From positions 1,550,001 to 1,614,000 of the forward strand of contig NZ_AP023054.1 of assembly GCF_019703835.1 (NCBI RefSeq): DNA of 64,000 nt, written 5' to 3'. The stretch's first letter is position 1, and each line of letters starts with the position of its first letter. The notes under the pieces were generated by a model. The model saw only the letters and a program-made list of their open reading frames with translations. It was not told where the DNA came from and did no database searches. Of this stretch, positions 1 to 64,000 are shown in pieces. The position numbers and the translations under genes were made by a program. The stretch comes from Thaumasiovibrio subtropicus (GTDB lineage Bacteria > Pseudomonadota > Gammaproteobacteria > Enterobacterales > Vibrionaceae).

Positions 1-1
1 C

Positions 2-499
2 TCTGTTGATCAATCGGTAGATAATCACCGCACGTTTGATATTAAAGAGTATGTCGAAGAAATCGTGGCAAGTCTGAAACCTAATTTGAAAAAAGGGTGC
101 CACACCTTAGCTATTCATTGCCCGGAAGGACTCACGCTCTATTCTAATCCTGGCGCACTTGCTCAAATTGTCACTAACCTCGTAATGAATTCGGTACTGC
201 ATGGCTTTGATGACAGGACGGGAGGAGAAATAAGTATCTCCATTTTTGATGATGGAGGAGATATTGTCCTCGACTACCGAGACAATGGTCGTGGCATGCC
301 GCCGACCATTGCAGAGCGTATTTTTGACCCGTTTTTCACTACCAAGTTAGGACAAGGGGGAAGTGGTCTTGGTATGCATATTGTCTATAACTTGGTGAAC
401 GTCACGTTAGAAGGCCAAATCCATTGTGAGAGCTATGAAGGAGTGGGAACGAAGTTTTTAATTGCCATTCCGCGTCTTGAACCTGAGGTCGTTGCTTAA
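2..499 (+). CDS. Sensor histidine kinase, C-terminal part (5' end outside window)
   Basis: The reading frame is open from the first codon of the window, so this is the last 165 residues of a longer gene. It holds a complete HATPase_c ATP-binding domain: an N-box (TNLVMNSVLHGF), a G1 box (DNGRGMP), an F-box-like stretch (IFDPFFTTKLG) and a G2 box (GGSGLGMH). The kinase would autophosphorylate a histidine in the missing upstream part and pass the phosphate to a response regulator. The sequence is strikingly similar to the C-terminus of the kinase at 1166-3157 on the other strand, so the two are paralogues. Sensor input and partner cannot be seen here. Confidence 0.9.
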   Translation, partial: SVDQSVDNHRTFDIKEYVEEIVASLKPNLKKGCHTLAIHCPEGLTLYSNPGALAQIVTNLVMNSVLHGFDDRTGGEISISIFDDGGDIVLDYRDNGRGMPPTIAERIFDPFFTTKLGQGGSGLGMHIVYNLVNVTLEGQIHCESYEGVGTKFLIAIPRLEPEVVA

Positions 500-534
500 G
501 TCTTCATCTGCGAGCGTTGCTTCGATTACTGATT

Positions 535-803
535 TATATACTCAAGTCACCTCAAGATGGTTGTTCAGCGAGAGTTTCTAGGTTTGCCATCGAGGCACTG
601 CTTTGAAGATCTAGTGGACTACATCAAAAAGCAGTAACAAAGGTGGCGAGCCTAGAAAACTCGCCCTTCGGGAAGCGACTAGCGCACCGATTTCTGCGTT
701 AAATGTGTTTGAAAGGGGAGAGCCATTCCTTCACACCTTTGCCTTGAACTCGACGCGCTAGTCAGCTTCTGAATCCTGCATCTTGAGGTGACTTGAGTAT
801 ATA
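535..803. repeat. 269-bp palindromic intergenic repeat with perfect 25-bp terminal inverted repeats
   Basis: Positions 535-559 and 779-803 are exact reverse complements (25 of 25). Inside are nested inverted segments: GAGAGTTTCTAGG near 580 against CCTAGAAAACTCGC near 652, and GACTAGCGC near 689 against GCGCTAGTC near 754. There is no open frame of note. The left 100 bp recurs at 33953-34050, and the right-central part recurs in reverse orientation at 17851-17956. It looks like a MITE-like or REP-like element able to form a long hairpin. It fills most of the 442-bp gap between the kinase fragment and the SH3 gene. I do not recognise a named family. Confidence 0.8.
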
Positions 804-941
804 CTCTTGCAATCTTATGATGCGGGAAAGGGTTAGCGTGTTATCTCTTATCACGTACATCTGAATCCAACCTTCGTGGCAAACGCATTATGGGGTAGCG
901 TATTTTTATCATTGCTTTCGAACTGACAAGGAGCTTAAGTT

Positions 942-1169
942 ATGCCAGTGAGTATCTATATCGCAATCGCGAATCATCGCAGTGAATACCCAGATCCGAT
1001 CTGTTTCTCTGCTGGAGAAAAACTGCATGTTGGTGAACGATATGAAGGAGAAGAAGATTGGGATAACTGGTTTTTTTGTCGTTCAGAATCCGGAAAATCA
1101 GGTTGGGTACCGATACAAATTTTTGAACAAGACGAGAACTCTCACTCTCGCCTAAGAAGCCCTGTCTAG
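942..1169 (+). CDS. Small SH3-like domain protein
   Basis: 75 residues, preceded by a good ribosome-binding site (AAGGAG, 8-9 nt before the ATG). The composition and pattern (ALYDY-like start YIAIANHRSEYPD, then FSAGEKLHVGERYEGEEDWDNWFFCRS, then SGWVP) fit a bacterial variant SH3 domain. There is no signal peptide, so it is probably cytoplasmic. The binding partner is unknown. Its stop codon overlaps that of the convergent kinase gene in the shared tetranucleotide CTAG. The small size could make it a spurious frame, but the RBS and the WVP motif support a real gene. Confidence 0.7.
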   Translation: MPVSIYIAIANHRSEYPDPICFSAGEKLHVGERYEGEEDWDNWFFCRSESGKSGWVPIQIFEQDENSHSRLRSPV

Positions 1170-3157
1170 GCTTGTTGTCTATCGACAAAGCCATCATCGG
1201 CGGCATCGAGTGGAATGAGCATCTTGAATGTCGCGCCGTGTCCCGGTTCAGAGTCGCATTCAATAGAACCTTGCATCAGTTGCACGATAAGATTGTAGAT
1301 AATATGCGTCCCCAATCCACTGCCGCCTTGACCAAGCTTGCTGGTGACAAAAGGATCGAAGATGCGGTCACTGATTTCTTTCTCAATACCACGACCGTTA
1401 TCGTGGTATTCAATCGCTAACATGTCACTCTCAGTATCGATGTTGACAGTAATGGTAATTTGATGAGGGCCATGCCAATTACTGAAGCCATGGATCAGAC
1501 TATTCATGACAAGGTTAGTAAAGACCTGTTGTAATCGTCCGGGGTAGTTATCGATCACGAGTGTTGAGTCACAGTTAAGGCTAACTTCGACACTGTCCTG
1601 TACAAGTCGATATTGGAGTGAGTTTAACACCTGTTCAATATTGTCAGAGAGATTGAAAGAGACACGCTGTTCGTTGGTCTGGTTGACGGCAACTTGCTTG
1701 AAGCTTTCGATCAGCTTCGCGGCTTTTTCCAAACTGTTTAACACTAGATCTGCCGAGCTACTTATGTTTTCTACCATGGTGTCTAAGGCACTCTTAGAAA
1801 TTTTTCCGGTAGAGACACTTTTCTGTAGCTTGATGGCTTCTTCTTTCATAAAAGAGGAAGAGGTGACACTGATGCCAATTGGTGTGTTGATCTCGTGAGA
1901 AATGCCGGCGACCAAACTACCTAAAGACGCCATTTTCTCCGCTTCAAGCAATGACTTTTGCGTCTCCTTGAGCTCTGCATACGCACTTCTTAGCTCAGCA
2001 TTGCTTTGATTTAAACTGGCCGTTCTATCCTGGACTTTCTCTTCGAGGTCTTCATTGAGTTTGAGAAGCTCAGTTTCGATCCCTTTTAGCGCTGTGACAT
2101 CGTAGCCAAACGCGATAACGTAGCGCAAAGAGCTGCCTTCACTAAAGGGGACAAAGTGCCAGATGAGCGTCTTGGTCCTGCCTTCAATGTTGAACATTTC
2201 TAATTCATACTCTTCGTGAAAAGGATTTTCTTGTAATACCTGCTCAAACTCGTAGTGTTGATCTGCCTTTACAAATAGATTCATCCAGCTCACGCCAACA
2301 GCATCAGTTTCACTCATTCCGATCAGATCTGTGCCTGCCTTGTTGATGGTTTGGACACGATAGTCTGGGTTAAGGCAACAGATTATCGTACTAGAGGCAT
2401 GAATGATGGTCGAAGAAAAGTCGCGTTCATTTTCGAGCTTTTCGTTCATCTCTAATCTGGCAGCGAACTCTGCACTTATTCGTCGTTGCATTTGATTGAG
2501 GGTGGTACATAAGTTATCGAGTTCGTCTTCGGTGCCGTTGTTTTCTTTGCGGCCTTCCAGCGTGAGCGGAGGCATGGCTCCATTTAAATCAAACTGCTTG
2601 GTATAGGCCGATATCCTGTTTAGGTGTCGGATTACCATGTAGTAAATAATGGCGAGAATGAATGACGATACCAACGTTGTTTTAATGATTTGCGTAATTA
2701 AGATTAATGCTGATTTTTCGATAAGTCGTTTGTACACTTTTTCGAGTGAAGCGGAAACTTCAAGATAACCGATGACTTCATCGTTGTTGGTTAACTCAAA
2801 CTGACGCTGAATCTCATAAGTGCTGCTGTAATTTCCCTGCTCGACAATCACGGAGATACTGTCCCCAATCTTCTCTTTCACAACGGCGTATTGAAGATTG
2901 GGTAAGTTCATGATTCCATCGATTTGCGCTTCTAGCTGCTTCTCGTTGAGGTTCCAAAGACTCACAGCGACGGATTCGACAAAACTGACCTCTATTTGGC
3001 GTATGTTCGATTTGATTTCGCCTACGTCTTGTCGGTAATCCCATAACAACTGAACAGCAGTGATCAACACAGCCAAGATACTGCTACATAGCAGAATGTA
3101 GCCAAGTAGGCGGAGTGATAAACTATCCTTAAATTTGGACGGCAATAGTGGTGTCAT
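1166..3157 (-). CDS. Membrane sensor histidine kinase with PAS domain
   Basis: 663 residues. Transmembrane segments at about 18-39 and 151-176 bracket a periplasmic domain of about 110 residues. A HAMP-like linker follows, then a PAS domain (about 247-360), a coiled coil (about 360-405), a dimerisation/phosphoacceptor motif GISHEINTP with His421, and HATPase_c motifs (N-box 547-557, DNGRG 586-590, GGSGLGT 611-617). There is no receiver or Hpt domain. It lies 7 nt downstream of a periplasmic binding-protein gene and is almost certainly co-transcribed with it, so the binding protein may present a ligand to the kinase, as LuxP does to LuxQ. No response regulator is adjacent. Confidence 0.92.
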   Translation of the reverse strand: MTPLLPSKFKDSLSLRLLGYILLCSSILAVLITAVQLLWDYRQDVGEIKSNIRQIEVSFVESVAVSLWNLNEKQLEAQIDGIMNLPNLQYAVVKEKIGDSISVIVEQGNYSSTYEIQRQFELTNNDEVIGYLEVSASLEKVYKRLIEKSALILITQIIKTTLVSSFILAIIYYMVIRHLNRISAYTKQFDLNGAMPPLTLEGRKENNGTEDELDNLCTTLNQMQRRISAEFAARLEMNEKLENERDFSSTIIHASSTIICCLNPDYRVQTINKAGTDLIGMSETDAVGVSWMNLFVKADQHYEFEQVLQENPFHEEYELEMFNIEGRTKTLIWHFVPFSEGSSLRYVIAFGYDVTALKGIETELLKLNEDLEEKVQDRTASLNQSNAELRSAYAELKETQKSLLEAEKMASLGSLVAGISHEINTPIGISVTSSSFMKEEAIKLQKSVSTGKISKSALDTMVENISSSADLVLNSLEKAAKLIESFKQVAVNQTNEQRVSFNLSDNIEQVLNSLQYRLVQDSVEVSLNCDSTLVIDNYPGRLQQVFTNLVMNSLIHGFSNWHGPHQITITVNIDTESDMLAIEYHDNGRGIEKEISDRIFDPFVTSKLGQGGSGLGTHIIYNLIVQLMQGSIECDSEPGHGATFKMLIPLDAADDGFVDRQQA

Positions 3158-3164
3158 AGACGCC

Positions 3165-4286
3165 TTACTCTAAGGGTTGAAGTTCAGCAAAGATACTGGC
3201 TGGGTCGAGTTCATAGTGGCTGATATCACTATTAAACTTAGCGGAACGAGATCTAAAGTCTAAGCCCTGCCAGTCTTTGTTGGTGATGCGCGGGAGCAGA
3301 AGCTCGGCTTGAGCGGGCTCGATGTTCTCCATACGAGAACGGTAGTTGTAGTCGCCACTTTGACTTTTAAGCTGCGCATCATGAAGGTAGTCGTGCAAGA
3401 TAATTGCGCACCACGCAGCCTCAGTAAATTGTCCGCCAATCGAGGTATGCAAGGATTTGTCACTCACACCAGATAGGCCTTCTTGTGACCAATCAATGCC
3501 GCCTGTGACATAATCTGCGCCTTGTCGCCAACCTAGATCGTTCAGCGCTTCATTAATCCCGATAGCCATCAAATCACTTGCAGCCCAGTAGGCTCGGCTA
3601 TCAGGAAAACGAGTTTGGAGTCGTGCGGCCTTAAAACGCGCCGTATCTTGCTCCCAAAAGGCATGGACGTGTTGCACCACAGATGCGTTCCCGTCTTCTT
3701 TTACGGCGCGATAAAGCCCTTCGGCCCGCAGAATAGCAGGGCTATCAGTAATGGTGCCGTTTATCGCAACAATTTTTACGTGGCCATCGGCGTCAGCAAG
3801 CCCTTTATGTCTTGCCTGCGCAATCAAGCTTTTGGCGAGTAAATAGCCCGCGCCTTCGTCATCCGGCATCACCCGGGCGACCCAGTATTTGAATTTTTGT
3901 TGAGGATTACCCGCTAATGCTTGGTTTTCATCGCTGATGTCTGCGTTAAAGAGGATAACCGGTATTTCGAGCTCTTCTGCCAGCTCAAGCATATCAAGCG
4001 CACTGCGCTTAAGGTTGGGGAAGATAACGCCATCAGCGCCCATTCTTTTTGCTTTATGCAGATTTTCTAGCATCTTCGCTTTGCTACTACGGGCATACAT
4101 GATGGTGATGGTGATGTTGAGATTATTATTTACTGCCCGCGCGAACTCCTCAGTTGGTCCCCAGAATGCGTCATTTTCAGCACGTTGAGTGATCAGAACG
4201 AAGTGAAGATCAGACTTGTGGGAATCAGCAATCGCGTTGCCCGTGAGGAAGATAGCGCACAGCAACAGAAGTGTTTTGAAATACAT
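3165..4286 (-). CDS. Periplasmic sugar-binding-type protein (RbsB/LuxP fold), likely partner of the adjacent kinase
   Basis: 373 residues with a signal peptide (about 1-20, ending GNAIADS). The body has the type-1 periplasmic binding fold: an N-terminal lobe beginning HFVLITQRAENDAFW, a hinge region near KRMGADGVIFPN, and later blocks VKIVAINGTITDSPAILRA and YWAASDLMAIGINEAL. ABC-importer permease and ATPase genes are absent; the next gene is a sensor kinase. This suggests a ligand-sensing rather than transport role. The ligand is unknown (sugar, autoinducer-2-like or other). Length is similar to LuxP, but I see no feature that identifies it as LuxP. Confidence 0.85.
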   Translation of the reverse strand: MYFKTLLLLCAIFLTGNAIADSHKSDLHFVLITQRAENDAFWGPTEEFARAVNNNLNITITIMYARSSKAKMLENLHKAKRMGADGVIFPNLKRSALDMLELAEELEIPVILFNADISDENQALAGNPQQKFKYWVARVMPDDEGAGYLLAKSLIAQARHKGLADADGHVKIVAINGTITDSPAILRAEGLYRAVKEDGNASVVQHVHAFWEQDTARFKAARLQTRFPDSRAYWAASDLMAIGINEALNDLGWRQGADYVTGGIDWSQEGLSGVSDKSLHTSIGGQFTEAAWCAIILHDYLHDAQLKSQSGDYNYRSRMENIEPAQAELLLPRITNKDWQGLDFRSRSAKFNSDISHYELDPASIFAELQPLE

Positions 4287-4415
4287 AGAACGGCTTCTCT
4301 ATTCGCATTGTAACTAGTTCTCAGATAATTCTAATAGTAGACGTTCTTTTCATGATCGTTACATTGAATACCAATTAAGAATTTTTTTACGAACTAAGAC
4401 AGCAACACAAAGGTG

Positions 4416-4456
4416 AAAAAGCGAGACAGATTATGAGATTATCTGTCCGCTTTTTT
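4416..4456 (-). terminator. Rho-independent terminator after the PHP gene
   Basis: A run of A, then GCGAGACAGAT, a loop, ATCTGTCCGC and six T. The stem pairs with one bulged base, and A/T runs on both sides allow termination in either direction. On the minus strand it lies about 60 nt after the PHP phosphoesterase stop, before the binding-protein/kinase operon begins at 4286. Confidence 0.75.
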
Positions 4457-4518
4457 AGGTTTCAGTGCAGTGAATGAAGCTTATATTGCGGTGGGAAAGT
4501 GAACGACGTTGGCCAACG

Positions 4519-5277
4519 TCATTCTTGCCGATGGCTCGCCCATTGAAGTAATTCTGGGCTGAGTTTTCGATCGTGTGACGTGAGGAAAGCGATGAACTTG
4601 GCCGGCGATGCTGTGACAATCTGTGCTTCGTCAATATTGGCTTTTTGAATCGCACGCAGACTTTCGCTGACTTCACCAAGGTCAAAAGCGATATGCGCAT
4701 CTGAGCCAATAGAGATGAGCGCTTTATGCCGTTTAATGAGCTGCAGCAAGCTTTCGCAGTGTGGCTTGCTACCCGTACGAGAATGGACAAATGAGCTGTT
4801 GTTTATCTCGAGGGCAACATTGTTCGCTTTCGCGGCCAACACAACGGCTTCTTGGTCTATGGGATAGTTGGGGTTGCCCGGATGACCAATGATCTGACAA
4901 TCACCAGACTCAATTGCGGCAATCATGGCTTCCGTGTTTTGCTCCAAAGAGGCAGGAGGAAAAACAGGTTCGTGAAAACTTGCGATGGCCAAATCAAGTC
5001 GCCATTTCAGTTCATCGGGTAAACCTAAGCCGATTTCAGGGGCTTGGATATTGGCTTCAATGCCTCGCAAGATGGCAATGTCTTGATGAACATGTGGGAT
5101 CACTTTCAGGTTGCCAAAATGCCACCAGTGGGGGGCATCAGGCATAGGGGGGGCATGATCGGTAATGCAAAATAGCTCAATGCCTTTTTGTTTAGCGATG
5201 GCAATATAGTCGTGAACAGTACTGTATGCGTGAGTGCTGGCGATGGTGTGGCTGTGAGTATCAACGCGTATTTTCAT
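4519..5277 (-). CDS. PHP-domain phosphatase (YcdX-like)
   Basis: 252 residues, close to E. coli YcdX (about 245). The PHP metal ligands are visible: DTHSHT near the N-terminus, ITDHAP near residue 40, GIEANI near 73, IASFHEP, GHPGNP near 135, and GSDAHI near 193. These proteins bind a trinuclear metal centre, usually zinc, and hydrolyse phosphoesters; the physiological substrate of this branch is poorly known. It is a single gene with its own terminator, lying between the chemoreceptor and the sensor operon, all on the minus strand. Confidence 0.88.
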   Translation of the reverse strand: MKIRVDTHSHTIASTHAYSTVHDYIAIAKQKGIELFCITDHAPPMPDAPHWWHFGNLKVIPHVHQDIAILRGIEANIQAPEIGLGLPDELKWRLDLAIASFHEPVFPPASLEQNTEAMIAAIESGDCQIIGHPGNPNYPIDQEAVVLAAKANNVALEINNSSFVHSRTGSKPHCESLLQLIKRHKALISIGSDAHIAFDLGEVSESLRAIQKANIDEAQIVTASPAKFIAFLTSHDRKLSPELLQWASHRQE

Positions 5278-5329
5278 GAGTCTAGTAATGTAAACATCAG
5301 GGGGAGGGAGGAGCTAGACTATCGCGTTT

Positions 5330-5354
5330 CCCCTCTGAGAAACAGTCAGAGGGG
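5330..5354 (-). terminator. Hairpin after the chemoreceptor gene
   Basis: A perfect 9-bp stem (CCCCTCTGA / TCAGAGGGG) with a 7-nt loop. It lies about 60 nt after the chemoreceptor stop. The minus-strand side lacks a clear U tract, so its strength as a terminator is uncertain. Confidence 0.45.
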
Positions 5355-5421
5355 TTAACTTTTAATGAAATCACACTTCTGAGAAATAGTCAGAGTGGGC
5401 AACGCTCAGCGAAATCACACT
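5334..5421. repeat. Imperfect 44-bp tandem duplication at the 3' end of the chemoreceptor gene
   Basis: Two adjacent 44-bp units (5334-5377 and 5378-5421) share TCTGAGAAA-AGTCAGAG at one end and GAAATCACACT at the other. The second unit overlaps the last two codons and the stop of the chemoreceptor gene, so the duplication copied the gene's extreme 3' end. Confidence 0.7.
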
Positions 5422-6809
5422 TTAAGTGCAGACATTAAGCCTTCAAGCTCTTGCGCTTGTTGGTTGAGTTGAGCGATCTCTTCAGAAGATTGAGCAATGA
5501 TAGCCGAGACTTGAGAGGCTTGTTCTCGTACCTGCTCGACACTGCTTGCAATGCTATCGGCAACACTGCCTTGTTGCTCGGCCGCTGTGGCAATCTCGGT
5601 GCTTCGGTCAGCAACATACTGGTTTTTTTCTGCGATATCGGAAATTTCTTTCCCCACCGCCAATATCAAGTTTTCGCTGCTTTGTGCTCGTTCGACGGTT
5701 GTCTCCATCACCTGTAAGAGTGATTTGCTGTCATTTTGGAGAGTTTCAATCATCTGCTGGATTTCGACTGTCGCATCTTGGGTTCTTCCCGCGAGGGTGC
5801 GAACTTCGTCAGCGACGACGGCAAACCCTCGCCCTTGCTCACCTGCGCGCGCAGCCTCAATGGCAGCGTTTAACGCCAGTAAGTTGGTCTGTTCTGAGAT
5901 ACTGTTGATTGTTGAAACAACTTCATCAATGCGAGACGTACTGTTATCAAGATTATTAACAGCGTCAGAGGCATTGTTGACATCAAGGCTCAGTTGCTGA
6001 ATAGATTGCTGTGTATCTTGTACTTTGGCTTGGCCGTTAACGGTCATGGTGTTAGCTGCCTGCGTATCTGTCGAGGTCGTCAGGGCATGTTGGGCCACTT
6101 CACGAATAGAAGAGGCCATCTCTTCGGATGCGCTGGCTAAGCTATCGAGGTGTTGACGCTGATGTTCAGATAGCGCTTCGCTATGACCGCTTTGCTGACG
6201 CAGTTGGCTACTCAACTGCTGAATAAGCGCTGTGGTTTTTTGAGTTGCCATCACCAACTGGTGTTCGCGTTCAGCAACTTGATCGATAGTGATCGCAATG
6301 GTGCTGAACTCATCACGCACTTTGAAGTAGTTCAAGCGGTTGGTGAGATCACCTTGGGCGAGCTTTTGCAGTGCGGTGTGCGTTGCATACATGGCACCGC
6401 CGATAAAGGTCATGATGTAGTAGATCGATAGAAAGATGACACCCAGTACAATCGCCAAGATGATTAAATGTGTATTGTCTAAGTAGCTCAACACATGCGG
6501 TGGTTGCTTAAGTGATAGTGAGTAACCGTCTACGGCATGTTGATAATCACCCGGACCCACCATAACAGGACTGCTCGCCAAGAAACGTCTCGCGTCGCTC
6601 TCGCTGATATTTTGCGCTTTAAAAAGGTGCGCAATGGTTTCCACTTCGTGATTTGCTAGCTCACTGCGTTGACTGTTTGCAGCACTGATCACAACCAAAG
6701 TGGTAGCGAGAATAGCGAGAATAGGCAAAATAAAGAGAAGAGAAAATTTTTCCTGAAGTTTCAGATGAATGAGATATTTGTCTATCCATCGAAAAGCGAC
6801 TTCTTTCAT
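5415..6809 (-). CDS. Methyl-accepting chemotaxis protein
   Basis: 464 residues. Transmembrane helices at about 22-43 and 114-137 enclose a short periplasmic sensor loop of about 70 residues, too small for a Cache or TarH domain. A HAMP domain follows (about 138-190) and then the long helical signalling domain with the conserved hairpin tip ([20 protein letters not shown], then [18 protein letters not shown]), which contacts CheA and CheW. There is no C-terminal NWETF-type pentapeptide for CheR/CheB docking. The ligand is unknown. The start has AGGAAG a few bases upstream. Confidence 0.93.
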
Positions 6810-6918
6810 AATGGGACTTCCTGATGCGGCTTTAATGTTGCTGTCGAGTTACTAATACGACGATTTTGTGTCAATTCTACAGGTTATTCGTATCAAAACC
6901 CGATTATAGAGGTGATCA

Positions 6919-7191
6919 ATGTCACAATATTGTGCAAAATTTTTGATAAAGGGACGAGTGCAAGGGGTCGGTTTTCGATTTCATACGGCACATGAAGGAC
7001 TTAGGTTAACACTGACTGGATATGCTCGAAATTTACCGAGTGGTGATGTCGAGGTTGTCGCTTGTGGCAGTCAAGCATCCATTGAACGATTAGCATTGTG
7101 GTTGCAGGAAGGGCCGAAGATGGCGAGAGTGGATAGTTGTATAAAAGAAGAACTACCTTGGCAACATTACGAGGGTTTTGCCATGCATTAA
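6919..7191 (+). CDS. acyP: Acylphosphatase
   Basis: 90 residues, the standard length. The family signature is present: KGRVQGVGFRFHT (phosphate-binding loop with the catalytic Arg) and GYARNLPSGDVEV (with the catalytic Asn). It hydrolyses carboxyl-phosphate bonds in the cytoplasm. An RBS (GAGGTG) precedes the ATG. Convergent with tusE; the neighbourhood acyP-tusE-yccA matches yccX-tusE-yccA of enterobacteria, which supports the assignment. Confidence 0.95.
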   Translation: MSQYCAKFLIKGRVQGVGFRFHTAHEGLRLTLTGYARNLPSGDVEVVACGSQASIERLALWLQEGPKMARVDSCIKEELPWQHYEGFAMH

Positions 7192-7196
7192 AATAG

Positions 7197-7224
7197 GCTC
7201 ACCCTATGTGTCCATAGAGTGAGC
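7197..7224. terminator. Hairpin between convergent acyP and tusE
   Basis: GCTCACCCTATG, a TGTC loop, then CATAGAGTGAGC: a 12-bp stem with one mismatch, lying between the two convergent stop codons. No U tract follows on the plus strand, so efficiency is uncertain. Confidence 0.5.
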
Positions 7225-7230
7225 GGGGCG

Positions 7231-7560
7231 TTACAAACACTTCGCGGGTTTAGGTAAACCAGCAAGCTTTGTCGCTTGTTTGGCGGGACCTTTTGGGAAG
7301 AGCTTGAAGAGGTACTTGGAACTGCCTTTTTCTTCGCCATATTTCTTCGCCATTGCTTTCACTAACATGCGAATAGCCGGTGAAGTGTTGAATTCGACGT
7401 AGAACTCTCTGACAAAGTGCACAACTTCCCAATGCGCCTCAGTGAGCTCAATGCCTTCTTCTAGCGCCAGCAAAGGCACCATCTCTTCTTGCCAGTCATT
7501 AATGTCTAGCAGGTACCCCTGCTTATCGGTTTCGATCTGTTTACCATTAAACTCGAGCAT
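7231..7560 (-). CDS. tusE: TusE/DsrC-family sulfur relay protein
   Basis: 109 residues, the usual length. The C-terminal penultimate cysteine (PAKCL, Cys108) is the conserved persulfide-carrying residue; blocks such as [16 protein letters not shown] are typical of the family. In E. coli TusE accepts sulfur from TusBCD and hands it to MnmA for 2-thiouridine formation in tRNA. The second cysteine used by dissimilatory DsrC is absent, which favours the tRNA role. It is separated from yccA upstream by a strong terminator. Confidence 0.93.
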
Positions 7561-7610
7561 GTTGTCTTTCTATATCAATCGTTAGTTGTGCTAATCATAA
7601 AAGCAAAACG

Positions 7611-7640
7611 AAAAAAAAGCCGCTATCGAGCGGCTTTTTT
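7611..7640. terminator. Rho-independent terminator between yccA and tusE
   Basis: Eight A, AGCCGCT, loop ATCG, AGCGGCT, then a T run. The stem is perfect and both flanks are A/T runs, so it can work in both directions; on the minus strand it ends the yccA transcript. Confidence 0.9.
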
Positions 7641-7658
7641 TGTCTGTTTGACTATCTA

Positions 7659-8324
7659 TTAGTCGTCACCACCCATTACGCCTAGGATATGAAGTAGGCT
7701 TAGGAATAGGTTGTAGATAGAAACATACAGCGTGATCGTTGCAGAGATGTAGTTTGTCTCGCCACCACGAATGATGCTCTGCGTCGTGAGTAGAATCGCG
7801 CCGCTAGAAAAGAGCACGAAAATCCCAGATAGCGCTAAGTGAATAATAGGCATCTGTAGGAACAGGTTAGCGACGAAGCCAACAAGGATCACGACGAAAC
7901 CTGCCATTAACATACCGCTTAGGAACGAAAGATCACGCTTAGTGGTTAACGCGTAGAATGAACAAACCATAAAGGTTAGCGCAGTTCCGCCCAAGGCTGG
8001 AACGATGGCAAAGCCCATTCCTGCACCAATATACGCGTTTAGAATTGGACCAAGGGTATAACCGATAAAGCCAGTAAAGGCGAAGGTAAATACCAGACCC
8101 ATGCTGTTGTTGCGGTTTTTCTCAGTCAAGAACATAAGACCATAGAAACCGACAAGTGTAATGATGAGGCCGGGATGTGGAAGTCCCATTACCATAGAGG
8201 TCGTTGCCACAATCGCGGACCAGACGAGTGTCAGCGATAGCAAGAAATATGTATTGCGCAGTACCTTGTTCGTTTCCAATGCACTGGAATACGAGGGGTT
8301 GCGGCTAACCATTGGATCGTTCAT
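7659..8324 (-). CDS. yccA: Bax inhibitor-1 family membrane protein (YccA type)
   Basis: 221 residues, almost entirely hydrophobic, with about seven predicted membrane helices, matching E. coli YccA (219). YccA is an inner-membrane substrate and modulator of the FtsH protease. Conserved features include the N-terminal NKVLRNTYFLLSLTLVWSA and the C-terminal SIYNLFLSLLHILG followed by an acidic tail. A clear RBS (AGGGAGAG) precedes the ATG. Confidence 0.93.
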   Translation of the reverse strand: MNDPMVSRNPSYSSALETNKVLRNTYFLLSLTLVWSAIVATTSMVMGLPHPGLIITLVGFYGLMFLTEKNRNNSMGLVFTFAFTGFIGYTLGPILNAYIGAGMGFAIVPALGGTALTFMVCSFYALTTKRDLSFLSGMLMAGFVVILVGFVANLFLQMPIIHLALSGIFVLFSSGAILLTTQSIIRGGETNYISATITLYVSIYNLFLSLLHILGVMGGDD

Positions 8325-8602
8325 GTTCTCTCCCTTAGGATGTTGAATCTCGATACACGTTATCGTTATGAGTATATATGGGTTAAATTGTTCCGAACTT
8401 CAACTGTGAATTGATAAATTTTCCGTTTTATTCAGCGTTAATTAAGCCCTTAAGCACCTGATTATACACAGACCGTTGATTGAACTGTAGTACATTAACA
8501 ATGTGTAACCATATGTTAACCGCTTGGGTGTGGTGATGCGACTCACTTAATACTACTTTTTGCAACGGCATGTCGATCACTGGGTAGGCAGCGGTGTGTG
8601 AA

Positions 8603-8624
8603 AGGGGCAGAGTCACCTGCCCCT
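8603..8624 (-). terminator. Hairpin after the amino-acid importer operon
   Basis: A perfect 8-bp stem (AGGGGCAG / CTGCCCCT) with a 6-nt loop, about 20 nt after the aapP stop codon, followed on the minus strand only by TTCAC. It is probably the operon end. The rest of 8325-8643 holds no gene I can support; it should include the yccA promoter near 8330-8400. Confidence 0.55.
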
Positions 8625-8643
8625 GATCAGCGTGATACGGTTA

Positions 8644-9411
8644 CTAGTGCAAAATTTGACTCAAGAAAAGCTGAGTACGGTCGGATTGCGGGTTATCGAA
8701 GAATTCAGTTGGGTTGTTTTCTTCGATGATTTCACCTGCATCCATAAAGATCACTCTATCTGCTACCTCACGAGCAAAGCCCATCTCATGGGTGACGCAA
8801 AGCATCGTCATCCCTTCCCCTGCAAGTTCAACCATAACATCAAGCACTTCTCGGACCATTTCCGGGTCGAGTGCCGAAGTGGGTTCATCAAACAGCATCA
8901 CCTGTGGGTTCATGCAAAGTGAGCGCGCAATGGCAACGCGTTGTTGTTGTCCGCCAGATAATTGCCCGGGGTACTTATGCGCTTGATCGGGGATTTTAAC
9001 GCGCTCAAGGTACTTCATCGCGATTTCCGTGGCCTCTTTCTCAGGCATTTTTTTGACCCAGATTGGCGCAAGAGTACAGTTTTGTAATACGGTGAGGTGG
9101 GGGAAAAGGTTGAAGTGCTGAAAACACATGCCAACCTCGCGACGCACTAACTCGATATTCTTAAGATCATCAGTCAGTTCTGTCCCTGAAACGATGATGC
9201 GACCTTTCTGATGCTCTTCAAGACGGTTGATACAACGGATCATGGTTGACTTACCAGACCCAGAAGGGCCACAAATGACGATTTTTTCACCGCGACGCAC
9301 GGACAAGTTGATGTTTTTGAGAACATGAAATTGACCGTACCACTTGTTCATATCGATCAACTCAATCATCGGCCCTTCATTTTCCTGAATTGTTTGGCTA
9401 ACTTCTGACAT
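8644..9411 (-). CDS. aapP: Amino-acid ABC transporter ATP-binding protein (AapP/GlnQ type)
   Basis: 255 residues. Walker A GPSGSGKS at 48-55, signature [15 protein letters not shown], Walker [13 protein letters not shown] and the switch histidine in CVTHEMGFA are all present. As a dimer it powers uptake of polar amino acids through the two permeases encoded just upstream. The RBS AAGGAAAG precedes the ATG. It is the last gene of aapJ-aapQ-aapM-aapP, the order known from rhizobial general L-amino-acid importers. Confidence 0.93.
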
Positions 9412-9435
9412 ATTACTTTCCTTTGTTGGGTCCGA

Positions 9436-10533
9436 CTAACGCTTGTGTCCGGTGTGAAGTTTGTTTTCTAGATAGATGCTGTATCGCGACATAGTGAAAC
9501 AGAACACCCAAAACACTAAGGCGACAAAGATATAGCTTTCAGTGGCGAATCCGAGCCATTCCGGGTCGGTGTTTGCTGCTTGACCGACACCCAGTACATC
9601 GAACATCCCAATGATTAACACCAAGCTGGTATCTTTAAATAGGCCAATGAAGGTGTTAACAATCGAAGGAATGGTGATCTTCAAGGCTTGTGGCAAGATG
9701 ATCAGATACATTTTTTTCCAATAAGTGAGGCCGAGTGCATCAGCGGCTTCGTATTGGCCCTTGGGAATCGCTTGAAGGCCACCGCGAATGACCTCTGCCA
9801 TGTAGGCTGCACTGAACATGACAACACCGATCAATGCGCGAAGGAGCTTATCTGTTTCTGCCTCGGCATGAAGGAAAAGCGGCAGCATGACGGAAGCCAT
9901 AAACAGTACGGTAATTAGCGGGACGCCACGCCAAAACTCAATATAAACAGTACATAAGCTGCGAATAATGGGCATTTCAGAGCGACGGCCTAGGGCGAGC
10001 ACGATACCTATAGGTAGAGAGACGACGATGCCGACGATGGCGATAACCAGCGTAACGAGCAAGCCACCCCAAAGGTGGGTTTCTACAACGGGTAGACCTA
10101 GAATGCCGCCATACAGCAACGCTGTGGCAATAAATGGATAGATATTGACGAAGAACAGCCAAATCCATTTTCTACCGGGCGTTTTTTCAACGGCTAGCAA
10201 GGTGATAAAAATAGCCAATGTAGCGTAAAAGAGTTTTGGCCGCCAGAGTTCTTCTGACGGGTAAAACCCAAACATGAACTGCTCAAAGCGAACATTAATA
10301 AAGACCCAACAAGCCCCTTCACGGCTGCAAGCGTCTCGGGTCTCGCCAATCCAATCAGCTTTAAGAATTGTCCAATCAAAGACAGCCCAGAGCCCCGTGA
10401 TGGCAAAGTATGCGAGTATCAAGGTAACGATAGAGTTGACTGGACCGGAAAAGAGGTTCTTTTTTAACCAACCGATCACACCTGTGGTGTTGGCGGGTGG
10501 CGGCAAATCTGGCTGAAATTTATGTACACGCAT
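9436..10533 (-). CDS. aapM: Amino-acid ABC transporter permease (AapM type)
   Basis: 365 residues: several N-terminal membrane helices and then the HisMQ-type permease domain from about 150, with the EAA-like loop that contacts the ATPase (EAADALGLTYWKKMYLIILP). The long N-terminal extension before the permease core is typical of AapM/BztC and distinguishes it from short HisM/HisQ proteins. It starts 1 nt after the aapQ stop, so translation is probably coupled. Confidence 0.92.
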   Translation of the reverse strand: MRVHKFQPDLPPPANTTGVIGWLKKNLFSGPVNSIVTLILAYFAITGLWAVFDWTILKADWIGETRDACSREGACWVFINVRFEQFMFGFYPSEELWRPKLFYATLAIFITLLAVEKTPGRKWIWLFFVNIYPFIATALLYGGILGLPVVETHLWGGLLVTLVIAIVGIVVSLPIGIVLALGRRSEMPIIRSLCTVYIEFWRGVPLITVLFMASVMLPLFLHAEAETDKLLRALIGVVMFSAAYMAEVIRGGLQAIPKGQYEAADALGLTYWKKMYLIILPQALKITIPSIVNTFIGLFKDTSLVLIIGMFDVLGVGQAANTDPEWLGFATESYIFVALVFWVFCFTMSRYSIYLENKLHTGHKR

Positions 10534-10534
10534 A

Positions 10535-11749
10535 TTATCGCTCCACCAGTGCTACTTTGCGGTTATAGATGTTCATGATGAGGGAGGTCAATAAGCTCAG
10601 CGTTAGATAGACCGCCATTGTCATGGCAATGATTTCGATGGCCTGTCCTGTCTGATTGAGTGTCGTGCCGGAAAACACGGAGACGAGGTCAGGGTACCCA
10701 ATCGCCATCGCCAAGGAGGAATTCTTGGTTAAATTGAGGTATTGGCTAGTAAGTGGTGGAATGATAATGCGCAATGCTTGTGGGATAACCACAAGGTTGA
10801 GCGTCTTGCTGCGTGGTAACCCCAACGCCATCGCGGCTTCTGTCTGTCCATGGCTGACAGCATTGATGCCTGAACGAACGATTTCGGCAATAAATGATGC
10901 AGTATAAATCGTTAGCGCGAGAGCTAAGGCTGCTAACTCAGGTAAGATGGTAATACCACCGCGAAAGTTGAACCCTTTTAAAGCAGGATATTCAACGCTT
11001 ACTGGCATACCGCCAAGTAAGTACCCGAGTAGCGGAAAACCAATAAGTGCAAGGATACTCACCAATCCGATTGGTGATTGCTGACCGGTTATTTTTTGTT
11101 TGTTATGTGCCCAGTGGCGATAGCCTAGCGTCACAATGATGCCAACAATCAGCCCTGCGCCAATGAGCCAAGCGCCTTTCTCAAAGATAGGTCCTGGGAG
11201 ATAGAGGCCTCGCACATTTAGAAAGATGGCTTCACCGAGACTTAGGCTCTGGCGTGGCGAGGGTAGCGCTTGCAAGACAGCAAAGTACCAGAAGAATATC
11301 TGCAATAGGAGTGGGATATTGCGAAATGTCTCGATATAGACGGCAGCAAAACGGCTGACCAACCAGTTGGAAGACAGGCGCGCAATACCGATAAGAAAAC
11401 CCAGCACGGTCGCTAAAATAATCCCGATGACAGAGACCAGTGCAGTGTTCAGTAAACCGATGAAGAAAGTACGGCCATAGCTGTATGTTTCGTCATAGTC
11501 GATAAGTGTGAGTGAAATACCAAATCCGGCTTCTTGTTTTAGAAAGTCAAAACCGGTTGCAATCCCACGCGCATCCAAGTTGCTGAGCGCGTTATTAACA
11601 ATGGTATAGAAAAAGAAGAGTAAACCAGCGATGACAATGATCTGAAAAGCAACCGCCCGAAATAAGGGATTATAAAAAAGGTTTTGGTGCTTCTTCGGCG
11701 CGGCCTCAACATCCGGTGTCGTGGGGGTGTGTGGTGATTTAGGAGCCAT
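10535..11749 (-). CDS. aapQ: Amino-acid ABC transporter permease (AapQ type)
   Basis: 404 residues with about eight membrane helices and two HisMQ-type halves separated by a long insertion. The ATPase-contact loop reads EAAMALGLPRSKTLNLVVIP. A hydrophilic N-terminal stretch of about 27 residues precedes the first helix. It pairs with AapM to form the channel. A gap of 73 nt containing a hairpin separates it from aapJ. Confidence 0.92.
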   Translation of the reverse strand: MAPKSPHTPTTPDVEAAPKKHQNLFYNPLFRAVAFQIIVIAGLLFFFYTIVNNALSNLDARGIATGFDFLKQEAGFGISLTLIDYDETYSYGRTFFIGLLNTALVSVIGIILATVLGFLIGIARLSSNWLVSRFAAVYIETFRNIPLLLQIFFWYFAVLQALPSPRQSLSLGEAIFLNVRGLYLPGPIFEKGAWLIGAGLIVGIIVTLGYRHWAHNKQKITGQQSPIGLVSILALIGFPLLGYLLGGMPVSVEYPALKGFNFRGGITILPELAALALALTIYTASFIAEIVRSGINAVSHGQTEAAMALGLPRSKTLNLVVIPQALRIIIPPLTSQYLNLTKNSSLAMAIGYPDLVSVFSGTTLNQTGQAIEIIAMTMAVYLTLSLLTSLIMNIYNRKVALVER

Positions 11750-11784
11750 ACAACAACCTCAGTTCCTTTATTGTTATGAAAAGT

Positions 11785-11806
11785 GGGGCAGTGCAAGCAC
11801 TACCCC
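11785..11806 (-). terminator. Intercistronic hairpin between aapJ and aapQ
   Basis: GGGGCAGTGC, AA, GCACTACCCC: a 10-bp stem with one mismatch, placed right after the binding-protein gene and followed on the minus strand by CTTTTC. Hairpins at this place commonly stabilise the binding-protein message or cause partial termination, so that AapJ is made in excess over the membrane subunits. The function here is inferred. Confidence 0.6.
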
Positions 11807-11822
11807 TATTTCTCAATAATGT

Positions 11823-12851
11823 TTAGCGGATTGGTGGCGCGAATAGGATACCGCCGTTGTTCCATAGCGCATTGAGGCCACGGCTGATTTGCAGTGGTGA
11901 GTCCAAACCAACAGTACGCTCGAAGCTTTCACTGTAGTTACCCACTTGCTTGATCACTTGGTAACCCCAATCATCTCGGATACCTAAGCCAGACCCTTTA
12001 GGGCCATCGAGTCCGATGAGACGCTTAATATCTGGGTTATTTGAGCTCTTCATGCTGTCAACATTGGCTGAGGTAACGCCGAACTCTTCCGCAGCAATCA
12101 TTGCGTTCAGCGTCCACTTAACAATGTTGAACCACTGGTCGTCGCCTTGACGAACAACAGGGCCTAGCGGTTCTTTAGAGATGACTTCTGGAAGAACTGC
12201 GGCAGAATTTGGATCAGAAAGGGTTAAACGCAGTGCATAAAGGCCTGATTGGTCTGTTGTTAGTACGTCACAACGGCCGGCGTCAAAACCTTTTGATGTT
12301 TGAGCGGCGGTATCAAACACAACAGGCTCATACTTCATACCCATAGTACGGAAGTAATCTGCGAGGTTAAGTTCGGTTGTCGTACCTGATTGGACACAGA
12401 CTGCAGCACCGTCAAGTTCTTTTGCGCTAGTTACACCGAGCTCTTTTTTCACCATGAAGCCTTGGCCGTCGTAGTAGTTAACGCCCGCGAAGTTTAAGCC
12501 AAGTGCGGTGTCACGTTGTAGCGTCCAAGTTGTGTTACGTGAAAGAACGTCGATTTCGCCTGATTGCAATGCAGTGAAGCGCTCTTTTGCTGTCAAAGGG
12601 ATGTACTTAACTTTTGATTTGTCACCGAGGGTCGCGGCGGCAATAGCTTGGCAGAATTCGACATCCAAACCTTCCCATTCACCTTTCGCGTTTGGGTTAG
12701 AGAAGCCTGGAAGACCAGTACTTACACCGCATTGGACATAACCTTGCTTCATCACTTTATCGAGTGTGCCTTCAGCTGCGACACTAGAAGCAGAGTACAG
12801 CGCCACAGATGCAGCAAGCGTAGTAAGTACAGCTTTTACTTTATTCGCCAT
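11823..12851 (-). CDS. aapJ: Amino-acid ABC transporter periplasmic binding protein (AapJ type)
   Basis: 342 residues from the chosen start. An upstream in-frame ATG at 12884 exists, but the ATG at 12851 follows AAGGA at the right distance and begins a normal signal peptide (cleavage near SSVAAEG). The mature protein shows the SBP_bac_3 pattern: GVSTGLPGFSNPN, the motif EGLDVEFCQAIAAA, and a cysteine pair in the second lobe. Rhizobial AapJ is about 341 residues. It captures L-amino acids for the AapQMP transporter. Confidence 0.94.
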   Translation of the reverse strand: MANKVKAVLTTLAASVALYSASSVAAEGTLDKVMKQGYVQCGVSTGLPGFSNPNAKGEWEGLDVEFCQAIAAATLGDKSKVKYIPLTAKERFTALQSGEIDVLSRNTTWTLQRDTALGLNFAGVNYYDGQGFMVKKELGVTSAKELDGAAVCVQSGTTTELNLADYFRTMGMKYEPVVFDTAAQTSKGFDAGRCDVLTTDQSGLYALRLTLSDPNSAAVLPEVISKEPLGPVVRQGDDQWFNIVKWTLNAMIAAEEFGVTSANVDSMKSSNNPDIKRLIGLDGPKGSGLGIRDDWGYQVIKQVGNYSESFERTVGLDSPLQISRGLNALWNNGGILFAPPIR

Positions 12852-13738
12852 TTGATGATTCCTTATCTTTAGCTTATTCCCCATAAGGGTCTGATGTTGT
12901 GATTGCTAGATAACTTATTAATCGCGAAAGAAATTATGCGACCAGTAAGCAAGTAACCTTTTGAGTATAGAAAGAGAATTCAAAACGTCACGTTAGCTTT
13001 TGCTATCTGGCTTCGATTCTAAAGCGCACTCACGGTTGAGCAAGTTACGTACCAGCTCTCATGTTTCATTCTCTGTGAGCGTGAAATTGACTAGAAATGA
13101 TGAAAAGTTGCACGATTAGTCAACAAAGTTCGCTGCATTCAACCAGTGAATAAGTCGACAATTTAAGGAAATTGTCATCTTTTCCACTGCTTTATTGGTT
13201 GTATTTGACTCGACTTGCTGTTTTGGTTGGTAGGGTGTGAATTTATTACCGCCGGCGTAAGCGGAGGGTTTTATAGTGACTTATCCCTAGATGGGATAAG
13301 CGTCGCCTAAATTATTCGACAGGCTAGGATGCTGTGAATGTTACTTTAGCTGGTGAATAATGCTAGCAATCTAAATGTTGCATAAATGTTATTGTTTAAT
13401 CGTGGTGCAGGGATGCGCTGGATTGGTGCAGGGTAATCGATTGATTTACCTTATTTAATTGTCTCAATTGACGATGAAAAATGAGGCTTTTTACAGAGCT
13501 GAATTCACTGAAATAACTAAAACGTGACATAAAGCACAAGATTAATTAGTGCTTTTTAGCTGTTTTCAGCAATTTTCCGTTCCTAAAGGGTATTTGACGA
13601 AAACTCATCTGCCGAATATATAGACAGTTTTGTGTCGCATGTTGGTAGTAGATAACTGATTTATCAGTAAAATGGCGTTTATCGAGGATGATGAAAGGTA
13701 GAGTAATAAGGAGCGCTTAACGCGCTCCTTTTCCGAGA
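12852..13738. other. Long intergenic region between aapJ and potD
   Basis: 887 bp, AT-rich, with no supportable gene on either strand. It must contain the aapJ promoter (minus strand) at its left end. A perfect 8-bp hairpin with a 5-nt loop lies at 13280-13300 (CTTATCCC / GGGATAAG), just after a GC-rich patch near 13250-13268. The right end holds the potD terminator. An unannotated small RNA is possible, but no clear promoter-terminator pair is visible. Confidence 0.5.
13709..13732 (-). terminator. Terminator of the pot operon
   Basis: A perfect 8-bp stem AGGAGCGC / GCGCTCCT with a 5-nt loop, with A/T on both sides, beginning about 7 nt after the potD stop on the minus strand. Confidence 0.8.
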
Positions 13739-14770
13739 TTACATGTTCGCTTTTAAACGTTGGAAGAGCTCTTCGTAGAGGACACTCGTTGCGCCGACAT
13801 CATCTTGCCATTCTCCTTTGTCCAATACGTCTTGAGGCGGAAATATCGCTTGATCGTTCTTGAACTCGTCAGGCAATAAACTCACTGCACCTTTCACTGG
13901 CGTTGGGTAGCCAATCTCTAAAGCAATCTTTGCCGCGTTTTCAGGACGAAGTAAAAAGTCGATCATTTTATGGGCCGCTTCCACATTTTTCGCTTGTGCA
14001 GGAATTGCGAGGCTATCCATCCAAAAAATGGCGCCATCCTCTGGCCAGATGATATCAACGTTTGCACCATCTTGACGGGCCATATAGGCTGAACCATTCC
14101 AAAGCATACCCAGACTCACTTCACCCGCCATGTAGGGGTTGGCGGGGAAGTCTGAGTTGAATACAAGGACATTCGGCATGAGCTTTTTCAGCTCTTCGTA
14201 GGCGGCACGAATTTCCGTCTCATTGGTTGTGTTGGTTGAGTAACCCAGTTTACGTAGACCGATATGGAAAAACTCACGTGCGTCATCCATCATCATTAGC
14301 TGACCTTCGAAGCCTTCATTCCATAGCCCTGCCCAAGCGTTGACGGGGTTGCCGTCTTCGAAGTCGCGGTTTACACCTATGCCCGTTGCACCCCAAATGT
14401 AGGGAATAGAGTAATCGTTACCGGGATCAAACGGCTTATTGAGGTAGTTCGGGTCGAGTTCCGCAAAGTGAGATAATTGGCTCTTATCTATTTTCTGAAG
14501 CATCTCTTCATTGCGCATCTTTGACACGTAATAAGTGGAAGGAACAACAAGGTCGTAACCGCTGCCATGTGTTTTTAAACGTGCATACATGGTTTCATTT
14601 GACTCGTATGTCGAGTAAATGACTTTAATACCTGTCTCTTTCTGAAACTCTTGAAGGACTTCAGCTGGAATGTATTCAGACCAATTGTAGAAGTACAGCT
14701 CTTCAGCTTGCACAAAAGATACAGAAGCCAAAGACATGGCGCCAATCATGGATAGTTTAAATGGTGACAT
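13739..14770 (-). CDS. potD: Spermidine/putrescine periplasmic binding protein
   Basis: 343 residues from the ATG at 14770, which has AAGGA about 10 nt upstream and begins a signal peptide (MSPFKLSMIGAMSLASV, cleavage near VQAEE). A longer frame to 14854 would overlap potC and has no RBS. The mature start LYFYNWSEYIP is the PotD/PotF signature, and DLVVPSTYYVSKM and WGATGIGVN are further conserved blocks. E. coli PotD is 348 residues. It delivers polyamines to PotBC. Last gene of potABCD, 13 nt after potC. Confidence 0.95.
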   Translation of the reverse strand: MSPFKLSMIGAMSLASVSFVQAEELYFYNWSEYIPAEVLQEFQKETGIKVIYSTYESNETMYARLKTHGSGYDLVVPSTYYVSKMRNEEMLQKIDKSQLSHFAELDPNYLNKPFDPGNDYSIPYIWGATGIGVNRDFEDGNPVNAWAGLWNEGFEGQLMMMDDAREFFHIGLRKLGYSTNTTNETEIRAAYEELKKLMPNVLVFNSDFPANPYMAGEVSLGMLWNGSAYMARQDGANVDIIWPEDGAIFWMDSLAIPAQAKNVEAAHKMIDFLLRPENAAKIALEIGYPTPVKGAVSLLPDEFKNDQAIFPPQDVLDKGEWQDDVGATSVLYEELFQRLKANM

Positions 14771-14783
14771 CTTATCTCTTTCC

Positions 14784-15575
14784 TTAGGGTTGCTCGGCAA
14801 ATTGCCGGACAGGTTTTTCTCTTGCGATCCATTGTGACAGAGCCACCAACACAAGAGAGACTATTAACATTAAGGTTGCAAGCGCATTCACTTCAGGTGA
14901 GATGCCAACGCGTACCATAGAGTAGATTTTCAACGGTAATATTTTATATCCCGGCCCGGTGACGAATGAACTGATAATGACGTCATCCAGTGAAAGCGTA
15001 AAGCTGAGCAACCAACCGCTGGCAATGGCTGGTTTAGCGAGGGGCAGGATGATCGATTTTAATATGACCCATTCATTCGCGCCGAGATCTTTGGCCGCTT
15101 CCAACATTCTTACATCAAAACCATTTAATCGACTGTAGACAGTGACAACTACAAACGGTAAGCAAAAGGTGATATGGGCGACAAGTAGTGAGAGAAAGCC
15201 GAGCTGTACGCCCATAAAGAGAAAAAGGGCCAACAGTGACAGTGCCATGACGATGTCAGGAGACATCATGACAATAAAAAGCATACCTTGAACGAAGCCT
15301 TTTCCCTGGAACTTATACCTAAAGAGAGCGATCGCCATCAGCGTGCCCATGACGGCGGCAATCGTGGCTGAAAACACAGCGATAGTGAGCGAGTGCTTTG
15401 CTGCTTGAATGAGCCCGGCATTAGCAAACAGTTGCTCATACCACTTGAAGGTAAAGCCGTCCCAGCGAAAACCAAATTTGCTAGCGTTAAAAGAGTTGAC
15501 GATCAACACAATGATTGGGATATACAAGAAAGCGTAGACCAGTCCCATGTAGCCATGACGAAGATAGCGCATCAT
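14784..15575 (-). CDS. potC: Spermidine/putrescine ABC permease PotC
   Basis: 263 residues from the ATG at 15575, which shares its A with the potB stop (TAATG), indicating translational coupling. E. coli PotC is 264. An ATG at 15584 in the same frame is too close to AAGGAG to be the likely start. Six membrane helices and the EAA loop (EAAKDLGANEWVILKSIILP) are visible. It forms the inner-membrane channel with PotB. Confidence 0.94.
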   Translation of the reverse strand: MMRYLRHGYMGLVYAFLYIPIIVLIVNSFNASKFGFRWDGFTFKWYEQLFANAGLIQAAKHSLTIAVFSATIAAVMGTLMAIALFRYKFQGKGFVQGMLFIVMMSPDIVMALSLLALFLFMGVQLGFLSLLVAHITFCLPFVVVTVYSRLNGFDVRMLEAAKDLGANEWVILKSIILPLAKPAIASGWLLSFTLSLDDVIISSFVTGPGYKILPLKIYSMVRVGISPEVNALATLMLIVSLVLVALSQWIAREKPVRQFAEQP

Positions 15576-16432
15576 TATTGCCATTCTCCTTTCTGGTTCA
15601 TGAGCTTACCTGCTCGATAATAGATATAGAGTAGGATGGCCATCGCCATCGTTAACGCAATACTTGTTGCAGCGCCGAAAGGCCAATCACGGGCATTCAG
15701 TACTTGGCTCTTAATGACATTCCCGATAAGGAGGTTCTTTGCACCCCCGAGTAGATCAGAGACATAAAACATCCCCAAGGCTGGAAGCAGTACTAGCAGG
15801 CAACCTGCAATAATACCGGGCATAGTAAGCGGTAGAATGACCTTGAAAAACGTTTGTAGCGCGTTGGCGCCAAGATCTCTCGCAGCTTCGATATACGCCC
15901 GGTCGAGTTTCTCGATGGCGGAGTAGAGCGGTAAGATCATAAACGGCAGCAGGATGTATACGAGACCTATCATGACGGCGTTTTCAGTGTACATAATTCG
16001 CAATGGCTTATCGATGAGGCCAATGGATAGCAGGGTGCTGTTTAATAGCCCTTTCGTTCCCAACAACAGTTTCAAACCATAGGTTCTTATTAATGAGTTG
16101 GTCCAAAAGGGGACGATGACCAGGAACAGCATAAAGGGGCGCGTCCGTTCTGGGAGCTTTGCAACGGCATACGCAAAGGGATAGCCTATTAGCAGGCAGA
16201 GTAGGGTGGCCACGATCGCCATATAAAAAGAGTGCCAGACCACTTTTGCGTATAGGGGGTCGAACAAGCGTGTGTAGTTGTCTAGCGTGAAGGTCATCGC
16301 TATCAGGTTAGTTTCATCACGTGTTAAAAAACTGGTGACGACAATCATGGCATTTGGAATAAAAACAAAGACCAATAACCACCCCACTGTGAGGGTGAGA
16401 ATGATGGATTTCAGTGAGAGACGTTCGCTCAT
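15575..16432 (-). CDS. potB: Spermidine/putrescine ABC permease PotB
   Basis: 285 residues with six membrane helices and the EAA loop ([20 protein letters not shown]). The start codon overlaps the potA stop in ATGA. The N-terminal stretch [21 protein letters not shown] matches the PotB type. Partner of PotC in the polyamine channel. Confidence 0.94.
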
Positions 16433-17550
16433 GGTCGCATATCCTGCTCTTTAAGTACCACTTCCCAGCTCTCTACCCAAGTGACTGCGACACGCTGCTC
16501 TAACGAGTGATCAACGTCCGGATCATCTTCGTTGAAAAACTCGCTTACCATCACCTGTTGACCACTATCTAGTTCAACAATGGAGTCGAGGGTCATACCT
16601 TTATAGGTACGATCTTTAACGGCACCCGTGATTCCGTTTACTTTGGCATCATCAGATATCTCTTCTAAACGAATATCTTCGGGGCGCAATAGCACGCTAA
16701 TGGCATCGCTTTCTGCAACATCAAGCGTGGTATGCAGTATGGTTTCTGTCCCTTCGACCTCGGCACGAATACGTTTTTCGTCTAAACGCGCTAAGACTTT
16801 GCCCTTGAAAACGTTTATCTCACCGATAAAACGTGCCACAAAGAGGTTTTTAGGCTCTTCGTAGATGGCTTTGGGTGAGCCGTCTTGCTCGATGTTTCCT
16901 TCACGCATTACGATGATGCGATCAGACATCGATAGCGCTTCTTCTTGATCGTGGGTGACAAAGATAAAGGTGATACCCAGTTGTCTTTGCAATTGCTTGA
17001 GTTCAAGCTGCATCTGCTTACGCAATTTGTAATCCAGTGCCGAAAGCGATTCATCGAGGAGCAGTACTTTCGGTTTATTTACGACAGCACGGGCTATCGC
17101 AACGCGTTGCTGTTGTCCACCAGAGAGCTGGTGCGGTTTGCGATTGGCGAAGTCAGCGAGTTGCACCATGCTCAATGCGTCTAAGACTCGGTTGGGAATC
17201 TCTGCCGCGGGCACATTCTGCATCTTTAAACCGAACGCGACATTGTCGAAGACGCTCATGTGAGGAAAAAGGGCATAGCTTTGAAATACTGTGTTCACCG
17301 GACGTTTTTCTGATGGCATGTGAGTCACATCTTGGCCATCGAGTAAAATTTGCCCCGAGTCTGCGGTTTCGAATCCAGCTAACAATCTTAGAATAGTGGT
17401 TTTACCACATCCCGACGGACCCAAAATAGTGACAAATTCACCGTGGCCCACGTCGAGATCGAATTGATGGATGATGGTTTTACCGTCAAATGCCTTTGTT
17501 AATCCTGTGAGAGAAACAAGCGGCGGGGTTAGGGGGCGATTTGCGTTCAA
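16429..17550 (-). CDS. potA: Spermidine/putrescine ABC transporter ATPase PotA
   Basis: 373 residues. Walker [10 protein letters not shown], signature [15 protein letters not shown], Walker [13 protein letters not shown], and a C-terminal TOBE domain (from about 270) that senses polyamine feedback. The start is a TTG with AGGAG about 9 nt upstream; no ATG fits as well. First gene of the operon, so the pot promoter must lie in 17551-17850. Confidence 0.94.
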
Positions 17551-17850
17551 GGGCCCTGACTCCTGATAAAAACAAATAATTTACTGTAGCGCCGTGACAA
17601 CCTAGCGTGTTTCTTTGGTGTTGCTGTGACTTGTTGCACTCCAAAGCCATCGATGAAATGCGCTAAAAGCTTTAGGGTATTACGCACAAAGTGTAGTCGA
17701 ATCAGACCCAGATTTTTGTGTGAGGGCGCGCATTGTAGTGTTTTGTTTTCACTTTGAAAAGCGACAATTGCCGTCATGTTGCGGGAAATTGAAATTCATT
17801 GCTTTAGGGTTAGGTATCGTTCTGATTTTATTATTAATCATCATGTAAAG

Positions 17851-17956
17851 TGCAGGGTTTAGAAGCAGACTAGCGCGGCGAGTTCAAGGCAAAGGTGTGA
17901 AGGATTAGCTTTTCCCTTTCGTCCACATTTTCTTTTTACTCGATGCGCTAACTGGC
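17851..17956 (-). repeat. Partial, inverted copy of the palindromic intergenic repeat
   Basis: Reading the plus strand, this matches the reverse complement of the right-central part of the 535-803 element; for example GAGTTCAAGGCAAAGGTGTG is identical. The outer terminal repeats are missing. The arms ACTAGCGCGGCGAGT and ACTCGATGCGCTAACT can still pair, so the hairpin is kept while bases vary. It sits between divergent potA and the DUF2947 gene; the rest of 17551-18093 should carry their promoters, but I see no gene there. Confidence 0.7.
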
Positions 17957-18093
17957 TTTGAATGCGGCTTCTCGACATCGTTTGAATATGGTTGCGCAGA
18001 AAGTGCGCGCCAAAAACTTTGAGACGTATTAAACACTGTGATTGTTGTATGACTCAGTTACAATATGGTCAGAACTGTATTATAGAGAGTCCT

Positions 18094-18567
18094 ATGAACC
18101 ACCTTTCTTTAGATGAATACCCTCGAAAATGGATCTTCACCCATGCGTCGATGCCGCTTCCTGAGGGCATACTTGCCAGTATTAAGCCTTTTACTCAAGC
18201 GCGTTCTTCTCAGCTTTGGCGTGAACATATCAGTGCGATGAGTCCAGATGCAGATCGTTTGGCCAGTGATGACTGGGCAGGAAAAGAAGAGAGTTGGAAA
18301 GAGTCGGTGCTTTGGCAAGAGGCATGGGAGAGTGACGAGCCTGAACTACCGGAAGAGGTACTTGCGTTTATCACTTGGGAAGATAATACCCCCGTTTATT
18401 TCTGTTATGAGAAATACAATGTGATAGAGACTACCTGGGGCGTGTTCAAACAAGCTTGGAAAAATTTCCTGTTTTTCGATGATGGGCCGATTCTAATTGG
18501 ACGTCGTAAAAAAGAAGCTTTGTGGTTTGACTCTGAAGGTTATGTGCAGTTAGGGCTACGAGAATAA
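18094..18567 (+). CDS. DUF2947-like conserved protein
   Basis: 157 residues from the ATG at 18094 (GAGAG upstream). A longer in-frame start at 17992 gives a basic, cysteine-rich leader unlike the rest and is probably not used. The protein is acidic and tryptophan-rich (KWIFTH, DDWAGKEESWKESVLWQEAW, TTWGVFKQAWKNFLFFDDG), with no signal peptide or membrane segment. I associate it with a Vibrio/Shewanella family of unknown function (DUF2947). No function can be inferred from the neighbours. Confidence 0.75.
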   Translation: MNHLSLDEYPRKWIFTHASMPLPEGILASIKPFTQARSSQLWREHISAMSPDADRLASDDWAGKEESWKESVLWQEAWESDEPELPEEVLAFITWEDNTPVYFCYEKYNVIETTWGVFKQAWKNFLFFDDGPILIGRRKKEALWFDSEGYVQLGLRE

Positions 18568-18590
18568 GGCATTTAGAGTCTTGTTTGCCA

Positions 18591-18619
18591 AACGGCCTTG
18601 TTGATACAAGGCCGTTTTT
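18591..18619. terminator. Bidirectional terminator
   Basis: AACGGCCTTG, TTGATA, CAAGGCCGTT and T residues: a perfect 10-bp stem between the convergent DUF2947 gene and ThDP-enzyme gene. Confidence 0.9.
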
Positions 18620-18624
18620 GATCA

Positions 18625-20415
18625 TTAGAACTTACCGGCTGGTGGCCAGTTGGGGTTCTCTATTTCATCTTCTCCAACCGCGTCGTTGGCTTCTTTGGCA
18701 ATCGCAGCAGGTACGCAAGTTTCAGGGACCACGACTTCAACTAAAAAGTTTTTGTCTGGCGTGGCACGAATCTCTTCCATGACGGCAAGTAATTGGCCGA
18801 GGTTTTCAACTTTGCGTCCTTCTCCGCCAAAGCCATCAGTGAGCTTGGCAATCTGCCAGTTTGGCAGCTTATTATACTGGTAGACGTTATCGAGCAACGG
18901 ATCTTTATAATCTTTTGGCGGCTCTCTAAATGGGTTGGGGTTCACCAAGTATTGCTCTATGCCATAGATGCCGTTAGCGATCACAAAGACCACGGTGTTT
19001 AGGCCATAGGCATGCTGATCAGCGACCGCTTGGCAAGTTTCATGAAACGCGCCATCTCCGACAACAACAATCGCTCGCTTATCTGGGTTTGCTAAACCAA
19101 CCCCTGTTCCTGCACCGACGGAGTAACCAATCGAAAGCCAAGATGCTTGGGCGACAAATCCGTTTCTCGCTTCGATGGGCACAGATTGAGCGCCGATAAG
19201 CGGGAACCCTGCATCCACCACCAAGATATCATCTTGGTTAATCCATTGACCCAGTGTGCGATAGAGTGAGTCATAGTTGACTTCGCCAGTCAGAGACTCA
19301 TTGATAATGTGTGATTTCGGTGCTGACTGATATTTTTTGAGTGAGGCGTTAAGACGCAACCCTTTTAGTCGCATTGCTGGTCGTTTTTCAACGAGCTCGA
19401 TCATTTTATCGAGGTAGTCATCGAGTTCGACGGAAGGAAAATAGCTGGCACCCGCAATGACACCTTGATGGGCGGCCAAAATGGTGTGCTCGCTGCGGAT
19501 GTCTTGGTTACTGGTATCTTTACCCGTTGTCCATGCCCCAATTCCGATGAGACAGCCATCGTCACCAACAAGCTCTTTTAACGTTGATTGCGACAAGGTC
19601 ACACAGCCTTCGAAAGCAGGATGCGACTCACTTACCACGGACTTACTCAGGGCAGAGGTGACAAACTTGATCGGTTTGTCGGATTGATTGTGCGTGTTGA
19701 GTGCTTCCAGCAGGGCAAGAAACTTATCTTGTAGACCAAAGCGCTGCAACTCGATACCTGCCCAGAGTAAGACATTGGATTTCTTTTCAATCAGTGCCAG
19801 TGTTGCTTGTGCGGCGATATCGGCATCACTGACAGTAACTTGCTTGCCGGTGCCCGAAGCGAGTGTACCTTGTGGGGTGTGACAACACTCGCGCCATACA
19901 TCTTCACTGATTTCGAGGTAGACGGGCTGATGCTTAGTCAACATGGCCGTTAACGCTGAATCAATTTGGTAAGGCGCCTGCTGGGCATTGGTAATGCGTT
20001 CAGCCGCGGCGGTGACAGGGCGGAACATATGGATATCGACTAACTGGTATCCGGTGGTATGTGAGTAGAGTAGTCCGGTGTTTTTCTCTATAGCATCCTC
20101 TTTATTGGTCGGGGCGCCATTAATCAACACGACAGGGACTTTTTCAACATACGAGCCTGCAATGGTGTTAAGTAGGCTAAATGCCCCCACACTATAGGTG
20201 ACATAGACAGCCCCAATGCCCTTAAAGCGAGCATAGGCGTCAGCGGCGTAACCCGCACAGAGTTCATTGGCGTTACCTCCGATTTTTATCGGTGAGGAGG
20301 GGTCAGCTAAGATGGTGTCTAAGAAAGGGGCGGTGTAGTTTCCCGCTACCCCAAACATTTGCTCAAGTCCTAGCTCTTCTAAGCGTTGCTTTAAATAAGA
20401 TGCGACAGTGGTCAT
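18625..20415 (-). CDS. ThDP-dependent 2-oxo-acid decarboxylase family enzyme (indolepyruvate/phenylpyruvate decarboxylase type)
   Basis: 596 residues from the ATG at 20415, which has AAGG at proper spacing; a longer frame starts at 20469 inside the preceding gene. The fold is that of pyruvate/indolepyruvate decarboxylases: N-terminal Pyr domain with the catalytic Glu (GGNANELCAGYAADAYAR), a middle domain, and a C-terminal ThDP motif GDGAFHETCQA ... NGIYGIE. The double-histidine motif usual in decarboxylases (LHHT) reads YSHTTG, so the first His is Ser. It follows the amine oxidase gene by 10 nt, so it probably acts on the 2-oxo acid that enzyme makes, giving an aldehyde or, if carboligation dominates, an acyloin. 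Confidence 0.85.
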   Translation of the reverse strand: MTTVASYLKQRLEELGLEQMFGVAGNYTAPFLDTILADPSSPIKIGGNANELCAGYAADAYARFKGIGAVYVTYSVGAFSLLNTIAGSYVEKVPVVLINGAPTNKEDAIEKNTGLLYSHTTGYQLVDIHMFRPVTAAAERITNAQQAPYQIDSALTAMLTKHQPVYLEISEDVWRECCHTPQGTLASGTGKQVTVSDADIAAQATLALIEKKSNVLLWAGIELQRFGLQDKFLALLEALNTHNQSDKPIKFVTSALSKSVVSESHPAFEGCVTLSQSTLKELVGDDGCLIGIGAWTTGKDTSNQDIRSEHTILAAHQGVIAGASYFPSVELDDYLDKMIELVEKRPAMRLKGLRLNASLKKYQSAPKSHIINESLTGEVNYDSLYRTLGQWINQDDILVVDAGFPLIGAQSVPIEARNGFVAQASWLSIGYSVGAGTGVGLANPDKRAIVVVGDGAFHETCQAVADQHAYGLNTVVFVIANGIYGIEQYLVNPNPFREPPKDYKDPLLDNVYQYNKLPNWQIAKLTDGFGGEGRKVENLGQLLAVMEEIRATPDKNFLVEVVVPETCVPAAIAKEANDAVGEDEIENPNWPPAGKF

Positions 20416-20425
20416 AGTCATCACC

Positions 20426-22372
20426 TTATTCTTTGTCGAAGTAGCTAAGACGAATTGACATGGTTTCATCTATCTCGAGCTCAGCATCACAGTGATTGCG
20501 CTCTGTAGGCTCATATTGGCAGTCGATGTATTCACGAATAGAGGCAGTGGCCACTTCTTGATAGGCTTCTTTAATTGCACAGGAAGGTTGCTCTCCATGA
20601 TCTTTAATGAACTTCTCTGAGAACTTCTGCAAACCGAAGCCTTTTTCTAGTACTAGATCGGTAGAGCGCAGTGCACCTTCTACCCAACCTTGATAGTCAG
20701 AGAAGGCTTCACCACAGGTGTAGAGATTATCGAGTGGCTCGGTGAGGGTTGCCATTACTTCTCGGTCATTGGCACCTATCGCCCATTGGTGAACACCGTA
20801 ACCAAACTGTTGAGAAAGCTTGGTATCAAAACTGACTGACCCCTCCCAAATTCGCGCACTGGTCATTACTGGCTCTGGCACGAAATGGGTGTTGAAGATG
20901 GACTTAAAGTAGCGGGTGGCTTCTTTGACCACGGCAAGAGACGCAGGGAAGATTGTTTGCGGCTGTTTGTCGCTATATTTGTTTTGTAGTGGTGACTGGT
21001 ATTTGTCGCCTTTATTTTGTAGCGCACTCCAGTAGTTAATATTGAGGTAGTCGCAGTAGATGGTTAAAGCAGCCGGTGCCTTAAACTTACTGTTGCTGAT
21101 CTTAGTGAGTTTGGCTTCCAATTCAGGGCTAGGTGAAGCGCCACTTTGCTCGTATTGTAGTCCTGCGGTGACTTCATTACTGATGGAGTAGAATGGATAG
21201 ATAGAACCCGTGGGGAGGTCTGCGAAGTTAGGGCCAAATTCAACAACAGGTTGATTGCTGAGTTTGTTCCCCCACCACGCGTAGTCATAGTACAGGTTAA
21301 TTTTTAATAGTGGTTGATTGGTCGTTGATTGCAGGGTGTCCCAAAGGTTTGCTGCTTTTTCCGCGGGGAGTGCATTAAAGGCATCAGAACGTGCGAAGAG
21401 TTTCTCAAGCGCGAGTCGAGGTAGACACAGCAGGACCTTTTCAGCCTCGATAGTGAAGTGTTGGGGCTCGGCACAGTCTTCTGGATTCGTGTACTGGTAA
21501 GTGACTACGTAGCCGCCATTGTCAGTAGCTTTGATATTGGTGACCAAAGTATTGAGGTGGATACGCTCTTCGCCAACTTTCTCTACCAATGCGTTTGGCA
21601 GAGTACTAAAGCCTTCTTTAAATGTTCGGAACTCTGCATCGGCAGGGAAATCTTCAAGCAGTTGATAAGCCACACCCGCATTCATTTTTGATAGGAAAGT
21701 ACCGTTAAAGCCGAGTAGGCGATAGAGTAGGGTAATTGCCTCGTTGGTATACCCCATCTCAGTGAGCAGATCCCAAAGTGACCATTGGTATAGAGGGACG
21801 TTTTGCCAGCAGCAATCGAGACGGAATTTCTGCCAAAACTCTGGGCCTTTGTTTTTGGGTCTGTCAGTAAACTGCGGGTTCGCTTGTAGAATGCGATTAA
21901 AAACCGTATCGATGATCTGTTTAGGATTAATGTTTTGCTCGGCGGGTGCGAGATTGTAGAGTTCACTCCAGATCTCGAAATTGTTGCTTTTGGCTTCTTC
22001 GGCTGTGAAGCTTTCCCCGCGGAAACATAAACGATTGTTTCCGTTGCTGTTCATGGGGAAGGGGACGATGTCATTGACCAAGTCTAGCTCCATGAAAAGC
22101 GACATCAAATTGTCCATGTTCTCGAACAGAAAACGCATGCCGCCTTCTTCTTCTTTAACCACATGCCCATTTGGAAACTCAATCAAGTCTGAGTCTAAGC
22201 GACCACCCGTTCGGTTGCTCTTTTCAAGAATAACAATGTCATCAATATCGGTTTCTTCAAGCAATCGGTATGTACTGTATAGCCCAGAGACGCCAGCACC
22301 TACCACGAGCACTTTGGCTTTTGATGGAATACAACGTTGTTTACGCATGAGGTTAAGATCGACGTTATACAT
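20426..22372 (-). CDS. FAD-dependent amine oxidase (L-amino-acid/tryptophan oxidase-like)
   Basis: 648 residues. The N-terminal dinucleotide-binding motif VLVVGAGVSGLYSTYRLLEE is followed by the acidic strand end ILEK and NRTGGRL, the GG-doublet of flavin amine oxidases. The C-terminal FAD-contacting segment is LYTCGEAFSDYQGWVEGAL. There is no signal peptide or twin-arginine motif, so it is cytoplasmic. It would oxidise an amino acid or amine to the imine/oxo compound with release of peroxide. RBS AAGGGA is well placed. It forms an operon with the ThDP enzyme. The substrate is not readable from sequence. Confidence 0.85.
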   Translation of the reverse strand: MYNVDLNLMRKQRCIPSKAKVLVVGAGVSGLYSTYRLLEETDIDDIVILEKSNRTGGRLDSDLIEFPNGHVVKEEEGGMRFLFENMDNLMSLFMELDLVNDIVPFPMNSNGNNRLCFRGESFTAEEAKSNNFEIWSELYNLAPAEQNINPKQIIDTVFNRILQANPQFTDRPKNKGPEFWQKFRLDCCWQNVPLYQWSLWDLLTEMGYTNEAITLLYRLLGFNGTFLSKMNAGVAYQLLEDFPADAEFRTFKEGFSTLPNALVEKVGEERIHLNTLVTNIKATDNGGYVVTYQYTNPEDCAEPQHFTIEAEKVLLCLPRLALEKLFARSDAFNALPAEKAANLWDTLQSTTNQPLLKINLYYDYAWWGNKLSNQPVVEFGPNFADLPTGSIYPFYSISNEVTAGLQYEQSGASPSPELEAKLTKISNSKFKAPAALTIYCDYLNINYWSALQNKGDKYQSPLQNKYSDKQPQTIFPASLAVVKEATRYFKSIFNTHFVPEPVMTSARIWEGSVSFDTKLSQQFGYGVHQWAIGANDREVMATLTEPLDNLYTCGEAFSDYQGWVEGALRSTDLVLEKGFGLQKFSEKFIKDHGEQPSCAIKEAYQEVATASIREYIDCQYEPTERNHCDAELEIDETMSIRLSYFDKE

Positions 22373-22564
22373 TTTATCTTCCCTTAGAGTTCTGCCTGCC
22401 TATTTGGTCATGACTGACCGTGTTTAGGTAACTATAGTGTGTGTAAAAGAGACAAAATCTAGATGATCTATTTTTGTGAGTGATGTCTGTAAATTTGGTC
22501 AAATGTTATAGAGTTGTAAAAATACTTGCGCTTTAACCCTTTGTATTTATTGATTTTTGTTTTC

Positions 22565-22584
22565 ACCTGTCCAGTTGGACAGGT
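22565..22584. promoter_or_regulatory. Perfect 20-bp dyad resembling a lux box (LuxR-type operator)
   Basis: ACCTGTCCA-GT-TGGACAGGT is a perfect inverted repeat. Its outer hexamers ACCTGT and ACAGGT and total length of 20 bp equal those of the classical Vibrio fischeri lux box. It lies between two divergent genes, 125 bp before the start at 22710 and 192 bp before the start at 22372. A possible -10 (TATAGT at 22610-22615) places a start site about 47 bp from the dyad centre, near the usual LuxR activation geometry. No luxI or luxR gene is in the window. Another dimeric regulator could also use it. Confidence 0.65.
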
Positions 22585-22709
22585 TTTGAATACTGAGAAA
22601 ACACGTTTTTATAGTCAGGCTTGCACTCAATTCAATAGATTGGGTGAATAATTAAATCAAGGTAGGAGTAGTGGTTCCGTTGTTGCCTGAACAAAGACAG
22701 GAAAACACG

Positions 22710-23669
22710 ATGAGCAATAATCTAATTCGCGAAGTAAAAGCGGCAGGAAGACAGATCACTCAAGCAAGCGCTGAGGTGGAATCGACGCTTGGTCCACTGA
22801 GCCAACTTGTGGGGACATGGAAGAATGAACCCGAGCTACCGGGACGTGGCTGGAACATGATTGCCGTTCCGTTTGGTGGTGACAATTTAGGGTACCGCTT
22901 GTTGTTAAACCAATACAACGAGACCCTCACTTTTGACTTGGTAGATAAAGGGGTGCCAAACCGCGGCATAGCGACGTCTAATGATGATCGCGAAGATGAC
23001 CAGTTTCTTACTGCTTTGGCTTATGACCAGCGTATTGAACAGATAGCAACAGATGACTTTCCTCGCAGCGATTTGCTGAACCCTAATGGCTCGATCATTC
23101 ACCATGAGCCCGGCTTGTGGCTTAACATGCTGAACAAGACAACGAACCATGTCGACATTGCGCGTCTATCGACCATCCCTCATGGTGATTCTGTCCTTGC
23201 CTTAGGTCGAAGCGGTCAGTTGCCGGAAATGCCACGCGTGCCAGACATAAGTGGGCTGCCGATTGGTACGGGGGATACGCTGGAGGATGCTTATTTTGCC
23301 CCGTATCAGCGTTTTCATAGTGACCCATTTGAAGGTGTGTTTGACCCTGTTCATCCGAACGCGTTGCTAAATGAAGCAAATCAAGGCGTAGAGATAGAGA
23401 AAGTGACGGTGTTACCGGTTGATACTACGGTAGAAACGGGAGGCATCGCCAACATTCCTTTCGTGACGAAGCAAGCAAACGCAACGCAGCTGAATGCGAC
23501 CTTTTGGATTCAAGAGCTTAAAGAGAAAGACGCCAACGGCAACCCTAAATTACGTTTACAGTACTCGCAAACTGTCTTTCTAGAGTTCTTTAAGCGGACT
23601 GATGGTGTGCCCGGTCTCATTCGTTGGCCACATGTCAGTATCAATACCTTAGTGAAAGTCACTGACTAG
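22710..23669 (+). CDS. Beta-barrel-like protein, possible heme/fatty-acid-binding (nitrobindin/FABP-like) fold
   Basis: 319 residues from the ATG at 22710 (AGGA about 8 nt upstream); an earlier GTG at 22671 lacks an RBS. A segment LGPLSQLVGTWKN ... GRGWNMIAVPFGG resembles the start of heme-binding beta-barrel (nitrobindin/FABP-like) domains, and the end (RLQYSQTVFLEFF) would be closing strands. The protein is long for one such barrel. No signal peptide. It is divergent from the amine oxidase/ThDP operon and may share its lux-box-like control, so a binding or catalytic role in that pathway is plausible but unproven. Confidence 0.6.
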   Translation: MSNNLIREVKAAGRQITQASAEVESTLGPLSQLVGTWKNEPELPGRGWNMIAVPFGGDNLGYRLLLNQYNETLTFDLVDKGVPNRGIATSNDDREDDQFLTALAYDQRIEQIATDDFPRSDLLNPNGSIIHHEPGLWLNMLNKTTNHVDIARLSTIPHGDSVLALGRSGQLPEMPRVPDISGLPIGTGDTLEDAYFAPYQRFHSDPFEGVFDPVHPNALLNEANQGVEIEKVTVLPVDTTVETGGIANIPFVTKQANATQLNATFWIQELKEKDANGNPKLRLQYSQTVFLEFFKRTDGVPGLIRWPHVSINTLVKVTD

Positions 23670-23679
23670 CGGAAACGAA

Positions 23680-23703
23680 AACAGCCTGCATCGGCAGGCT
23701 GTT
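23680..23703. terminator. Bidirectional terminator
   Basis: AACAGCCTGC, ATCG, GCAGGCTGTT: a perfect 10-bp stem between the convergent barrel-protein gene and fadL-like gene. Confidence 0.85.
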
Positions 23704-23729
23704 TATCGATCTCAGTACGCTAAATGTAA

Positions 23730-24971
23730 TTAGAACTTACGGCTGTACTGTAGGCCGAAGAGAAGCGCGTCAGCACGGGTAGTGGCAGTGATTGTCCCAC
23801 CTATTGGCATGCCTTCAATGATCTCTTCGGTGACAAGCTCATCTTTGCCACGCAGCATGGTAATACCAAAATCAACAGATGAGTTGCTGTTAATGTGGTA
23901 GCTGGCACCCGCAGAGAACCATTGACGATCTGAATCTGGGATAGATAGCGATGTACGCTCGTCAACGGCGGCGATGTCATACATGTAGCCAGCGCGCAGC
24001 GTCCAGTTGCTGTTCAGGTAGTAAGTACCCCCAAGAGAGATGTGACCAGCATCTTTCCATTCGTAGGTTTTCAGCGAACCAAAAGCATCAGAATCGACAC
24101 TTTCAAATGAGCTCCATCCCACCCATTGTGCTGAGTAGTGAACAGCAAATTGTTCTGCCACTTTGTGGTAAGCAGAGAACTCAACCATATCTGGCAGCGC
24201 TAGATGTAATGTGTCATCGTGTGCAGTCACACCAACTTTAGTCACATCACCTTTTGCTTTGACGGTTGGACTGTAACGGTAACTTAAGCCAAAGCGATGA
24301 TTTTCATTGAGCTCAAATGTCGTACCTAAGTTAAAGCCAACAGCGATACCATCAGCATCTGCGTTGAGAGCGCCTGGGCGCATCAGCTCACCTTGGCCGT
24401 AAATAATATCTAGGCCACCACCAAAACTCCATTGCTCGTTGATACGATACGCGACGACACCACCGAAGTTCATGCTCATCACGTCAGTCTTGCCACCTAA
24501 TAGGCCGATCTCAAAGTCTTCTGAGAATTCTGTACCAGTGCCAAAGTTAGAGTAGGCAGAAACACCCCAAGACCACTGTTCATTGATCGGCGCAACAAAG
24601 TAAAAGTTGGGTACAAAGGCAGTTGAGCCGATATCATTTTGGTCAGAAATACTTTTTATAGGTCCAGGTAAATGTCCCGATCCGTCCTCTCTTGGACATA
24701 GCATTCCTGAACAGGAGCCATTGGTTACGTTGACATCCGTATCAATCACGGTGAAACCTAATGACATCTCTTTTTGATCAAACAGTGCTGCCGCTGCTGG
24801 GTTGCGCGCAATCGTTGAGGCATTGTCTGCAATCACAGCATCGCCCGCAAAAGCACGGCCTAGGCCTGTTGCTGATTGGGCATTTAGTTGAAAACCTGCC
24901 GCGAGGGCAGAGGTAGAACTCATAGCCAGAGCTGCGACAATCGCTTGGCTTAACAGACGCTTCTTATTCAT
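23730..24971 (-). CDS. fadL: FadL-family outer-membrane fatty-acid/hydrophobe transporter
   Basis: 413 residues. Signal peptide about 1-24 (ending SALAAG), then the FadL hallmark AGFQLNAQSATGLGRAFAGDA and NASTIARNPAAAALF, which form the plug/hatch domain, followed by alternating beta-strands and a C-terminal aromatic residue (YSRKF) needed for barrel assembly. It imports long-chain fatty acids or similar hydrophobic compounds. Vibrios carry several paralogues, so the exact substrate is open. Confidence 0.92.
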   Translation of the reverse strand: MNKKRLLSQAIVAALAMSSTSALAAGFQLNAQSATGLGRAFAGDAVIADNASTIARNPAAAALFDQKEMSLGFTVIDTDVNVTNGSCSGMLCPREDGSGHLPGPIKSISDQNDIGSTAFVPNFYFVAPINEQWSWGVSAYSNFGTGTEFSEDFEIGLLGGKTDVMSMNFGGVVAYRINEQWSFGGGLDIIYGQGELMRPGALNADADGIAVGFNLGTTFELNENHRFGLSYRYSPTVKAKGDVTKVGVTAHDDTLHLALPDMVEFSAYHKVAEQFAVHYSAQWVGWSSFESVDSDAFGSLKTYEWKDAGHISLGGTYYLNSNWTLRAGYMYDIAAVDERTSLSIPDSDRQWFSAGASYHINSNSSVDFGITMLRGKDELVTEEIIEGMPIGGTITATTRADALLFGLQYSRKF

Positions 24972-25418
24972 ATTCTTCTTACTTCAGTATGTGTAATGGA
25001 ATCACCGTTCTGTGCGGTGATTTGATGCTGCAAGTCTATTGAGTGGTTTTTTTACTAGAACTCAGACCAGTTGAAAGTTGGCGCTAGATCAAGCAAGTTA
25101 GTCAGTTTTGTAAGGTTTATTGTTAATGCTGTTATTGCTGTGTGGTGGGTCTGTGATGTGTGAGGGTGAGCATGGTTATGGGGCAAAGATGAATAATGAT
25201 CCAAACTGTAAGAAATGAAAGCAAATATTTGAGTACAAACTCTAAAAAATCAGGCTCTAAGTGATAACTGTTCTCAAAGCGGCGCTGTGACAGGGGTTTA
25301 AGTGATGTTTAACTAGATTGTTGCTTGGTGAAAGAGGGCAATTTGGGGTAAATTTGTGGCAGCAATGTGAATTTGATCAACAATGCCAAAGGATGGCATT
25401 TGAGCATAAAGGATAGCA
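24972..25418. promoter_or_regulatory. Divergent intergenic region of fadL and ydiJ
   Basis: 447 bp without a gene. About 90 bp before the fadL start, AACTCAGACCAGTTG (25059-25073) resembles half of a FadR operator; this is weak. Just before ydiJ, at 25382-25400, a 7-bp hairpin (AATGCCA / TGGCATT) carries AAGGA in its loop, followed by the real RBS AAAGGA before the ATG at 25419. No certain promoter elements were assigned. Confidence 0.4.
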
Positions 25419-28400
25419 ATGTTACCGGTTCTTCCCTATCAAGCGACAGTCGATGAGGCTGTATTGCGCTTTCTCGATAGCCTATCGCAAACTTCGTTTT
25501 CTGGTGAAACGGACATAACCTACGCCAGCCGTTTATCTGTTGCCACAGATAACAGTGTGTATCAGCAGTTGCCTCAAGCGGTTATCTTTCCAAAAACAAC
25601 CGACGATGTTATCGCAATCGGTAAACTCGCCGCCAAATATACGGAGGTGAGTTTTTCTGCACGAGGTGGCGGTACGGGCACCAATGGTCAATCGTTAACC
25701 CCCGGCGTGGTGGTTGACCTCTCGCGCTTCATGAACAAAATTCTTGAAGTGAACCCTGATCAAGGGTGGGTCCGAGTGCAAACAGGCGTTGTGAAAGACC
25801 AATTGAATGACGCATTACGTCCGCATGGCTTCTTCTTTTCTCCCGATCTCTCTACCAGTAACCGTGCGACGATTGGCGGCATGATCAATACTGACGCATC
25901 AGGCCAAGGTTCGTTGAAATATGGTAAGACGTCTGATCATGTACTGTCATTGCAGGCGGTATTGGCGGATGGCTCGTTGTTAGAAACAGAGCCGTTGAGT
26001 GCTGATGCCCTCGAAGAGACGCAATGTCACGGTTATGCGAAGCAAGCAATGCAGGTATCCGCGCGTGTGTGTAAGGAAAAGCGTGCTGACATCGACGCTA
26101 AGTTTCCACCACTGAATCGCTTTCTCACAGGCTACGACCTCAAAAACGCCTATCTTCCTGATGAAGACCAGTTTGATATCACCCGCATTCTCTGCGGCGC
26201 GGAAGGCTCACTCGGTTTTATAACTGAAGCTAAGTTGAATATCACGCCGATCCCGACGTCGCGTACCCTGGTTAACATTAAGTACGATAGCTTTGATGCG
26301 GCGTTGCGAAATGCGCCGATGATGGTGGAAGCCAATGCCTTGTCGGTGGAAACCATCGATTCAAAAGTGCTTAACTTAGCAAAACAAGACATTGTTTGGC
26401 ACACAGTGAAAGACTTGATCACCGATGTGCCCGGCAAAGTGCTTCAAGGCATCAACATAGTAGAGTTTGCTAGCCAAGATGCGGATGAAAACAAACAGGC
26501 AGTTGATGCACTGTGTGAGCGCTTAAATGCGTTGATTGAGAAGGAAGAAGCGGGGATTCTAGGGTTTCAGATCTGTGATGATCTTGCTGGCATCAACAAG
26601 ATTTATGGTATGCGCAAAAAAGCGGTTGGTCTGCTGGGGGCGACTGAAGGGCACGCTAAGCCGATCGCTTTCGCAGAAGATACCTGTGTGCCGCCGGAAA
26701 ATCTTGCTGACTTCATCGTTGAGTTTCGCGCGTTACTGGATGGCTATGGTTTACATTATGGCATGTTTGGTCACGTCGATGCTGGCGTATTACATGTCAG
26801 ACCCGCGCTGGATATGTGCGATCCGGAACAAGAAAAACTGATGAAGACCATTTCAGACCAAGTGGTTGCCTTAGTGGCAAAATATGGTGGTTTGATGTGG
26901 GGTGAGCATGGTAAGGGGTACCGCTCTGAGTACGGACCTGAGTTTTTTGGCGAGCGTTTGTTTGACGAATTACGTCGTGTGAAGGCGGCATTTGACCCCT
27001 ACAACCAGATGAATCCGGGTAAAATTTGTACGCCGCTTGATTCAGAGGCTGAACTGGTTAAGGTCGATGCGATTAAGCGCGGTTATTTTGATCGTCAGAT
27101 TGATGTCGAGGTGCGCGATAGTTTCTCTGTTGCGATGGGATGTAACGGTAATGGCTTGTGTTTTAACTACGACACGAGTTCGCCGATGTGTCCTTCCATG
27201 AAAGTGACCGCTGACCGTCGCCATTCACCAAAAGGGCGCGCAGGGCTAGTCAGGGAATGGTTGAGGCAGCTCTCGGAACAAAATGTTGATGTGCTGCAAC
27301 TCGAAAAACAAGTCATTGAAACGTCGCCGTCCGTGAAGCAACTCATTGAACGGTTAAGAAATACTTATCTGGAAAAAGACTACGACTTTTCTCATGAAGT
27401 GATGGACGCGATGAGTGGTTGTCTAGCGTGTAAAGCATGCGCGAGTCAGTGTCCGATTAAGGTTGATGTGCCGAGTTTCCGTTCACGTTTTATTAATCTC
27501 TATTACAGCCGATACCAGCGTCCTGTTAAAGATTATCTCGTTGCGAACATAGAAACCTTACTGCCTTGGATGGCTAAGGTGCCAAATGTCGTGAATGCAG
27601 TGGCGACCAACAAGTGGTCAGAATTGATTGTTTCAAAAACCATTGGTTACCGTGATACGCCAGCGCTCTCTGTGCCGACGTTGGAGAAGACGCTTGAGAG
27701 CCATCATGCCTCACGCTTTGATTTGACTTGGCTGCAAGCGCTTTCGATTGAAGAGCGCGCGCGCTATGTATTGATTGTTCAAGATCCTTTCACCAGTTAC
27801 TACGATGCAGAGGTTGTGAGTGATTTTGTCTATTTGGCTGAGAAGTTGGGCAAGAAACCCATTTTGGTGCCATTTAAGCCCAATGGAAAGGCGCAACATA
27901 TCAAAGGCTTCTTGCGAGAGTTTGCTAAAACAGCCGAAAACACGTCAGCCTTTTTGAATCAGCTAGCGGAGCTGAACATTCCTATGGTGGGTGTCGACCC
28001 AGCGCTTGTTCTCTGTTACCGAGATGAATATAACGAGGTACTGGGTGAAGAGCGAGGGGAGTTTGAAGTACAGCTATCGCATGAGTGGCTAGTTAAGGTG
28101 CTCGAAGAGCGGCAACCATACCCAGATCGCGAAGAAGCCCCTTGGTTCCTTTTCGCTCACTGTACAGAAAAAACCAAAATCCCTAATGCCGAGAAGGTTT
28201 GGGGCGATATTTTTCAGCATTTTGGCGCGTCAATGAAAAGCGTGCCGGTGGGCTGCTGTGGTATGGCGGGCACGTTCGGTCATGAGGCTAACCGCTATGA
28301 AATGTCGAAAGATATCTATGGTCTGAGTTGGAAACCTCGCTTGGAGGAGCTGCAACACAATCGTGCCATGATCACGGGCTACTCTTGTCGAAGTCAAGTG

Positions 28401-28460
28401 AAGCGCTTAGAAGGGGCGAAACTCAAGCATCCTGTTCAGGTACTGTTGCGACTCGCATAG
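25419..28460 (+). CDS. ydiJ: YdiJ-type FAD/Fe-S dehydrogenase (D-2-hydroxyglutarate dehydrogenase family)
   Basis: 1013 residues, matching E. coli YdiJ (about 1018). An FAD-binding type 4 domain (about 50-190, with SARGGGTGTNGQS) and an FAD-oxidase C-terminal domain (about 230-540, with MFGHVDAGVLHVRP) precede an iron-sulfur region with CNGNGLCFNYDTSSPMC and CLACKACASQCP, and a C-terminal CCG-type domain (GCCGMAGTFGHE). Such fusions oxidise 2-hydroxy acids and pass electrons to the respiratory chain. Monocistronic, with a terminator right after. Confidence 0.93.
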   Translation: MLPVLPYQATVDEAVLRFLDSLSQTSFSGETDITYASRLSVATDNSVYQQLPQAVIFPKTTDDVIAIGKLAAKYTEVSFSARGGGTGTNGQSLTPGVVVDLSRFMNKILEVNPDQGWVRVQTGVVKDQLNDALRPHGFFFSPDLSTSNRATIGGMINTDASGQGSLKYGKTSDHVLSLQAVLADGSLLETEPLSADALEETQCHGYAKQAMQVSARVCKEKRADIDAKFPPLNRFLTGYDLKNAYLPDEDQFDITRILCGAEGSLGFITEAKLNITPIPTSRTLVNIKYDSFDAALRNAPMMVEANALSVETIDSKVLNLAKQDIVWHTVKDLITDVPGKVLQGINIVEFASQDADENKQAVDALCERLNALIEKEEAGILGFQICDDLAGINKIYGMRKKAVGLLGATEGHAKPIAFAEDTCVPPENLADFIVEFRALLDGYGLHYGMFGHVDAGVLHVRPALDMCDPEQEKLMKTISDQVVALVAKYGGLMWGEHGKGYRSEYGPEFFGERLFDELRRVKAAFDPYNQMNPGKICTPLDSEAELVKVDAIKRGYFDRQIDVEVRDSFSVAMGCNGNGLCFNYDTSSPMCPSMKVTADRRHSPKGRAGLVREWLRQLSEQNVDVLQLEKQVIETSPSVKQLIERLRNTYLEKDYDFSHEVMDAMSGCLACKACASQCPIKVDVPSFRSRFINLYYSRYQRPVKDYLVANIETLLPWMAKVPNVVNAVATNKWSELIVSKTIGYRDTPALSVPTLEKTLESHHASRFDLTWLQALSIEERARYVLIVQDPFTSYYDAEVVSDFVYLAEKLGKKPILVPFKPNGKAQHIKGFLREFAKTAENTSAFLNQLAELNIPMVGVDPALVLCYRDEYNEVLGEERGEFEVQLSHEWLVKVLEERQPYPDREEAPWFLFAHCTEKTKIPNAEKVWGDIFQHFGASMKSVPVGCCGMAGTFGHEANRYEMSKDIYGLSWKPRLEELQHNRAMITGYSCRSQVKRLEGAKLKHPVQVLLRLA

Positions 28461-28477
28461 TGAGCAATGAAAAGAAA

Positions 28478-28503
28478 AAGGGCAGCGTTTGACGCTGCCC
28501 TTT
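28478..28503. terminator. Bidirectional terminator
   Basis: AAGGGCAGCG, TTTGA, CGCTGCCCTT plus T: a perfect 10-bp stem between convergent ydiJ and the phosphoesterase gene. Confidence 0.9.
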
Positions 28504-28535
28504 GTTATTGATGGCGTGTTCCGACCTGAGATACG

Positions 28536-29357
28536 TTAAGCGACACGGTGAGGCTTTATGAATTCAGAGGTGTAATTGTCATCATTGACAATACCGAGTG
28601 CAAGGGTTGAATCGAGCACCTTTTCTGTTTCTGTCCACTGTACTAAGTTAATTTCCCCATTGAGCTGTTCGACAAGGGCAGTACAGTTTTCAACCCAGTC
28701 TCCATCGTTTAGATAAAGTATGCCATCTCGCTCAGCGATTTCTGGGTGGTGAATGTGACCGCAGACGATCGCATCAATGTTGCGCCTTTCCGCGAAGTCA
28801 AAGGAGGCGGTTTTAAAACGTTCAATAGCTTCATTGGCTTTATCAACGCGCTTTTTTAGATAACCAGATAGGGACCAATAGGGGAGACCTGCAGCGCGTC
28901 GACACTTTGCCCACCAGCGATTGAGCAGCAGCAAGAAATCGTAGCCAACGTCACCTATCATAGAGTGCAGTTTGGAATGGCACACATAGCTGTCAAATTC
29001 GTCTCCATGCATCGCCATGATGGTTTTACCCGCGGCGGACTCTTGCACAAAGCGCTGTTTTACTTCAATTCTGCCAAAGTCGAACTTGATGAACTGGCGA
29101 ACGGTTGCATCATGATTGCCCGGCACGTAAACGACACGGGTACCTTGATGAGCCCGTTCAAGGAGAAGGCTAATGATATCATTATGGCTCTCAGGCCAAT
29201 GGTGGCGCTTTTCCAATGCCCAGAGGTCAACGATGTCACCAACCAAGACAATGGTTTCCGCATGATGATGGTGGAGGAAATCCAACAGGAAGTTGGTCTT
29301 ACAGTCACGGTTGCCGAGATGAATATCGGACAACCATAAAGTGCGTACTTTTTTCAT
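28536..29357 (-). CDS. LpxH-like metallophosphoesterase
   Basis: 273 residues from the ATG at 29357 (MKKVRTLWLSDIHLG); the longer frame to 29390 adds an unlikely leader. The calcineurin-like motifs are all present: SDIHLG, VGDIVDLW, PGNHD, MHGDEFD and CGHIHHPEI. The block GDEFDSYVCHSK and the C-terminal LYLNDGDWVENCTALVE are typical of UDP-2,3-diacylglucosamine pyrophosphatase relatives that are distinct from canonical LpxH. A lipid or nucleotide-sugar substrate is likely; the exact one is unknown. Confidence 0.85.
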   Translation of the reverse strand: MKKVRTLWLSDIHLGNRDCKTNFLLDFLHHHHAETIVLVGDIVDLWALEKRHHWPESHNDIISLLLERAHQGTRVVYVPGNHDATVRQFIKFDFGRIEVKQRFVQESAAGKTIMAMHGDEFDSYVCHSKLHSMIGDVGYDFLLLLNRWWAKCRRAAGLPYWSLSGYLKKRVDKANEAIERFKTASFDFAERRNIDAIVCGHIHHPEIAERDGILYLNDGDWVENCTALVEQLNGEINLVQWTETEKVLDSTLALGIVNDDNYTSEFIKPHRVA

Positions 29358-29448
29358 AAGCCACGTGATTGAAGTGAGTTTATACCACACTAAAAGGGCT
29401 TTATGACGTTGGCTTGTCGCTAAAGTGAAGGGATTGTGTCAATTGTTA

Positions 29449-29955
29449 CTAGCGTCTCAGCAAGAGTGTGTCTTCAATTTCTCTGAATCTATCACACTGG
29501 CTAATCAGGCTGGTGGCGGTTAAATTGGGCACACCATAAACTTCAACCTCAATACTGTGCTCATCTTGCAGGTGTTCGATCAATAAAGAGAAATCGCCGT
29601 CTCCGGACAATAAGATGATCTTATCGACATCTTTTGCGCACTGTATCGCGTCAATCGTGATTCCCACATCCCAATCGCCTTTCGCAGAGCCATCTGAGCG
29701 TTGAATAAAGGGTTTGAGTTTTACTTCAAAGCCTATTCCGCGAAGAATGTTTTGGAATTGACGCTGCTTTTCATCACCTTTATGGATCGCATAAGCGTAT
29801 GCATAAGTAATGTCATACTGTGAAGCAGCTTCAGCCCAAAATGCGTTGTAATCAAAATTGGCTCGATATTGTTCTCTCGTCGTGTAATAGATGTTTTGAA
29901 CATCGACGAGAATAGCGGCTCGAGGCCGTGATTGGTTAGTTTTAGGATGGGACAC
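29449..29955 (-). CDS. NYN (LabA/DUF88) domain protein, putative RNase
   Basis: 168 residues, GTG start with AAGAG upstream. The PIN-like fold's acidic metal ligands are visible in ILVDVQNIYY, KGDWDVGITIDA and ILLSGDGDFSLLI. NYN proteins are predicted, and in some cases shown, to cut RNA. It is transcribed alone, on the same strand as the phosphoesterase 91 nt downstream. The target is unknown. Confidence 0.88.
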   Translation of the reverse strand: MSHPKTNQSRPRAAILVDVQNIYYTTREQYRANFDYNAFWAEAASQYDITYAYAYAIHKGDEKQRQFQNILRGIGFEVKLKPFIQRSDGSAKGDWDVGITIDAIQCAKDVDKIILLSGDGDFSLLIEHLQDEHSIEVEVYGVPNLTATSLISQCDRFREIEDTLLLRR

Positions 29956-30290
29956 GTGAACTCTTCAGGCGGATGGTTAATCCAACAATAGTAGACAAAA
30001 AAAGGACTTACGAAAAGCGATATACTGAGTCTAGGTGGTTTTGAGTTCGCAAACTTGCGATTTGTTTAGTTTCAGTATGTTGGATTTCGGTTTCCATGTT
30101 AGTGATCTAAAAAAAAGGGTATAAAGGAAAAAGGGGCTGAAAAGAATTTGTGAAACGCTTTTGCGACTTGCAAGGTTCAAATGAACAAGTGACGTGTAAG
30201 ACGAGATTCGCTCAGTTTGAACAAACGTTACTGGTACTGGCTTATGGTGATATGTCATCAAAAGTGAGTGTTTAATAATGGAGGAGTAAG
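29956..30290. other. Intergenic region upstream of the small membrane protein
   Basis: 335 bp. No supportable gene. Contains a perfect 14-nt palindrome TCGCAA-AC-TTGCGA at 30047-30060, possibly an operator. Promoters for the divergent NYN gene and for the small membrane protein/hydrolase pair must lie here. Confidence 0.4.
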
Positions 30291-30446
30291 ATGTTAAAAG
30301 CAGTTGTGATTATCCTGCTATTGATGCTCAGCTATTACGGCACAAAGCGGTTAAGTGGCACTCAGCAAAAAAAGGTGTTCGTCTCTGTGTTAGGTTTGAT
30401 GCTGTTAGGCGTCGGTGTGCTGGTGGTTTCTGAGTTGATTCGTTGA
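30291..30446 (+). CDS. 51-residue two-helix membrane protein
   Basis: A short frame with a very strong RBS (GGAGGAGTAAG then ATG). The product has two hydrophobic segments (LKAVVIILLLMLSYYG and VFVSVLGLMLLGVGVLVVSEL) joined by a polar basic turn (TKRLSGTQQKK). It ends 14 nt before the hydrolase gene, so the two are probably one operon. No family recognised. The hairpin topology suggests an inner-membrane small protein. Confidence 0.75.
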   Translation: MLKAVVIILLLMLSYYGTKRLSGTQQKKVFVSVLGLMLLGVGVLVVSELIR

Positions 30447-30460
30447 TCTAAAGGTGAGAT

Positions 30461-31096
30461 ATGAAGGTTGTTGTTATTCATGGTCTCTACATGAATGGCT
30501 TAGTGATGATGCCGCTGTGTAACCGGATCAAGCAAGCAGGCTTTGAGGTGCTTAACCTTTCGTACAATACGATTGAACCGGACACGGATGCGATGTTTGC
30601 TGAGATCCGCGAGTTTGCTGGCGATACGCCAACGGTCTTAGTGGGTCACTCCATGGGTGGTGTTATGTCGCGCCAATATTTGGAAGCGACCGAAGATGAA
30701 AACATCCTTGCTGTTGTGACTTTAGGTACGCCGCATCAAGGGGCAAAAATTGCAAAATATATCCACAACATTGGATTGAGAAACGTGATGTTGCGTGGAA
30801 GTGCACCTTACTTGATGCCGCGCAAAGTAAAATGGCATCATAAAGCGAGGCTCTATAGTCTAGCAGGAAGGCTGCCATTTGGTGTGTTGCCCATTATTCT
30901 CCAAGGTACTGAACGTGCGTCTGACGGGACTGTGCTATTGGATGAAACAAAAATAGATGGGATGTGGGAGCATAAAGTCGTCGCCCAAAATCACGAGAGT
31001 ATGCTGGTATCAAAAGAAGTGGCTGATTGGGTGATTGACGTTCTCTTTCGAGAGTCAAACATGTCGCCTTTGCCTAATCCTGAAATGTCAATGTAA
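30461..31096 (+). CDS. Alpha/beta hydrolase (lipase-like)
   Basis: 211 residues. The N-terminal strand and oxyanion loop VVVIHGLYMNG are followed by the nucleophile elbow GHSMGG (Ser near residue 68), GTPHQGA after the next strand, a likely acid in the ASDGTVLLDE region, and the catalytic His near QNHESML. This arrangement (GTPHxG) resembles PGAP1-like/triacylglycerol lipases. No signal peptide, so it is cytoplasmic. The substrate is unknown. Confidence 0.87.
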   Translation: MKVVVIHGLYMNGLVMMPLCNRIKQAGFEVLNLSYNTIEPDTDAMFAEIREFAGDTPTVLVGHSMGGVMSRQYLEATEDENILAVVTLGTPHQGAKIAKYIHNIGLRNVMLRGSAPYLMPRKVKWHHKARLYSLAGRLPFGVLPIILQGTERASDGTVLLDETKIDGMWEHKVVAQNHESMLVSKEVADWVIDVLFRESNMSPLPNPEMSM

Positions 31097-31125
31097 AAAA
31101 AGGGAAGTGCGAACTTCCCTTTTCC
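31095..31125. terminator. Bidirectional terminator
   Basis: A run, AGGGAAGT, GCGA, ACTTCCCT, T run. A perfect 8-bp stem between the convergent hydrolase and norM genes. Confidence 0.9.
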
Positions 31126-31132
31126 TTTCCCG

Positions 31133-32503
31133 TTACTTTTGCGCCAAAGTTGCAAAGAATGCTTTGTCGCGATGCTGCAACCAAAGAAGCCTTTGCCCCA
31201 AAAGTATCGCTGCGACGGTGAGACCGATTATCGTACCTACCCAGAACCCATAGACGCCCATTCTTTCGACGAGTAAATCAGTTCGGCCAAGTATGTAACC
31301 AAGAGGCAAACCAACGCCCCAGTAAGCGAAAAGAGTGCGCAAGAAAATCGCGTTCATATCTTTATAGCCTCGCAGTGCACCAGCAGCAATGACCTGAATC
31401 GCATCGCTGAACTGATAGATAGCGGCCATGATCATCAGTTGCCCAGCGAGCAGCACCACTTCGGCGTTGTCACTGTAGATTAATGCGATGGACTCACGAA
31501 ATGTAATACTGAAAAATGCCGTGACAATACTGATTGCAACACCGATGGCAATCGCAGCGAAGGAAGCAACTTTTGCCCCTTGTAAACGCTCTTCACCCAC
31601 TTGATGGCCTACACGAATGCTCACTGCCATACCAATGCTTAATGGAATCATAAAGATCAATGATGAGAAGTTCATGGCAACTTGGTGAGCCGCGACGACG
31701 ATCGCACCCAAAGGTGCAAGAAAAATCGCAATACAAGCAAACAGCGTTACTTCGAAAAAGAGCGATAGCGCGACAGGGAGCCCGAGCAAAAACTGGCGTT
31801 TTATCGTGTTGTATTGCGGCTTCTGCCAACAAGAAAAGGGCTTTAATTTACTTAGCTGCGGATTGAAGTGGATAAAAAAGAAAAGGGCGACGGTCATTAA
31901 CCAATAGACAATAACGGTCGCAACAGCACAGCCTACTGCGCCTAGCTGAGGCGCACCAAACTCACCATAAACAAAGATCCAGTTGAGTGGGATGTTAGCA
32001 AGTAGACCTAAAAAACCGATATACATGGCGGGCGCTGTGAATGAGCGTCCCTCACAATAGCCCCGCAAAACAGTGAAGAGATAAACGCCAGGTAGAGCCC
32101 AAACAACCGTGTCAAGATAGCCGAGTGTCTTATCGCGCAACACGGTTTCAATATCCATTAAATCGACAATAACGACAGCGTTTCCGAGTAACAACATCAG
32201 TGGAATGCAGAGTAGGAGTGAAAGAAAAACACCTTGCTGAACCTGAAACGGTATCTTTTGTTGTTTTCCTGCGCCGTTAAGCTGCGCAATGATAGGTGTT
32301 AATGCCATGAGTACACCTAACCCAAATAGTAAAGTAGGAAGCCAGATGCTTGTGGCAACGGCGACCGCAGCCATGTCTGTTGCACTGACACCGCCAGCCA
32401 TGACCGTATCAACGAATCCCATTGATGTCTGCGCAACTTGTGCGATGAAGAGAGGTGCGGAGAGTTTGAGAATTTTTTTTGACTCAATGATGTAGTTTTG
32501 CAA
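31133..32503 (-). CDS. norM: MATE-family Na+-coupled multidrug efflux protein NorM
   Basis: 456 residues from a TTG at 32503 with AGGAT just upstream; this gives the NorM length and N-terminus (LQNYIIESKKILKLSAP). The longer ATG frame (32551) adds a leader lacking an RBS. Twelve membrane helices are predicted; conserved MATE blocks include QTSMGFVDTVMAGGVSATDMAAVA and, later, GHQVGEERLQGAK. It exports fluoroquinolones, dyes and similar cations. Divergence from riboflavin synthase is the common arrangement in this group. Confidence 0.93.
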   Translation of the reverse strand: MQNYIIESKKILKLSAPLFIAQVAQTSMGFVDTVMAGGVSATDMAAVAVATSIWLPTLLFGLGVLMALTPIIAQLNGAGKQQKIPFQVQQGVFLSLLLCIPLMLLLGNAVVIVDLMDIETVLRDKTLGYLDTVVWALPGVYLFTVLRGYCEGRSFTAPAMYIGFLGLLANIPLNWIFVYGEFGAPQLGAVGCAVATVIVYWLMTVALFFFIHFNPQLSKLKPFSCWQKPQYNTIKRQFLLGLPVALSLFFEVTLFACIAIFLAPLGAIVVAAHQVAMNFSSLIFMIPLSIGMAVSIRVGHQVGEERLQGAKVASFAAIAIGVAISIVTAFFSITFRESIALIYSDNAEVVLLAGQLMIMAAIYQFSDAIQVIAAGALRGYKDMNAIFLRTLFAYWGVGLPLGYILGRTDLLVERMGVYGFWVGTIIGLTVAAILLGQRLLWLQHRDKAFFATLAQK

Positions 32504-32693
32504 AGTGTATCCTGTTAATGACTTGTCGAACGGCGAGGGTGGCTTGAGCACAAGTGTACTGTGAGTTTGTCCGTGATGACATGAGCAATTTGTTAATAAG
32601 ATGGTGTTGCAAGTCGCGGATTTGCAACACCGCTTGAAATTGCTGTTTAGGCGAGCGATTATCTGTTTCAGTTAATGCTCAAGGAGTTACTGG

Positions 32694-33305
32694 ATGTTTA
32701 CTGGTATTGTTCACAGCGCTGTGCCTATTGCAGCGATTGAAGAGAAAGCTGACTTTCGTCGTCATGCTTTCGACTTTAGTGATGAGTTATTGGAAGGGCT
32801 CGTGTTAGGTGCATCTGTCGCCAACAATGGATGCTGTTTGACCGTTGCCGAGATTTCTGGAAGTAGAGTAAGTTTCGACCTCATTGATGAAACGCTTGAA
32901 AAAACGAACTTGGACGCGGTCACTGTGGGTAGCGCCATTAATATTGAACGAGCCGCAAAGTTCGGCGATGAGATTGGTGGCCATTTGATGTCCGGCCATA
33001 TTATTGATGTGGCAACAGTGGTTTCCGTCGTGCCTTCTGAGAACAATCTTGAAGTCGTTTTGCGTGTTGCACCTTGTTGGGCAAAATATATATTGCCGAA
33101 AGGGTTTGTTGGCGTAAATGGAATCAGTTTAACTGTCGGGCGTGTTGAAGAGAATCAGTTTAGCTTGCACATTATTCCAGAGACCATCGCGCGTACCAAT
33201 ATTGGTGAGTGGCAAGTAGGGGATAAGATTAATTTGGAAATTGATCCTCAGACGCAAGCCGTAGTCGACACGGTTGAGCGCGTTATGGATGCAAGAAGCG
33301 TCTAA
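32694..33305 (+). CDS. ribE: Riboflavin synthase (alpha subunit)
   Basis: 203 residues. Begins with the diagnostic MFTGIV and consists of two lumazine-binding barrels (each about 95 residues; second starts near SGHIIDVATVV). It dismutates two 6,7-dimethyl-8-ribityllumazine into riboflavin. Called ribC in E. coli nomenclature. It is alone here, not in a rib operon, and I see no RFN riboswitch in the short upstream gap. Confidence 0.95.
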   Translation: MFTGIVHSAVPIAAIEEKADFRRHAFDFSDELLEGLVLGASVANNGCCLTVAEISGSRVSFDLIDETLEKTNLDAVTVGSAINIERAAKFGDEIGGHLMSGHIIDVATVVSVVPSENNLEVVLRVAPCWAKYILPKGFVGVNGISLTVGRVEENQFSLHIIPETIARTNIGEWQVGDKINLEIDPQTQAVVDTVERVMDARSV

Positions 33306-33353
33306 CCGCAGCCCATTGAGTCTATTGGTTCACCGTCGTTTAGAGCTAACAGA

Positions 33354-33383
33354 AAAGCCAGTGCGAAATTGCGCTGGCTTTTT
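33354..33383 (+). terminator. Terminator after ribE
   Basis: AGCCAGTGCG, AAAT, TGCGCTGGCT and five T. A 10-bp stem with two wobble pairs. Confidence 0.8.
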
Positions 33384-33414
33384 AATCGGTAGTTTGAGTA
33401 TAAGTGGTTGAGGG

Positions 33415-33618
33415 TTAGAAAATTTGCTCGTCGTCAGCATCCACAAAAAGCTGGATACTTCTCTGAGCCTCATTCACGGTTAGATGTAAATGGATGGCGT
33501 TGCAGCAGGAAGGGCAATCGTCATAAAAATCCTGACTACCTGCACTCGCGTCTAACGTCATGCGAATGCTATATCCACAATGTGGGCACGTAACACTCTG
33601 ATCTTTAAAGTTATTCAC
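33415..33618 (-). CDS. CPXCG-motif cysteine-rich protein
   Basis: 67 residues from a GTG at 33618, placed 5 nt after AAGGAG; an earlier GTG at 33624 overlaps the RBS and is unlikely. Two cysteine pairs (CPHCG and CPSCC) form a rubredoxin-like zinc ribbon. The family is widespread and uncharacterised. Convergent with ribE. Confidence 0.88.
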   Translation of the reverse strand: MNNFKDQSVTCPHCGYSIRMTLDASAGSQDFYDDCPSCCNAIHLHLTVNEAQRSIQLFVDADDEQIF

Positions 33619-33952
33619 AACCACTCCTTAGTTTGCACTTTTATCAATATGAATAACGGGCTTACTTTCATATTAGTGGCTGGCGCTGTTTTGTGTCTGA
33701 AAATAACTCCATTTTCTGCCTGTTTTCTCAAAAAAGATTGTCTCATGTAGTGCGGGTCACGATTGTGTTCAGTTGATGAAACAAAGTGGGTTATTTTTGC
33801 CTTTTTTATTATGTACGGAATGGTTATAAAATGTACATATTATGTGTTTTGTCACTTTCTATTGTAGAGGTGCCTTTTCTTAATGTCTTTAACGACTGGC
33901 ATAATGCTTATAGGGGATGGTTGGGAGCGGATTATTTTTCTTTACGAGTTAA

Positions 33953-34050
33953 GTATACTCAAACCACCTCAAGATGCTTGTTCAGCGAGAGTTTCTAGGC
34001 TTGTCAACAAGACACTGTTTTGAAGATCTAGTGGACTAAATCAAAAACAA
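33953..34050 (+). repeat. Left half-copy of the palindromic intergenic repeat
   Basis: About 98 bp match the left part of the 535-803 element in the same orientation, including TATACTCAA-CCACCTCAAGA, TTCAGCGAGAGTTTCTAGG and GAAGATCTAGTGGACTA. The right half is absent. It occupies part of the 557-bp gap 33619-34175, which otherwise contains no gene I can support. Confidence 0.8.
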
Positions 34051-34132
34051 TATATTTAATTAATAACTGAATGTGGAAGGCAACTGGTGAGTCGAATGTG
34101 ACCGAATGCATCCGATGGGGCACTTTTATGTT

Positions 34133-34150
34133 AAGCCTCTCAAGAGGCTT
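34133..34150 (-). terminator. Hairpin after the fructosamine-kinase-family gene
   Basis: AAGCCTC, TCAA, GAGGCTT: a 7-8 bp stem 25 nt after the stop, with weak T content downstream on the minus strand. Confidence 0.55.
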
Positions 34151-34175
34151 GCCCAGTGCTCCGCTAGGTTTGCTA

Positions 34176-35039
34176 TCAAGTGAGAGTGTATTTGGCAAAG
34201 GTGCGTTGAACTTGCCCTAGGTACTCTTCCCCAAATAGGTTGAGGTGATTGAGTAAGTGGTAAAGATTGTAGAGATCTCGTCGTTCCTCGTAATCTTTAT
34301 CGAGCGGCCATACGCTGTTATAGCCGTTTAAAAATGCTTCTGGAAATCCGCTGAATAATTCTGTCATGGCGATATCGCATTCTCTATCGCCCCAATATGA
34401 AGCGGGATCAAAAATGACGGGACCATCGACAGATAATGCGCAGTTTCCAATCCACAAATCACCGTGTAGAAGAGAAGGCTTCGGTTGATGATGGCATAGT
34501 CTTTGATGGACGTTTTCGGTGATCATGTTGATGTCACCGAAGTCGTAGCCTTTTTCTTTAGCAAGTTGTAATTGCCAACCAATACGCTGCTCTGAGAAGA
34601 AGCGGCACCATTTACGTTGCCAGCTGTTAGGTTGAATCGTCGTACCTATATAGTTATCACTATCAAAGCCAAAATCGGCTTGGTCACCCCATTGATGCAT
34701 GTGTGCTAACTGTTGTCCAAGATAGAATGCGCTTTCTGGCTCTAACGAACGCATTGGGAGATAATCCAGAACGATGAAGGCACATTCTTTACACGTCCCC
34801 ACGTGGATAACATTCGGTGTGATGATTGAGTGGGTTTGTTTGATCTGCTTTAATGCTTCGGCTTCTGCTTCGAAATGAGAGAGGTGCGCTTTAACATTGA
34901 GTTTGACAAAATAGCGAGCTGTTGCCCCATCGCCTACGCAATAGCAATCATTTAGTTCGCCACTGAGTGTTTCTTTCTCTTTGATAGAAAAAGGAAAACC
35001 CGTTACGTCGCTGATCTGTTGAGCTACGGCTTGCCACAT
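34176..35039 (-). CDS. Fructosamine kinase family protein (YniA-like)
   Basis: 287 residues, like E. coli YniA (286). The kinase fold is shown by FVKLN (ATP-binding Lys), the catalytic loop LLHGDLWIGN, and the metal-binding DPASYWGDRECDIAM. Such enzymes phosphorylate ketosamines as protein-deglycation repair, or small sugars. yniA lies near thrS in E. coli as well, which supports the call. Confidence 0.9.
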   Translation of the reverse strand: MWQAVAQQISDVTGFPFSIKEKETLSGELNDCYCVGDGATARYFVKLNVKAHLSHFEAEAEALKQIKQTHSIITPNVIHVGTCKECAFIVLDYLPMRSLEPESAFYLGQQLAHMHQWGDQADFGFDSDNYIGTTIQPNSWQRKWCRFFSEQRIGWQLQLAKEKGYDFGDINMITENVHQRLCHHQPKPSLLHGDLWIGNCALSVDGPVIFDPASYWGDRECDIAMTELFSGFPEAFLNGYNSVWPLDKDYEERRDLYNLYHLLNHLNLFGEEYLGQVQRTFAKYTLT

Positions 35040-35332
35040 ATGTACACCCCTCAGGAAGTCAAAGGACTTGCTTATATAGTAGTCTATTTCAATTATTCTA
35101 GACTGTGCAGTTGCCCACGTTTCAAGTGAAATATACAGCTGTATTAGAGTTGGGATCCATTTTGATCAATTAAGATCTCAATAATTGATTATTTGGAATA
35201 AATGAGAATCATTGACTAGATTGATAAGAATACCAATAAACAAACATTATTTGCCTTGATAAATTTCATATAAGCATTAATATCAAATACGAATTAAATG
35301 GATTTGAAAGAAACAAAGATTAGGTGAGTAGA

Positions 35333-35533
35333 GTGCAACAATATCGTCCTGACATGCCCCTGATGGAAGCCGTCGCTTACTTTGATGACCACATCAAATG
35401 GATGGGATGGCGTTCTAGCCAGTCGAAGCAGTTTAATCCTAGTTCAATGCGTCGACTAAAAGACTCGGTGATGAGTAACCCTTTCCTTTCAGACGAAGAA
35501 AAGTCTTACTGTTTGGTGAGTCTTCTTCAGTAA
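35333..35533 (+). CDS. Small conserved-looking hypothetical protein
   Basis: 66 residues from a GTG at 35333, with AGGTGAG 4 nt upstream; a GTG at 35324 in the same frame overlaps that RBS. The product is soluble, with tryptophans (HIKWMGWRSSQS) and a helical end (SDEEKSYCLVSLL). I do not recognise the family. The gap 35040-35332 upstream is AT-rich and empty. Confidence 0.5.
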   Translation: MQQYRPDMPLMEAVAYFDDHIKWMGWRSSQSKQFNPSSMRRLKDSVMSNPFLSDEEKSYCLVSLLQ

Positions 35534-36077
35534 GTGAAATGGCCTTTATTTTTTCTCCTCGCCTGATTGTGATTTTGTTGGGTGCAGAGACTGTTCTGCT
35601 TTAGAAAAACTTCCCGTGCGAATCTGTAAGAGTTAGCTTGTGGTTCTCATTCGTCAAATATCGTTTGTTTGACGTGAGTGATTGCTTCTCTATACCAACC
35701 AACTCCCCGAGCTTTTCAGGCTGTTTAAGTTGTGGCTATTAACCAGTGTTGGCACTGTCATGACCATCTTCCTTAGGTAACTTGGCTATATCGCCCTTCT
35801 TAATTAGTGGCGTTGGATTGAGCAATTTATCGTGCTTCTGGAATGGTCCTTTCGATAGCATGACCGCAACCAGAGAATATCTTAAGAAAAAGGGGATTTT
35901 CGGGTTTAATTTTTTTGTGAGTTAGGTAACATTGATCCCCTTGCTTGGTGATGCAAATTTGATTTGTGCCAAGTTTTCCATCAAGCAAATCAGTATGAAA
36001 GGACTCTTCTGTAAGCCTTTCAAAACAATTAATTATATGTGCTACTTGGTATGTGGCACCACTGTAAGGATATTTAC
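35534..36077. other. Intergenic region upstream of thrS
   Basis: 544 bp with no supportable gene. It should contain the thrS promoter and, if conserved, the ThrS-binding operator leader known from E. coli, but I could not identify the tRNA-like stems by eye. Confidence 0.35.
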
Positions 36078-38009
36078 ATGCCTGTAATTACTCTTCCTGA
36101 CGGCAGTCAGCGTCAATTTGACAACTCTGTATCTACAATGGAAGTCGCGCAATCAATCGGTCCAGGTCTTGCAAAAGCGACGATCGCTGGCCGTGTTAAC
36201 GGCAACCGTGTTGATGCTTGTGATTTAATCGAAGACGATGCAAGTCTTGAAATCATTACCGCAAAAGATGAAGTTGATGGTCTGGAAATCGTTCGCCACT
36301 CTTGCGCGCACCTTCTTGGTCACGCGCTAAAGCAACTTTATCCGCAAGCGAAAATGGCCATCGGTCCGACGATCGATAATGGTTTCTACTATGACATTGA
36401 TCTTGACGAGTCATTGACGCAAGAAGATCTTGAGAAGATCGAAAAGCGCATGAAAGAGCTTGCGAAGACCAAATACCAAGTTATCAAGAAACAGGTAAGC
36501 TGGCAGGAAGCGCGTGACACATTCGAGTCGCGTGGAGAAACCTACAAGGTTGAAATTTTAGACGAAAACGTTGCACGCGACGATCGTCCTGGTCTGTACC
36601 ATCACGAAGAATACATTGATATGTGTCGCGGCCCTCATGTTCCACATATGGGCTTCTGTCAGCATTTTACGCTGCTTAATGTGGCTGGTGCATACTGGCG
36701 TGGCAACAGTGATAATAAAATGCTGCAGCGCATCTACGGTACCGCTTTCCATGATAAGAAAGCGCTAAAAGCGCATTTAACGCGTCTTGAAGAAGCCGCA
36801 AAGCGTGACCACCGTAAAATCGGTAAGCAGTTAGACCTATTCCACATGCAGCAAGAAGCACCGGGTATGGTGTTCTGGCACAATGATGGTTGGACAATCT
36901 ATAAGACGCTTGAAAACTTTATTCGCGACCAACTTGTTAAGTTTGAGTACGAAGAAGTTCGCGCACCATTGATCCTAGATGTCAGCATGTGGGAAAAATC
37001 GGGTCACTGGGATAAGTACGGCGATATGATTTTCTCAACGGAGTCTGAGAAGCGCACGTATGCAGTTAAGCCGATGAACTGTCCTGGCCATCTGCAGATC
37101 TTCAATCAGGGTCTAAAGTCGTACCGTGATCTTCCATACCGCATGGCGGAGTTTGGTTTAGTTCACCGTAACGAGCCTTCAGGCTCTCTACACGGCCTAA
37201 TGCGTGTGCGATCTTTCACGCAAGATGACGCACACGTTTTCTGTACTGAGGAACAAATTTTACAAGAGGTTTCTTCTTGTATTGAGATGGTCTTTGATAC
37301 CTATAAGACGTTTGGCTTCGACAATGTGGATATTAAGTTGTCGACGCGTCCAGAGCAGCGTGTCGGTTCAGAAGAGGTTTGGGATAAAGCAGAGCAAGCG
37401 TTGGAAGATGCGCTCAAAGCAAACAATCTCGAGTTTGAATTGCAGCCGGGTGAGGGTGCGTTCTATGGACCTAAGATTGAGTTCACATTGTACGACTGCC
37501 TAGATCGCGCATGGCAATGTGGTACTATCCAGCTAGACTTCTCTATGCCGGGTCGCCTAGGTGCTTCTTACGTGGGTGAAGATAATGAGCGTCACGTACC
37601 TGTGATGATTCACCGTGCTATTCTTGGTTCACTTGAGCGTTTCATCGGTATTTTGATGGAAGAATATGCAGGTTTCTTCCCAACTTGGTTAGCGCCTCAG
37701 CAAGCTGTTGTGATGAATATCACCGATAGTCAGGGTGATTATGCGCATGAAGTGGCGAAAAAACTGCAAAAAGCTGGATTTAGAGTCAATGCAGACTTGA
37801 GAAATGAGAAGATTGGCTTTAAAATTCGCGAACACACATTAAAGCGTGTCCCTTATATGCTTGTTTGTGGTGACAAAGAAGTAGAAGCTGGGGAAATCGC
37901 AGTGCGTACCCGTAAAGGTAAAGACCTGGGTAAATTCAAGATTGATGACTTTATTGCTCACCTGCAGCAGGAAGTTAGCAGTCGTACGCTGAATATTTCG
38001 GAGGAATAA
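36078..38009 (+). CDS. thrS: Threonyl-tRNA synthetase
   Basis: 643 residues (E. coli 642) from the ATG at 36078 with AAGGA upstream; the longer frame from 36039 is spurious. Domains in order: TGS (1-60), editing domain with HSCAHLLGH (His74 and His78), class II catalytic core ([10 protein letters not shown] contributes the zinc Cys; [11 protein letters not shown] is motif 2) and the C-terminal anticodon-binding domain. First gene of thrS-infC-rpmI-rplT; ends 3 nt before infC. Confidence 0.98.
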
Positions 38010-38012
38010 GAT

Positions 38013-38564
38013 ATTAAAGGCGCAAGAAGAGGCCAACAGCCAGCAAAACAAAATGCACATCGCTTAAATGAAGAGATCCGTGGTGTACGTGAAGTACGTC
38101 TAACTGGGGTCGACGGCGAAGCTATCGGTGTCGTGTCTATTGAAGAAGCGATGAATGCAGCGTATGATGCTGGCGTTGATTTGGTAGAAATCAGTCCTAA
38201 TGCCGAGCCACCAGTCTGTCGCGTGATGGACTATGGCAAATATCTCTTTGAAAAGAGCAAGGCTGCTAAAGAGCAAAAGAAAAAGCAAAAACAAGTCCAA
38301 GTGAAGGAAGTGAAATTCCGTCCGGGCACAGATGTGGGCGACTATCAGGTAAAACTGCGCAACCTGGTTCGCTTCATTGAAGAGGGCAACAAAGTCAAAG
38401 TAACGATTCGCTTCCGCGGCCGTGAAATGGCGCACCAAGACATCGGTGTTGACGTTCTTAATCGTTTGAAGGAAGACACAGCTGAAATTGCAGTTGTTGA
38501 AAGCTTCCCGACGCGCATTGAGGGCCGTCAGATGATCATGGTTATCGCCCCGAAAAAGAAGTAA
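38013..38564 (+). CDS. infC: Translation initiation factor IF-3 with AUU start codon
   Basis: 183 residues. The frame starts at ATT (38013), 3 nt after the thrS stop, with GGAGGAATAAG just upstream; the first codons (ATT AAA GGC) match E. coli infC. The first ATG in frame (38133) would cut off 40 residues including [16 protein letters not shown]-3 rejects non-AUG starts, so the AUU codon gives negative autoregulation, as in E. coli. The C-terminal domain ends VIAPKKK. Confidence 0.96.
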
Positions 38565-38583
38565 TTAGTGCATCCAAGTAGAT

Positions 38584-38611
38584 AAAGGCCTGCTTGAAAG
38601 AGCAGGCCTTT
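38584..38611 (+). terminator. Strong hairpin between infC and rpmI (attenuator/terminator)
   Basis: A perfect 11-bp stem (AAAGGCCTGCT / AGCAGGCCTTT), 6-nt loop, followed by TGTTTCG. It is 20 nt after infC and 53 nt before rpmI. In this operon L20 controls rpmI-rplT through the leader RNA; the hairpin may be a partial terminator setting the ratio of infC to ribosomal-protein message. Confidence 0.65.
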
Positions 38612-38663
38612 GTTTCGCCTAATTATATTGGTATTAACTTTATTAACAATGCGGAGTCTCATC

Positions 38664-38858
38664 ATGCCTAAGATGAAATCCAACAAAGGCGCTTCTAAGC
38701 GCTTCAAAAAAACCGGTGGTGGTTTTAAGTTCAAGCACGCAACCAAACGTCACATCCTGACTAAGCGTACTACTAAGAACAAACGTCAACTGCGTCCAAA
38801 TGCAATTCTACCTAAGTGTGAAGTTGCAGCAGTAGCACGTATGCTTCCATACGCATAA
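38664..38858 (+). CDS. rpmI: 50S ribosomal protein L35
   Basis: 64 residues starting [14 protein letters not shown], the universal L35 N-terminus; the longer frame from 38610 is spurious. Very basic, as expected. A GGAG sequence lies upstream. Co-transcribed with rplT. Confidence 0.97.
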
Positions 38859-38889
38859 TTCGTTTTTAGTCTTACACATAATTAGTTAG

Positions 38890-39252
<363 letters not shown>

Positions 39253-39276
39253 TTTATTACAGTTCGGTATTCAGAA

Positions 39277-39296
39277 AGGAGCCCTCGGGCTCCTTT
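39277..39296. terminator. Terminator after rplT
   Basis: AGGAGCC, CTCG, GGCTCCT and six T; between convergent rplT and the deacetylase gene. Confidence 0.92.
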
Positions 39297-39306
39297 TTTC
39301 GTTTGT

Positions 39307-40617
39307 TTAGTTTGCGATACGCCAAGGGCTATGAATTGTCGCAGTCGGTTGTTCGTTATAACTCCACCAGTTTGCTTCCCAGACTTCATCGCTAAAAAAT
39401 ACAGTATCACCTGCGTGATATGGTCGCTGCATTTGCCAATCTGAAATGATAGGCTCTGGCGATATCATCCAGTCAATCATGTCAGTATGAGTGACAAACC
39501 GTACCTCAGGGAAGGAGAGTGCATACTCGATAAACTCGGTGAGTACATATTGTCGATCCGCCGTTGTTGTCTCTGGTGTACCAAAGGTTTCACTGCCATT
39601 CACTAAGCCGTATAAATTTGAGTGGAGCCCTAGTACTAACGGCGAACGGTTACCTTGTAGTCTAAGTTGTAGGTTGTATTTATAGATAGCCAAAACATCA
39701 TCTCGGTTTAAACCTGCTGCGCCCCAATCTGGCGTGAAATACAGATTCCAATCGAAGTTATCGCCTTTCCCTGATACCGGATCGAAATAGCTAACGCGAC
39801 TCGCAATTTTGTCTCGCAGTGAATACTGAAGCCCGAACTCAGTCATCAAGTCATCTGGTGGCACAATCAGACTCGTGAGTGGAATTTCCCAAAAGCCGGG
39901 ATAAGTATTTATCGGTTGTTTCCATACACCACCGGCTAACCATTGTGAAGGGCTACCGTCATCAAGGGTGTGCGGCCAATAGTTGTTTGTTCCATCTTCT
40001 TCGGGGGTGATGCCTGCGGGTAGGCTGACATCGTAGTTGAGGCCATTTGCGATCAGCGCTTCAAACGTGGCATCACTGTAGGTGAGATAAGGCGCCCTAA
40101 AACCAGTATGGTTCGGCATCGGTTTTCCACCGAAGGCATAAACTTGCTCGATGAGATTTTGACATTGGGCTATTTCTGCGTACCAGTCGTCGTAGGTCAT
40201 CCAGTTGTTGAGAGGATCCCAATTGATCTTGTCATCAGGATGGGTTTGTGAGTGGTTAGCGACCTCGTGACCTTCATGGACAAGTGCTGACCATAAACCA
40301 AGTAGGGTAGGGTCTGTGTCATTCGCTCCACAATGATTAAAAAAGGTTGCAGAGAGTCTTTGGCCTGCGTGGCTATCATCGCCTCTGGGATTTCGATATC
40401 GGTATAAGATGGAGCGAACAAACATCATGCCCTCATAGTCTGCATTGTCATCAAATCCCAAGGCAATGAACTGTGGTGTGACTACCGTTGCTATGGGGCT
40501 CTCTTGACTCGCATAGAAAGGTGCATTTTCTTGTCCACTCACCGCCGCACTCGCTACGAGTGTACTTGCGAGCGAAAAGGCAATTCTCTGTGTGCGTGAA
40601 AACGTCTTACGAAGCAT
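39307..40617 (-). CDS. Secreted polysaccharide deacetylase, chitin-oligosaccharide-deacetylase-like, with C-terminal chitin-binding module
   Basis: 436 residues. Signal peptide about 1-28. The NodB-type catalytic motifs are seen: LGFDDNADY (metal Asp pair), ANHSQTHPD (H-S-x-x-H metal ligands), GFRAPYL, and a late HSN/H region (LGLHSNLYG). The last 45 residues (WQMQRPYHAGDTVFFSDEVW, then EANWWSYNEQP) are a CBM5/12-type chitin-binding domain. In vibrios such an enzyme (COD) removes an acetyl group from GlcNAc dimers released from chitin, making chitosan-type oligosaccharides. Confidence 0.9.
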   Translation of the reverse strand: MLRKTFSRTQRIAFSLASTLVASAAVSGQENAPFYASQESPIATVVTPQFIALGFDDNADYEGMMFVRSILYRYRNPRGDDSHAGQRLSATFFNHCGANDTDPTLLGLWSALVHEGHEVANHSQTHPDDKINWDPLNNWMTYDDWYAEIAQCQNLIEQVYAFGGKPMPNHTGFRAPYLTYSDATFEALIANGLNYDVSLPAGITPEEDGTNNYWPHTLDDGSPSQWLAGGVWKQPINTYPGFWEIPLTSLIVPPDDLMTEFGLQYSLRDKIASRVSYFDPVSGKGDNFDWNLYFTPDWGAAGLNRDDVLAIYKYNLQLRLQGNRSPLVLGLHSNLYGLVNGSETFGTPETTTADRQYVLTEFIEYALSFPEVRFVTHTDMIDWMISPEPIISDWQMQRPYHAGDTVFFSDEVWEANWWSYNEQPTATIHSPWRIAN

Positions 40618-41925
<1,308 letters not shown>

Positions 41926-41943
41926 TCCAGGGGAACCATCACT

Positions 41944-44349
41944 ATGAAATTTAGCGAATCTTGGCTTCGTGAGTGGGTAAACCCTGCGGTATCGACTGAC
42001 GAACTTACACACCAAATCACAATGGCGGGTCTAGAAGTAGACGACGTACTACCTGTTGCTGGTTCTTTCACTGGCGTTAAAGTGGGTAAAGTGGTTGAGT
42101 GTGGTCAACACCCAGACGCTGACAAACTACGTGTAACTAAAGTAGATGTTGGCGCTGAAGAACTTCTAGACATCGTTTGTGGCGCATCGAACTGCCGCCT
42201 AGGTATCAAAGTTGCGGTTGCGACTGTTGGTGCCGTTCTACCAGGCGATTTCAAAATCAAAAAAGCAAAACTACGTGGTCAACCATCACACGGCATGCTG
42301 TGTTCATTCTCTGAACTAGGCATCGACGTTGAATCTGATGGCATCATGGAACTAGCTGAAGACGCAGCGATCGGTACTGATTTCCGCGAATTCCTAGGTC
42401 TTGACGACGTAACAGTAGACGTAGACCTAACCGCTAACCGCGCGGACTGTTTCAGCATCCGTGGTATGGCGCGTGAAGTTGGCGTTCTAAACCGTGCTGA
42501 CGTCACTGAGCCTGCGGTAAACGCAGTAGCACCAGTTATCGATGACACTGTTTCTATCGAAGTGAAAGCGACAGCTGCATGTCCACGTTACCTTGGCCGT
42601 GTGGTTAAGAACGTAAACGTTCAAGCTGAAACACCACTTTGGATGCAAGAGAAACTGCGCCGCTGTGGTATCCGCTCTATCGACCCAGTTGTAGACATCA
42701 CTAACTTTGTTCTTCTAGAGCAAGGCCAGCCAATGCACGCATTCGATCTTGCTAAGATTGAAGGTGGCATCGTAGTGCGTATGGCAGAGCAGGGCGAGAA
42801 GCTAACGCTTCTAGATGGTAACGAAGCTGAGCTAAACGCAGATACGCTAGTTGTCGCAGATCACAACAAAGCCCTTGCTATCGCAGGTATCTTCGGTGGT
42901 GAAGAGTCAGGTGTAACCACTGAGACTAAAGACGTGCTACTTGAATGTGCGTTCTTTGCACCAGACCACATCCGTGGCCGTGCGCGTAGCTACGGTCTAC
43001 ACACGGATTCTTCAATGCGTTTTGAGCGTGGTGTCGATTTCGCACTACAAACAAGCGCAATGGAGCGTGCAACAGAGCTTTTAGTTGAGATCTGTGGCGG
43101 TGAAGTAGCGCCTGTTGTTGCAGTAGAGTCAGAAGCTGACCTACCAAAAGCAAACACAGTATCACTACGTCGTACTAAGCTAGACAGCCTACTGGGCCAC
43201 CACATTGCAGACAGCGATGTTGTTGAGATCCTTGAGCGTCTTGGCCTAACTGTAGAAACGACAGAGGCAGGTTGGACAGCGACAGCACCAACATGGCGTT
43301 TTGATATCGCAATCGAGCAAGACCTCATTGAAGAAGTCGGTCGTATTTACGGTTACGATAACATCCCTAACCAAAACCCAGCGGCAGCACTTAAGATGCA
43401 CGACCACGTTGAAGCGAACATTCCGCTAAAACGCGTGCGTAATCTACTTGTTGACCGTGGTTACCAAGAAGCGATCACTTACAGCTTCGTTGAGCCAGAG
43501 CAGCAAAAGCTTGTTGTTCCAGGTGTTGAGCCGCTAATCCTGCCATTCCCAATCTCTGCGGATATGTCAGCTATGCGCCTAGGCCTAATCCAAGGTCTAC
43601 TAAACACTGTGGTTCACAACCAGAAACGTCAACAGCCACGCGTTCGTCTATTCGAATACGGCCTACGTTTCATTCCATGTGAGTCTGCGGAAAATGGGAT
43701 GCGCCAAGAGCCTATGCTTGCGGGTGTTATCGCTGGTACTCGCAGCGAAGAGCATTGGGATATCGAAACCAACACTGTTGATTTCTTTGATCTAAAAGGC
43801 GATCTAGAAGCGGTTCTTGAGCTTACAGCAAACAAAAACGCATACGCTTTTGCTGCGCTTTCTGCTGAAGATAAAGCAGCGAACCCAGCGCTTCACCCTG
43901 GTCAATCTGCAGCAATCGTTGTAGATGGCAAGCAAGTTGGTGTGATTGGTACCGTTCACCCAGAGCTTGAGCGTAAGTTTGGCCTAAACGGTCGCACTAT
44001 CGTATTCGAAGTGGAATGGTCTGCAATCAATACTAAAGTGATTCCAGAAGCGGTTCAGCTTTCTAAGTTCCCATCAAACCGTCGTGACATCGCGGTAGTT
44101 GTTGATGAAGCAGTCGCTTCTGGCGACATCGTTGCAGCATGTCTAGAGCAAGGTGGCGAGTTCTTACAAGATGCGAAGCTGTTCGACGTTTACGTTGGTA
44201 AGGGCGTTGAAGAAGGTAAGAAGAGCCTAGCAATCGCACTGACGCTGCAGTCAGTAGAGCGCACGCTTGAAGATGCGGACATCGCGGGTGCGGTTGACGC
44301 AATTGTTGCACACGTCTCTGAGAAGTTTGGTGCTACGCTACGCGACTAA
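41944..44349 (+). CDS. pheT: Phenylalanyl-tRNA synthetase beta subunit
   Basis: 801 residues (E. coli 795). N-terminal EMAP-type tRNA-binding domain ([21 protein letters not shown]), B3/B4 editing domain, B5 DNA-binding-like domain, catalytic-like core and a C-terminal FDX-ACB anticodon-binding domain ([13 protein letters not shown]). Leucine is very often coded by CTA here, unlike neighbouring metabolic genes, which I take as codon adaptation for high expression. Confidence 0.98.
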
Positions 44350-44374
44350 TCACTTTACTATAAAGATGAAAGTT

Positions 44375-44404
44375 AAAAACCCTGCGTATTTGGCAGGGTT
44401 TTTT
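44375..44404. terminator. Bidirectional terminator after pheT
   Basis: A run, AACCCTGC, short loop, GCAGGGTT, T run of eight; lies between convergent pheT and cpdA-like genes. ihfA, which follows pheT directly in E. coli, is here separated from it by the inserted cpdA-like gene. Confidence 0.92.
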
Positions 44405-45130
44405 TTAAATTGAAATAAATTCTACCTGTAGTGCATCTTGACCTAGGTTGATCTTATGAACACCAATCCGGTCATTTCTGTTGTATTGGCGAATGCTATG
44501 ATCAAACCCAAAGGCGGTAGAAGGGGCCATGTATTGGGTGACGTTGTGACGTTTTTCTACGATGCTGGCATGCCCATGGCCACATATCACTTCTTTTACA
44601 CTGTACTTAGCTAATACTTTTAATAGTGTCTCATCGTTCTCGAGGCGGATCGCTTTCATCCAATCTGCACCAACTGGCAATACAGGGTGGTGGAGAACAA
44701 CGACAGGCTTTATTGCGCGTTGAAGCTGTTTGCGTAAACGGCTCAATTCTCGACGATTTACACGGCCAGAGCCTAGTGGAAGTCTGGGGCTCAGCGGTTT
44801 ATCGCTTGTATCGATGAAGCAAAAGTCTCTCTCATCTATTCTTACCTTTTGTGTCACATTGATAGCAGTATCTCTTAACTCAGATTGCATGAGCCGGTTG
44901 TCGTCATGATTACCGGGAATCGCATACATGGCTTGCTGTTGAGCATATTGTGAGACGAATTTAGCGAATGTGCGGTAGCAGCCTGATACAGGACCACAGC
45001 AAATGTCACCGGTGAAGAGAATATGAGTTGATGCTTTGTCGTTGTTAGCCAGTGTTAGCGCTTTTGCCAAATGATGATAGCTGGTTTCGTCATGGAGGTG
45101 ACAGTCACTGATTTGATAGATTGTACTCAT
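44405..45130 (-). CDS. cpdA: CpdA-like cyclic-nucleotide phosphodiesterase
   Basis: 241 residues, shorter than E. coli CpdA (275). Class III phosphodiesterase motifs: ISDCHLH, FTGDIC, IPGNHDDN, VVLHHPVLPVG and CGHGHA, giving a binuclear metal site. It would hydrolyse 3',5'-cAMP in the cytoplasm. Inserted between pheT and ihfA on the opposite strand. Other calcineurin-type substrates are possible. Confidence 0.85.
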   Translation of the reverse strand: MSTIYQISDCHLHDETSYHHLAKALTLANNDKASTHILFTGDICCGPVSGCYRTFAKFVSQYAQQQAMYAIPGNHDDNRLMQSELRDTAINVTQKVRIDERDFCFIDTSDKPLSPRLPLGSGRVNRRELSRLRKQLQRAIKPVVVLHHPVLPVGADWMKAIRLENDETLLKVLAKYSVKEVICGHGHASIVEKRHNVTQYMAPSTAFGFDHSIRQYNRNDRIGVHKINLGQDALQVEFISI

Positions 45131-45780
45131 TGTTGCTCAAGGGCTGACTGATGAAGAGGTGTATTGGGAAGATTCTATCACTGGTTGGTGAGTGGATTCT
45201 AACTTGGTTTTGATTTCCTGAGTGGTGTCTTGATATAGAAAGAGGGGGATTGATTTATGGCTTCTTGGATAAGTTTCTAATGACTAGCCTACACCCAATA
45301 CGCATACTGAGTAATGCGTAATTTGGCTTATGTGTATATACAGCCCCCTCAAAATTCAGTGACTACATGCCTGATTCTGAAGAAATAATCGAGAAAATAC
45401 GTTCTTTCTTTAGCCTAAAATGCATTTTTCAGTAAGATATTGATAAATTGGTTAATTTAACTGGATTGTGTAAATCATGCAGTCAAATTAGCTATATATA
45501 CACCATTGACAGAATCATATTTCATTAAACGCGGGCGGGCTGTACAACTTTTTGCATTTGCTGTGAGCGATATCACTGATATTTATCAGTTTTTTTTGAC
45601 CAGAGGCGATGAAAAAAGTTGGCGGAAATCAGCTGGTTGGCATAAACTTGAGTTAAGTTGTTGTCTGGTGGGTTAAAATTGTTGCTGAATAACTATTTAG
45701 TAAATCAATTGCACACTGGCTAACACGAGTCGCGCTCCTTGATAGCGCATATGTTCAACATTGTCTTGAGGGAAACATCT
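45131..45780. promoter_or_regulatory. Long divergent intergenic region of cpdA and ihfA
   Basis: 650 bp, AT-rich, no gene supported. A 7-bp inverted repeat TACGCAT / ATGCGTA lies at 45299-45320. The ihfA promoter and RBS (GAGGGAA) are at the right end; IHF normally represses its own gene, but I could not place a good IHF site by eye. Confidence 0.4.
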
Positions 45781-46077
45781 ATGGCGCTCACTAAAGCCGA
45801 TTTGGCTGAGAACCTGTTTGAGAAAGTTGGATTGAACAAACGGGACGCCAAGGAGACGGTAGAAGTGTTCTTTGAAGAGATTCGTAAGGCGCTTGAAAAT
45901 GGAGAGCAAGTTAAGCTTTCCGGGTTTGGCAACTTCGATCTACGAGAAAAAAATGAAAGGCCGGGTCGAAATCCCAAGACCGGCGAGGACATTCCAATTT
46001 CTGCTCGTCGTGTGGTGACATTTAGACCAGGGCAGAAACTGAAAGCCCGAGTCGAAAATATCAAGTTGGATGATTAA
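45781..46077 (+). CDS. ihfA: Integration host factor alpha subunit
   Basis: 98 residues (E. coli 99) starting [13 protein letters not shown]; the longer frame from 45739 is spurious. The DNA-bending beta-arm with its intercalating proline is seen in [19 protein letters not shown]. It pairs with IhfB to bend DNA in replication, recombination and sigma-54 transcription. Confidence 0.98.
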
Positions 46078-46084
46078 TTAGAAG

Positions 46085-46109
46085 AGCTCTGCAGACGCAG
46101 AGCTTTTTT
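46085..46109 (+). terminator. Terminator after ihfA
   Basis: AGCTCTGC, AGAC, GCAGAGCT and a T run. Perfect 8-bp stem. Confidence 0.9.
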
Positions 46110-46227
46110 GTATTTGGAGATCACTGCTACCGCTCATTCATTTTTGCTTTTGCTAAGTTACCCGATGTGATCAATATGTGATTTTTGTGTTTCTGCTTTG
46201 TGTATATTGCCTTTATGGAGGTTTTGT

Positions 46228-47229
46228 ATGCAAACAGCTTCTTTTGTGGAACAATTTCATGCTTTGGGCTTTCTTGGTATAACACTCAATACCACTTTTA
46301 GCTCACCTCAGTATTTCTCACTTGATGGTTGTGACTTTGTTTACCATCAACCCGGTATACTCGAAGTGATTCCGCTTCATTGGTCGCAGCGAGTCGTTAT
46401 CTCTTCTGGCATTCATGGAGACGAAACTGCGCCTATTGAAATGGTAAATCAGCTTGTTTCTGAGCTGATTCAAGGCAAATACCAACTGGGCGCGCGCGTA
46501 TTATTTATCATTGCACACCCGCAAGCCATCCAAGCTGGAAAGCGTTTTATCGATACAAACTTAAATCGCCTTTTTGAGCGAGAAGTTGATGACGATGGCA
46601 GTCTTGAATTCAATATTGCGCGCCAGTTGGATAGTGTTGTTAGCAACTTTTTCTTCGAAGGGGAAGGGCTGAAATGGCACTTAGATGTGCATAGCGCTAT
46701 ACGCGACTCAAAGTATTTTGCCTTTGCTGTTCGCCCGTTCACAGAGCCTGAGATCGCTAAGCAGCCATTGATGAGCTTGTTATCAAAAGGGCGGGTCTCT
46801 GCCGTTCTTCATTCTCAGTCACCTTCCTCAACATTCAGTTGGTATAGCGCACATTATCATCAGGCTAATGCGTTAACCGTTGAATTGGGGCGTGTTGCGA
46901 GATTTGGCGAGAATAATCACCAAGAAATTAAATCGTTCAAAGCAGCATTGGTTGCCCTATTGAATGATGCCCCTTTCAGTCTTGAACAAGGTAGCTTCAA
47001 GGTTAAACAGTATCGCGTGAATCGAGTGTTGAATAAGCAGGACGACAGTTTTCGATTTGTTTTTCCAGCGTCTACTGCCAACTTCACCTTGTTTGATGGG
47101 GGAGAGGTGATTGCCTATGAACATGAACAACCTATTTCCTCACAGATAGGTGAGAGATTAATTTTTCCAAATGCCAACGTGCCTATTGGTCAGCGGGCAG
47201 CGTTATTAGTCGTCGAAGTAGACAACTGA
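46228..47229 (+). CDS. astE: Succinylglutamate desuccinylase/aspartoacylase family (AstE)
   Basis: 333 residues from the ATG at 46228, which has GGAGG 5 nt upstream; a longer frame from 46198 is less likely. Zinc-peptidase-like ligands: SSGIHGDETAPIE (His and Glu) and WHLDVHSAIRD (His). AstE cuts succinylglutamate to glutamate and succinate in the last step of the arginine succinyltransferase pathway. The other ast genes are not adjacent. Confidence 0.9.
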   Translation: MQTASFVEQFHALGFLGITLNTTFSSPQYFSLDGCDFVYHQPGILEVIPLHWSQRVVISSGIHGDETAPIEMVNQLVSELIQGKYQLGARVLFIIAHPQAIQAGKRFIDTNLNRLFEREVDDDGSLEFNIARQLDSVVSNFFFEGEGLKWHLDVHSAIRDSKYFAFAVRPFTEPEIAKQPLMSLLSKGRVSAVLHSQSPSSTFSWYSAHYHQANALTVELGRVARFGENNHQEIKSFKAALVALLNDAPFSLEQGSFKVKQYRVNRVLNKQDDSFRFVFPASTANFTLFDGGEVIAYEHEQPISSQIGERLIFPNANVPIGQRAALLVVEVDN

Positions 47230-47346
47230 GTATACAGGTTTGTGGCGTAGCGAAGGCCCATATTTCTGCCCTATTCTCTATGACTTGCTATTGAGTCTGT
47301 CTTTAGGTCTGGTAAGGTTATACCGATTGGAAATGATAGGCTTTTT

Positions 47347-48348
47347 ATGGATTTACTTGGGTTAGAGCAGCGTCAGTCAAGACGTTGGAGTCGACTGTTG
47401 GCGGTTCTATTCGTGTTACTTTTTTTGTCAGTGCTGTTCTCATTGAGTGCTGGTGAAGTATGGTTTTTACCTCTGGGTGAGTTGAGTAAGTTTGAGCATA
47501 TGTTACTTTGGGAGCTGCGATTACCGCGAGCGCTCTCAACTGTCGCGATTGGTGCAATGCTCGCGGCATCGGGTGTATCTCTTCAGGTTGTGTTGGGCAA
47601 TCCTCTCGCCGAACCAGGTATTCTAGGGGTATCTGGGGGAGCTAGTCTTTTTGTTATTTTGCTGCTGTTTTTATTTCCTAGCGTAGCGCACCCGTACGTG
47701 CTGATGGCTGTTGCTGTGATAGGGGCATTGCTGTTTACCCTATTGCTGGTTGGCTTGAGTTTATGGCGTCGGCTATCTACACCAAATATGTTACTGATTG
47801 GTATCGCATTGGGAATACTTTCCAGCTCGGTAGTCACTTGGGTTTTCTACTTTTCCAACGATATGAACTTGCGCCAGTTGCTGTATTGGTTGATGGGTAG
47901 TGTTTCTGGTGTGACATGGCAGCAACTCAGTATTTTAATCTTCCTTGTACCAATATTAGTTTGGCTCTGTATGCAAGGAAAGGTGCTCGACTTTCTGATG
48001 TTAGGTGACGTGACAGCCGCGCAACTTGGTATTGATACCCATCGAACACGAATAAAATTGATCGGTGTTATCGCCTTATTGGTTGGGGGAAGTGTTGCGC
48101 TTGCTGGGGTTATTGGTTTCATTGGTCTGGTTGTCCCACACATATTGCGGTTGAGCTTTGGTCCTTCACACCGCTTTTTAGTTATTGCGAGTGCAGTTGC
48201 TGGGGCGGGACTATTAACCCTTTCTGACACATTATCTCGAATTCTGATGTCTTCAACAGAGTTACCCGTGGGTGTTATTACGGCCTCTATTGGCGCCCCC
48301 GTCTTTGTATGGCTGCTTTTAAGGGGGGAAGCGGATGTTAGTCGCTGA
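47347..48348 (+). CDS. btuC: Vitamin B12 ABC importer permease BtuC
   Basis: 333 residues (E. coli 326) with about ten membrane helices of the FecCD type; conserved blocks ELRLPRALSTVAIGAMLAAS, GNPLAEPGILGVSGGAS and GLVVPHILRL. It overlaps btuD by 14 bp. No cobalamin riboswitch was recognised in the 117-bp upstream gap. Confidence 0.94.
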   Translation: MDLLGLEQRQSRRWSRLLAVLFVLLFLSVLFSLSAGEVWFLPLGELSKFEHMLLWELRLPRALSTVAIGAMLAASGVSLQVVLGNPLAEPGILGVSGGASLFVILLLFLFPSVAHPYVLMAVAVIGALLFTLLLVGLSLWRRLSTPNMLLIGIALGILSSSVVTWVFYFSNDMNLRQLLYWLMGSVSGVTWQQLSILIFLVPILVWLCMQGKVLDFLMLGDVTAAQLGIDTHRTRIKLIGVIALLVGGSVALAGVIGFIGLVVPHILRLSFGPSHRFLVIASAVAGAGLLTLSDTLSRILMSSTELPVGVITASIGAPVFVWLLLRGEADVSR

Positions 48349-49087
48349 TTCTGTTACATTATTCGGAAGGGTCGATTCAGCGTGTCTAGCTTTTCCTTCT
48401 GGCAAAGTGACGCATTTGATCGGTGCAAATGGGAGTGGCAAAAGTTCTTTGTTATTTTGTCTTTCTGGTTTAGTTGACCATTCGGGAAAGGTAGAGTGGG
48501 CTAAGGAGAACATAAAAAACTGGAGCGCGAGTGAGCTATCTTCTTATCGCGGTTACTTTCCTCAAGACGCAAAGCCTGCCTTTGATCTGTCAGTACACCA
48601 GTATTTAAGTACCGTCATTAGTCGCATTGGTCCGGAAAACGCGCAAGCATACCATCAAAAGTTGCCATTTTTTGATGAATACCTTCATATCCTGCCATTA
48701 TTGGACAAGAAAGTGAGTCAATTGTCAGGCGGTGAATGGCAACGCGTAAGATTATTGGCGCATTTTATGCAAGTTTGGCCAAGCTTAAACAAGCACATTC
48801 GTTACGCGTTACTTGATGAACCTATGACGGGACTCGATATTTTGCACCAGTGTAATGTTGAATATTTGATTGGTGAGTTGGCAAATAGCGGTTGTACGGT
48901 TGTGGTTGCTAACCACGATATAAACCAGTCGCTCAAAAGTGCACATCAAATCGTCGCATTACAGGCGGGGCGTGTTATAACCGATGGTAGACCTTTGGAT
49001 GTGTTGACACCGTCATTAGTTAAGCAAGTGTTTGGCGTTGATGCGGAACGCATCTCGATTAACGAATGCCCACACCTCATTTGGTGA
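48335..49087 (+). CDS. btuD: Vitamin B12 ABC importer ATPase BtuD
   Basis: 250 residues (E. coli 249). Walker A GANGSGKSS, signature QLSGGEWQRVRL, Walker B YALLDEPMTGLD, switch His in VVANHDINQS. The RBS (AAGGGGGGAAG) lies inside btuC. With BtuC it forms the B12 importer; btuF is not adjacent. Confidence 0.95.
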   Translation: MLVADSVTLFGRVDSACLAFPSGKVTHLIGANGSGKSSLLFCLSGLVDHSGKVEWAKENIKNWSASELSSYRGYFPQDAKPAFDLSVHQYLSTVISRIGPENAQAYHQKLPFFDEYLHILPLLDKKVSQLSGGEWQRVRLLAHFMQVWPSLNKHIRYALLDEPMTGLDILHQCNVEYLIGELANSGCTVVVANHDINQSLKSAHQIVALQAGRVITDGRPLDVLTPSLVKQVFGVDAERISINECPHLIW

Positions 49088-49110
49088 ATTTTGATTATAA
49101 GCGAGAAGCT

Positions 49111-49719
49111 ATGACAACAAAACTCTACTATTTCCATGATCCAATGTGCAGTTGGTGTTGGGGTTTTAAACCTGTTTGGGAGCAAGTGAAACAGGCGCTC
49201 CCTGAATCGGTTGAGGTGGTGAATATTCTTGGAGGACTTGCACCGGATTCTGATGTCCGCATGAGTACAGAAACTGAAGGCTATATTCGCGCAACTTGGA
49301 AAAAGATTGAAGCTCAGTTAGGGCGACCTTTTAATCATCAGTTTTGGGATGTTTGTGTTCCCAAGCGATCAACGTACCCTGCGTGTCGCGCTGTTATCGC
49401 TGCAAGTGTACAAGGAAAAGAAGAAGAGATGATTGAAGCGATTCAATCGGCCTACTACTTGCGCGCACTAAGCCCTTCTGAGCTCAGAGTCTTACTTTTA
49501 CTGGCTGAGGAATTGGGGCTTGATCAAGCACTTTTCGAAGAGCATATGGAAAGTGATGAGCTTGATGCGTTACTGGCTGAGGAGGTCGCTTTTTATCAGA
49601 AGGCGAATGTCAGTGGCTTTCCTTCGTTAATGTTAGTAAAAGATCAAACGGCATTTCCGCTATTGATAAATTATGAAGAGCCGCGAGTTATTTTGAATCA
49701 GGTCGAAGTACTGCTTTAA
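49111..49719 (+). CDS. DsbA-family thioredoxin-fold protein
   Basis: 202 residues from the ATG at 49111. N-terminal FHDPMCSWCWGF carries a CxxC redox motif (CSWC), and VSGFPSLML supplies the cis-proline loop. No signal peptide, so it is cytoplasmic, like FrnE/2-hydroxychromene isomerase relatives. It starts 23 nt after btuD and may be in the same transcript. Function unknown. Confidence 0.87.
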   Translation: MTTKLYYFHDPMCSWCWGFKPVWEQVKQALPESVEVVNILGGLAPDSDVRMSTETEGYIRATWKKIEAQLGRPFNHQFWDVCVPKRSTYPACRAVIAASVQGKEEEMIEAIQSAYYLRALSPSELRVLLLLAEELGLDQALFEEHMESDELDALLAEEVAFYQKANVSGFPSLMLVKDQTAFPLLINYEEPRVILNQVEVLL

Positions 49720-49725
49720 AATTAA

Positions 49726-49749
49726 CGGCTTACTGAGAGTGGTAAGCCG
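49726..49749. terminator. Hairpin between the DsbA-family and HiPIP genes
   Basis: CGGCTTAC / GTAAGCCG, an 8-bp perfect stem with an 8-nt loop between convergent stops. Confidence 0.6.
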
Positions 49750-49758
49750 CTATTATCA

Positions 49759-50052
49759 CTAAGGTTTAGCTACCCATGCTGAACACCATCCCTCTGCAGA
49801 AACGAGTTTACCGGGAAAGATGGCACAAGGCCGCCATTCATCTCCGTCACTTCCTTGGATTAATGCGCAGTTTGCGCAGTTTCGTCCTTCAATTTTCGAG
49901 CTATGTACGTATTTCAAGGACTTGGCTTGTGCGTCATCAAGGCTGATTTTCGCGGGACTAGCAACAGCCTTTTGGCTGGATAACCCACCTGTACCGACAA
50001 TGATGACGCTACCTAATGCATATTTTAAGAATGCGCGCTTGCTCTTTTCCAT
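49759..50052 (-). CDS. High-potential iron-sulfur protein (HiPIP)
   Basis: 97 residues from the ATG at 50052 (AGGAAG 7 nt upstream). The N-terminus SKRAFLK followed by a hydrophobic stretch resembles a twin-arginine export signal with KR instead of RR. Four cysteines (59, 62, 76, 90) in the pattern C-x2-C-x13-C-x13-C, with the last in GWCSAW, fit a HiPIP 4Fe-4S site. It would be a periplasmic electron carrier. HiPIPs are best known from phototrophs and some heterotrophs; the redox partner is not evident here. Confidence 0.85.
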   Translation of the reverse strand: MEKSKRAFLKYALGSVIIVGTGGLSSQKAVASPAKISLDDAQAKSLKYVHSSKIEGRNCANCALIQGSDGDEWRPCAIFPGKLVSAEGWCSAWVAKP

Positions 50053-50523
50053 TGCAACTTCCTTTATTGTTGTATTCTTCATAAGTATACGAAAGGCATG
50101 AGTAAGCGATTAAATTTCTTGCATATTGCTTCTTATGAACACGTCTAGAGAGTCGGGCTCATGTGCAAAAATAACGGTTCTCATTGAAGCAAAGGTGAGA
50201 TGAGTAAAAATTACACGCTTTTGCCTTGTTGTCATGACACCTTTGTTGAATTAATTGTTGTTAACAGAATGTATTTCGTACTGAAAACTGGTAAGTGACA
50301 GAAAACAGACATGTTAAGGGTCACTAAGATCCTTACGTTGGATCTTGGATCTGAAAATTATTTTGTTACTCATTAAGTTAGAGCGGGTTTCACACATGAG
50401 ACATAGCGTCAAAAAACAGTCTTAAATCTGCTATTTGTGGCTTTATTGTTATGTTTTTGGGCTCAATGTCACGTATACTATTGAGTGTATCAATGCGTAT
50501 TTTAGGTGTCGGAGTACAAACTT
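50053..50523. promoter_or_regulatory. Upstream region of the giant adhesin gene
   Basis: 471 bp without a gene. GTCGGAG about 10 nt before the ATG at 50524 is the likely RBS. A TATACT at about 50474-50479 could be a -10 element, but no well-spaced -35 is visible, so the promoter is not assigned. Confidence 0.35.
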
Positions 50524-50943
50524 ATGGCTGAGTTGAACCAATCAACAGCAAACAATGATGTTAGCCGCGCAATTATTACCCAGGAAGGGGACATCTTGGA
50601 TGTCAATCTGGGCGCTATTCAAGGTGACATTATTGTTGAAACTGACGGTGATAACATTGTTATCGAAAGTGTCACTGATGCAGGTCAGGTTGATATTACG
50701 GATGATGTACAGGCAATTATCGCCGCGATTGAGGCGGGACAGGACCCGACGCAGCAGGGTGATGAGTTCGCTGCAGCGGCGGGTGAAAATCAGGGCTCAA
50801 GCCTGATTGCTGCGGCTGAACTTGTGCGTACAGGTCAAGCCACATTGGCAGAAGCTGGTTTTGATACGGCGGCCATTAGTAACTTAGGTTTCTCAGAGCA
50901 GCAGTTTACCTCACTGATCGATTTTGGCTTTGATGCACTCATT
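50524..50943 (+). other. N-terminal retention module of the adhesin with candidate LapG cleavage site
   Basis: Residues 1-140. After a compact N-terminal fold (RAIITQEGDILDVNLG, GDIIVETDGDNIVI) comes an Ala/Gly-rich linker with AAAAG at residues 83-87 and then GSSLIAAAELVRTGQATL. In LapA, BpfA and FrhA a TAAG/PAAG-type site at this place is cut by the periplasmic protease LapG when c-di-GMP falls, releasing the adhesin. The position and sequence fit; cutting is inferred. Confidence 0.7.
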
Positions 50944-53900
50944 GTTGGAGCTAGCACAACGGAGCCAGGTTCCGAAGATCCGACCATTGCCATTGATGAC
51001 ACTGATACTGTCGATACCGACACGCCAACTTTCTCCGGTACCAGTGACAATATTTCTGGTGATATTACGCTGACGATTACTGATGCCGATAATAATGAGC
51101 AGGAGTTCACCGTAACCCCTAATGCTGATGGTACATGGTCATTTACATTGCCTGAGGATTCAGCTTTGGCTGATGGTGACTTTACCGTCACTGTGTCAGC
51201 TGGTGCTGGTGATGCCGGAACGGTTACTGCGCAAGATACCTTTACCGTATTTGTCAATGATGCACCTACGATTTCAATTGCTCCTCAAAGTGTAACTGAA
51301 AATGATGCTGCTGAAGATGACGTTGTTGCAAATGTCACAACAAACGATCCGGATGCAGGGGCAACATTAACGGTAAGTTTTGCCGATGGTACCAATGCCG
51401 ATGGATATTACGCGCTTGATGCTGATGGCAATGTTGTCTTGACTCAAGCGGGCGCCGATTTCGTTAATGGTGGTGGTACGCTACCTGAAATTTCGCTCGT
51501 TGTTTCAGATGGTACTTTGACGGGTGAAGCTTCAGCGACACCAACAACCAACTTAGTCAACGACACGCCAACCATCACGGTGACAGGTGGCAGTCTTACG
51601 GAAGATGCGACCAATACAGGTGACACGGTAGCAACGTATGTCACCAGTGACGAAGAAAATGAAGCGGTTACCGTCACTATCACCGAAGGCAGCGATCCAA
51701 ACGGTTATTACCAAGTCAATCCAAACGGCACAGTGACATTGACCGAAGCAGGTGCGAACCATATTAATGGCGGCGGCAGCCTGCCAGCCGTTGATTTAAC
51801 CGTAACAGACGGTAACACCAGCTCGACTGACAGTGCAACGCCAGCGGTGACGCCAAACAATGACACCCCAACCATCACGGTGACAGGCGGTAGTCTTACG
51901 GAAGATGCGACCAATACAGGTGACACAGTAGCAACGTATGTCACTAGCGATGAAGAGAACGAAGCGGTTACCGTCACCATCACTGAAGGCAGCGACCCAA
52001 ATGGTTATTATCAAGTCAATCCAAACGGCACAGTCACGTTAACCGAAGCAGGTGCGAGCCACGTGAATGGTGGCGGTAGCCTGCCAGCAGTTGATCTAAC
52101 CGTGAGCGATGGCAATACCAGCTCAACCGATGCTGCCACGCCATCAGTGACAGCAAACAATGACACGCCAACCATCACGGTGACAGGTGGCAGTGTTACT
52201 GAAGATGCGACCAATATAGGTGACACAGTAGCAACGTATGTCACAAGCGATGAAGAGAACGACGCGGTTACCGTCACTATTACCGAAGGCAGCGATCCAA
52301 ACGGCTACTACCAAGTTAATCCAAACGGCACAGTGACACTGACTGAAGCGGGTGCGAACCATGTGAATGGTGGCGGCAGCCTGCCAGCCGTTGATCTAAC
52401 TGTGACGGATGGCAATACCAACTCAACCGACAGTGCAACGCCAGCGGTGACGGCAAACAATGATACGCCAACCATCACGGTGACAGGTGGCAGTGTTACT
52501 GAAGACGCCACTAATGCAGGTGATACCGTCGCAACGTATGTCACCAGTGACGAAGAGAACGACGCAGTTACCGTCACTATTACCGAAGGCAGCGATCCAA
52601 ACGGCTATTACCAAGTCAATCCAAACGGCACAGTGACACTGACTGAAGCAGGTGCGAACCATGTGAATGGCGGCGGCACGTTACCGGCAGTCGATTTAAC
52701 CGTGACGGATGGCAACACCAGCTCGACTGACAGTGCAACGCCAGCGGTGACGCCAAACAATGACACCCCAACCATCACGGTGATAGGTGGCTCTGTCACC
52801 GAAGATGCGACCAATACAGGTGACACAGTAGCAACGTATGTCACCAGTGACGAAGAAAATGAAGCGGTTACCGTCACTATCACCGAAGGCAGCGACCCAA
52901 ATGGTTATTACCAAGTCAATCCAAACGGCACAGTCACGTTAACCGAAGCGGGTGCGAACCATGTGAATGGTGGCGGCAGCCTGCCAGCGGTTGATCTAAC
53001 TGTGACGGATGGCAATACCAGCTCGACCGACAGTGCAACGCCAGCGGTGACGCCAAACAATGACACCCCAACCATCACGGTAACCGGTGGTTCTGTCACC
53101 GAAGATGCGACCAACGCGGGTGATACCGTCGCGACGTATGTCACTAGCGATGAAGAGAACGAATCGGTTAGCGTCACCATCACCGAAGGCAGCGATCCAA
53201 ACGGCTACTACCAAGTTAATCCAAACGGTACAGTGACACTGACTGAAGCAGGTGCGAACCATGTTAATGGCGGCGACAGCCTGCCAGCCGTTGATCTAAC
53301 TGTGACGGATGGCAATACCAGCTCGACCGACAGCGCAACGCCAGCAGTGACAGCAAACAATGACACCCCAACCATCACGGTGACAGGTGGGAGTGTTACT
53401 GAAGACGCCACTAATGCGGGTGACGCGGTGGCGACGTATGTCACTAGCGATGAAGAGAACGACGCGCTAACGGTCACTATTACTGACGGCAGCGATCCAA
53501 ACGGCTATTACCAAGTCAATCCAAACGGCACAGTGACACTGACTGAAGCGGGTGCGAACCATGTGAATGGCGGCGGCACGTTACCGGCGGTTGATTTAAC
53601 CGTGACTGATGGCAACACCAGCTCAACTGACAGTGCAACGCCAGCGGTGACGCCAAACAATGACACCCCAACCATCTCGGTAAACGGTGGCTCTGTTACC
53701 GAAGATGCGACCAACGCGGGTGATACCATCGCGACGTATGTCACTAGCGATGAAGAGAACGACGCGCTAACGGTCACTATTACTGACGGCAGCGATCCAA
53801 ACGGCTACTACCAAGTTAATCCAAACGGCACAGTGACACTGACTGAAGCGGGCGCGAACCATGTCAATGGTGGCGGCAGCCTGCCAGCGGTTGATCTAAC

Positions 53901-56900
53901 CGTGAGCGATGGCAATACCAGCTCAACCGATGCTGCGACGCCTGCAGTGACAGCAAACAATGACACCCCAACCATCACGGTGACAGGTGGCAGTGTTACT
54001 GAAGATGCGACCAACGCAGGTGATACCGTCGCGACGTATGTCACAAGTGATGAAGAGAACGACGCGCTAACGGTCACTATTACTGACGGCAGCGATCCAA
54101 ACGGCTACTACCAAGTCAATCCAAACGGCACAGTCACGTTAACCGAAGCAGGTGCAAACTATGTGAATGGCGGCGGCAGCCTGCCAGTAGTAGATCTAAC
54201 TGTGACGGATGGCAATACCAGCTCGACTGACAGTGCAACGCCAGCGGTGACGCCAAACAATGACACCCCAACCATCACGGTAACCGGTGGTTCTGTCACC
54301 GAAGATGCGACCAACGCGGGTGATACCGTCGCGACGTATGTCACTAGCGATGAAGAGAACGACGCGCTAACGGTCACTATTACTGATGGCAGCGATCCAA
54401 ACGGTTATTACCAAGTCAATCCAAATGGAACAGTCACGTTAACCGAAGCGGGTGCGAACCATGTTAATGGCGGCGGCACGTTGCCGGCAGTCGATTTAAC
54501 CGTGACGGATGGCAACACCAGCGCGACTGACAGTGCAACGCCATCAGTGACAGCAAACAATGACACCCCAACCATCACGGTGACAGGCGGCAGTGTTATT
54601 GAAGATGCGACCAATACAGGTGACACAGTAGCAACGTATGTCACCAGTGACGAAGAGAACGAAGCGGTTACCGTCACTATTACCGAAGGCAGCGATCCAA
54701 ACGGTTATTACCAAGTTAATCCAAACGGCACAGTGACATTGACTGAAGCCGGTGCGAACCATGTTAATGGTGGCGGCAGCCTGCCAGCAGTTGATCTAAC
54801 CGTGAGCGATGGCAATACCAGTTCAACCGATGCTGCCACGCCATCAGTGACGGCAAACAATGACACCCCAACCATCACGGTGACAGGTGGCAGTGTTACT
54901 GAAGATGCGACCAACGCGGGTGATACCGTTGCGACGTATGTCACAAGCGATGAAGAGAACGACGCGCTAACGGTCACTATTACTGACGGTAGCGATCCAA
55001 ACGGCTATTACCAAGTCAATCCAAACGGCACAGTGACACTGACTGAAGCGGGTGCGAACCATGTGAATGGTGGCGGCAGCCTGCCAGCAGTTGATCTAAC
55101 CGTGAGCGATGGCAATACCAGCTCGACTGACAGTGCAACGCCTACTGTTAACGATTTTAGTGTTTCTAAGCCAACGATTGATTTAGTTTCTTCTAGCGAC
55201 AGTGGTAGTAGTGATACAGATAATTTGACCAACGATACAACGCCGACGTTTACGTTAGGAAACATTGATAGTGATGTTGTTACTGTAGAAGTATTCGATG
55301 GCGATACTAAGTTGGGCGATGCTACTCAATCCCAAGATGGTAGTTGGTCATTCACTCCTATTAGCGACCTTGCGGATGGTACCTACAACGTAACTGTGAA
55401 GGTGACTGATGATGCGGGTAATGTTAGTGAAGCAGAGCGGTTGATAATCATTACCGACACAGAAGTGAAAGCACCGACGATCACCATCGCAGGCGATACC
55501 AATAACGATGGTGTGTACAACGCAGAAGAACTTGGAACAGATGGCACCGTGACGGCGACCATCAGCTTGCCAGACGACTTCAATGCGGAAACCGACACGT
55601 TGACCATCAACGGTGAAACCGTGTCTGCGGATGACATCGTCGATGGCAAAGTGACAGTCGAAGTGGCGCCAGAAGGCACCGTGACCGCACAAATCACCGA
55701 TGCGGCGGGTAACGTCTCTGACGAAGCGAGCGAGACAGCGTTGGCAGCGGACACAGAAGTGAAAGCACCGACGATCACCATCGCAGGCGATACCAATAAC
55801 GATGGTGTGTACAACGCAGAAGAACTTGGAACAGATGGCACCGTGACGGCGACCATCAGCTTGCCAGACGACTTCAATGCGGAAACCGACACGTTGACCA
55901 TCAACGGTGAAACCGTGTCTGCGGATGACATCGTCGATGGCAAAGTGACAGTCGAAGTGGCGCCAGAAGGCACCGTGACCGCACAAATCACCGATGCGGC
56001 GGGTAACGTCTCTGACGAAGCGAGCGAGACAGCGTTGGCAGCGGACACAGAAGTGAAAGCACCGACGATCACCATCGCAGGCGATACCAATAACGATGGT
56101 GTGTACAACGCAGAAGAACTTGGAACAGATGGCACCGTGACGGCGACCATCAGCTTGCCAGACGACTTCAATGCGGAAACCGACACGTTGACCATCAACG
56201 GTGAAACCGTGTCTGCGGATGACATCGTCGATGGCAAAGTGACAGTCGAAGTGGCGCCAGAAGGCACCGTGACCGCACAAATCACCGATGCGGCGGGTAA
56301 CGTCTCTGACGAAGCGAGCGAGACAGCGTTGGCAGCGGACACAGAAGTGAAAGCACCGACGATCACCATCGCAGGCGATACCAATAACGATGGTGTGTAC
56401 AACGCAGAAGAACTTGGAACAGATGGCACCGTGACGGCGACCATCAGCTTGCCAGACGACTTCAATGCGGAAACCGACACGTTGACCATCAACGGTGAAA
56501 CCGTGTCTGCGGATGACATCGTCGATGGCAAAGTGACAGTCGAAGTGGCGCCAGAAGGCACCGTGACCGCACAAATCACCGATGCGGCGGGTAACGTCTC
56601 TGACGAAGCGAGCGAGACAGCGTTGGCAGCGGACACAGAAGTGAAAGCACCGACGATCACCATCGCAGGCGATACCAATAACGATGGTGTGTACAACGCA
56701 GAAGAACTTGGAACAGATGGCACCGTGACGGCGACCATCAGCTTGCCAGACGACTTCAATGCGGAAACCGACACGTTGACCATCAACGGTGAAACCGTGT
56801 CTGCGGATGACATCGTCGATGGCAAAGTGACAGTCGAAGTGGCGCCAGAAGGCACCGTGACCGCACAAATCACCGATGCGGCGGGTAACGTCTCTGACGA

Positions 56901-59900
56901 AGCGAGCGAGACAGCGTTGGCAGCGGACACAGAAGTGAAAGCACCGACGATCACCATCGCAGGCGATACCAATAACGATGGTGTGTACAACGCAGAAGAA
57001 CTTGGAACAGATGGCACCGTGACGGCGACCATCAGCTTGCCAGACGACTTCAATGCGGAAACCGACACGTTGACCATCAACGGTGAAACCGTGTCTGCGG
57101 ATGACATCGTCGATGGCAAAGTGACAGTCGAAGTGGCGCCAGAAGGCACCGTGACCGCACAAATCACCGATGCGGCGGGTAACGTCTCTGACGAAGCGAG
57201 CGAGACAGCGTTGGCAGCGGACACAGAAGTGAAAGCACCGACGATCACCATCGCAGGCGATACCAATAACGATGGTGTGTACAACGCAGAAGAACTTGGA
57301 ACAGATGGCACCGTGACGGCGACCATCAGCTTGCCAGACGACTTCAATGCGGAAACCGACACGTTGACCATCAACGGTGAAACCGTGTCTGCGGATGACA
57401 TCGTCGATGGCAAAGTGACAGTCGAAGTGGCGCCAGAAGGCACCGTGACCGCACAAATCACCGATGCGGCGGGTAACGTCTCTGACGAAGCGAGCGAGAC
57501 AGCGTTGGCAGCGGACACAGAAGTGAAAGCACCGACGATCACCATCGCAGGCGATACCAATAACGATGGTGTGTACAACGCAGAAGAACTTGGAACAGAT
57601 GGCACCGTGACGGCGACCATCAGCTTGCCAGACGACTTCAATGCGGAAACCGACACGTTGACCATCAACGGTGAAACCGTGTCTGCGGATGACATCGTCG
57701 ATGGCAAAGTGACAGTCGAAGTGGCGCCAGAAGGCACCGTGACCGCACAAATCACCGATGCGGCGGGTAACGTCTCTGACGAAGCGAGCGAGACAGCGTT
57801 GGCAGCGGACACAGAAGTGAAAGCACCGACGATCACCATCGCAGGCGATACCAATAACGATGGTGTGTACAACGCAGAAGAACTTGGAACAGATGGCACC
57901 GTGACGGCGACCATCAGCTTGCCAGACGACTTCAATGCGGAAACCGACACGTTGACCATCAACGGTGAAACCGTGTCTGCGGATGACATCGTCGATGGCA
58001 AAGTGACAGTCGAAGTGGCGCCAGAAGGCACCGTGACCGCACAAATCACCGATGCGGCGGGTAACGTCTCTGACGAAGCGAGCGAGACAGCGTTGGCAGC
58101 GGACACAGAAGTGAAAGCACCGACGATCACCATCGCAGGCGATACCAATAACGATGGTGTGTACAACGCAGAAGAACTTGGAACAGATGGCACCGTGACG
58201 GCGACCATCAGCTTGCCAGACGACTTCAATGCGGAAACCGACACGTTGACCATCAACGGTGAAACCGTGTCTGCGGATGACATCGTCGATGGCAAAGTGA
58301 CAGTCGAAGTGGCGCCAGAAGGCACCGTGACCGCACAAATCACCGATGCGGCGGGTAACGTCTCTGACGAAGCGAGCGAGACAGCGTTGGCAGCGGACAC
58401 AGAAGTGAAAGCACCGACGATCACCATCGCAGGCGATACCAATAACGATGGTGTGTACAACGCAGAAGAACTTGGAACAGATGGCACCGTGACGGCGACC
58501 ATCAGCTTGCCAGACGACTTCAATGCGGAAACCGACACGTTGACCATCAACGGTGAAACCGTGTCTGCGGATGACATCGTCGATGGCAAAGTGACAGTCG
58601 AAGTGGCGCCAGAAGGCACCGTGACCGCACAAATCACCGATGCGGCGGGTAACGTCTCTGACGAAGCGAGCGAGACAGCGTTGGCAGCGGACACAGAAGT
58701 GAAAGCACCGACGATCACCATCGCAGGCGATACCAATAACGATGGTGTGTACAACGCAGAAGAACTTGGAACAGATGGCACCGTGACGGCGACCATCAGC
58801 TTGCCAGACGACTTCAATGCGGAAACCGACACGTTGACCATCAACGGTGAAACCGTGTCTGCGGATGACATCGTCGATGGCAAAGTGACAGTCGAAGTGG
58901 CGCCAGAAGGCACCGTGACCGCACAAATCACCGATGCGGCGGGTAACGTCTCTGACGAAGCGAGCGAGACAGCGTTGGCAGCGGACACAGAAGTGAAAGC
59001 ACCGACGATCACCATCGCAGGCGATACCAATAACGATGGTGTGTACAACGCAGAAGAACTTGGAACAGATGGCACCGTGACGGCGACCATCAGCTTGCCA
59101 GACGACTTCAATGCGGAAACCGACACGTTGACCATCAACGGTGAAACCGTGTCTGCGGATGACATCGTCGATGGCAAAGTGACAGTCGAAGTGGCGCCAG
59201 AAGGCACCGTGACCGCACAAATCACCGATGCGGCGGGTAACGTCTCTGACGAAGCGAGCGAGACAGCGTTGGCAGCGGACACAGAAGTGAAAGCACCGAC
59301 GATCACCATCGCAGGCGATACCAATAACGATGGTGTGTACAACGCAGAAGAACTTGGAACAGATGGCACCGTGACGGCGACCATCAGCTTGCCAGACGAC
59401 TTCAATGCGGAAACCGACACGTTGACCATCAACGGTGAAACCGTGTCTGCGGATGACATCGTCGATGGCAAAGTGACAGTCGAAGTGGCGCCAGAAGGCA
59501 CCGTGACCGCACAAATCACCGATGCGGCGGGTAACGTCTCTGACGAAGCGAGCGAGACAGCGTTGGCAGCGGACACAGAAGTGAAAGCACCGACGATCAC
59601 CATCGCAGGCGATACCAATAACGATGGTGTGTACAACGCAGAAGAACTTGGAACAGATGGCACCGTGACGGCGACCATCAGCTTGCCAGACGACTTCAAT
59701 GCGGAAACCGACACGTTGACCATCAACGGTGAAACCGTGTCTGCGGATGACATCGTCGATGGCAAAGTGACAGTCGAAGTGGCGCCAGAAGGCACCGTGA
59801 CCGCACAAATCACCGATGCGGCGGGTAACGTCTCTGACGAAGCGAGCGAGACAGCGTTGGCAGCGGACACAGAAGTGAAAGCACCGACGATCACCATCGC

Positions 59901-62900
59901 AGGCGATACCAATAACGATGGTGTGTACAACGCAGAAGAACTTGGAACAGATGGCACCGTGACGGCGACCATCAGCTTGCCAGACGACTTCAATGCGGAA
60001 ACCGACACGTTGACCATCAACGGTGAAACCGTGTCTGCGGATGACATCGTCGATGGCAAAGTGACAGTCGAAGTGGCGCCAGAAGGCACCGTGACCGCAC
60101 AAATCACCGATGCGGCGGGTAACGTCTCTGACGAAGCGAGCGAGACAGCGTTGGCAGCGGACACAGAAGTGAAAGCACCGACGATCACCATCGCAGGCGA
60201 TACCAATAACGATGGTGTGTACAACGCAGAAGAACTTGGAACAGATGGCACCGTGACGGCGACCATCAGCTTGCCAGACGACTTCAATGCGGAAACCGAC
60301 ACGTTGACCATCAACGGTGAAACCGTGTCTGCGGATGACATCGTCGATGGCAAAGTGACAGTCGAAGTGGCGCCAGAAGGCACCGTGACCGCACAAATCA
60401 CCGATGCGGCGGGTAACGTCTCTGACGAAGCGAGCGAGACAGCGTTGGCAGCGGACACAGAAGTGAAAGCACCGACGATCACCATCGCAGGCGATACCAA
60501 TAACGATGGTGTGTACAACGCAGAAGAACTTGGAACAGATGGCACCGTGACGGCGACCATCAGCTTGCCAGACGACTTCAATGCGGAAACCGACACGTTG
60601 ACCATCAACGGTGAAACCGTGTCTGCGGATGACATCGTCGATGGCAAAGTGACAGTCGAAGTGGCGCCAGAAGGCACCGTGACCGCACAAATCACCGATG
60701 CGGCGGGTAACGTCTCTGACGAAGCGAGCGAGACAGCGTTGGCAGCGGACACAGAAGTGAAAGCACCGACGATCACCATCGCAGGCGATACCAATAACGA
60801 TGGTGTGTACAACGCAGAAGAACTTGGAACAGATGGCACCGTGACGGCGACCATCAGCTTGCCAGACGACTTCAATGCGGAAACCGACACGTTGACCATC
60901 AACGGTGAAACCGTGTCTGCGGATGACATCGTCGATGGCAAAGTGACAGTCGAAGTGGCGCCAGAAGGCACCGTGACCGCACAAATCACCGATGCGGCGG
61001 GTAACGTCTCTGACGAAGCGAGCGAGACAGCGTTGGCAGCGGACACAGAAGTGAAAGCACCGACGATCACCATCGCAGGCGATACCAATAACGATGGTGT
61101 GTACAACGCAGAAGAACTTGGAACAGATGGCACCGTGACGGCGACCATCAGCTTGCCAGACGACTTCAATGCGGAAACCGACACGTTGACCATCAACGGT
61201 GAAACCGTGTCTGCGGATGACATCGTCGATGGCAAAGTGACAGTCGAAGTGGCGCCAGAAGGCACCGTGACCGCACAAATCACCGATGCGGCGGGTAACG
61301 TCTCTGACGAAGCGAGCGAGACAGCGTTGGCAGCGGACACAGAAGTGAAAGCACCGACGATCACCATCGCAGGCGATACCAATAACGATGGTGTGTACAA
61401 CGCAGAAGAACTTGGAACAGATGGCACCGTGACGGCGACCATCAGCTTGCCAGACGACTTCAATGCGGAAACCGACACGTTGACCATCAACGGTGAAACC
61501 GTGTCTGCGGATGACATCGTCGATGGCAAAGTGACAGTCGAAGTGGCGCCAGAAGGCACCGTGACCGCACAAATCACCGATGCGGCGGGTAACGTCTCTG
61601 ACGAAGCGAGCGAGACAGCGTTGGCAGCGGACACAGAAGTGAAAGCACCGACGATCACCATCGCAGGCGATACCAATAACGATGGTGTGTACAACGCAGA
61701 AGAACTTGGAACAGATGGCACCGTGACGGCGACCATCAGCTTGCCAGACGACTTCAATGCGGAAACCGACACGTTGACCATCAACGGTGAAACCGTGTCT
61801 GCGGATGACATCGTCGATGGCAAAGTGACAGTCGAAGTGGCGCCAGAAGGCACCGTGACCGCACAAATCACCGATGCGGCGGGTAACGTCTCTGACGAAG
61901 CGAGCGAGACAGCGTTGGCAGCGGACACAGAAGTGAAAGCACCGACGATCACCATCGCAGGCGATACCAATAACGATGGTGTGTACAACGCAGAAGAACT
62001 TGGAACAGATGGCACCGTGACGGCGACCATCAGCTTGCCAGACGACTTCAATGCGGAAACCGACACGTTGACCATCAACGGTGAAACCGTGTCTGCGGAT
62101 GACATCGTCGATGGCAAAGTGACAGTCGAAGTGGCGCCAGAAGGCACCGTGACCGCACAAATCACCGATGCGGCGGGTAACGTCTCTGACGAAGCGAGCG
62201 AGACAGCGTTGGCAGCGGACACAGAAGTGAAAGCACCGACGATCACCATCGCAGGCGATACCAATAACGATGGTGTGTACAACGCAGAAGAACTTGGAAC
62301 AGATGGCACCGTGACGGCGACCATCAGCTTGCCAGACGACTTCAATGCGGAAACCGACACGTTGACCATCAACGGTGAAACCGTGTCTGCGGATGACATC
62401 GTCGATGGCAAAGTGACAGTCGAAGTGGCGCCAGAAGGCACCGTGACCGCACAAATCACCGATGCGGCGGGTAACGTCTCTGACGAAGCGAGCGAGACAG
62501 CGTTGGCAGCGGACACAGAAGTGAAAGCACCGACGATCACCATCGCAGGCGATACCAATAACGATGGTGTGTACAACGCAGAAGAACTTGGAACAGATGG
62601 CACCGTGACGGCGACCATCAGCTTGCCAGACGACTTCAATGCGGAAACCGACACGTTGACCATCAACGGTGAAACCGTGTCTGCGGATGACATCGTCGAT
62701 GGCAAAGTGACAGTCGAAGTGGCGCCAGAAGGCACCGTGACCGCACAAATCACCGATGCGGCGGGTAACGTCTCTGACGAAGCGAGCGAGACAGCGTTGG
62801 CAGCGGACACAGAAGTGAAAGCACCGACGATCACCATCGCAGGCGATACCAATAACGATGGTGTGTACAACGCAGAAGAACTTGGAACAGATGGCACCGT

Positions 62901-64000
62901 GACGGCGACCATCAGCTTGCCAGACGACTTCAATGCGGAAACCGACACGTTGACCATCAACGGTGAAACCGTGTCTGCGGATGACATCGTCGATGGCAAA
63001 GTGACAGTCGAAGTGGCGCCAGAAGGCACCGTGACCGCACAAATCACCGATGCGGCGGGTAACGTCTCTGACGAAGCGAGCGAGACAGCGTTGGCAGCGG
63101 ACACAGAAGTGAAAGCACCGACGATCACCATCGCAGGCGATACCAATAACGATGGTGTGTACAACGCAGAAGAACTTGGAACAGATGGCACCGTGACGGC
63201 GACCATCAGCTTGCCAGACGACTTCAATGCGGAAACCGACACGTTGACCATCAACGGTGAAACCGTGTCTGCGGATGACATCGTCGATGGCAAAGTGACA
63301 GTCGAAGTGGCGCCAGAAGGCACCGTGACCGCACAAATCACCGATGCGGCGGGTAACGTCTCTGACGAAGCGAGCGAGACAGCGTTGGCAGCGGACACAG
63401 AAGTGAAAGCACCGACGATCACCATCGCAGGCGATACCAATAACGATGGTGTGTACAACGCAGAAGAACTTGGAACAGATGGCACCGTGACGGCGACCAT
63501 CAGCTTGCCAGACGACTTCAATGCGGAAACCGACACGTTGACCATCAACGGTGAAACCGTGTCTGCGGATGACATCGTCGATGGCAAAGTGACAGTCGAA
63601 GTGGCGCCAGAAGGCACCGTGACCGCACAAATCACCGATGCGGCGGGTAACGTCTCTGACGAAGCGAGCGAGACAGCGTTGGCAGCGGACACAGAAGTGA
63701 AAGCACCGACGATCACCATCGCAGGCGATACCAATAACGATGGTGTGTACAACGCAGAAGAACTTGGAACAGATGGCACCGTGACGGCGACCATCAGCTT
63801 GCCAGACGACTTCAATGCGGAAACCGACACGTTGACCATCAACGGTGAAACCGTGTCTGCGGATGACATCGTCGATGGCAAAGTGACAGTCGAAGTGGCG
63901 CCAGAAGGCACCGTGACCGCACAAATCACCGATGCGGCGGGTAACGTCTCTGACGAAGCGAGCGAGACAGCGTTGGCAGCGGACACAGAAGTGAAAGCAC
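50524..64000 (+). CDS. Giant repetitive type I secreted surface adhesin (LapA/BpfA/FrhA-like), 3' end outside window
   Basis: Open without a stop from 50524 to the window end: at least 4,492 residues. Order: retention module (about 1-140) with AAAAG at 83-87; an Ig-like domain (about 160-245); one degenerate and then 12 mosaic 100-residue repeats (350-1549); another Ig-like domain (1550-1644); 29 complete 98-residue repeats (1645-4486) and the start of the 30th. No cysteine occurs in the repeats and the chain is strongly acidic, as in calcium-stiffened RTX adhesins. Export by a type I system with a C-terminal signal and release by a LapG-type protease are expected but lie beyond the window. 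Likely roles are attachment, biofilm or cell-cell contact. Opposite-strand open frames here are artefacts of the repeat. Confidence 0.93.
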   Translation, partial: MAELNQSTANNDVSRAIITQEGDILDVNLGAIQGDIIVETDGDNIVIESVTDAGQVDITDDVQAIIAAIEAGQDPTQQGDEFAAAAGENQGSSLIAAAELVRTGQATLAEAGFDTAAISNLGFSEQQFTSLIDFGFDALIVGASTTEPGSEDPTIAIDDTDTVDTDTPTFSGTSDNISGDITLTITDADNNEQEFTVTPNADGTWSFTLPEDSALADGDFTVTVSAGAGDAGTVTAQDTFTVFVNDAPTISIAPQSVTENDAAEDDVVANVTTNDPDAGATLTVSFADGTNADGYYALDADGNVVLTQAGADFVNGGGTLPEISLVVSDGTLTGEASATPTTNLVNDTPTITVTGGSLTEDATNTGDTVATYVTSDEENEAVTVTITEGSDPNGYYQVNPNGTVTLTEAGANHINGGGSLPAVDLTVTDGNTSSTDSATPAVTPNNDTPTITVTGGSLTEDATNTGDTVATYVTSDEENEAVTVTITEGSDPNGYYQVNPNGTVTLTEAGASHVNGGGSLPAVDLTVSDGNTSSTDAATPSVTANNDTPTITVTGGSVTEDATNIGDTVATYVTSDEENDAVTVTITEGSDPNGYYQVNPNGTVTLTEAGANHVNGGGSLPAVDLTVTDGNTNSTDSATPAVTANNDTPTITVTGGSVTEDATNAGDTVATYVTSDEENDAVTVTITEGSDPNGYYQVNPNGTVTLTEAGANHVNGGGTLPAVDLTVTDGNTSSTDSATPAVTPNNDTPTITVIGGSVTEDATNTGDTVATYVTSDEENEAVTVTITEGSDPNGYYQVNPNGTVTLTEAGANHVNGGGSLPAVDLTVTDGNTSSTDSATPAVTPNNDTPTITVTGGSVTEDATNAGDTVATYVTSDEENESVSVTITEGSDPNGYYQVNPNGTVTLTEAGANHVNGGDSLPAVDLTVTDGNTSSTDSATPAVTANNDTPTITVTGGSVTEDATNAGDAVATYVTSDEENDALTVTITDGSDPNGYYQVNPNGTVTLTEAGANHVNGGGTLPAVDLTVTDGNTSSTDSATPAVTPNNDTPTISVNGGSVTEDATNAGDTIATYVTSDEENDALTVTITDGSDPNGYYQVNPNGTVTLTEAGANHVNGGGSLPAVDLTVSDGNTSSTDAATPAVTANNDTPTITVTGGSVTEDATNAGDTVATYVTSDEENDALTVTITDGSDPNGYYQVNPNGTVTLTEAGANYVNGGGSLPVVDLTVTDGNTSSTDSATPAVTPNNDTPTITVTGGSVTEDATNAGDTVATYVTSDEENDALTVTITDGSDPNGYYQVNPNGTVTLTEAGANHVNGGGTLPAVDLTVTDGNTSATDSATPSVTANNDTPTITVTGGSVIEDATNTGDTVATYVTSDEENEAVTVTITEGSDPNGYYQVNPNGTVTLTEAGANHVNGGGSLPAVDLTVSDGNTSSTDAATPSVTANNDTPTITVTGGSVTEDATNAGDTVATYVTSDEENDALTVTITDGSDPNGYYQVNPNGTVTLTEAGANHVNGGGSLPAVDLTVSDGNTSSTDSATPTVNDFSVSKPTIDLVSSSDSGSSDTDNLTNDTTPTFTLGNIDSDVVTVEVFDGDTKLGDATQSQDGSWSFTPISDLADGTYNVTVKVTDDAGNVSEAERLIIITDTEVKAPTITIAGDTNNDGVYNAEELGTDGTVTATISLPDDFNAETDTLTINGETVSADDIVDGKVTVEVAPEGTVTAQITDAAGNVSDEASETALAADTEVKAPTITIAGDTNNDGVYNAEELGTDGTVTATISLPDDFNAETDTLTINGETVSADDIVDGKVTVEVAPEGTVTAQITDAAGNVSDEASETALAADTEVKAPTITIAGDTNNDGVYNAEELGTDGTVTATISLPDDFNAETDTLTINGETVSADDIVDGKVTVEVAPEGTVTAQITDAAGNVSDEASETALAADTEVKAPTITIAGDTNNDGVYNAEELGTDGTVTATISLPDDFNAETDTLTINGETVSADDIVDGKVTVEVAPEGTVTAQITDAAGNVSDEASETALAADTEVKAPTITIAGDTNNDGVYNAEELGTDGTVTATISLPDDFNAETDTLTINGETVSADDIVDGKVTVEVAPEGTVTAQITDAAGNVSDEASETALAADTEVKAPTITIAGDTNNDGVYNAEELGTDGTVTATISLPDDFNAETDTLTINGETVSADDIVDGKVTVEVAPEGTVTAQITDAAGNVSDEASETALAADTEVKAPTITIAGDTNNDGVYNAEELGTDGTVTATISLPDDFNAETDTLTINGETVSADDIVDGKVTVEVAPEGTVTAQITDAAGNVSDEASETALAADTEVKAPTITIAGDTNNDGVYNAEELGTDGTVTATISLPDDFNAETDTLTINGETVSADDIVDGKVTVEVAPEGTVTAQITDAAGNVSDEASETALAADTEVKAPTITIAGDTNNDGVYNAEELGTDGTVTATISLPDDFNAETDTLTINGETVSADDIVDGKVTVEVAPEGTVTAQITDAAGNVSDEASETALAADTEVKAPTITIAGDTNNDGVYNAEELGTDGTVTATISLPDDFNAETDTLTINGETVSADDIVDGKVTVEVAPEGTVTAQITDAAGNVSDEASETALAADTEVKAPTITIAGDTNNDGVYNAEELGTDGTVTATISLPDDFNAETDTLTINGETVSADDIVDGKVTVEVAPEGTVTAQITDAAGNVSDEASETALAADTEVKAPTITIAGDTNNDGVYNAEELGTDGTVTATISLPDDFNAETDTLTINGETVSADDIVDGKVTVEVAPEGTVTAQITDAAGNVSDEASETALAADTEVKAPTITIAGDTNNDGVYNAEELGTDGTVTATISLPDDFNAETDTLTINGETVSADDIVDGKVTVEVAPEGTVTAQITDAAGNVSDEASETALAADTEVKAPTITIAGDTNNDGVYNAEELGTDGTVTATISLPDDFNAETDTLTINGETVSADDIVDGKVTVEVAPEGTVTAQITDAAGNVSDEASETALAADTEVKAPTITIAGDTNNDGVYNAEELGTDGTVTATISLPDDFNAETDTLTINGETVSADDIVDGKVTVEVAPEGTVTAQITDAAGNVSDEASETALAADTEVKAPTITIAGDTNNDGVYNAEELGTDGTVTATISLPDDFNAETDTLTINGETVSADDIVDGKVTVEVAPEGTVTAQITDAAGNVSDEASETALAADTEVKAPTITIAGDTNNDGVYNAEELGTDGTVTATISLPDDFNAETDTLTINGETVSADDIVDGKVTVEVAPEGTVTAQITDAAGNVSDEASETALAADTEVKAPTITIAGDTNNDGVYNAEELGTDGTVTATISLPDDFNAETDTLTINGETVSADDIVDGKVTVEVAPEGTVTAQITDAAGNVSDEASETALAADTEVKAPTITIAGDTNNDGVYNAEELGTDGTVTATISLPDDFNAETDTLTINGETVSADDIVDGKVTVEVAPEGTVTAQITDAAGNVSDEASETALAADTEVKAPTITIAGDTNNDGVYNAEELGTDGTVTATISLPDDFNAETDTLTINGETVSADDIVDGKVTVEVAPEGTVTAQITDAAGNVSDEASETALAADTEVKAPTITIAGDTNNDGVYNAEELGTDGTVTATISLPDDFNAETDTLTINGETVSADDIVDGKVTVEVAPEGTVTAQITDAAGNVSDEASETALAADTEVKAPTITIAGDTNNDGVYNAEELGTDGTVTATISLPDDFNAETDTLTINGETVSADDIVDGKVTVEVAPEGTVTAQITDAAGNVSDEASETALAADTEVKAPTITIAGDTNNDGVYNAEELGTDGTVTATISLPDDFNAETDTLTINGETVSADDIVDGKVTVEVAPEGTVTAQITDAAGNVSDEASETALAADTEVKAPTITIAGDTNNDGVYNAEELGTDGTVTATISLPDDFNAETDTLTINGETVSADDIVDGKVTVEVAPEGTVTAQITDAAGNVSDEASETALAADTEVKAPTITIAGDTNNDGVYNAEELGTDGTVTATISLPDDFNAETDTLTINGETVSADDIVDGKVTVEVAPEGTVTAQITDAAGNVSDEASETALAADTEVKAPTITIAGDTNNDGVYNAEELGTDGTVTATISLPDDFNAETDTLTINGETVSADDIVDGKVTVEVAPEGTVTAQITDAAGNVSDEASETALAADTEVKAPTITIAGDTNNDGVYNAEELGTDGTVTATISLPDDFNAETDTLTINGETVSADDIVDGKVTVEVAPEGTVTAQITDAAGNVSDEASETALAADTEVKAPTITIAGDTNNDGVYNAEELGTDGTVTATISLPDDFNAETDTLTINGETVSADDIVDGKVTVEVAPEGTVTAQITDAAGNVSDEASETALAADTEVKAPTITIAGDTNNDGVYNAEELGTDGTVTATISLPDDFNAETDTLTINGETVSADDIVDGKVTVEVAPEGTVTAQITDAAGNVSDEASETALAADTEVKA
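51571..55170 (+). repeat. 12 tandem 300-bp mosaic repeats (100 residues each) in the adhesin
   Basis: Units begin at 51571 and every 300 bp to 54871, always with a version of TITVTGGSVTEDATN. They vary at fixed positions (E or D in EEN-A, VTVTITEG or LTVTITDG, VTDGNTSSTDS or VSDGNTSSTDA) in shuffled combinations, a sign of gene conversion between units. A more diverged unit (about 51268-51570) precedes them. The pattern fits cadherin/VCBS-like Ig-fold repeats. Confidence 0.92.
55456..64000 (+). repeat. Array of at least 29 identical 294-bp tandem repeats (98 residues each)
   Basis: Units start at 55456 and every 294 bp; the 30th starts at 63982 and the array runs out of the window. By eye the copies are identical, including third codon positions. 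Each unit starts DTEVKAPTITIAGD, has an EF-hand-like loop DTNNDGVYNAEE at residues 14-25, and ends DAAGNVSDEASETALAA. I count 21 acidic and 2 basic residues per unit and no Cys, Met, Trp, His or Arg. Confidence 0.95.

Follow-up and report, generated by a model that had tools for sequence, protein, structure and literature searches.

The closest described counterparts of the site discussed here are the operators of LuxR-family activators. For CviR of Chromobacterium the consensus is CTGNCCNNNNGGNCAG, i.e. CTGNCCN4GGNCAG (PMC12114271), and the sequence of the Vibrio fischeri lux box is also available for comparison (PMC4444344). In the genomes that we searched, luxI/luxR loci of Vibrionaceae carry boxes such as ACCTGTCAGATCAGACAGGT and ACCTGTAGAGTTGTACAGGT. 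As for the genes on either side of the site, an operon of Pseudoalteromonas luteoviolacea pairs an L-amino-acid oxidase with an indolepyruvate decarboxylase (PMC6316408). A survey of the literature on acyl-homoserine-lactone (AHL) signalling in Grimontia-like bacteria, on the lux-box consensus and on the dyad as a known operator returned nothing on the present system.

The site lies in a stretch of 64,000 nucleotides of Thaumasiovibrio subtropicus, hereafter the window, where positions 22565-22584 read directly as the 20-bp sequence ACCTGTCCAGTTGGACAGGT. It is a putative dimer operator, assigned to neither strand, of the form ACCTGTCCA-GT-TGGACAGGT, with two fully matching 9-bp arms separated by 2 bp. 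The preliminary description gave its position and its ACCTGT and ACAGGT ends correctly; it also called the dyad flawless, which goes too far, as 9 of the 10 pairs match (18 symmetric bases out of 20) and the two bases of the centre (GT, the middle of AG|TT) stay unpaired. When the 340-bp intergenic region was shuffled 5,000 times with its dinucleotides preserved, only 0.18% of the sequences contained a dyad of two 9-bp arms and a 2-bp centre, which argues against a chance inverted repeat or an RNA hairpin devoid of protein partner. Such an origin would fit the window taken as a whole, where five dyads of equal quality (at least 9 pairs in 10) are observed in 64 kb for about two expected; against it, the dyad stops 1 bp before a predicted -35 element, outside the predicted transcript, and has no T-run, so that it is not a terminator. 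We therefore hold chance or a hairpin to be unlikely. The dyad is a genuine and specific site of known form, of which the binder is uncertain.

The dyad is intergenic and lies 1 bp from a predicted sigma-70 promoter, TTGAAT-18-TATAGT (22586..22615, plus strand), a consensus match that reads into the gene of a heme protein and whose -35 hexamer, TTGAAT, begins 1 bp past the end of the dyad; consensus matching found three promoter-type matches where 1.0 was expected in shuffles. The -10-like TATAGT already pointed out is indeed present (22610-22615), its distance to the dyad being 38 bp from centre to centre and not about 35 bp. On this promoter the centre of the dyad would fall at about -47, off the position near -42 known for LuxR-type boxes. 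Within 22300-22760 the minus strand showed no promoter-like match. From the centre of the dyad to the ATG there are 138 bp for the plus-strand gene and 202 bp for the minus-strand oxidase gene. Because the dyad adjoins the heme-protein promoter only, and stands some 200 bp away from the oxidase start codon, it is doubtful that this one site directly controls both transcription units, which the preliminary description proposed to be switched on together. Besides, the oxidase leader contains a 24-nt imperfect direct repeat, on the plus strand (copy 1, GAGTTCTGCCTGCCTATTTGGTCA, 22387..22410; copy 2, 22478..22501; 75% identical to each other); the repeats end in ATTTGGTCA and are a possible second regulatory site for the oxidase operon.

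The likeness of the dyad to lux boxes was estimated with a matrix made from 11 boxes located at luxI/luxR loci of other Vibrionaceae, all intergenic and most of them situated 15-81 bp ahead of a luxI-sized gene or a luxR gene. The dyad scores 20.5 bits, within the range of true boxes (13-28), and ranks first among the 63,980 positions of the window, a result that is partly circular since the source boxes were first found by their similarity to the window dyad. A comparison independent of our matrix leads in the same direction: the dyad core, CTGTCCAGTTGGACAG, matches the CviR consensus at each specified base. This core is also identical to the csuI palindrome at 13 of 16 positions (PMC12114271), and the whole dyad to the V. 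fischeri lux box at 14 of 20. The lux-box-like form first attributed to the site—a 20-bp dyad with ACCTGT/ACAGGT ends—is thus upheld by the rank in the matrix, by the fit of the core to CviR and by the identity to the V. fischeri box.

We searched the genome (5.56 Mb in three contigs, 100% complete) for other copies of the site, as the first reading of the sequence had suggested. The exact pattern ACCTGTN8ACAGGT occurs once, as the 22565-22584 dyad itself; the exact pattern CTGTCCN4GGACAG also occurs once, inside the dyad. No second exact copy therefore exists in the 5.56 Mb. Among the near-copies of CTGTCCN4GGACAG, those with one mismatch and the first listed with two mismatches whose loci were fetched are all in coding sequence. 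The copies of ACCTGTN8ACAGGT with one mismatch are likewise all coding, except one, which is the LexA box AACTGTATAAAAAAACAGGT directly upstream of lexA (contig 1, 101300-101319; 1501-1520 in locus L002). CTGT-N8-ACAG is indeed common to the lux and LexA types of box. Outside this genome, the dyad with exact arms was found only in one viral contig, as two copies within coding-sequence repeats, which is irrelevant here.

The dyad could then be read as an SOS operator, as its core, CTGT-N8-ACAG, is also that of the gammaproteobacterial LexA box, and as the lexA box of this very genome was caught with the same pattern. The centre of the dyad, CCAGTTGG, is nevertheless GC-rich and not AT-rich, and a LexA matrix, made from E. 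coli boxes, gives it a score of 5.4 and rank 24 in the window, for 8-25 in the E. coli boxes. Although the core agrees, the composition of the centre and the matrix score fail, and we rejected the dyad as a LexA box, this origin being extremely improbable.

Judged on its domains and residues, an AHL-binding receptor of the LuxR type is encoded in the genome. Exactly one protein has an autoinducer-binding domain, a LuxR with Autoind_bind (67 bits, cut-off 23) and GerE domains, at 2034482-2035315 of contig 1, about 462 kb from the dyad. Its best matches in the PDB are RhlR, QscR, LasR, CviR and SdiA. Eight of the nine LuxR signature residues, as named in PMC10134790, are kept (W57, Y61, D70, W85, G113, E178, L182 and G188), P71 being replaced by K; in the set that forms the AHL pocket (W57, Y61, D70, P71, W85, G113), five of six are thus present. 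A search of 325 further Vibrionaceae genomes gave no ortholog, the next best protein there having 31% identity; in a set of 369 gammaproteobacterial genomes, the remaining ones gave no match at E <= 1e-22. A lux-type box upstream of its own gene was looked for and is absent. Between this gene and a divergent gltB-like gene we observed a 15-16-bp inverted repeat, AACACTTCAACAACAT / ATGTTGTTGAAGTGT (L018 6233-6274), which might be an operator or a hairpin.

The genome contains no LuxI synthase (PF00765) and no LuxM/AinS synthase (PF17327), while the same searches were positive in six other Vibrionaceae genomes for the former and in one (G298) for the latter; the single LuxR is therefore a LuxR solo. 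Of the luxI and luxR genes that were to be expected from the preliminary description, one luxR of the AHL type is thus present and the synthase genes are missing. This bears directly on the proposed acyl-homoserine-lactone quorum sensing, in which a classical LuxI/LuxR pair would activate both units with cell density. Such a circuit would account for a dyad of lux-box form in a genome that encodes an AHL-type LuxR; on the other hand both synthase families are absent from an assembly that is 100% complete, the box is single with none at the luxR gene, and 202 bp separate the dyad centre from the start codon of the oxidase gene. The absence of LuxI and LuxM/AinS where the controls are positive leaves quorum sensing by self-made AHL unsupported, and we regard it as very unlikely.

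The form of the dyad designates the LuxR solo as the first candidate for its binding, and the recognition helix of this protein makes the candidate doubtful. The helix reads TVRKHVSQ, to be compared with TVxFHxxN in the LuxRs that bind lux boxes: the position held by K in the solo is F in all 30 Vibrionaceae LuxR relatives, and the one held by Q is N in 29 of these 30, RhlR and QscR having the same F and N. This altered helix is the strongest evidence against the binding of the solo to a classical lux box, which on the protein sequence must be called doubtful. The dyad might instead be bound by a dimeric regulator of another family, e.g. a repressor of the TetR type whose gene lies in another part of the genome, the likeness to a lux box being then a coincidence. 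TetR-type operators have 7-9-bp arms and a short centre, like that of RutR, TTGACCAnnTGGTCAA. The perfect 9-bp arms and 2-bp centre of the dyad, more symmetrical than most of the lux boxes we found in Vibrionaceae, agree with such a regulator, as do the departure of the sole autoinducer-domain LuxR from the lux-box binders in its recognition helix and the single copy of the dyad, suggestive of a dedicated switch. Less favourable to it, the ends and the core of the dyad closely match the lux-box consensus, and reading the translations of the open reading frames around the oxidase, ThDP-enzyme and heme-protein genes revealed no HTH regulator. As none is recognised nearby, whichever regulator acts there must do so in trans. 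On balance we tentatively favour a genuine dimer operator for which a LuxR solo, responding to an exogenous AHL or to another ligand, would be the most plausible binder, though we give this reading rather less than an even chance and rate a regulator from another family almost as probable.

The genes around the dyad comprise, as first described, two on the minus strand diverging from one on the plus strand. The oxidase (20426..22372, minus strand, 648 aa) is an FAD L-amino-acid oxidase of the Pl-LAAO type known from Pseudoalteromonas; over its full length its sequence matches the characterised enzymes 7og2 (870 bits) and 7c4k (899 bits) of the PDB. Downstream lies a ThDP enzyme of the indolepyruvate/keto-acid decarboxylase type (18625..20469, minus strand), whose reading frame overlaps the oxidase stop, so that its true start is probably some codons further downstream. 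With 240 bits for a cut-off of 946, it belongs to the superfamily of the indolepyruvate decarboxylase equivalog TIGR03393 and was not retained as a member of it. The pathway, which had been taken as foreign to known clusters, is thus not wholly unrecognised, the oxidase being paired in P. luteoviolacea with just such an indolepyruvate-decarboxylase-like enzyme.

The "barrel protein" announced on the plus strand (22713..23669, 318 aa) belongs to the heme_bind_FMP family (NF040572, 315 bits, cut-off 150) and is, from its sequence and predicted structure, a heme protein of the nitrobindin fold and not an outer-membrane barrel. Its AlphaFold model (mean pLDDT 86.6) has a nitrobindin-like beta-barrel that aligns with the nitrobindins 2fr2 (Z 16.3 over 161 residues) and 3ia8 (Z 15.4), and His307, near the C-terminus, is invariant in 26 homologs. 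Homology to QsrP of V. fischeri was considered and dismissed, the proteome paper giving 11 kDa for QsrP.

The three genes together—hereafter the trio, 18625-23669 in the window—are kept across Gammaproteobacteria and Bacteroidota with differing gene orders: we found them in six Cyclobacterium loci, in Pseudomaricurvus and in the genomes G654 and G557, which belong to the same taxonomic order as Pseudomaricurvus (loci L043, L045, L047, L048, L049, L091, L052, L170 and L171). In G654 they follow the operon order oxidase-heme protein-ThDP enzyme, and the heme protein there is only 34% identical to ours. Within Vibrionaceae the trio genes are accessory: 2 genomes out of 330 encode the heme protein, the source genome alone has a near relative of the oxidase, and the one other genome of the genus that was searched (G001) is without heme-protein and oxidase genes. 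A foreign composition is not seen, the GC of the trio (46-49%) being close to that of the window (47.7%), and no plasmid-borne copy of the oxidase was found.

The dyad is absent upstream of the trio genes in all the trio-bearing relatives examined, which belong to other families or phyla; such an absence had been named beforehand as an argument against the proposed switch. Nor is there a conserved operator in the promoters of heme-protein genes at large: of 78 upstream regions, 4 hold dyads of at least 9 pairs in 10 (including an assembly-gap artefact made of N's), for 4.4% of random windows. The only other heme-protein homolog of Vibrionaceae (G299; 7785-8918 in L017) has at 7464-7483 a perfect 20-bp dyad, AACTATCAAATTTGATAGTT, between itself and the gene of a GerE-type regulator (6209-7324); 13 of its 20 bases are common with the window dyad and the differences are symmetric except at the centre. 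Apart from this, the heme_bind_FMP homologs of loci L029, L031 and L034 (about 7.9-9.9 kb) directly follow the gene of a different flavin amine oxidase, which suggests that the heme protein is a frequent partner of flavin oxidases; the neighbourhoods are mixed, an amine oxidase being present in 3 of the 86 scanned, trio loci aside.

If the LuxR solo is the regulator, the system might work as follows. The dyad, just upstream of the -35 of the heme-protein gene in the region shared with the divergent oxidase/ThDP operon, would serve as the operator of a dimeric regulator; the orphan LuxR would bind it as a CviR-like LuxR-family box and activate the heme-protein gene, possibly the divergent operon too. 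Its ligand would come from other bacteria, as AHLs, or be of another nature, not a self-made AHL. The oxidase would then convert L-amino acids into keto acids and H2O2, the keto acids could be processed by the ThDP enzyme, by decarboxylation to aldehydes or by acyloin formation, and the heme protein may use or buffer the peroxide. Binding, activation and ligand are thereby what we infer, as is the chemistry, which is drawn from knowledge of the families.

In its strongest form, this scheme would be one of eavesdropping: a bacterium making no AHL would sense, through a helix-altered orphan LuxR and a single box, the AHLs of its neighbours and respond with a peroxide-producing oxidase/ThDP/heme module. 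We find it improbable as a whole; the bacterium may respond to neighbours' signals or be under a different regulator. Should the solo act through this single dyad, signal eavesdropping would be tied to an amino-acid oxidase module of the antimicrobial type with no AHL synthesis of its own, and the regulon, small and with a single target, would be easy to test. Regulation aside, the oxidase/ThDP/heme trio, spread over several orders and two phyla, constitutes a testable small-molecule pathway. The combination of oxidase and decarboxylase has a precedent in Pseudoalteromonas, and the gene set is ordinary but under-studied.

The locus thus shares features with several known systems and departs from each of them. 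With the CviR/CsuR boxes of Chromobacterium and the V. fischeri lux box, the dyad has in common the 20-bp form, the ACCTGT/ACAGGT ends and a core that fits the CviR consensus; here, however, the genome is without luxI, the box is in single copy, its binder is putative and its predicted centre is at about -47 instead of -42. The regulator is built like the LuxR solos QscR, SdiA and other orphan LuxRs, with the same Autoind_bind and GerE domains, no synthase and most pocket residues kept, and differs from them by K in place of P71, by a helix TVRKHVSQ that is not of the TVxFHxxN type, and by the want of any ortholog among the genomes searched. In P. luteoviolacea the Pl-LAAO operon likewise sets an oxidase of this family (870 bits to 7og2) next to an indolepyruvate-decarboxylase gene; Spondin_N genes and a two-component system also belong to it (PMC6316408), whereas in T. 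subtropicus the oxidase operon diverges from a nitrobindin-fold heme protein and no local regulator is recognised. Finally, with the nitrobindins (the C-terminal domain of THAP4, Rv2717c and AtNb) this heme protein shares the beta-barrel, over about 160 residues, and the invariant C-terminal His; it differs from them by its 318 aa with insertions and by its separate NCBIfam family, heme_bind_FMP, and is a predicted heme binder.
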